A stretch of 23,112 bases of DNA from a virus. Under the pieces are notes generated by a model. It did no database searches and had not been told where the DNA came from. It saw only the letters and a program-made list of their open reading frames with translations. Made by a program: the position numbers and the translations under genes. This document shows positions 1 to 23,112 of this stretch, piece after piece. Position 1 is the first letter of the stretch. Each line of letters starts with the position of its first letter. Location: positions 1 to 23,112 of the IMG/VR virus record IMGVR_UViG_3300048778_000056; one strand, written 5' to 3'.

Positions 1-115
1 CTGCAGTTAGTGTTCCAACAGAAGCCACGTTGCCGGTTAGGTCAACCGTTCCTGTTGGCTCAATAGTGATGCTGTCACCACCATTGTCAAAATAAACATC
101 CGTTGTGTGTGTCAC
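1..115 (-). CDS. Partial structural protein after the major capsid gene (3' end outside window)
   Basis: This open frame starts at a GTG (113-115) preceded by the Shine-Dalgarno-like TGGTGA and runs out of the window at base 1. It follows the major capsid stop by 15 bases. The visible 38 residues (start VTHTTDVYFDNGGDSITIEP) are rich in Thr, Gly, Asp and Val, like a beta-rich decoration or head-tail protein. In HK97-type gene order the position after the capsid gene usually holds a head decoration or connector protein, so a structural role is inferred from place only. I do not recognise the family. Confidence 0.6.
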   Translation of the reverse strand, partial: MTHTTDVYFDNGGDSITIEPTGTVDLTGNVASVGTLTA

Positions 116-130
116 GATTTTTCACCAGCT

Positions 131-1372
131 TTAAGTTGATATGTCCAAAACTACATATGCAAGTTCATTGACAACGCCACCACCAACGCCAAGCCGCTCT
201 GTAAACAGACTGACTGCGCCTTTGGTTGTGATTTCATCACGTATCGTGTAGATGCCAGGGTTGTCAACAATCGTGTATGCTTCCTGGAAATCTCCATATG
301 CAATTGGCATTTGATTAACGCCATTAACAGCAGCTTTTACATCCTGCATTGCTGGAACATATACAATGGGTTTTCCAAACAACATATCAGTGGATTTGCC
401 CATAACTTCAGACGAAATGCCATATTGTGCCTGAACATTTTCTTCAAGCATATACCGGCCCATTCCGTCCTGGAACTTTCGCAGAACTGCTTTGGTTGCT
501 CTGTTCATAATCCAACAGGCATTCTGTTGGTATTGCTCAGGCAGACTTTCCTGTGCATCAATAAGGCAATCAAAATCAGAAATGGTTGATGCGCTGCCAC
601 TGTCAACTTCAACAACAGACGTGCCACTTTCATTGGCTGCAGTTATGATGCCTTCAGGTTGGCCAGCGCCATCACCAGTGACGAATGCAACGCCTTCGAG
701 ATACGCCATATATTTGGCAACCTTCCTGGTCATCCATCCTTCCACATCAAAAGCAGCAATCCGAGCCATCTTCTGAGTCATTATCGGCATCGCATACATT
801 GGATGCGTTGGAATGCGCATTTCTGTCAGCGTCATGTTGTCAGTAGATGCGCGGCTGCCGCGTTCGCTGGTCCATCCAGCAGGCATCGTGCCAGCTTCAC
901 CAAGCATAACCAATTCGTCACCATTGCGCAGTGTTTCAACTGAACAGATGTTGCGCATTGGAGAAAGCAGCAAAATCTTTTCAATTATCCTGCTTGAAAT
1001 GGTAGGAGTAAGCCAGAAACCACCAGTGGTTAGATCGTTGGCGGCAATCGTCTTTAGATATTCTGGAACTTCCTGTTTGCTGTGCGTGGCCACATACTCT
1101 TTGATATAATCAAGCTCGTTGTATTGATAGCCTTTAGTCCACAGCGATTTTTCAAAATCACTGTTCCATTTCATTTCAATGTCATCGTCTTTGTCCTTTC
1201 CGACAACGCCAGGTGCTTTGTTAAGCTTGGTTTCGATGGCATCAATTCTGTCCTGGAACGTCTGTTGTCCAGCTTTGAACTGGTCAAAGTCTGTGGACAT
1301 CTTTTCATTATAAGAAGTCACGCCAGTTTGCAGTTCTGTTATAAGCTGTTCCATTGTCTTTTGTTCAGCCAT
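131..1372 (-). CDS. Major capsid protein, HK97 fold
   Basis: A 413-residue protein that should form the icosahedral shell. Residues about 1-60 are charged and predicted helical (EQLITELQTG, then FDQFKAGQQTFQDRIDAIE), like the delta/scaffolding region that the prohead protease removes in HK97-type capsids. The rest matches the phage_capsid family pattern: the LTTGGFWLTPTISSRIIE stretch near 115-130, an SPMRNICSVET segment, and a WIMNRAT..VLRKFQDGMGRY block near 290-308. The C-terminus has the typical FTERLGVGGGVVNELAYVVL ending. It lies 3 bases after the protease gene, with GAGGAAATAAATTATG as a clear start signal. Length is in the usual 300-420 range. The family is clear; the cleavage site is an inference. 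Confidence 0.93.
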   Translation of the reverse strand: MAEQKTMEQLITELQTGVTSYNEKMSTDFDQFKAGQQTFQDRIDAIETKLNKAPGVVGKDKDDDIEMKWNSDFEKSLWTKGYQYNELDYIKEYVATHSKQEVPEYLKTIAANDLTTGGFWLTPTISSRIIEKILLLSPMRNICSVETLRNGDELVMLGEAGTMPAGWTSERGSRASTDNMTLTEMRIPTHPMYAMPIMTQKMARIAAFDVEGWMTRKVAKYMAYLEGVAFVTGDGAGQPEGIITAANESGTSVVEVDSGSASTISDFDCLIDAQESLPEQYQQNACWIMNRATKAVLRKFQDGMGRYMLEENVQAQYGISSEVMGKSTDMLFGKPIVYVPAMQDVKAAVNGVNQMPIAYGDFQEAYTIVDNPGIYTIRDEITTKGAVSLFTERLGVGGGVVNELAYVVLDIST

Positions 1373-1375
1373 AAT

Positions 1376-2455
1376 TTATTTCCTCAATAGATTTATTAAT
1401 TCCGTCAATTTCAACTTCAGTTCATCATCTGCAGCCTTTCCAGGCGCAGCAGCAGCCGGTGCAGCAGCACCAGTTGTTGGTTTTTCGCCAGGCTCGTTGT
1501 AGTCTGTGCCTGTCACTTGTGTTAATACGCCTTCGATTAAATCACCAGCTTGATCAAGCAAATCGTTTGCTTTTGCCAAGTCTGCTTCATTTTTAGTTGA
1601 AAGCACCCTACCGGCTTTTGTTTCCATAGTATTACCATCAGCCTTTCCACCACCGGCCTTTGCATCTTCACGCTCTTTGATTCTGTCTGTGACTGCGCCG
1701 ATGTGCGCACATTTGAATTCAAATTGCATGCTGTCTGCCTTCCATTCCAGTGGCGATTTGTCAGCACAATCATTGCCGTTTGCTTTGTTGATTTTACACA
1801 TCGCAGCTTCAACAGCACTGTGCAGCCAATTCATATCAGATTGCGAAAAGCCAGTTAGCAGGTTGCCCTGCGCAGCCCATTGGTGCAATCGCCTGTGATA
1901 ACTTGTTAAGTCCTGCAGGTTTTCCTTATTGATGCCTGCCAGCAAATCAGTTTTGTCCTGCGCTGTGATTGTTTTGGTGCGCATCACGTCTTTCACATCA
2001 GTGTTGACAGCTTCAGTGTTGCTTGGAAACGTCACGTTGGAAATTTCCATCAGGCCAACATCCTGCAGATGGTTCACGCCTTCATCATCTTTGAAAGCCT
2101 TTCCATTATGCATAGTATAGCCAATACTGTTGCCGTCAATGTCACCATTCACTGCAGCTTCATATGCATCCTTTCCCCAAGAAGTTTTCAGATTGTATCG
2201 TGCCTGATATTTCAGACCATAATCATCTTCCCACAGTTTCACAATTCGCCCTATAGGGCGCTTATAATCGTGCTGCCATAGGAACTTTAATTTTTTAGGA
2301 TCAGCCAGTGCTTTCACAAACGCGCCACGATCAACAACTTCTTTCTGGCTGTCGACAACGCCATAAACTGAAGCATAACCTTCAACAAATCCTTTTTCAT
2401 CTGGAACTTCAAGTGGCAAAGAATTGTCTTTATATCTCATTTCTGAATCTGTCAT
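1376..2455 (-). CDS. Prohead protease (S78/U35-like) fused to a scaffold-like tail
   Basis: A 359-residue maturation protease. Residues about 1-160 show the HK97 prohead protease pattern: the GFVEGYASVYGVVDSQKEVV opening, a candidate catalytic His in LWQHDYKRPIGRI, a YGLKYQARYN beta strand and the nucleophile Ser in GNSIGYTMHN. Plain proteases are near 200 residues. The extra C-terminal 190 residues include METKAGRVLSTKNEADLAKA (charged, helical), an Ala/Pro/Gly-rich linker (AAAPAAAAPGKA) and a short helix ending LTELINLLRK. This layout fits a protease-scaffold fusion that guides capsid assembly and then digests itself. The start has a GGTGG core 10 bases upstream. A dedicated promoter with a palindrome lies just upstream at 2516-2550. 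Confidence 0.9.
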   Translation of the reverse strand: MTDSEMRYKDNSLPLEVPDEKGFVEGYASVYGVVDSQKEVVDRGAFVKALADPKKLKFLWQHDYKRPIGRIVKLWEDDYGLKYQARYNLKTSWGKDAYEAAVNGDIDGNSIGYTMHNGKAFKDDEGVNHLQDVGLMEISNVTFPSNTEAVNTDVKDVMRTKTITAQDKTDLLAGINKENLQDLTSYHRRLHQWAAQGNLLTGFSQSDMNWLHSAVEAAMCKINKANGNDCADKSPLEWKADSMQFEFKCAHIGAVTDRIKEREDAKAGGGKADGNTMETKAGRVLSTKNEADLAKANDLLDQAGDLIEGVLTQVTGTDYNEPGEKPTTGAAAPAAAAPGKAADDELKLKLTELINLLRK

Positions 2456-2515
2456 TTGATATAGCCACCACTATCTTTTAAAAATAAGTGAAATAAAAAT
2501 TAGTGTCACGCATTC

Positions 2516-2550
2516 TATGTGTGAATTGCACACATATGCACTATATAATT
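2516..2550 (-). promoter_or_regulatory. Archaeal-type TATA box with palindromic operator before protease/capsid genes
   Basis: Read on the minus strand, AATTATATAG (2550-2541) is a good archaeal TATA box. Four bases downstream lies a palindrome, TATGTGTG-N5-CACACATA (arms 2516-2523 and 2529-2536 on the plus strand). Archaeal transcription normally starts about 25 bases after the TATA box, which falls inside or at the edge of this palindrome. A dimeric regulator bound here would block initiation. It is well placed to control protease and capsid expression separately from the upstream packaging genes. The site is seen; promoter activity and regulation are inferred. Confidence 0.65.
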
Positions 2551-3002
2551 TATTGGAAAAATGGCGTTAAATCGTAGAAACCAGCATGTCTGGTGGTAAC
2601 TATATACTTTTCAATTATATCCTTACACCACATGCCATTGTGGCCTTCCATCACGTGCATCATAAATTCGAACCAGGGAATGAACGCGCAACGATTGTGC
2701 GCACCTTTGCTTTTGATTTCGACAACCAAGTATGCGTTCCTGCCGCTGCGCGTGAAATAATCATCTAAAGCAAAAATCTGGTGCGTGCCGTCTGCAGTGT
2801 AGTGAAAATTTGATGTCCAGTAAATTTTCTTGGCGCTGGTTGATTTGCATTCAAACCCAAAGTGGCCAATTGGACTGTCAATAATTACATCACACGGCTG
2901 CTTATAGTATCGCTGTTGTGGCCAGCGTCTGACATCTGCAGGTATGTCTTTAATGCGAAAATAGTTTTCAAACGATTTGACAATGCTGCGTTCAAAGTTC
3001 AT
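2550..3002 (-). CDS. PD-(D/E)XK nuclease resembling Holliday junction resolvases (Hjc/RecU-like)
   Basis: A 150-residue basic protein with the resolvase-like order of motifs: N-terminal Glu (E4) and helix FERSIVKSFENYF, then Asp38 in QPCDVIID, then Glu51-x-Lys53 in GHFGFECKSTS. The D...E-x-K set is the PD-(D/E)XK active site, and the length fits the Hjc/RecU/Hje group. Such enzymes cut four-way junctions during recombination or clear branched DNA before packaging. It lies between an HNH gene and the protease gene, and the following TATA box overlaps its stop codon. A site-specific endonuclease of the same fold is an alternative. Confidence 0.72.
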   Translation of the reverse strand: MNFERSIVKSFENYFRIKDIPADVRRWPQQRYYKQPCDVIIDSPIGHFGFECKSTSAKKIYWTSNFHYTADGTHQIFALDDYFTRSGRNAYLVVEIKSKGAHNRCAFIPWFEFMMHVMEGHNGMWCKDIIEKYIVTTRHAGFYDLTPFFQ

Positions 3003-3033
3003 TTTGGTTTAAGAAATAGGTTACTATTGAGGA

Positions 3034-3567
3034 CTAGAATTGTAGGTGGTTCCAGCAACGACCGTGGCACAACTTCCAGATCGCAGGTGATTGCACGCCA
3101 TATTCTGCAGCAAGCCACGTTTGTTTCTCGCCAAAAAATTCGCGGACCTTTATAATAAATGCATCATTGTCTGAAAGTTTGGCGCGTTGATTTAGTTGAC
3201 CCCTCTGTTGTGGAAATTCTTTGTGGCCCCATCTTCCTTTGTTGCAACTGTCGATGGTGTTTTCTCTGGCGGTTCCCAAGAAAAGATGCGAAGGATTCAC
3301 GCACAACGGATTGTCACAAGAGTGCAGCGCATTCAATGAATCATCAATTTCTCCGTGCTCGAGCAGATATGCTATGCGTGATGCGTTTGGATATTCATGT
3401 TTCCCGTTGCGTGTTATCACGAAGTGACCATAACCTAATGTATTCTTTGCGCCGCGCCACAACCAGCAATCATCATCGGAGCGGTTCTCGAGATCAACTT
3501 TGGACCAGAACCTATTATGCAATCGGTGTTGCCATCCGTAAATATCCTCTAAAATCATCATATCCAT
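3034..3567 (-). CDS. Free-standing HNH homing-type endonuclease
   Basis: Endonuclease of the HNH_3 type. Central motifs are DDDCWLWRGAKNTLGYGHF, then ALHSCDNPLCVNPSHLFLGT with ARENTIDS, which carry the His, paired Cys, Asn and second His of the metal-bound nuclease site. The C-terminal part (KLSDNDAFIIKVREFF then TWLAAEYGVQSPAIWKL) looks like a helix-turn-helix target-binding segment. I place the start at the ATG at 3567 (177 residues). The frame stays open to a TTG at 3630, but that would overlap the head gene by 46 bases and lacks a good signal. Such genes are usually selfish insertions between phage genes. No split gene or intron is visible around it. Confidence 0.82.
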   Translation of the reverse strand: MDMMILEDIYGWQHRLHNRFWSKVDLENRSDDDCWLWRGAKNTLGYGHFVITRNGKHEYPNASRIAYLLEHGEIDDSLNALHSCDNPLCVNPSHLFLGTARENTIDSCNKGRWGHKEFPQQRGQLNQRAKLSDNDAFIIKVREFFGEKQTWLAAEYGVQSPAIWKLCHGRCWNHLQF

Positions 3568-3584
3568 ATAGGTGGATATGCTAT

Positions 3585-4328
3585 TTATTTGTTGTCTCTT
3601 TTCTCCGGTGCTGCAAATCCTAGACAGCAACGACAGTTAATGGCCATTCCGGGCATTGTAGTGCCATCTTCACAATCAAATTCCGATCCTGCAGGAACGG
3701 TTTCGCCATCCATAGCGGCATGGGCCGGTCTGGTTCTATCATCGTCGGTAGCGCACCAAAGTAGATCTAAGGTGCTTCCTGCGTCTTTGCTTTGTTGTAA
3801 GGTAGCGGTATTATACGCCGAAACTGTCTCGCTTCTAGCTATCCTAGTCGCGCGCCAGGTTTCCATATCGTCACCAAAGCAGTCCTTCACGCGCGCCGTG
3901 GTTTTGTCCATCGTTTCACCTTCTTCAGCGCCACTGAAGATTGCATTCTTAATCATGTCTTTGGTTTCGCTGGCGAGCCCTTTTATTTTATCGCCAGTGT
4001 GGTCTGCCATATAGTGGGCCACGTAGGTCAGCCAGGCGTTGGCCTTCTGTTCGTGGCCACCAAAATTTTCTGTCGCAAAAGTGTATGCGCTGCTGCCTGC
4101 GCTTTCCCAAATGCGCCTGATCATTAAGCGCATCAGTGGATCGAAAGAATCAACTACGTTGTTGACTTCTTCAATTCCTTTTGGAACTGCTGCCATCACT
4201 GGCTGCTGCATCTGGTGGAATGCGTTCTGCACTATCTTTTCAGAAAAAGGAAAAAAACGATCGCGCCTTTTGGACAGCGCCCTGTAGTATCTCCGTTGCT
4301 GTTCCTTAACGCGCAGATCATATGCCAT
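3585..4328 (-). CDS. Phage head morphogenesis protein, Mu gpF-like
   Basis: A 247-residue minor head protein. The C-terminal third carries the family signature: TRIARSETVSAYNTATLQQ, then DDRTRPAHAAMDGETVPAGS and finally AINCRCCLGF, where the R-x-x-H...NCRC residues are characteristic. Proteins of this group sit near the portal and help build the prohead. Gene order portal, small zinc-ribbon protein, gpF-like, protease, capsid is normal apart from two inserted nucleases. The start is ATG 4328 with AAAGGGT upstream. Confidence 0.85.
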   Translation of the reverse strand: MAYDLRVKEQQRRYYRALSKRRDRFFPFSEKIVQNAFHQMQQPVMAAVPKGIEEVNNVVDSFDPLMRLMIRRIWESAGSSAYTFATENFGGHEQKANAWLTYVAHYMADHTGDKIKGLASETKDMIKNAIFSGAEEGETMDKTTARVKDCFGDDMETWRATRIARSETVSAYNTATLQQSKDAGSTLDLLWCATDDDRTRPAHAAMDGETVPAGSEFDCEDGTTMPGMAINCRCCLGFAAPEKRDNK

Positions 4329-4371
4329 CGTAATACCCTTTTAACACAGGTAGGCCCTGGCGGCCGGCCCG

Positions 4372-4542
4372 TTATTTTAACCGTTTTGTATAACCATTCC
4401 AATGCTTCAGTTCGGGGTTGTTTTCCACATAAATAAAAGGAAGCGCGTTTGGCGTGCTGCACCAGGGACATAGTGCAACAAAATCCACGCACGCTATTTT
4501 AAAAGGTTTGTCGCACGTCGAGCAGTGAACAATTGGCAGCAC
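4372..4542 (-). CDS. Small zinc-ribbon protein, Com-like
   Basis: A 56-residue frame that starts at GTG 4542, two bases after the portal stop, and ends at TAA 4372-4374. It has two CxxC pairs: HCSTCDKPFK (C7, C10) and ALCPWCSTPN (C25, C28), a compact zinc ribbon. Small zinc-binding proteins of the Mu Com type also lie near head genes in Mu-like elements, where Com is a translational regulator, so a Com-like role is possible but based on motif and place only. There is no own Shine-Dalgarno; close spacing suggests translational coupling to the portal. It fills the gap between portal and gpF-like genes. Confidence 0.62.
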   Translation of the reverse strand: MLPIVHCSTCDKPFKIACVDFVALCPWCSTPNALPFIYVENNPELKHWNGYTKRLK

Positions 4543-4544
4543 GT

Positions 4545-6014
4545 CTAGCTGCTGGACATCTTTGCTTTGATTTCAGCAATTGTTTGCATCAGTGCTGCTG
4601 CAGGTTCTGGCCCTGCAGGTGGCGCATTGCCATTCCCTGGCGGAGAGCCAACGCCAGGTGGTTTTTCTGCTGGCGGAGTAACAGCAGGCGTGGCTTCAGC
4701 GCCACCTTTTCCGGTGTCAACAGTTAAAAGTACAGTGGGTTCCAGGAACACTTCACAATCTGGCCTGGCTTCAAAGCCCACATCTTCACGCATTTCATTC
4801 ACAGTGATGATTCTGTTTTTAACTAAATCAGCGAGCCATGCAGCTTTCGTGGCCAGGTCATCCTGCAGAACTGTGATATTTTCCAGATCTAGTTCAAATT
4901 TATAATCTGTTCCATAGTCTGGCGCTAGAAAGTGATTAAGACCATCAATAACTTTTCCCATTAGCGGCAGAATGCTGCGCGTGTAAACCTGCCGCATTGC
5001 CTGGTCCTGATTTTCATAAGTGGCCTGGCCAAACAGCAGTTCCTTTGGTATTCCGAGAGCCATACAGATTTCGTGCGCAGACAGGTCCATGACTGTTGCC
5101 CAATCCATGTCTTTGGGACTGCCAGAAAGTTCCTGGAAATCACGAACGCCATCAAGCAACGCATATCTGCCAGCACTGGAAGCGCCAGCGTGCTGTAGAA
5201 CGTTATCTTCAATTTCTTCCTGCTGGTTTTCTGTCAATGGTGCTTCACCAAAGAATACGCCACCCAAACCAACAGTGTTTTCAAGCTTTGCCTTATTCCA
5301 TTCACGTGCAACGTTGTTAAGAAAGATGCTGCTGGTTGCTGCCTCTGCTGGCGAAACGCCATCAAGATTGTTGACAGGATCAACCAGTGTGCTGTGCAGG
5401 ACTTCTTCAGGTTGATAGGGTATTGTGTTCTGCGTGGTTTCGTTTGGAATATATTCATAGTGGTCAACGCCACCAGTGTCATTTGGATAAACCTTAACTT
5501 TATCAGGGCGCAGCAACTGCAATTGGTTGTTTGGTTTCGCTTTGTGAACAAACGCGTTGCCAGTAAGTATCAAATGCAGCAACCAGGTTTCCTGGAAGTC
5601 ATGCCAGTTCTGTTCGTCAGATGGCCAATCCAAAATCTGATTCATTGGGTGGCCTTCCACATCTGTCCAGGTGGTTTTTGTTTCACCTTCATTTGATGGA
5701 TCTGGAACCATTGTTTTCTTAACAACGCCAATATCAATATCACTGGCGCTGTCAATCAACAGTCTGCACCCTCTGTAAAAAATAGGGTTCGTGCTGTAAC
5801 CTTCAATGGCCATTGCCATGAAGTCCCTGCTGATCTGGATTGGTTGGCCAGGCGTGACGGTTATAATGCGCTGCTGGAAGTTGCCGCCACCAATTCCACC
5901 ACCACCATATTGCTGATTAATCAGCGAGCCAAGAATATCTTTCACTCTAGAAGGAAAGCTTTTCTTTGGCGTTATGATTTTATACGTCTGTGTTTTATTA
6001 ACTCGTTGTGCCAT
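4545..6014 (-). CDS. Portal protein, HK97 family
   Basis: A 489-residue dodecameric portal through which DNA enters the head. Recognisable blocks are NPIFYRGCRLLIDSASDIDI near 75-95, a LILTGNAFVHK block near 148-158 followed by QLLRPDKVKVYPNDTGG, the EEVLHSTLVDPVNN region near 203-216, and SAHEICMALGIPKELLFGQA near 310-330, followed by the clip/crown helices. The C-terminal 70 residues form a Pro/Gly/Ala-rich low-complexity tail ending in MSSS. GTGAT lies upstream of the ATG as a ribosome site. It overlaps the upstream membrane gene by 17 bases. About 2.2 kb of accessory genes separate it from the large terminase gene. Confidence 0.92.
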   Translation of the reverse strand: MAQRVNKTQTYKIITPKKSFPSRVKDILGSLINQQYGGGGIGGGNFQQRIITVTPGQPIQISRDFMAMAIEGYSTNPIFYRGCRLLIDSASDIDIGVVKKTMVPDPSNEGETKTTWTDVEGHPMNQILDWPSDEQNWHDFQETWLLHLILTGNAFVHKAKPNNQLQLLRPDKVKVYPNDTGGVDHYEYIPNETTQNTIPYQPEEVLHSTLVDPVNNLDGVSPAEAATSSIFLNNVAREWNKAKLENTVGLGGVFFGEAPLTENQQEEIEDNVLQHAGASSAGRYALLDGVRDFQELSGSPKDMDWATVMDLSAHEICMALGIPKELLFGQATYENQDQAMRQVYTRSILPLMGKVIDGLNHFLAPDYGTDYKFELDLENITVLQDDLATKAAWLADLVKNRIITVNEMREDVGFEARPDCEVFLEPTVLLTVDTGKGGAEATPAVTPPAEKPPGVGSPPGNGNAPPAGPEPAAALMQTIAEIKAKMSSS

Positions 6015-6186
6015 TTGAAATCATCACTGTGTTGTTAAGATGAACGTGGCAGGCAGCGCAGGTTGTTGTTGCGTCAAAATATGTTTTCCACACAAAGAAA
6101 CCAACCACTGCGAAAGAAAAGGAAATAGCCAGAATAAGAAGCGCCATCACTAAGTTCCACTGCCACCTTTTAACCAAAATCGGCAT
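5998..6186 (-). CDS. Small single-span membrane protein with a CxxCH heme-type motif
   Basis: A 62-residue protein with a short basic N-terminus (VKRWQ), one clear membrane helix at about 13-34 (LVMALLILAISFSFAVVGFF) and then the motif CAACH at about 43-47. The positive-inside rule puts the tail, with CAACH, outside the cytoplasm. That is the correct side for covalent heme attachment in c-type cytochromes. A membrane anchor followed by CxxCH about 10 residues later resembles the start of NapC/NrfH proteins, but only one motif is present and the protein ends soon after. Zinc binding or chance are alternatives. It sits in the only free space between two genes and overlaps the portal start, which supports it being real. 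Confidence 0.6.
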   Translation of the reverse strand: MPILVKRWQWNLVMALLILAISFSFAVVGFFVWKTYFDATTTCAACHVHLNNTVMISNGTTS

Positions 6187-6204
6187 ATGTGTTTATTCCT
6201 GTCG

Positions 6205-6564
6205 TTATGCACTATTTGGTTTGCGCATATGCATTATGTCAGCCACATCTTCCTTTTGTGCATCGCGCCATTTCTGCAGGTCAAAGTCTTTCATTTCTGT
6301 ATATACGCATTTGCCATTCTTTGCAACCACGATGCATATATGATGTTCGCCTGGCTCGCCCTGAATAACCCAATACCTGCCGTCTGGCACAAACCATCTG
6401 AAATGGTCGCTGTCAATCCATCCGTGTTCATACACTGTGGACATATCAACATCTTGTGCAAACCCACGTTCGTCTGTAGATTTTTTTACCACTCTAAACA
6501 GCACAAGTGGCGCTGCCTTCACGTGTATAATCAGTTCTGCAAACTTCTTTTCTTTCGTCATCAT
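6205..6564 (-). CDS. Hypothetical protein, HGWxDS/VPDGxYWVIQG family, copy A
   Basis: A 119-residue protein of unknown function. Its centre (residues 47-69) carries HGWIDSDHFRWFVPDGRYWV, followed by IQG. The same pattern, with identical spacing, occurs in the protein at 20529-20780, so the two are paralogs 14 kb apart. The family looks beta-rich with many aromatic residues, and this copy has an extra charged C-terminal segment of about 40 residues. An excellent ribosome site (AGGTGGTGA) precedes the tandem ATG ATG start. It belongs to the accessory group between terminase and portal. Confidence 0.75.
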   Translation of the reverse strand: MMTKEKKFAELIIHVKAAPLVLFRVVKKSTDERGFAQDVDMSTVYEHGWIDSDHFRWFVPDGRYWVIQGEPGEHHICIVVAKNGKCVYTEMKDFDLQKWRDAQKEDVADIMHMRKPNSA

Positions 6565-6580
6565 TTATCTCACCACCTAA

Positions 6581-6976
6581 TCATTCAATCCGCCACCTGG
6601 CTTTCTGCCAATCATCTTCTGCATACTTGTTTATAGTTTCCTGTCTGCATTTAGCGTGAACAACCCATATGTTTGTGTATGCAATCTTATCCGAGCCTTC
6701 CACGAACGGGGATTTGAAAAATGGCGCACGATATTCACCTGCAGGAATGACTTGATTGCAGATGCTGCAAATGAATTCAGGCTTCAGTATGATGTTCTGG
6801 ATCACTGCAGAATGGTCACGAACGTATTTATCAAAGTGATGGTTGCCTTCTGTCGCGCTGCGTTCCATTTCCCACGCAATGCGCAGCAGGTCTGTCAGTT
6901 CTGTGTATGTGTCATGGCCATCATTTTTCCCTGGTGATTTATCACCAAGTTTGCAGTCATCACATTCGTGCATCAT
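6581..6976 (-). CDS. Hypothetical Cys-rich protein with probable zinc site
   Basis: A 131-residue protein I do not recognise. It has two Cys groups: HECDDCKLGD at the N-terminus and FICSICNQVIPAGEYR near 79-94, with a later HAKC. CxxC...HxxC suggests a zinc-bound treble-clef or ribbon fold, common in small viral DNA- or RNA-binding proteins. AGGATAA lies upstream of the start, and the gene overlaps the upstream winged-helix gene by four bases. Confidence 0.68.
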   Translation of the reverse strand: MMHECDDCKLGDKSPGKNDGHDTYTELTDLLRIAWEMERSATEGNHHFDKYVRDHSAVIQNIILKPEFICSICNQVIPAGEYRAPFFKSPFVEGSDKIAYTNIWVVHAKCRQETINKYAEDDWQKARWRIE

Positions 6977-7161
6977 TCGTTTATCCTAAATTTTTTGGCA
7001 CCGTTATGATTGCGCACTGTAACGGTGCGCCATTTGTTTAAGTCCTGCAGATTCTTTGCTGCCGTCCTGTAGTTTTGATTTGTTGCTGCCGCCACTTCTT
7101 TAATTGACAACTCCCCGCCACGCTGTGCGCGCAATACGCGTTCAACATCATCTTGTGCCAT
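6973..7161 (-). CDS. Small winged-helix DNA-binding protein
   Basis: A 62-residue protein whose whole length fits a helix-turn-helix or winged-helix domain: ERVLRAQRGGELSIKEVAAA, then a recognition-helix-like TNQNYRTAAKNLQDLNKW, then a wing-like VTVRNHNGAKKFRI. This is typical of small transcription regulators. It overlaps the HNH gene on one side by 14 bases and the Cys-rich gene on the other by four. A role in controlling viral promoters is an inference; the palindromes near candidate promoters in this window are possible targets. Confidence 0.65.
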   Translation of the reverse strand: MAQDDVERVLRAQRGGELSIKEVAAATNQNYRTAAKNLQDLNKWRTVTVRNHNGAKKFRINE

Positions 7162-7540
7162 TTCTTTTATATTCCAAATGTTTTTTCCAATTGCAATTGA
7201 AACACAAAACCTGATAGCCTTCTGGATAATTATTATTTTTTAGCCACTGGTAAAAATACCATCCAGGGTTTGCAAGTCTATGTGCATATCCGTCATTGTT
7301 TATGTGGTCAATTGCCAAAACGTCAACATCAGATTCGCCGCAATTATTACAACAAATGCTGTCGGAATATGATTCAAGTGCAGAAATTTTTAATTCAAAT
7401 CTTCTGTTGCGTTCTTTTTCTGCGCGTTCGTCTTTGTGTGCAGCATTCCATTTGTTGTTTCTGGCACGTATTTTATCTTGATTCATTAAGCGATATTGCT
7501 TATCATATTCCGCCTGCAGTTCTTTTGTTGGATACGCCAT
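7148..7540 (-). CDS. HNH endonuclease with zinc-finger core (paralog of 16732-17136)
   Basis: A 130-residue endonuclease. Core residues are the CxxC at 64-67 (CCNNCGESD), the catalytic-type AIDHINNDG (D78, H79), the YQWLKNNNYPEGYQVLCFNC block and the second CxxC at 113-116. The N-terminal 50 residues are basic and helical, likely for DNA contact. The core shares IDHIN, the Y-x-W-x3-N-x2-PEG block and VLC-x-NCN with the HNH protein at 16732-17136, so both derive from one mobile family. It sits three bases after the RecB-like gene and overlaps the winged-helix gene. Confidence 0.82.
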   Translation of the reverse strand: MAYPTKELQAEYDKQYRLMNQDKIRARNNKWNAAHKDERAEKERNRRFELKISALESYSDSICCNNCGESDVDVLAIDHINNDGYAHRLANPGWYFYQWLKNNNYPEGYQVLCFNCNWKKHLEYKRNGTR

Positions 7541-7542
7541 GA

Positions 7543-8259
7543 TTATTTGTTGTTACTCCATTTCCACAAATCGAGCACCTTTAGAAATATTTCAAATTCC
7601 TGTGCTATTTCGTGATAATGCATATGCAATTTAGGAATAAAACCATATGCTGGTGTTATGTGAATGACAAAGCACAAATCAGGACGTGTGCCATGTGTTT
7701 CCTGGTAGGCCATCGCATACGCTGCCATCTGAAGGCGGTGGTTTTTGTAAATTGATTTCCCTGATTTAAAGTCTATAAGCGCAGTTATCGGTTCACCACC
7801 TTCCACATGATTTTTCATTTTACAAACCAAATCAGCAGTTCCTGCATAACCGTATTTATCGCTGTATAACGTAAGCTCGGTTTGTTCATCAGAAATTTCA
7901 TTGTCAACAAACCACGCACCAGCGTTCTTGATAAGTTTCGTCATATCAGGATCATTTGCCAGCATTGGTTTTATATCATCGCCTTTAATCCAGCGTTCCA
8001 GGACGTTATGAATATATGTGCCGCGTGCGCCTGCAGCATCGCGCGTGATGTCTGGCTGTTTTTTGGCTTTTAACAACAGCAGGTCAATGTCAACATCACG
8101 CCCTTCTGCCAGCAGCGTCATATAATCGTGCGCGATGCAGCGCGCCATTTCATTCATCTTCCAGGTTGCCAGAAAAGGTTTGTCTAATACGCCAAGAATC
8201 CACGTAACACGTGGTAGGTCTTTGCCATCTTTTTGATAATGTGTGCCATCAAATCCCAT
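7543..8259 (-). CDS. RecB/Cas4-like PD-(D/E)XK nuclease
   Basis: A 238-residue nuclease of the PDDEXK_1/RecB type. Ordered motifs are LPRVTWILGVLDKPFLATW near the start, GTYIHNVLERW (H84), GYAGTADLVCKM (D142), LIDFKSGKS (D162-x-K164) and RLQMAAYAMAY (Q176, Y180). The H, D, D-x-K and Q-x3-Y set is the exonuclease site seen in AddB, Cas4 and phage exonucleases. The four-Cys iron-sulfur cluster of Cas4 is not visible. A recombination exonuclease or DNA end-processing role fits. The start has the strong signal GGAGTGAT, lying at the end of the terminase gene. Confidence 0.82.
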   Translation of the reverse strand: MGFDGTHYQKDGKDLPRVTWILGVLDKPFLATWKMNEMARCIAHDYMTLLAEGRDVDIDLLLLKAKKQPDITRDAAGARGTYIHNVLERWIKGDDIKPMLANDPDMTKLIKNAGAWFVDNEISDEQTELTLYSDKYGYAGTADLVCKMKNHVEGGEPITALIDFKSGKSIYKNHRLQMAAYAMAYQETHGTRPDLCFVIHITPAYGFIPKLHMHYHEIAQEFEIFLKVLDLWKWSNNK

Positions 8260-8270
8260 TTAATCACTCC

Positions 8271-9644
8271 TTATTTACGAATACCGCCAAACCATTTAAT
8301 TCTAGTTCTGCCGCGTGCTGCCTGCAGCATTCCGATTGCGCCAGCAACTGCATCAAGTTGATCATCATGATTTCCGTCAGGGTAAAGCTCGGCCTCGTCT
8401 AACCAATCAGAAATCCACGCGCCACTGATAAGTTTAAGATTTCCTGCTTCCGCGTGGCTGCTGACAATGGCGATTCGTGATTGTTTGGGACCGGTTGGCC
8501 TGTATGCTTTCAGGTTGCGATCCTGCAGCACGTTGCGCCTGTAGTAGTCCAGCACCTGGATGCCGGAAGCGCCAGGTTCCTGTTCCATCACAATCGCTGT
8601 GCCTGGTCCGTCTGCGTCTGCTGTTCGTCGTATCAGTGATTCGACATCGTGCGCAGTGGACTGCGTTTTAACTATATTAACCAGGTAGTAAACACCGTCC
8701 TTAATTGCAACCAACGCGCCGGCAGTCCAATCAGGATCACGCCCTGATGCAGACTTTGGCGTTGCTGCGATGTCCCAAAATCTCACACGTGTGCTGCCTG
8801 CCGGAAGTGCTGGCATAGTTTCAAACCACTGGCGCAGGAAGAAGCCACCAGTTGCCACCTGATCCCAATTGCCATCAAGCAACTGTGCGCGTGTGACAGG
8901 ATCAAGATTTTGCAGGCTCTTTTCATATTCAACACTGTCCAGATATGGATTGTCACGCGCCCACGCGCGAATTACTGTGCGCCCTTTGGTTTCGCCTTCA
9001 ACCAGGAAGCGCTGTTTAACCCAATTGTGTCCCCTGCCGCCAGGATTGCTGGTGGACCAGATACGCAGTGGAATGGGATCATCTTTGGTTGTCCGGTTTC
9101 TGCTGAATAGGTATAGATAATGTGGTTCGATAAACTGTGTCAATTCATCAAAGCCAACAAACTGCCACTGCGCACCCTGGTATTGGTCCAGGTCTTTCTG
9201 TGTTGCTAAATATCCAAAGGTTATTGTTGCACCAGAAGGGAATGTCCATTGCTTTTCAACAGCATCCCAATGTGCTGTTTCGCCATTCACGCTGATGCCA
9301 TCAAGCCATTGGTGGCTAACATCCATCAGTGCGCCAGGTAGTGCCAGATCCTTATAGGTTCTGCGCAGTATTAACGCGTTGTATTGTGGCTCGGTCACGT
9401 ATTGCAGGGCAGCCATCATCAATGACCAGGATTTGCCTGGTCCTGCTGCACCACCAAATAAGCATTCACGCGTGGAACAGCGCAGGAAACGTGCCTGTTT
9501 GCCATATGGATCTAGCCAATCATCATTCGGCAGTTTGATGCTAGAGATCCAGGGATTCAGATAGACTGTTTCCAACAGTCGCAAATCATCTTCTGTTGGA
9601 TTTACATCCTGAACTTTCTGCAGTGTTGTTTTGTCTGTGATCAT
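8271..9644 (-). CDS. terL: Large terminase subunit (ATPase and nuclease)
   Basis: Motor that pumps DNA into the prohead. Counting from the ATG at 9644 (457 residues): Walker A GGAAGPGKS at 64-72, Walker B FVGFDE at 162-167, coupling motif STSNPGG at 197-203. The RNase H-like nuclease carries D291 (FWDIAA), D305, E354 (VMEQEP) and the NHDDQLDA block at 425-432. All key residues of ATPase and nuclease are present, so it should be active. The frame is open to a TTG at 9662, but the ATG forms an ATGA overlap with a short leader frame that has a better ribosome site. The gene follows the regulatory stretch at 9677-9932. Confidence 0.95.
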   Translation of the reverse strand: MITDKTTLQKVQDVNPTEDDLRLLETVYLNPWISSIKLPNDDWLDPYGKQARFLRCSTRECLFGGAAGPGKSWSLMMAALQYVTEPQYNALILRRTYKDLALPGALMDVSHQWLDGISVNGETAHWDAVEKQWTFPSGATITFGYLATQKDLDQYQGAQWQFVGFDELTQFIEPHYLYLFSRNRTTKDDPIPLRIWSTSNPGGRGHNWVKQRFLVEGETKGRTVIRAWARDNPYLDSVEYEKSLQNLDPVTRAQLLDGNWDQVATGGFFLRQWFETMPALPAGSTRVRFWDIAATPKSASGRDPDWTAGALVAIKDGVYYLVNIVKTQSTAHDVESLIRRTADADGPGTAIVMEQEPGASGIQVLDYYRRNVLQDRNLKAYRPTGPKQSRIAIVSSHAEAGNLKLISGAWISDWLDEAELYPDGNHDDQLDAVAGAIGMLQAARGRTRIKWFGGIRK

Positions 9645-9676
9645 CTTAATATCAACAACCAATTGATTGTGTCCAT
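9641..9676 (-). CDS. Possible 11-residue leader peptide coupled to terL
   Basis: A short frame, MDTINWLLILR, starts at ATG 9676 behind AGGTAGAT, a better ribosome site than anything just before terL. Its TGA overlaps the terL ATG in an ATGA. Such an arrangement would couple terL translation to the leader. It is short enough to arise by chance, so this is tentative. Confidence 0.35.
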   Translation of the reverse strand: MDTINWLLILR

Positions 9677-9771
9677 TTATCTACCTGCGATATTTAGAGA
9701 AAAATTTTGTATCAACTTAAACAGCGACCACCAGCGACCTGAATTTTCCCAGGATCAAAAGCCAAACCATG

Positions 9772-9936
9772 TTAATCATTAGCAAAATTGAACAAAATAT
9801 ATCTTTTGTTTAATGACAAACGCCAAATTGGAAATGGATTGCAAAGAAGATACAAAAGATATGTTTTGTATCGTTTTGTTTCGCATTTTGCCTTCCGTTG
9901 GTTGCCTGTTAGTATATCCACAACAACCTGCATCAT
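9772..9936 (-). CDS. Doubtful 54-residue frame after terS
   Basis: A frame beginning at ATG 9936, overlapping the terS stop as ATGA, runs for 54 residues (start MMQVVVDILTGNQRKAKC). The overlap is typical for this genome, but most of the frame lies over the two palindromes and has very AT-rich codons giving Lys, Tyr, Leu and Phe, unlike its neighbours. I lean toward non-coding regulatory DNA. Confidence 0.22.
   Translation of the reverse strand: MMQVVVDILTGNQRKAKCETKRYKTYLLYLLCNPFPIWRLSLNKRYILFNFAND
9791..9810. repeat. Inverted repeat AACAAAA-N6-TTTTGTT
   Basis: Arms of 7 bases with a 6-base AT centre. It shares the ACAAAA-N6-TTTTGT core with the larger palindrome 60 bases away, suggesting two binding sites for one protein on the same face-related spacing. 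Confidence 0.55.
9849..9872. repeat. Inverted repeat GATACAAAA-N6-TTTTGTATC
   Basis: Perfect 9-base arms around a 6-base centre, downstream of the small terminase stop. Palindromes of this size usually bind dimeric helix-turn-helix proteins. One arm (TTTTGTATC) recurs at 9705-9713. Confidence 0.6.
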
Positions 9937-10376
9937 TCTTTGGAAACATCTATGACTTGTTGTTTCCATTTGTCTATACGTTCATTGATTGGTTGTGTGT
10001 CTATACTGCCACTGTGTTTGATTTCCTGCGTGCTGTGCGTTCCGTATTCATCCTTCCACCTGTGTTCTGCCAACCATTCCATTGCCTTTCTGTCACCTTC
10101 TGTTGCCTTCTTCTTTATGCCAGACAGAACATTGCGTTGAAGTTGCGCCTCGGCGTTAAGTATTTGTTCGCGAAACTTATGATACTTTGCATTATAATCT
10201 GGATCATCAGGACCAGGTTCGCCTTCTTTCATCCAACGGTTGAACGTGCCATAAGATACACCACACGCATCACACGCCTTATTATAATACATCGCATCAC
10301 TAATACAACCAATAAGATTCTTGGTTAATGCACGCGTCAGTTTGCTTGGCCTTCCACCCTGCCTTCCTTTAACCAT
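9933..10376 (-). CDS. terS: Small terminase subunit
   Basis: A 147-residue DNA-recognition subunit of the packaging motor. The N-terminal half is basic and holds a helix-turn-helix (SDAMYYNKACDACGVSYGTF, then NRWMKEG), followed by YHKFREQILNAEAQLQRNVL and a KATEGDRKAMEWLAEHRWKD helix, both typical of phage terminase small subunits. It directly precedes the regulatory stretch and terL. The ATG follows the upstream stop with no gap (TGAATG). The family assignment is good; the exact DNA target is unknown, but the nearby palindromes are candidates. Confidence 0.85.
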   Translation of the reverse strand: MVKGRQGGRPSKLTRALTKNLIGCISDAMYYNKACDACGVSYGTFNRWMKEGEPGPDDPDYNAKYHKFREQILNAEAQLQRNVLSGIKKKATEGDRKAMEWLAEHRWKDEYGTHSTQEIKHSGSIDTQPINERIDKWKQQVIDVSKE

Positions 10377-10661
10377 TCAATCACATCCTGCAAAGTCTGC
10401 ATCATAACACGTCAATGATGGATCATCACTGGACACATCACGCGGCCAGGTATGTGCCACCATTATCTTCTTTATGCGTTGCACTGTATGCATCATCATT
10501 GCTGAATATGGATGTGCCGCATCAATGTGGCATTCATAGAATGGATATAACAACCGCCCTTCATATGGCTTCAACAGTTCATATGATGGTTCAATATCAG
10601 GCGTTGCATCCCTATCATAAACCACACGATAGAGTTCATCTGCTGCAAAATGTGCAGGCAT
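10377..10661 (-). CDS. Hypothetical protein upstream of terS
   Basis: A 94-residue acidic protein, not recognised. It has PSYELLKPYEGRLLYPFYEC, then HIDAAHPYSAMMMHTVQRIK and a C-terminus rich in Asp, Cys and Thr (SLTCYDADFAGCD). It lies tightly between the papain-like protease (2-base gap) and terS (0-base gap), so it should be translated with them. A role in packaging or as a structural accessory cannot be shown. Confidence 0.7.
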   Translation of the reverse strand: MPAHFAADELYRVVYDRDATPDIEPSYELLKPYEGRLLYPFYECHIDAAHPYSAMMMHTVQRIKKIMVAHTWPRDVSSDDPSLTCYDADFAGCD

Positions 10662-10663
10662 TG

Positions 10664-11503
10664 TTAGACGTTCACCACACTGATCACTGATGCAGGCGTG
10701 ACACCTGTTGGCGTTGGTCCTATTTCTGATTCAGCAATTATGGTCCAGAAGTCAGACGCGATTGCGTTTGTAATATACGCGTTTGGAAGTCTGCCAAATC
10801 CTTCATACCCCCAACTTGTATTCCAACTATTCACAAGCCACAGATTGCTTGCATCATAGCCACAGAACAGCATACAATGCCCACCTGCAACCGGATCACT
10901 GCCACTTGGATATGGAATAATTGGCAATGCATTTGCACTTCCACCAGCAACATTAAAGATGCTGTCATAAACAGTGGTTCCAAACGTCACACAAAAGCCA
11001 GATGCCAATGCAGTCTTTATGTTAAGAAGGGATTGCGCACTTCCTGCAGTTGAATCAAGTGCATAATAGTTTGTGCTTTTATTCTTAACTGCGTCAGTTG
11101 CACAGGAAGCAGGCGGCGTTGCATCAATGTTCGTGTCAAATGGCCACAATGATTCGTGGCAAATGCCATATTGATCAGTTGCCTTCACACCTGCACGCAC
11201 GTCTGCGCCATTATCACCTGGAAATGTGCCTGATAATATTCGCGCATTTCTATATTCATATTTAATATTGCCAGGAAAATACTTTCCAGTAAGACGCACC
11301 TGGCACGATTCAAACAACTTGGTCACGCCTTCAGAAACACAACAACCAATGCCATCCTGGTCATTTACGCTTAAAATTTGGCTTCGTAAATCAACAGTTG
11401 TTGGAAGTTTCTGCACCATCCTGTGCCTAATATCATCAAACTTATAATCCCTGTGATCTGGTTGCTGCCTGAGCCATCCGCCCTTAAATTGTTCTTTATC
11501 CAT
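10664..11503 (-). CDS. Papain-like cysteine protease (peptidase family C1A)
   Basis: A 279-residue peptidase with the full papain set: Gln49 of the oxyanion hole and Cys55 nucleophile in NDQDGIGCCVSEG, His209 in VAGGHCMLFCGYD, and Asn225 in WLVNSWNTSWGYEGFGRLP. The opening WLRQQPDHRDYKFDD and TTVDLRSQ match C1 enzymes of the archaeal and bacterial 'DRD' type, with little propeptide. No signal peptide is visible, so it would act in the cytoplasm or be released by lysis. In this operon, beside a glycosidase-like protein, it may attack cell-envelope protein or mature virion proteins. The start has GGGTGA, contributed by the histone-fold gene end. Confidence 0.88.
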   Translation of the reverse strand: MDKEQFKGGWLRQQPDHRDYKFDDIRHRMVQKLPTTVDLRSQILSVNDQDGIGCCVSEGVTKLFESCQVRLTGKYFPGNIKYEYRNARILSGTFPGDNGADVRAGVKATDQYGICHESLWPFDTNIDATPPASCATDAVKNKSTNYYALDSTAGSAQSLLNIKTALASGFCVTFGTTVYDSIFNVAGGSANALPIIPYPSGSDPVAGGHCMLFCGYDASNLWLVNSWNTSWGYEGFGRLPNAYITNAIASDFWTIIAESEIGPTPTGVTPASVISVVNV

Positions 11504-11506
11504 TTT

Positions 11507-11692
11507 CTATTCACCCATATCGCGCACTTCAATTCTAGTGCGCCCTTCTGCCTGCATTCTAGTAACTGCTTTTGCAGATGCCTGTTTCATAAACGCTGTC
11601 ATCCACGTTTCAAAGTCAACAAGTGCAGCATCTGAAACTTGTGTTGCGCCTGCTGAAATTAATTCGTGTCTTAATTGGTTTTTGCTTATCAT
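11507..11692 (-). CDS. Virus-encoded histone-fold protein with shortened third helix
   Basis: A 61-residue protein that aligns without gaps to the archaeal histone core. HMfB has AGAERVSDDA, then 26 residues, then GRKTIKAEDI; this protein has AGATQVSDAA, the same spacing, then GRTRIEVRDM. The central FETWMTAFMKQASAKAVTRM fits the long helix 2. It stops two residues after RDM, so most of helix 3 is absent; histone-fold proteins with a cut-back helix 3 are known in prokaryotes. It should dimerise and bind DNA, perhaps organising viral DNA before packaging or altering host chromatin. ATG lies one base after the upstream stop, suggesting coupling. Homology is strong by eye; the role is inferred. 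Confidence 0.82.
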   Translation of the reverse strand: MISKNQLRHELISAGATQVSDAALVDFETWMTAFMKQASAKAVTRMQAEGRTRIEVRDMGE

Positions 11693-11693
11693 T

Positions 11694-11954
11694 TTAAATC
11701 AATCCCTTTGGTTCATCAATAAATCCAATACAATCTTCCTGGCGCGTTTTCTCATTAATCACACAGTTGTCATACACGCGCACATAGATTTTGCCATCAC
11801 CATCTGTTCTTGGAAAAACACGAAAAAACAATGACGTGCATTTGAAGCATTTTTTAAACACTTGTTCCAATCCATCATCATCATCAAATTTGACATTAAA
11901 CACGATGCTTTTATTTGCTTCGTGTTCGTGTGTTGTTGCTCTTTGAACAATCAT
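11694..11954 (-). CDS. Hypothetical beta-rich acidic protein
   Basis: An 86-residue protein from ATG 11954 with AAAGGAA upstream; the frame extends to TTG 11993 but that start lacks a ribosome site. It has an acidic run (KFDDDDGLEQVF), CFKC, and a strand-rich SLFFRVFPRTDGDGKIYVRV. No family is recognised. It overlaps the zinc protein upstream by 44 bases, the largest overlap in this operon, and its stop lies one base before the histone-fold ATG. Confidence 0.62.
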   Translation of the reverse strand: MIVQRATTHEHEANKSIVFNVKFDDDDGLEQVFKKCFKCTSLFFRVFPRTDGDGKIYVRVYDNCVINEKTRQEDCIGFIDEPKGLI

Positions 11955-12114
11955 TGCAGAATTTCCTTTTACGTGTGCCTGCCAGTTTGACAATTGAATT
12001 TCCTACCCGTTTGCGCCAGACAATTTCAAATTCCGAGCCACACTTTTCACACGTCAGTATGTCTGCCTGTTCGTATCGTGGCCTGTCAATTATCGATCGT
12101 GGCGCGGTCATCAT
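11911..12114 (-). CDS. Small basic zinc-ribbon protein
   Basis: A 67-residue protein with CEKCGSEFEI (CxxC) and KFCNDCSKSN (CxxC) separated by a basic segment (WRKRVGNSIVKLAGTRKRK), and a basic tail. It fits a zinc ribbon that binds nucleic acid. The start is joined to the upstream stop by TGATG. Confidence 0.68.
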   Translation of the reverse strand: MMTAPRSIIDRPRYEQADILTCEKCGSEFEIVWRKRVGNSIVKLAGTRKRKFCNDCSKSNNTRTRSK

Positions 12115-12302
12115 CTAGCCTGTGATAGAAAATCAGGACATCCAGCACCCATTGCGTTCACCATCAATGGCGCGCCTTCATCGTCATACAAATAATTGCA
12201 CTGCCTAAATATCGTGCCGTCAGTCTGGATAAAAACAAACATACCGTTTGCGCGCGCACAGAATTCACACACAACTGGCGTTCTACTGTTTGCAGTGTTC
12301 AT
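12111..12302 (-). CDS. Small Cys-containing protein
   Basis: A 63-residue protein with VVCEFCARANG (CxxC at 12-15) and later single cysteines at about 35 and 55 (FRQCNYLY, GAGCPDFL), possibly a zinc site of four Cys. Function unknown. Its ATG overlaps the upstream stop as ATGA and its stop overlaps the next gene, so it is part of one translated chain. Confidence 0.66.
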   Translation of the reverse strand: MNTANSRTPVVCEFCARANGMFVFIQTDGTIFRQCNYLYDDEGAPLMVNAMGAGCPDFLSQAR

Positions 12303-12475
12303 TCTTTCACATCAGCACAAGAATCACAAGTGTTTCCTGGTTGGTCAATCCATTTGGGTTTTCCACACAAAGAACAGTTCTTTAATATTTGCCACTTATA
12401 ATCTGGCGCTGCTTCATCACTCACGGCAGTCCTGCGCAACCGATCAGCCTTATTATATTCCGCGCCTGGAATCAT
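12299..12475 (-). CDS. Small zinc-ribbon protein
   Basis: A 58-residue frame that fills the gap between the glycosidase-like gene and the next small gene. It begins MIPGAEYNKADRLRRTAVSD and carries KNCSLCGKPKW and NTCDSCADVK, two CxxC pairs 13 residues apart, a minimal zinc ribbon. Stop and next start overlap as ATGA. The start signal is modest (GGCGGT). Confidence 0.6.
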   Translation of the reverse strand: MIPGAEYNKADRLRRTAVSDEAAPDYKWQILKNCSLCGKPKWIDQPGNTCDSCADVKE

Positions 12476-12493
12476 CGTTTACCGCCAAGCATT

Positions 12494-13735
12494 TCACGCT
12501 AGTTTTGCTATATACGACTTCCAACCAGACCAGGCGGTTCCACCCCAAGTGTTGGTGTATTCAGAACCATTGGTTCCTAGAACATACACAACCAGATTAT
12601 TCATTGCATATGCCACCGCTTCCAGGCTAGAACCTTTAGGTGTCAACCCACCCAGGTTTTTCCAATCTGCCGACCACACACCGGCTGCAGTCATCGCTTT
12701 TTCAAACACAGACGTGGTGGTTCCTATCACATACACACGAAGGCTGCCATCTGGAAGCGCGACTGCCTTTGGCGCAGCAATGCACTTTCCACCCAAAGAT
12801 GTGAATGCAGATGCCTTTCCGGTTGTGTCTATCGTTCTATACCAACATGCCTGATCCGATCCCGTTATAAATTCATATCTCATTTTGTTCACCAACGTTA
12901 TTTCAGAAATACAACTTGCAGGCGTTATTGTTGACACAGGTGCTGGTCCTGTTCCACGTGGTGGATATTTTGCCTGCATAGCCGCAACAATGCCTTCAAA
13001 ACCCAGCGCCTTATATTGGCTCAACATATTATCATTAATGCCTGCCCAAATAGCAAAATGATCCAGGCCACCATTTGCAGCCATCCAATCTGCCATCGCC
13101 ATATAGGTCAGGCCAGTTCCTGCCTGGCTGTTGGATAAAATAGGATTGCCATATGTCCAGCAGCCTGCTAATATTCCATTCTTCTTTCCCGCGCGGCAGC
13201 CCTGTTGGATATACTGCCATTCGCTGTCGTAATAACTTTCCCAGGAATTCCACACAGTGAATGGATGGCTGTAAAAGTCTTTCCAAAGGCCACACTGGTC
13301 ACAGTTATAATTCATATAACCTTTGAAATACTGCTTTAAAATATCCAGGTCGCCTGATCTGCCGCCTTCACTGCTGACGTATTCCACGCCAGCATTCTTC
13401 AGCATCTGGAAGTAGCCAGCAAAGTTGGACAGTGGTGCTGTTACCTGACCACCTGCCCATATCACCTGCTCAATGTCAACAACCACAGCAAAGCCTGCCG
13501 CCTTCAGTGCGTTAATAGCTGCTGCTGGATTGCTCTGGTCTGAAACCACAAGTTGCGCGGTGTCAAAATGGTGCGCCTTAAAATAGTTCACCGTGTTGCC
13601 GTCAAAAACAGCATTCGGCGTTATTGAGAATTGGTAACTTATTTGCACGTTAATCATCTGTCTTTTTTCTATATATAAACTTCTGTTATTTTGATATGCT
13701 TTTCGTGCTTCTTTATGCCTCTGGTAATATGTCAC
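12494..13735 (-). CDS. Glycosidase-like (DUF1906-type) domain joined to a beta-propeller lectin-like domain
   Basis: A 413-residue protein. Residues about 28-265 fit a TIM-barrel glycoside-hydrolase-like domain of the Rv2525c/DUF1906 kind, with acidic candidates in FAVVVDIEQVIW (D87, E89) and YVSSEGGRSGD (E123). After a Pro/Thr linker, residues about 285-413 contain repeats like CWYRTIDTTGKASAFTSLGG and TAWSGWKSYI, the PLL-like beta-propeller pattern that binds sugars. It may cleave or bind envelope glycans as an endolysin or depolymerase. No signal peptide is seen. GTG 13735 has a strong GGAAGGTG site and a TATA box 38 bases upstream. ATG 13657 is an alternative start, because residues 1-26 (YYQRHKEARKAYQNN) look like a stray piece of an HNH N-terminus. 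Confidence 0.75.
   Translation of the reverse strand: MTYYQRHKEARKAYQNNRSLYIEKRQMINVQISYQFSITPNAVFDGNTVNYFKAHHFDTAQLVVSDQSNPAAAINALKAAGFAVVVDIEQVIWAGGQVTAPLSNFAGYFQMLKNAGVEYVSSEGGRSGDLDILKQYFKGYMNYNCDQCGLWKDFYSHPFTVWNSWESYYDSEWQYIQQGCRAGKKNGILAGCWTYGNPILSNSQAGTGLTYMAMADWMAANGGLDHFAIWAGINDNMLSQYKALGFEGIVAAMQAKYPPRGTGPAPVSTITPASCISEITLVNKMRYEFITGSDQACWYRTIDTTGKASAFTSLGGKCIAAPKAVALPDGSLRVYVIGTTTSVFEKAMTAAGVWSADWKNLGGLTPKGSSLEAVAYAMNNLVVYVLGTNGSEYTNTWGGTAWSGWKSYIAKLA
13668..13682. repeat. Second copy of TATA-containing 15-mer inside the glycosidase-like gene
   Basis: TTCTATATATAAACT is identical to 13771-13785, 103 bases away. It lies only 10 bases before the internal ATG, too close for a normal leadered transcript from that ATG. 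It may be a remnant of a duplicated promoter or a site bound by the same factor. Confidence 0.5.
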
Positions 13736-13743
13736 AATTAAAG

Positions 13744-13785
13744 CACCTTCCTGTTTAATATCTGTTTCGATTCTATATATAAACT
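13744..13785 (-). promoter_or_regulatory. TATA promoter and ribosome site for the lysis/histone/terminase operon
   Basis: On the minus strand TTTATATATAG (13783-13773) is the best TATA box in the window. Start of transcription is expected about 25 bases later, near 13752, right at AGGAAGGTG (13752-13744), which is 8 bases before the GTG start codon. The short leader fits archaeal practice. It should drive the chain of overlapping genes down to terS. Confidence 0.72.
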
Positions 13786-13837
13786 GTCACCACTAATCAC
13801 AAACCGTTCCCCCATAGTAGATTTTATGCATGTAAAG

Positions 13838-13843
13838 AAAAAA
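13838..13843 (-). terminator. Oligo-T terminator after the primase operon
   Basis: Thirty bases past the winged-helix gene stop the minus strand reads TATATTTTTTCTTTAC. Runs of T on the coding strand are the usual archaeal termination signal, and the next promoter follows within 60 bases. No strong hairpin is seen. Confidence 0.45.
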
Positions 13844-13872
13844 TATAAGAATGCACATATTACTTTAGGTTA

Positions 13873-14106
13873 TTACAGGGGAACGATTTCTGGCGTGCCA
13901 TCTGCAGCCACACAGGTCATAAATTCGGGCGTGCCATCGTCACTGTAAAACACATCAATTTCGTCTGTCTTTGGTCTGCGTGCAATCTTCTTTCCTAATT
14001 CGGTAACAAAATATTTTCCGTCTTTTCCGCACGCAACCAATCCGTGTTCAACACATTCGTTCAGCGTTTTTTGAAATTCGTTTCGCATTATTAATTTATC
14101 AATCAT
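13873..14106 (-). CDS. Small winged-helix-like protein after the primase
   Basis: A 77-residue protein. The N-terminal 45 residues, LNECVEHGLVACGKDGKYFV followed by TELGKKIARR, are typical of the last helix and wing of a winged-helix domain. The remainder is acidic with a repeated DGTPE (residues 57-61 and 70-74). It may regulate transcription or be a replication accessory. The ribosome site is strong (GGAGTGATAT). It ends the replication operon. Confidence 0.65.
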   Translation of the reverse strand: MIDKLIMRNEFQKTLNECVEHGLVACGKDGKYFVTELGKKIARRPKTDEIDVFYSDDGTPEFMTCVAADGTPEIVPL

Positions 14107-14114
14107 TTTTTATA

Positions 14115-16259
14115 TCACTCCATATCAAATTTTGTCATAACACTTTCAGGCACATATTCTTCTATTAGTGGCACAAGTGTGCGCACAGCACCGACATATT
14201 CTTTTTTTATTGCCCACGCGTCTGCATTCTTCCTGCCTTCAAAGTCTGCGTCTTTTTCTGCTTCACCAGCAACTTTTTCAATCAATCCGAGAGCGTGTAA
14301 ATCTTCAAGTGTGCGCCTGGTGTATGTGGTTGACATTCCTGTGAACTGCGCCACCATCGTTGTTGAACGCAACGTTTCTTTCATTCGTTCCAGCACTTTC
14401 ACTTTGGCCAGTGGTATGTTATCTTTAATAATCCTGTAAGCAAAATCCCTGTCATCATCGTTTGCTTCACGCTGATGAATGAATGCATGCACGCGTGCCA
14501 TGCTGCAGATTGCCTTAAAAAGTCTGGTTGGATATTCTGCTTCAGGCAGCGCGTCAATATTCTTCTGCCAATCACGCGAAACATGCGCACGCACTTTTGC
14601 CAGAAATGCACACAGGTTCAATATGTCTGCTTCCATCGCATTTGGAAGTTCTGGCAATTCTTCACGTTGAAGGCGCTGATGCTGATGATCAATGAATGCC
14701 ATCGTTGCTTCATGCAGTTCCTGGCGCATTTCTGTTTCCTTTCCCATGTTTTCAATTGACTTTAAACTGGCTTTTATTGGATCGCCTTTTGGTCTAAAGA
14801 ACATTAAGCGTGTTCCAAGTGTCGAATTAAACCCTGAAAATTGTTCAATCGCATTTGTGCTTGCAAACAGAATGCTGCTGTTAATATCCCAATAAAATTT
14901 GTCAACCCCCCGTCCCCATGGTTTATGGTAAAATCCATCTGACAGTTCACGGAATTGTGCAAACACCAGGTTGCGTTCATCCTCTTTTGCAGACAACAAT
15001 GTTGTCAAATCCTTAATCACAATCATTCTGTGTTGCAATTGTGGAATGACATCTTCATTTGCTTTCCACCCAGAAATCAAACTGCTTTGTGTTAATGTGC
15101 TGAATGGATAAACAAATTGGTTGTCACGTTCACCAAACACGCGCATCATTTCCGTTTTCATACTTCCAGAAGGGCCAACAATGCCAAAATATGTTGGCTC
15201 GTAATTGCAGAAGTTCAGGACTGCCGCGCAAATTGGCGCTATGATGTTATATGGTTCAATAAAGAATGCCCACTTATGAAATATTTCCAGCAGTGCATCA
15301 ACTGTGTTGCATTCCATTGTGATTGCCTCAATTGGAATAATCACATCACGGTTTGGAACCTGTTTGCCATCGAATTTGACAATTGCTTTAATCTGATCGC
15401 CAGGTATTGTCATCGAACCAGCAGTGCCTGGCGTTCCAAGTGGCGCAGTGTCAATGTGATTTGACGTGACAAAATCAATTCCCTTTTGTATATCGCGTTC
15501 CAGGGTGCGTTCTTTAATCGGCAGTTTGCTGCGATGCAGTATTTCTGCAATCACATCAGGATCTTCTGTGAACGGCACGCACCTGGAAATCAATGATTCG
15601 CGCCCTTCTGATGCAGACCAATCAGGGTTCATTGATTTATAATCGCCATAAAACAATGTTGTGAATTCTGCACCCTTCTTTGATGCCTTTGCTTTTGCTA
15701 TAACATAATCAGCTTCGTCTGCATAATCAGCCTTTGATAGTGGCTTTTCAAATCGCTGTTTGGTTGAACCAAAAACTTCATCGTAAATTTCTTTCAATTC
15801 AGTTTCACGTGATTCGATTGTTGCAGGAAATTCTGGCCACATATTTCCTGTAAAAGTCATAAACCTATTTTCAGACCAGAATTCAATGTTGCCCTTTTTA
15901 TTATGTTCACCAGGTGCAGGTGAACGCACCCACACGTGGAAGCCTTCACCAGATGGCGAAATTTCTGTGTAAGAATTCAGCTTTTTAATCCTGTCTGTTG
16001 CAACACTGTCAATCATTCCACCATCAATGCAATGATCCAGGTCAACAGCAGAATAAGGATCATTGGCAGACAGCACGAACCCCACGCCATCATAACGATC
16101 AAGCGCATCAACGCATTCATCAAACGTGGACCACGTGCTGCTGTCTGTGCTGCTGGCGCGTTTATCTGTGCGTGGGTTCATTGGGATTTTATCTTTTGTG
16201 TTAAAATTAACCCACTGGCGCAAATCGCGCAGTTCAATAGGAATGTTTTGGATATTCAT
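14115..16259 (-). CDS. Primase-polymerase/helicase replication protein
   Basis: A 714-residue protein with two enzymatic parts. Residues 1-160 fit a primase-polymerase domain of the NrS-1/phage primpol type: GVGFVLSANDPYSAVDLDHC with D73 and D75, SGEGFHVWV with H108, and FWSENRFMTFTGN. Residues about 320-520 form a helicase ATPase with Walker A GPSGSMKT (363-369), Walker B MIVIKD (412-417) and an arginine segment FNSTLGTRLMFFRP. The C-terminus has a winged-helix-like STTMVAQFTGMSTTYTRRTL. It would prime and unwind viral DNA as the main replication enzyme. There is no Shine-Dalgarno; a U-rich tract and a terminator hairpin end a few bases before the ATG, so leaderless or attenuated expression is possible. 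Confidence 0.88.
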   Translation of the reverse strand: MNIQNIPIELRDLRQWVNFNTKDKIPMNPRTDKRASSTDSSTWSTFDECVDALDRYDGVGFVLSANDPYSAVDLDHCIDGGMIDSVATDRIKKLNSYTEISPSGEGFHVWVRSPAPGEHNKKGNIEFWSENRFMTFTGNMWPEFPATIESRETELKEIYDEVFGSTKQRFEKPLSKADYADEADYVIAKAKASKKGAEFTTLFYGDYKSMNPDWSASEGRESLISRCVPFTEDPDVIAEILHRSKLPIKERTLERDIQKGIDFVTSNHIDTAPLGTPGTAGSMTIPGDQIKAIVKFDGKQVPNRDVIIPIEAITMECNTVDALLEIFHKWAFFIEPYNIIAPICAAVLNFCNYEPTYFGIVGPSGSMKTEMMRVFGERDNQFVYPFSTLTQSSLISGWKANEDVIPQLQHRMIVIKDLTTLLSAKEDERNLVFAQFRELSDGFYHKPWGRGVDKFYWDINSSILFASTNAIEQFSGFNSTLGTRLMFFRPKGDPIKASLKSIENMGKETEMRQELHEATMAFIDHQHQRLQREELPELPNAMEADILNLCAFLAKVRAHVSRDWQKNIDALPEAEYPTRLFKAICSMARVHAFIHQREANDDDRDFAYRIIKDNIPLAKVKVLERMKETLRSTTMVAQFTGMSTTYTRRTLEDLHALGLIEKVAGEAEKDADFEGRKNADAWAIKKEYVGAVRTLVPLIEEYVPESVMTKFDME

Positions 16260-16263
16260 GATA

Positions 16264-16301
16264 AGAAAGAAAAAAGAAAAAGGTTGCGTTTATGCAACCT
16301 T
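16264..16301 (-). terminator. Hairpin plus T-tract terminator or attenuator before the primase gene
   Basis: On the minus strand AAGGTTGC-ATAAAC-GCAACCTT forms an 8-bp stem (16301-16280), followed by TTTTCTTTTTTCTTTC. It looks like a bacterial-type intrinsic terminator and has the T runs used by archaea. The stop codon of the upstream membrane gene is in the loop, and the primase ATG lies only about five bases past the T-tract. Confidence 0.65.
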
Positions 16302-16571
16302 AATTCTTAACAGCACTTCGGGCGCGTTGTAGTGTGCATAAACAGCATACACAATTGGAATTACAAACGAAATCCCAAATGTGAACACTGCCAGGATTAG
16401 TGCCACAACGATTGACACAATCCAACCTGCTGCAGATCCCCAAGATTTCTTTTTCAGCAACACAGTGCTGCTGCCTTCTTCTTTCACAGTGAATCCCTGC
16501 GTCATGAAGTCGTCAACCACACGATCCATTTCTGCCTTATCGGCAACTTCCCTTATTCGTGGACTTACCAT
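16290..16571 (-). CDS. Two-helix hydrophobic membrane protein
   Basis: A 93-residue protein. Residues 1-48 are soluble and resemble a small alpha-beta domain (MDRVVDDFMTQGFTVKEEGS followed by STVLLKKKSW). Residues 49-80 are strongly hydrophobic (GWIVSIVVALILAVFTFGIS then FVIPIVYAVYAHY), one long hairpin or two membrane helices. The start has the textbook AGTAGGTGAT site. Function unknown; similar small domain-plus-membrane proteins occur in archaea. Confidence 0.72.
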   Translation of the reverse strand: MVSPRIREVADKAEMDRVVDDFMTQGFTVKEEGSSTVLLKKKSWGSAAGWIVSIVVALILAVFTFGISFVIPIVYAVYAHYNAPEVLLRIKVA

Positions 16572-16613
16572 ATTTTATCACCTACTGGTTCCTTATGTAT
16601 TCGTCTGCTGTTT

Positions 16614-16727
16614 CTAATCTACAAGCCAGAAGTTCATTTCATCTGTTCCAATACATTTTGCGCGCACCCAACCTGCAACAAAATTTAATGCAACAAGTGC
16701 GTCTGTCTTTTTCACGCTGTCTGCCAT
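16614..16727 (-). CDS. Very small protein after the HNH gene
   Basis: A 37-residue frame (starts MADSVKKTDALVALNFVAGW) with a well-placed GGAGTGA provided by the end of the HNH gene. It ends in NFWLVD. Ribosome site, position and lack of any other gene here support it; no function is known. Confidence 0.55.
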   Translation of the reverse strand: MADSVKKTDALVALNFVAGWVRAKCIGTDEMNFWLVD

Positions 16728-16731
16728 TCTT

Positions 16732-17136
16732 TCACTCCGTGTTGTGTGGGCAATAACCATAAAACCCATATGACAGATTGCAGTTGTGACACAAAACCCT
16801 AAAACCTTCTGGAAAATCATTTCTGATAATCCATAGATAGAATCCTGCGCCACATCCTACTTTCTGCCTGTGTTTATGCCCACCACCATTTATGTGGTCA
16901 ATACATAGAAATTCTGATGCAGTTTCGCCACAGCATTCACATTTTGGATTGCCATTTGAATAATGCAATAGAACTTCTTTTCTTTTCTTCTGCGTGTATT
17001 CCTTTACATATGCAGCACGTTTTTCTATGCGTTCAGGAAATAATCCATATTTGCGTTTTGGTGCGCAGTCCGCGCAATATCGCTGTCTGCCATATGCTTC
17101 AATTTCCGTTCCACAAAACGTGCAGTTTTTCTTCAT
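16732..17136 (-). CDS. HNH endonuclease with extra N-terminal zinc ribbon
   Basis: A 134-residue enzyme. N-terminal zinc ribbon CTFCGTE...RYCADC (C5, C8, C21, C24), basic linker, then the HNH core: CECCGETASEFLCIDHINGG (C66, C69, D80, H81) and FPEGFRVLCHNCN (C116, C119). The core is closely similar to the protein at 7148-7540, which lacks the N-terminal ribbon. The ATG overlaps the stop of the ssDNA-binding candidate as ATGA. A selfish homing role is likely; participation in packaging or DNA nicking is an alternative. Confidence 0.83.
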   Translation of the reverse strand: MKKNCTFCGTEIEAYGRQRYCADCAPKRKYGLFPERIEKRAAYVKEYTQKKRKEVLLHYSNGNPKCECCGETASEFLCIDHINGGGHKHRQKVGCGAGFYLWIIRNDFPEGFRVLCHNCNLSYGFYGYCPHNTE

Positions 17137-17555
17137 CGTATTGTTGATTGTTTCTTTGTTGGAACCCTGATTTTATCCACGTTGTTGTAAAGCCCATTGC
17201 TCGTCTTTGACACCAATATTTCACACGTAGTGCCGCGCAGTTCCTTCAGGCGCATTGGGAATGGTTCATTCACATCTTTTCCCAACATTTGTGCAACAAC
17301 AGCTTTCAAACCACTGCGCGCACCCCAACTGCGATTGACACGCGTGGCCAGAAACACATCTTCATCAGTTTCAGCGTCTTTGGCGCTGACTTTAAACCAC
17401 AGCATTATTTTATCAATGCCTTCTGCGTGCCATTGGTCAACAACTTTGGGCAGCACCTGGTAGTTTTCAAACGTGGCCAAATACCAATCGTCATCCAACA
17501 ACACACGTGGACCATCCTGAAATTCAATTTCTTCCGGTTCTTCAAATTGTTTCAT
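17133..17555 (-). CDS. Probable ssDNA-binding (OB-fold-like) replication protein
   Basis: A 140-residue acidic protein with a pattern common in phage replication regions: DDWYLATFENYQVLPKVVDQ, then KIMLWFKVSA, FLATRVNRSWGARSGLKAVV, AQMLGKD and LRGTTCEILVSKTSNGLYNN with a final VDKIRVP strand. The alternation of strands and the place near the primase fit a single-strand-binding protein. The identification rests on pattern and context. Its start has GGAGTAATAATATG. Confidence 0.6.
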   Translation of the reverse strand: MKQFEEPEEIEFQDGPRVLLDDDWYLATFENYQVLPKVVDQWHAEGIDKIMLWFKVSAKDAETDEDVFLATRVNRSWGARSGLKAVVAQMLGKDVNEPFPMRLKELRGTTCEILVSKTSNGLYNNVDKIRVPTKKQSTIR

Positions 17556-17559
17556 ATTA

Positions 17560-17688
17560 TTACTCCGTTAATGCAGCCTGCACTGTTGCCAGTGCTTCTG
17601 TTACAACTTCCCTGTCCATTGCACGAACAGACATATACAAATAACCTTCTAGAAACCGAAGGCTGTTTATTGCTTCTTGGTTTTCCAT
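17560..17688 (-). CDS. Small helical protein upstream of the ssDNA-binding candidate
   Basis: A 42-residue frame (MENQEAINSLRFLEGYLYMS then VRAMDREVVTEALATVQ) with the strong signal GGAGTGAACAA before ATG 17688. It is predicted to be all helix. Its stop leads straight into the ribosome site of the next gene. Function unknown. Confidence 0.6.
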   Translation of the reverse strand: MENQEAINSLRFLEGYLYMSVRAMDREVVTEALATVQAALTE

Positions 17689-17706
17689 TTGTTCACTCCT
17701 TTCTGT

Positions 17707-17874
17707 TTATTCATTCACGTCTGATTCTGTTCCGCTGCAGATCAACATAGTGAAATCACATGCCGGTCCGCTATAATCAGGCGTGTATGACTTTGTATAT
17801 AACTTGTCACAATGTTTGCAGTCAGTCTGCCATGCCACTGGCCTGTTCTTTAGTCTGCAAAACACGTGCGTCAT
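17707..17874 (-). CDS. Small Cys-rich protein
   Basis: A 55-residue frame from ATG 17874, two bases from the previous stop. It has TDCKHCDKLY (CxxC) and single Cys at F-C-R, A-C-D and I-C-S. Length and Cys content match the other mini zinc proteins of this block. It has no strong ribosome site, so coupling is likely. Confidence 0.55.
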   Translation of the reverse strand: MTHVFCRLKNRPVAWQTDCKHCDKLYTKSYTPDYSGPACDFTMLICSGTESDVNE

Positions 17875-17875
17875 T

Positions 17876-18199
17876 TCAACATTCCACCACGTTCTGTGCA
17901 GCCAACGCTGTTGCTTCTTTCATCGCCGCGTTCAACCGTGTGATTTCATCAGCCATTTCTTTCATTCGCACTGCTGCTTCCTGATTGATTTCCAAATAAC
18001 GTTCACGCTCGCTGCTGCACGTGTTAAGTTTTGACATCAATTCCGCATTCTTTGTTGACAACTGTTTGACCAGGTTGCATTCTGCGCACTTTTGGTTCTG
18101 TGCAATCGTCAGCGCGTCAACTTCTGCTTCCAGTTCTGCGATTGTGTTTGCCGCAGCGTCTGGATCAGTCATATGTTCAATGCTTTCTTCATTAATCAT
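17876..18199 (-). CDS. Coiled-coil protein
   Basis: A 107-residue protein, nearly all helical heptads: NTIAELEAEVDALTIAQNQK, CAECNLVKQLSTKNAELMSK and MKEMADEITRLNAAMKEATA. It has a CAEC motif in the middle and ends VVEC. It should form a parallel dimer or larger bundle; function unknown. The ribosome site is TTGGTGA. Confidence 0.7.
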   Translation of the reverse strand: MINEESIEHMTDPDAAANTIAELEAEVDALTIAQNQKCAECNLVKQLSTKNAELMSKLNTCSSERERYLEINQEAAVRMKEMADEITRLNAAMKEATALAAQNVVEC

Positions 18200-18359
18200 T
18201 TTTCACCAACTTCAAATCATCAGTGTGCTTCGATTCGTTATATATTCGCCTGCGTTTCTTGATGCAGGAAGTGCAGATTGCAACGTGCCATTTGTTCAAC
18301 AGCACGCCACAGTCTGCGCATCGTCTTTCGCCATCGCACAATGTTTGTTCAACCACCAT
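18192..18359 (-). CDS. Small zinc-ribbon protein
   Basis: A 55-residue protein from ATG 18359, chosen because CAGGTGG lies just upstream; a longer frame to 18386 would overlap the previous gene by 38 bases. It has CADCGVLLNKW and AICTSCIKKRRR, two CxxC pairs followed by a basic stretch, a zinc ribbon likely to bind nucleic acid. Confidence 0.65.
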   Translation of the reverse strand: MVVEQTLCDGERRCADCGVLLNKWHVAICTSCIKKRRRIYNESKHTDDLKLVKND

Positions 18360-18567
18360 TTGTCCACCTGCGCAGCCGGTTTTCAATCATAAGCAGCAGA
18401 CCAAGCGCCAGTGCTGCTTCAATGAAGATGGCCATATCTGTCAATTCTGTGATATGATCGCGCTGCTGGTCTGCAACACGACTTTCCAGGTTGCTCGTTG
18501 TGACACAAATGCTGGCCAGTTCTGTTGAAATCAACAATTTATTTTCGCTTTTTTCGCTGCTTTGCAA
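18349..18567 (-). CDS. Small membrane protein with TTG start
   Basis: A 72-residue frame. Its only early start is TTG 18567, but the very good GGTGGTGAT lies four bases before it, which argues that TTG is used. The N-terminal half is soluble and polar. A membrane helix is at about 46-60 (AIFIEAALALGLLLM), followed by a basic RLRRW end. Possibly a spanin-like or holin-like accessory; unknown. Confidence 0.6.
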   Translation of the reverse strand: MQSSEKSENKLLISTELASICVTTSNLESRVADQQRDHITELTDMAIFIEAALALGLLLMIENRLRRWTNGG

Positions 18568-18745
18568 CTAAATCACCACCATTGTGGCAAATGGCTGCCT
18601 TCCCTGCGTGTGTCATTTCGTCATATGTGCGCAGTTCTGCTGGCCCAACTTCGCGTTTGCATTCATCACATTCATAAGAATTTTTTGGATCGCGCGATTT
18701 AAACCCACAATACGGGCAATACAGGGAATACTTGGTTGCTGCCAT
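18539..18745 (-). CDS. Small zinc-ribbon protein
   Basis: A 68-residue protein with LYCPYCGFKSRD and YECDECKREVG, a classic two-CxxC zinc ribbon, and a basic KQRKKRK tail that would favour nucleic acid. Start signal is AGAAGGTGCGATAACA before ATG. The next gene starts inside its end. Confidence 0.7.
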   Translation of the reverse strand: MAATKYSLYCPYCGFKSRDPKNSYECDECKREVGPAELRTYDEMTHAGKAAICHNGGDLVAKQRKKRK

Positions 18746-18747
18746 TG

Positions 18748-18933
18748 TTATCGCACCTTCTTTGTCACAATGCCATGAAGGTCAACTTCTGTTTTTTGTT
18801 TATAGAACGGTATTGTAGTGCCTGTGTCTGTGCGCAGTGATGTTTCCACCAGTGTGTTGTCAACAGTCAACGTTTTTATCTGCAGTTCATATGTGGTTTC
18901 GTGGCCATCGTGCAACACCAGGGTGGCTGTCAT
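18748..18933 (-). CDS. Small beta-rich hypothetical protein
   Basis: A 61-residue protein of alternating strand pattern (TLVLHDGHETTYELQIKTLT then VDNTLVETSL and IPFYKQKTEVDLHG). No family recognised. It is linked to the upstream gene by a TGATG overlap. Confidence 0.65.
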   Translation of the reverse strand: MTATLVLHDGHETTYELQIKTLTVDNTLVETSLRTDTGTTIPFYKQKTEVDLHGIVTKKVR

Positions 18934-19214
18934 CAGTCATCCCGATATTGCTTCAACTCTTTGCGTGCTGCGTCCAGACCAGCTTCTGCTGCCGCCAGCT
19001 TCTGTTCTAGAACATATACCTTTTCAGCATTTGCGCCAGATTCTTTAAAGTGTGGACAGTTATAGGACATTTCTGGCCAAACCCACACAAAGTTGTTCGT
19101 CTGTTTGCTCTGTTTATTCCAGTATGCGCACTGGAAGCTGTTCATCTGTTCGTCAGTGTCAAATTCAAAATCTAACACTTCTGTGCAAAATCTACAGTTT
19201 TTATTACTTACCAT
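18933..19214 (-). CDS. Hypothetical protein with Cys motifs and a C-terminal helix
   Basis: A 93-residue protein. It has NCRFCTEVLDF, later QCAYW and YNCPHF, which together could bind zinc, then a helical tail VYVLEQKLAAAEAGLDAARK. Start signal GGAGTGAACAAAA before ATG is excellent, and the gene overlaps the previous stop by 11 bases. Function unknown. Confidence 0.68.
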   Translation of the reverse strand: MVSNKNCRFCTEVLDFEFDTDEQMNSFQCAYWNKQSKQTNNFVWVWPEMSYNCPHFKESGANAEKVYVLEQKLAAAEAGLDAARKELKQYRDD

Positions 19215-19629
19215 TTTTGTTCACTCCTTTTAAATCTACAGTCCACGGTTCAATCACTTTTAAGTTCTTTGTAAATGCAATCAAGTGGTCTGCTAGTTTC
19301 TGGTTTGCAGTCACTGTATGGTTGCCGAGATCAATTAATTCTGTTTTTTCGTTCCACGAATTCTTATATAACAGTGGATATTTGTGTTTAGGTTTCATGC
19401 GCTTATATCCAACACTGACGGGGTTGCGCTGTGGCTTCTGCCGTTTTGGCGATGCCATAATTGGTGCTGTTTCCTTTTCATTCTTCCACATATCATCAAG
19501 TATGCCTTCAAACTTCATGCTGTTGCATCTGTCAATGCCTGAACGGATGTCGAAACTATTTATCAGCACCTTATACGTCATATTTTCCAGATGCACTATT
19601 GCATACCAGTTCTGTGGAAGTGCAGTCAC
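19204..19629 (-). CDS. Hypothetical protein with GTG start
   Basis: A 141-residue basic protein from GTG 19629, whose GTG overlaps the previous stop by four bases. It has a strand-rich N-terminus (NWYAIVHLENMTYKVLINSF), a basic Pro-containing middle (ASPKRQKPQRNP) and a mixed C-terminus. I do not recognise it. Confidence 0.65.
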   Translation of the reverse strand: MTALPQNWYAIVHLENMTYKVLINSFDIRSGIDRCNSMKFEGILDDMWKNEKETAPIMASPKRQKPQRNPVSVGYKRMKPKHKYPLLYKNSWNEKTELIDLGNHTVTANQKLADHLIAFTKNLKVIEPWTVDLKGVNKNGK

Positions 19630-19760
19630 ACTAGCACCGTTTTAAAAAGCACAATGTCCGCAGCCAGGATTAACAAAATAAGCTGCGCCAATGCCAACAC
19701 AACCAGGATTTGTCCAAGCTGTGTGTTCTGAAAAAACTGCTTCACGCTCTTTGGTTTCAT
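19626..19760 (-). CDS. Small single-span membrane protein
   Basis: A 44-residue frame from ATG 19760 with the strong GGAGTGAACAGA site. It has one hydrophobic helix (ILVVLALAQLILLILAADIV). The same reading frame stays open upstream for about 37 more codons and encodes a second hydrophobic stretch (VGLFISATWLLMLFGTAGV), but the only upstream candidate start is an internal ATG within it. Confidence 0.58.
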   Translation of the reverse strand: MKPKSVKQFFQNTQLGQILVVLALAQLILLILAADIVLFKTVLV

Positions 19761-19792
19761 TTTTCTGTTCACTCCTGCCGTTCCAAACAGCA

Positions 19793-19858
19793 TCAGCAGC
19801 CAGGTGGCGGAGATGAAAAGACCAACCCTGGCTGTTGCCAGATACCGAACGACACCAT
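19793..19858 (-). CDS. Possible leaderless 21-residue upstream peptide
   Basis: ATG 19858 lies about 22 bases from the TATA box, where a leaderless archaeal transcript would begin, and opens a 21-codon frame (MVSFGIWQQPGLVFSSPPPG). It overlaps the second hydrophobic stretch in another frame. Tentative. Confidence 0.25.
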   Translation of the reverse strand: MVSFGIWQQPGLVFSSPPPGC

Positions 19859-19874
19859 ACAGATGAGCCTTAGA

Positions 19875-19884
19875 CTATTTATAA
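19875..19884 (-). promoter_or_regulatory. Candidate TATA box inside the small-gene block
   Basis: Minus-strand TTATAAATAG lies between the gene ending at 19907 and the next small genes, in the only longer gap nearby (19761-19906). It could start an internal transcript for the genes from 19760 down. A small CTGGC-AACA-GCCAG hairpin follows in the leader. Confidence 0.5.
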
Positions 19885-19906
19885 TTGCTGTTTGAAAGCG
19901 GGATTG

Positions 19907-20272
19907 CTAAACTTCATCAATCAGTGGCAGCGTGGATTCTTTTGGCTTCAGCTCGTCACTAACTTTGAAGTGAAACATCTTAAACAACACAGCCCTGCGT
20001 GCGTGGATGTCATTCATCACTTCACGGTGCAGTTCTAATGACCACACGCCGTGTGCAATAAATTCTGTGTCCTGTAAAAGTGAAAGGATGTGGCCAAATG
20101 CAGCATACTGGTGGCTGTCGTGAACGTCATAAACACGTTCAACATAATCCTGTTTTTCTTTGTCCCAAACACGAATTCCGGCAAATTTCAGACAGTGCAG
20201 TTCTTTGTCAATCCTGCGCAGCTTCATTTGACAGCGTTGGAAAGGAACAGTATCATGTGCATCTGGTTGCAT
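19907..20272 (-). CDS. Hypothetical protein following a candidate promoter
   Basis: A 121-residue protein with MKLRRIDKELHCLKFAGIRV, YVERVYDVHDSHQYAAFGHI and a C-terminal FHFKVSDELKPKES. His-rich segments (VHDSHQYAAFGH) are notable but no known motif fits. The ATG lies about 54 bases after a TATA-like box. Function unknown. Confidence 0.62.
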   Translation of the reverse strand: MQPDAHDTVPFQRCQMKLRRIDKELHCLKFAGIRVWDKEKQDYVERVYDVHDSHQYAAFGHILSLLQDTEFIAHGVWSLELHREVMNDIHARRAVLFKMFHFKVSDELKPKESTLPLIDEV

Positions 20273-20405
20273 TTAGGCATCCAAATGTGTTGCACTGTTG
20301 CCGGTTATACTTTGCGCGTGCGCAACATATAAGAAGCAAAAAAAGAAAGGAAAGGATTGGATTTGAAGGCCACAAAAACAGAAAAATTTGTTCACTCCTT
20401 CCCAT
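20253..20405 (-). CDS. Doubtful hydrophobic frame over the promoter region
   Basis: A 50-residue frame from ATG 20405 with a signal-peptide-like opening (LFLWPSNPILSFLFLLLICC) and a Cys-containing tail (NRQQCNTFGCLNATRCT). It lies across T-rich DNA and a promoter-like site and lacks a good ribosome site, so the hydrophobic part may only reflect oligo-T. Reported with low confidence. Confidence 0.25.
   Translation of the reverse strand: MGRSEQIFLFLWPSNPILSFLFLLLICCARAKYNRQQCNTFGCLNATRCT
20312..20333 (-). promoter_or_regulatory. TATA-like box with adjacent palindrome TTGCGC-GT-GCGCAA
   Basis: Minus-strand CTTATATG (20333-20326) is followed immediately by the palindrome at 20325-20312. Upstream is a T-rich stretch (TTTCTTTTTTTGC, about 20334-20347) that could end the previous transcript. 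TATA then operator is the same layout as at 2516-2550, with a different sequence. The gene at 20272 is the likely target. Confidence 0.5.
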
Positions 20406-20446
20406 ATTCGTCTGCGTTTTGCTAGTGGCCTTCGTTCCTTTTTAAT

Positions 20447-20527
20447 TTATTTCTCTGGCGTGAATTTGTTGTTTTCAATCGTCACCATTGGATCATATGC
20501 GCCAGTGCTGGCTTTTGGTGATGACAT
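20447..20527 (-). CDS. Possible very small protein
   Basis: A 26-residue frame (MSSPKASTGAYDPMVTIENN) right after the stop of the HGWxDS-family gene, with GGCGGC upstream. Short, but it fits the dense packing. Below it lies about 170 bases with a T-rich terminator-like tract and promoter. Confidence 0.4.
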   Translation of the reverse strand: MSSPKASTGAYDPMVTIENNKFTPEK

Positions 20528-20528
20528 T

Positions 20529-20780
20529 TCAATGCCGCCAACTACTTCTGTAGAAAGTCACACTGCCGTTTTTGACATCAGCACGCGTGACCAACAGACA
20601 CAGTGGATCAGCACCCTGTATAACCCAATATTCGCCATCAGGGACCATCCAGAAAAATGTTTCACTATCCCGCCAACCGTGTTCAAAATTCAGCGTGACA
20701 TCAGCACCATCCATCTTACACAGACGGATTGGTGGCGCAATTGCCTGGACACATAGTTTTGTTACATTCATTTGTTTCAC
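20529..20780 (-). CDS. Hypothetical protein, HGWxDS/VPDGxYWVIQG family, copy B
   Basis: An 83-residue protein with FEHGWRDSETFFWMVPDGEY followed by WVIQG (residues 33-56). It is the shorter paralog of the protein at 6205-6564 and covers only the shared domain. The ribosome site AGGTGA is strong. Both copies lie among accessory genes, so a host-directed role is conceivable but not shown. Confidence 0.75.
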   Translation of the reverse strand: MKQMNVTKLCVQAIAPPIRLCKMDGADVTLNFEHGWRDSETFFWMVPDGEYWVIQGADPLCLLVTRADVKNGSVTFYRSSWRH

Positions 20781-20782
20781 CT

Positions 20783-20884
20783 TCAGTTTTCGTTATCCAT
20801 CAGATAAACCAGCAGTTCATCCACAGATTTGCAGCCACGTCTGTATTTCAAATCCATAGTGCGCAGCCAGGTTTCCCTATTCAC
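20783..20884 (-). CDS. Very small protein with GTG start
   Basis: A 33-residue frame (VNRETWLRTMDLKYRRGCKS followed by VDELLVYLMDNEN) whose GTG overlaps the end of the upstream gene by eight bases and whose stop merges into the next ribosome site (TGAAGGTGA). Its placement leaves no gap, which supports it. Confidence 0.5.
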   Translation of the reverse strand: MNRETWLRTMDLKYRRGCKSVDELLVYLMDNEN

Positions 20885-21260
20885 GCGCAGTGTCTTTGTT
20901 TTCGCTGTCATTTACTGCTGTCCTCACCATGTCAACATACATTTCATGGATGAAATGTGTTGCTTCTTTGATTGTCTTATTCGCTTCTGCTGCAGTCATT
21001 CCAACCTTCAGCCGTCTGCCAATTTCCACGCCACAATCTGCAGCTTCACCATATGCCAGCAGATCTTCTGTGGTTTTATCACGAAATGGATTTGGCAACA
21101 TTTCATCGTCTGCTGCGTGCAGCTCGATCAGCGCCAGGGCAACATTGCTGATCAATTTGGCGTGCGCATTGTATTGTTCAATCATCGCTTCATCCAACAC
21201 AACGTCTGTCATGCTGTCCAGCAGTTCATCAACCATTTTTGACATTTCTTCATCTGACAT
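20877..21260 (-). CDS. Acidic helical hypothetical protein
   Basis: A 127-residue strongly acidic, mostly helical protein: MSDEEMSKMVDELLDSMTDV, then NVALALIELHAADDEM and GMTAAEANKTIKEATHFIHE. The ribosome site is GGAAGTGAT. Small acidic proteins made early by viruses often bind host proteins or mimic DNA, but nothing specific can be seen here. Confidence 0.7.
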   Translation of the reverse strand: MSDEEMSKMVDELLDSMTDVVLDEAMIEQYNAHAKLISNVALALIELHAADDEMLPNPFRDKTTEDLLAYGEAADCGVEIGRRLKVGMTAAEANKTIKEATHFIHEMYVDMVRTAVNDSENKDTARE

Positions 21261-21265
21261 TGTTT

Positions 21266-21445
21266 TTAATCACTTCCTTCGATGGCAACTGCCATCACTG
21301 CAACTTTTTCAAGTTTGTCAGCAATTCGCTTCAACTGCCAAGCCAGTTCCATTTTCAGGAACTGGTCAACGGTTGTAAGTTCACACGCGCCCAAAAAATC
21401 AAAGTATTCGTTGCGTGCTGCGTGGTATTTTTCATCATTCGACAT
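21266..21445 (-). CDS. Small helical hypothetical protein
   Basis: A 59-residue protein from ATG 21445, chosen for the GGAG eight bases upstream rather than the TTG at 21463. It is helical (DEKYHAARNEYFDFLGACEL then FLKMELAWQLKRIADKLEKV). Function unknown. Confidence 0.65.
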   Translation of the reverse strand: MSNDEKYHAARNEYFDFLGACELTTVDQFLKMELAWQLKRIADKLEKVAVMAVAIEGSD

Positions 21446-21611
21446 TTTCACATACTCCATCAATACACTTCACTGACAGTTTTTCACAGTCCAGGCAATA
21501 ATGATTCGTCTGGAAGAAATCATAGGTTTCACATGGGTGCATACAATCACGGCATGGAATTGACTGTGGATAGTTTGCACACGGCATGGGGATTTCACAT
21601 TCTGTTGCCAT
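21435..21611 (-). CDS. Cys-rich mini-protein
   Basis: A 58-residue protein from ATG 21611, which has AGGTGA upstream; the frame reaches 21629 but without a site. About nine cysteines: ECEIPMPC, IPCRDCMHPCETY, YCLDCEKLSVKC and GVCENV. The density suggests two zinc sites. Function unknown. Confidence 0.66.
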   Translation of the reverse strand: MATECEIPMPCANYPQSIPCRDCMHPCETYDFFQTNHYCLDCEKLSVKCIDGVCENVE

Positions 21612-21635
21612 TTTTTCACCTGCTTCCATCTGAAA

Positions 21636-21845
21636 TCACGCACCCAACTTTAGCCACTTGGTTTCTGCACCAAAAGTGTTCAGCCACTGCAGTTCTTTGC
21701 GTTCCTGTCGTGACAGCTTCGATTTCGTGAACGTGCGCTTGGTGTAAAAACGGTTTGCTTCAACGCGCTGTTCACAGTTCATACAAGCAGGCGATTCAAC
21801 AGAAAATTCCACGCCTGCACATCGTGCCTTATTTAGTCTGCACAT
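21636..21845 (-). CDS. Small basic Cys protein, first gene after a promoter
   Basis: A 69-residue protein from ATG 21845 with GGAAGTGA upstream. The frame is open to ATG 21896, but that lies only two bases from the TATA box, so a transcript would start after it. It has CRLNKARC, ACMNCEQRV and a basic, helical C-terminus (RQERKELQWLNTFGAETKWL). Probably nucleic-acid binding with zinc. Confidence 0.66.
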   Translation of the reverse strand: MCRLNKARCAGVEFSVESPACMNCEQRVEANRFYTKRTFTKSKLSRQERKELQWLNTFGAETKWLKLGA

Positions 21846-21897
21846 TGTTTGTTCACTTCCAGCACATTCCTGTGCTGCACGCCTGAACGCAGACATT

Positions 21898-21955
21898 TGA
21901 TATAAAGTTGTCTATTTATCCACTTGTTTATTCGCATTCCGCGTGAGAATAAACA
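21898..21955 (-). promoter_or_regulatory. TATA promoter with upstream inverted repeat for the early-type block
   Basis: Minus-strand CTTTATATCA (21907-21898) is a good archaeal TATA box. Upstream of it lies TGTTTATTC-N13-GAATAAACA (arms 21925-21933 and 21947-21955), a 9-base inverted repeat where an activator or repressor could bind. Expected transcript start near 21875-21880. The rest of the gap 21956-22058 holds T-rich tracts (CTCTTTTCTTTTAAC) that may end the nuclease transcript. Confidence 0.6.
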
Positions 21956-22058
21956 GCAGGCAATGACGCGTCACAACTCACATATGGGTGCGTGTTTTAG
22001 TTAAAAGAAAAGAGCTGCGGCCTTCTTTTTCAGACCACTTTCAAATACCCCACCATGT

Positions 22059-22571
22059 TTAGAAAACCCATTCATGAACACCATAAAGAGCCAGTATTCG
22101 TTTATGTTCAGGATGAAGCTTTCTGCGTGTTGCGATGAACAGCTTTGATGCTGGAAATGACTGAGAATAAAACAATAATTGCCCAAGCGCCTGCTTAAGA
22201 TACATCCCATTGTTGCCACCTTTGACTTCTATTATTTGTGGTGGCGCACCATCAACATAAATATCTACAATTCCGTTGTCACATATAAATTGCGGGGTGC
22301 ATAATATTCCACGCGACTCAAATTCTCGCAACAATTCATTTGTATATCGTTTTTCTGCACCAGTTGGTTTTGCACCCATTTCTGCATCGCAAATGAGCTG
22401 TGCTATTGTTTCATCATTCTTTATTCCAAATGGCGATAATTCGTCATTCAGATACGTTGATGAAACATATTTTGGGATTTCTTTATAATAACAATTCGTG
22501 CAGACAAAATTGTTTACATCTTCAACCTTAAAAGAAAAATCACATTTGTTGCAAGAAATTTCAGATAGCAT
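22059..22571 (-). CDS. Zinc-ribbon PD-(D/E)XK nuclease
   Basis: A 170-residue protein. Residues 7-27 form a zinc ribbon (SCNKCDF, FVCTNCYYK). Then GAEKRYTNELLREFESRGIL and the nuclease core DNGIVDIYVDG (D103), IIEVKGGNNG (E115-x-K117) and ALGQLLFYSQ (Q131). This is a full PD-(D/E)XK site of the restriction/VRR type. It may cut host or competitor DNA or process viral DNA. It is the only large gene in its region without a good ribosome site, and its start codon lies inside a long palindrome, which suggests tight control. Confidence 0.74.
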   Translation of the reverse strand: MLSEISCNKCDFSFKVEDVNNFVCTNCYYKEIPKYVSSTYLNDELSPFGIKNDETIAQLICDAEMGAKPTGAEKRYTNELLREFESRGILCTPQFICDNGIVDIYVDGAPPQIIEVKGGNNGMYLKQALGQLLFYSQSFPASKLFIATRRKLHPEHKRILALYGVHEWVF

Positions 22572-22606
22572 AATGTGGCATTCTCATACCACATCATAAT
22601 GCTATC
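22564..22606. promoter_or_regulatory. Large imperfect palindrome over the nuclease start codon
   Basis: Arms GATAGCAT (22564-22571) pairing ATGCTATC (22599-22606), and ATGTGG (22573-22578) pairing CCACAT (22589-22594), around a 10-base loop, with a 1 versus 4 base bulge. The nuclease ATG lies in the outer arm. A TATA-like ATAAATAAA is just upstream (about 22609-22617). It can act as DNA operator or, if transcribed in full, as a start-codon hairpin. Confidence 0.65.
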
Positions 22607-22613
22607 GGTTTAT

Positions 22614-22808
22614 TTATGCAGTTTCGCCACTGAACACTTTAAGTGCAAGTGTCAAAAGTGCGCCTGCAAGCAAAAGATAGCCAGCTTCTGCACTTGTCAC
22701 AGTCACATACTGTGGTATGAGAGCCAGCGCACCTATAATGAATACTGCGATCAGCACCCATGACTGTGGATTGCTTATGAATCCAGACCAAGAAAATGTT
22801 AATGCCAT
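22614..22808 (-). CDS. Holin-like two-helix membrane protein
   Basis: A 64-residue protein from ATG 22808, with the ideal AGGTGGTGAT immediately upstream. Two hydrophobic helices: SWVLIAVFIIGALALIPQYV and AGYLLLAGALLTLALKVF, with a short soluble N-terminus. Size and layout match small holins that make membrane holes at lysis. The preceding coiled-coil membrane protein supports a lysis pair. Archaeal holins are poorly known, so another membrane role is possible. Confidence 0.6.
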   Translation of the reverse strand: MALTFSWSGFISNPQSWVLIAVFIIGALALIPQYVTVTSAEAGYLLLAGALLTLALKVFSGETA

Positions 22809-22821
22809 TTTTATCACCACC

Positions 22822-23112
22822 TTAAAGAAGTCGTATTGAAACCACGGTTAAAAATAAACCACCAATAATAGTGCCCATTAATCCTATAAGCCACCTTTGC
22901 AATTTATCCCTGTCTGCAGCCTGCTGTTTTACTGTGGCAATTGCCAGGGATTCCAATTTATCCCTGTCTGCAGCCTGCTGTTTTAATGTGGCAATTGCCA
23001 TGGATTCCAACCGATGATCATATTCTTCACAGATTTTTGCCATGTCCTTGTCGTGTTCATCTTCTATTCTGTTTATTTCTTTATTTACCGCCTCACGCAG
23101 AGTAGAAATTTG
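22822..23112 (-). CDS. Coiled-coil, tail-anchored membrane protein, XhlA-like (5' end outside window)
   Basis: The frame is open through the window edge: 23 codons precede the ATG at 23043, and no ribosome site precedes that ATG, so the real start is outside. Visible sequence is a charged coiled coil (LREAVNKEINRIEDEHDKDM, then HRLESMAIATLKQQAADRDK repeated once) and a C-terminal membrane helix (WLIGLMGTIIGGLFLTVV). This is the layout of XhlA-type proteins, which work with holins. The identity is by architecture only. Confidence 0.6.
   Translation of the reverse strand, partial: QISTLREAVNKEINRIEDEHDKDMAKICEEYDHRLESMAIATLKQQAADRDKLESLAIATVKQQAADRDKLQRWLIGLMGTIIGGLFLTVVSIRLL
22901..23008. repeat. 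Tandem 54-base duplication within the coiled-coil gene
   Basis: Bases 22901-22954 repeat at 22955-23008 with only two differences, an exact 18-codon unit encoding LES-x-AIAT-x-KQQAADRDK. High identity means a recent duplication that lengthens the coiled coil. Confidence 0.85.

Follow-up and report, generated by a model that had tools for sequence, protein, structure and literature searches.

A 61-residue protein of probable archaeal tailed viruses resembles an archaeal histone without helix 3

A 23,112-nt stretch of viral DNA (IMG/VR record IMGVR_UViG_3300048778_000056, positions 1 to 23,112; here called the window) encodes a 61-residue protein that almost certainly has a histone fold. Judged by its sequence, it is genuinely related to the archaeal histones, though stripped down, and is not a canonical (nucleosomal) histone. 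In our preferred reading, to which we assign a probability of about 0.5, it acts on the chromatin of the virus or the host as a non-polymerizing histone-fold dimer, still contacting DNA through L1L2 loops that have been remodeled. Virus-encoded histones as such were known already; the short form, without helix 3 or a C-terminal extension, appears to be new, judging from open-license PMC papers.

RESULTS

Gene, product, and family

The open reading frame (ORF) at 11507-11692 on the minus strand comprises 61 codons and a stop codon, and its product is MISKNQLRHELISAGATQVSDAALVDFETWMTAFMKQASAKAVTRMQAEGRTRIEVRDMGE. Its parts are as follows.

11507..11692, minus strand: gene of the histone-fold protein, 61 aa; stop codon at 11507-11509
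11654..11683, minus strand: predicted helix 1, residues 4-13 (AlphaFold, DSSP)
11633..11653, minus strand: loop 1 (L1), residues 14-20, AGATQVS; Gly retained, sprocket Arg replaced by Gln
11549..11632, minus strand: predicted helix 2, residues 21-48; HMfB spacing; F27/W30/F34 make up an aromatic core, and K41/R45 lie on what was the bundle side
11510..11548, minus strand: loop 2 (L2) and C terminus, residues 49-61; R51 and D58 at the clamp distance, R53 and the final Gly-Glu invariant, helix 3 lacking

The motif AGA-x2-VSD-x-A occupies residues 14-23 and is followed by 26 residues (24-49) and by GR-x2-I-x3-D (50-58). This spacing, first noted in the sequence-only reading, is exact and reproduces the HMfB register without gaps within 61 residues; the distance from the Ser to the clamp Arg is 31 in both HMfB and the window protein.

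Scans of IMG/VR found the protein on about seven further contigs representing at least four virus types (the contigs beyond the window are L002 to L007, L021, and L022), and L002 and L003 may be one virus. Identity to the window protein is 98-100% for L002, L003, and L004, 74% for L005, 75% for L006, 69% for L007, and 62% for L021 and L022, which are identical to each other over the stretch fetched. All members have 61 residues, start with MISK, and finish with D-x-G-E-stop, and R51, R53, D58, G15, K41, and R45 are invariant among them. The start codon is, on sequence grounds, called correctly, since a strong SD precedes MISK in L007 and L021, and a frameshift or assembly artifact behind the missing helix 3 was ruled out by the same stop codon in all members.

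In a pN/pS comparison, dN and dS were 0.22 and 0.77 between the window and L005 and 0.22 and 1.02 between the window and L006, the other pairs being saturated at synonymous sites; with pN well below pS, the gene is under purifying selection. The predicted histone-fold protein is also often the best conserved protein between virus types. Between the window and L007 it is 69% identical, compared with 21% for the portal, 24% for the capsid, 36% for the prohead protease, and 43% for the C1 peptidase, and between the window and L021 the values are 62% for the histone, 21% for the portal, and 27% for the C1 peptidase, whereas the prohead protease is 66% identical over a piece of 80 residues. With the patterns used, no cellular relative was found in 84,980 genomes, nor did a TerL-based scan of genome contigs find one. 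A search of INPHARED with the 61-residue protein gave no useful match, and neither did PHROGs (best match, phrog_28428, function unknown; E value, 0.016).

Homology to archaeal histones

A pairwise comparison with HMfB does not prove homology, as the 12 identities in 61 positions were equaled by 382 of 20,000 shuffles (2%). Pfam, including PF00808 (CBFD_NFYB_HMF), gave no match up to an E value of 10, so that the curated cutoff was not reached. Both results would suit a non-histone protein, a helical hairpin resembling the motif by chance, but we regard this explanation as very improbable, because the profile, decoy, PDB-sequence, and fold comparisons agree on one ungapped register. The family profile, aligned by hhalign with six archaeal histones, gave P values of 1-1.7e-6 and probabilities of 90-91% over 52 ungapped columns, and it scored 33.6, whereas none of 300 column-shuffled versions exceeded 21.3. 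In a decoy control with 266 ORFs of these contigs, the single L006 sequence scored 26.8 and the top non-histone decoy 23.3. An HMM built from nine archaeal histones ranked all family members immediately below the true histones, with E values of 1.3e-4 for L006, 0.005 for the window protein, and 0.015-0.016 for L005 and L007, the next decoy being at 1.1. Searched against PDB sequences at E values up to 10, the family profile matched seven entries, and all seven are histone folds (HPhA, HMfA twice, and CENP-X four times), each with an individually nonsignificant E value of 0.19-0.58. The relation to known histones is thus significant at the family level. The sequence-only reading had set a missing match to PF00808-type families against the histone assignment; that null result did occur, and we nevertheless accept homology, since the more sensitive profile comparisons and the fold comparisons outweigh it.

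Predicted fold

The AlphaFold2 monomer model has a pLDDT of 82 and helices at residues 4-13 and 21-48, and its end is disordered; the pTM is low, 0.51-0.53, for this monomer of what would be an obligate dimer. The arrangement helix 1, L1, long helix 2, L2 is present, and the monomer prediction gives a histone fold with a full-length helix 2. Helix 3, described earlier as reduced, is missing in every member. In Foldseek searches with two models, the best 50 of 213 and the best 50 of 124 matches were histone-fold proteins or complexes containing them. The best listed match was the Asgard hypernucleosome histone HHoB (probabilities of 0.95 and 0.98), and HMfB and HPhA ranked third and fourth in the second search; the E values are individually nonsignificant, as expected for so tiny a protein. 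The model fits archaeal nucleosomal histones with TM scores of 0.70-0.75 and the bacterial HBb with 0.61-0.64.

Residues changed relative to nucleosomal histones

All family members were compared residue by residue with nine archaeal histones. Of the HMfB residues L46, H49, D59, and L62, which belong to its four-helix bundle, three (L46, H49, and L62) correspond to R45, A48, and E61 and are replaced in all members. Helix 3, about 10 residues long in nucleosomal histones, is absent, and the chain ends three residues past the clamp Asp (D58 to E61). Four of the usual DNA-contact positions are changed (R10, R19, K53, and T54): the L1 sprocket Arg, whose side chain goes into the minor groove, has given way to Gln (in L004 to His), and the RKT of L2 is R-[T/V/I]-R in every member, so that Arg invariably stands in place of the Thr. 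The L1 Gly (G15) is retained, and so is the Arg-Asp clamp, R51-D58, with its seven-residue spacing (as defined in PMC13260811). The helix 2 core (F27, W30, and F34) is bulkier than in host-type histones, and the net charge ranges from -0.4 to +1.5 across the family, compared with +2.6 for HMfB. Given the changed contact positions and the near-zero charge, the protein may bind DNA weakly or not at all.

These replacements tell against the earlier suggestion that the protein could wrap or condense the genome: the bundle surface on which hypernucleosomes depend is gone (L46, H49, and L62 to R, A, and E), R10, R19, K53, and T54 are changed, and the net charge is about 0. Genome wrapping by the 61-residue protein is unlikely, and chromatin modification is probably the better description.

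The same changes bear on a reading with no DNA role at all, in which the fold is reused as a protein-protein module of the CENP-X/TAF type, for instance on the terminase or the transcription machinery. The few PDB sequences matched by the profile include CENP-X members, the charge is near zero, and the usual DNA contacts are lost. Yet the clamp, the L1 Gly, and the new invariant L2 Arg are hard to explain without DNA contact, and the linkage to the terminase is not kept in the virus of L006, so we consider such a module improbable.

Gene neighborhood and host

The gene belongs to a tightly spaced minus-strand string, listed here from its upstream to its downstream end around the histone gene.

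11694..11993, minus strand: ORF of unknown function, 99 aa, upstream, 1 nt away
10664..11503, minus strand: papain-like C1 peptidase, 3 nt downstream (PF00112; E value, 7.8e-8)
10377..10661, minus strand: 94-aa ORF between the peptidase gene and terS
9933..10376, minus strand: terminase small subunit, terS (phrog_4102; E value, 7.4e-21)
8271..9662, minus strand: terminase large subunit, terL (closest to the methanogen viruses psiM100/psiM2, 43%)

Of the proposed operon with a protease and terS, the gaps of 1 and 3 nt bear out the close coupling, although the 94-aa ORF precedes terS. The name "packaging operon" describes the local late/packaging string but is too narrow for the family: in the types of the window, L007, and L021, the first conserved gene downstream is that of the C1 peptidase, whereas in the virus of L006 the histone gene lies about 9 kb from the peptidase and the terminase. 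As the position is not kept there, a packaging-specific role is less favored. The neighboring peptidase was also considered as the head-maturation protease and rejected, being a member of the C1 papain family; the prohead protease gene is, by homology, likely to be window 1376-2455, which has homologs in L014 (69% identity) and L015 (36%), and a protein scan of those two contigs gave one S78/HK97 prohead protease.

The TerL proteins of the window and of the virus of L006 are nearest to those of psiM100/psiM2 (43-45%), and archaeal-type family matches are present in related contigs, while capsid, portal, and primase are nearest to bacterial phages. tblastn of other genes against plasmids and phages did not fix the host, which, from the sequences, is likely archaeal.

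Several other genes of these contigs deserve mention. The papain-like peptidase (window 10664-11503) and a possible glycosidase-like protein (12494-13735) are kept in whole or in part in all four types, and our guess is a function in lysis or adhesion. When 12494-13735 is compared with L005:6067-7236, the last approximately 150 residues are nearly identical and the N-terminal part is clearly more diverged, which suggests a recent exchange of the C-terminal domain. Window 16290-16571 encodes a small membrane protein with no Pfam match, shared with L003 and L005 (82%) and with the virus of L006 (49%). One HNH endonuclease (PF13392) and two other HNH-like ORFs are found at 3034-3630, 7148-7540, and 16732-17136, and the two HNH-like ORFs both match one place in L002/L003, like paralogous mobile genes. 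The 55-kb virus of L007 carries an MT-A70 methylase-like gene (L007:4726-5733).

DISCUSSION

Relation to known histones

The viral protein shares with the archaeal nucleosomal histones (HMfA/HMfB, HPhA, and HHoB) the 52-column ungapped register, the length of helix 2, the L1 Gly, the RV-type Val, and the L2 Arg-Asp clamp. It differs from them in having no helix 3, in the R/A/E at the bundle positions L46/H49/L62, in the L1 Gln (His in L004), in R[TVI]R for RKT, and in its near-neutral charge. With the α3-truncated histones (FtF, the bacterial dimers HBb/Bd0055, and the haloarchaeal acidic miniatures) it has in common the size of about 55-61 residues, a rudimentary helix 3 (3-4 residues), the retained clamp, and an Arg at the spacing of FtF R41. 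In those proteins, however, helix 2 is shorter by 4-5 residues (PMC11390915), whereas the viral helix 2 is full-length, the motif Thr and the FtF Asn are absent, and the fit to HBb is worse.

It is from this group that a face-to-face arrangement could be borrowed, in which dimers close into a torus-shaped tetramer that binds about 50-60 bp, and R45 of one dimer bonds to the C-terminal carboxylate of the other. R45 stands six residues ahead of the clamp Arg, the spacing of R41/R47 in FtF, and the invariant total length and Gly-Glu terminus hint at the C terminus as a partner of R45. But helix 2 lacks the shortening of the α3 histones, the FtF Asn is replaced (E49/D/A), the motif Thr is Arg, and HBb (TM score, 0.61-0.64) fits less well than the nucleosomal histones; we therefore think this assembly doubtful.

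The "phage histones" of Schwab et al. 2024 (PMC11390915) likewise combine a histone fold and a truncated helix 3 with tailed prokaryotic viruses, but they carry an extra C-terminal tetramerization helix and have no RxTxxxxD motif, whereas the viral 61-residue protein has no C-terminal extension and retains the Arg and Asp of the motif. Histones are also encoded by giant viruses and bracoviruses (PMC11222145, PMC9145170) and carried by Borgs (PMC12660748), so that the histone fold on a virus or virus-like element is shared; those of Nucleocytoviricota, however, are eukaryotic-type or full-length nucleosome formers (giant viruses), and Borgs are huge archaeal elements rather than tailed viruses. 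Among open-license PMC papers, we found no description of so short a viral histone. Separately, two large IMG/VR contigs, L019 (152 kb) and L020 (85 kb), carry genes for canonical archaeal histones of full length at a shared syntenic place (L019:4992-5198 and L020:5001-5198, both plus strand), adjoining opposite-strand coiled-coil and very long fibre-like genes; these are possibly large archaeal viruses with real nucleosomal histones.

A non-polymerizing dimer

From homology, predicted monomer fold, conservation, and residue exchanges, all computed here, we infer dimerization, DNA contact, late expression, and an effect on chromatin. The protein would be a histone-fold subunit reduced to a minimum, with its origin in the archaeal histone family. 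With helix 1, L1, the full helix 2, and the clamp-held L2 all kept, it most likely dimerizes by a handshake, judging from the fold, and the paired L1 and L2 loops would form the surface that contacts DNA. With helix 3 and the hydrophobic and His residues of the bundle lost, dimers should not stack into hypernucleosomes, and the fact that no member retains the bundle face argues for selection against HMfB-like polymerization. The minor-groove pair is remodeled (Gln for the L1 Arg, Arg for the L2 Thr), so DNA is probably still touched, with altered geometry; that the clamp is kept and an invariant L2 Arg gained argues that DNA contact remains. Made from the late/packaging string, the protein would thus serve as a small DNA-bending or DNA-coating protein that forms no polymers, and viral DNA could be held in a state other than host-type chromatin without being wrapped.

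The partner in the handshake could instead be a host histone. The protein would then act as a capstone or dominant negative that terminates or loosens the hypernucleosomes of the host, whether these lie on its own or on viral DNA, and the retained L2 clamp and handshake-side positions of helix 2, together with the replacement of the bundle residues in every member, are consistent with such a function. That it is often the best conserved protein among otherwise divergent viruses would be expected if it had to fit a slowly changing host partner. The bulkier core of F27, W30, and F34, on the other hand, may favor homodimers, and we rank the capstone second to our preferred reading, as conceivable but unlikely. 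In its most specific form, which we offer as speculation of rather low probability, the protein would be an anti-chromatin factor of divergent archaeal tailed viruses, a terminator within host histone assemblies that is mutated at the polymerization interface and at the minor-groove Arg/Thr; if so, viral DNA would be transcribed and packaged free of hypernucleosomes.

Surveys based on PF00808 miss such short histone-fold proteins. Histone-like proteins in archaeal tailed virions have been the subject of speculation in the HFTV1 cryo-EM study (PMC12494034). The present protein, 61 residues long, found in several virus types, and with its fiber-forming surface removed and its DNA loops remodeled, offers a directly testable case that bears on the way in which viruses deal with the chromatin of archaeal hosts that have histones.
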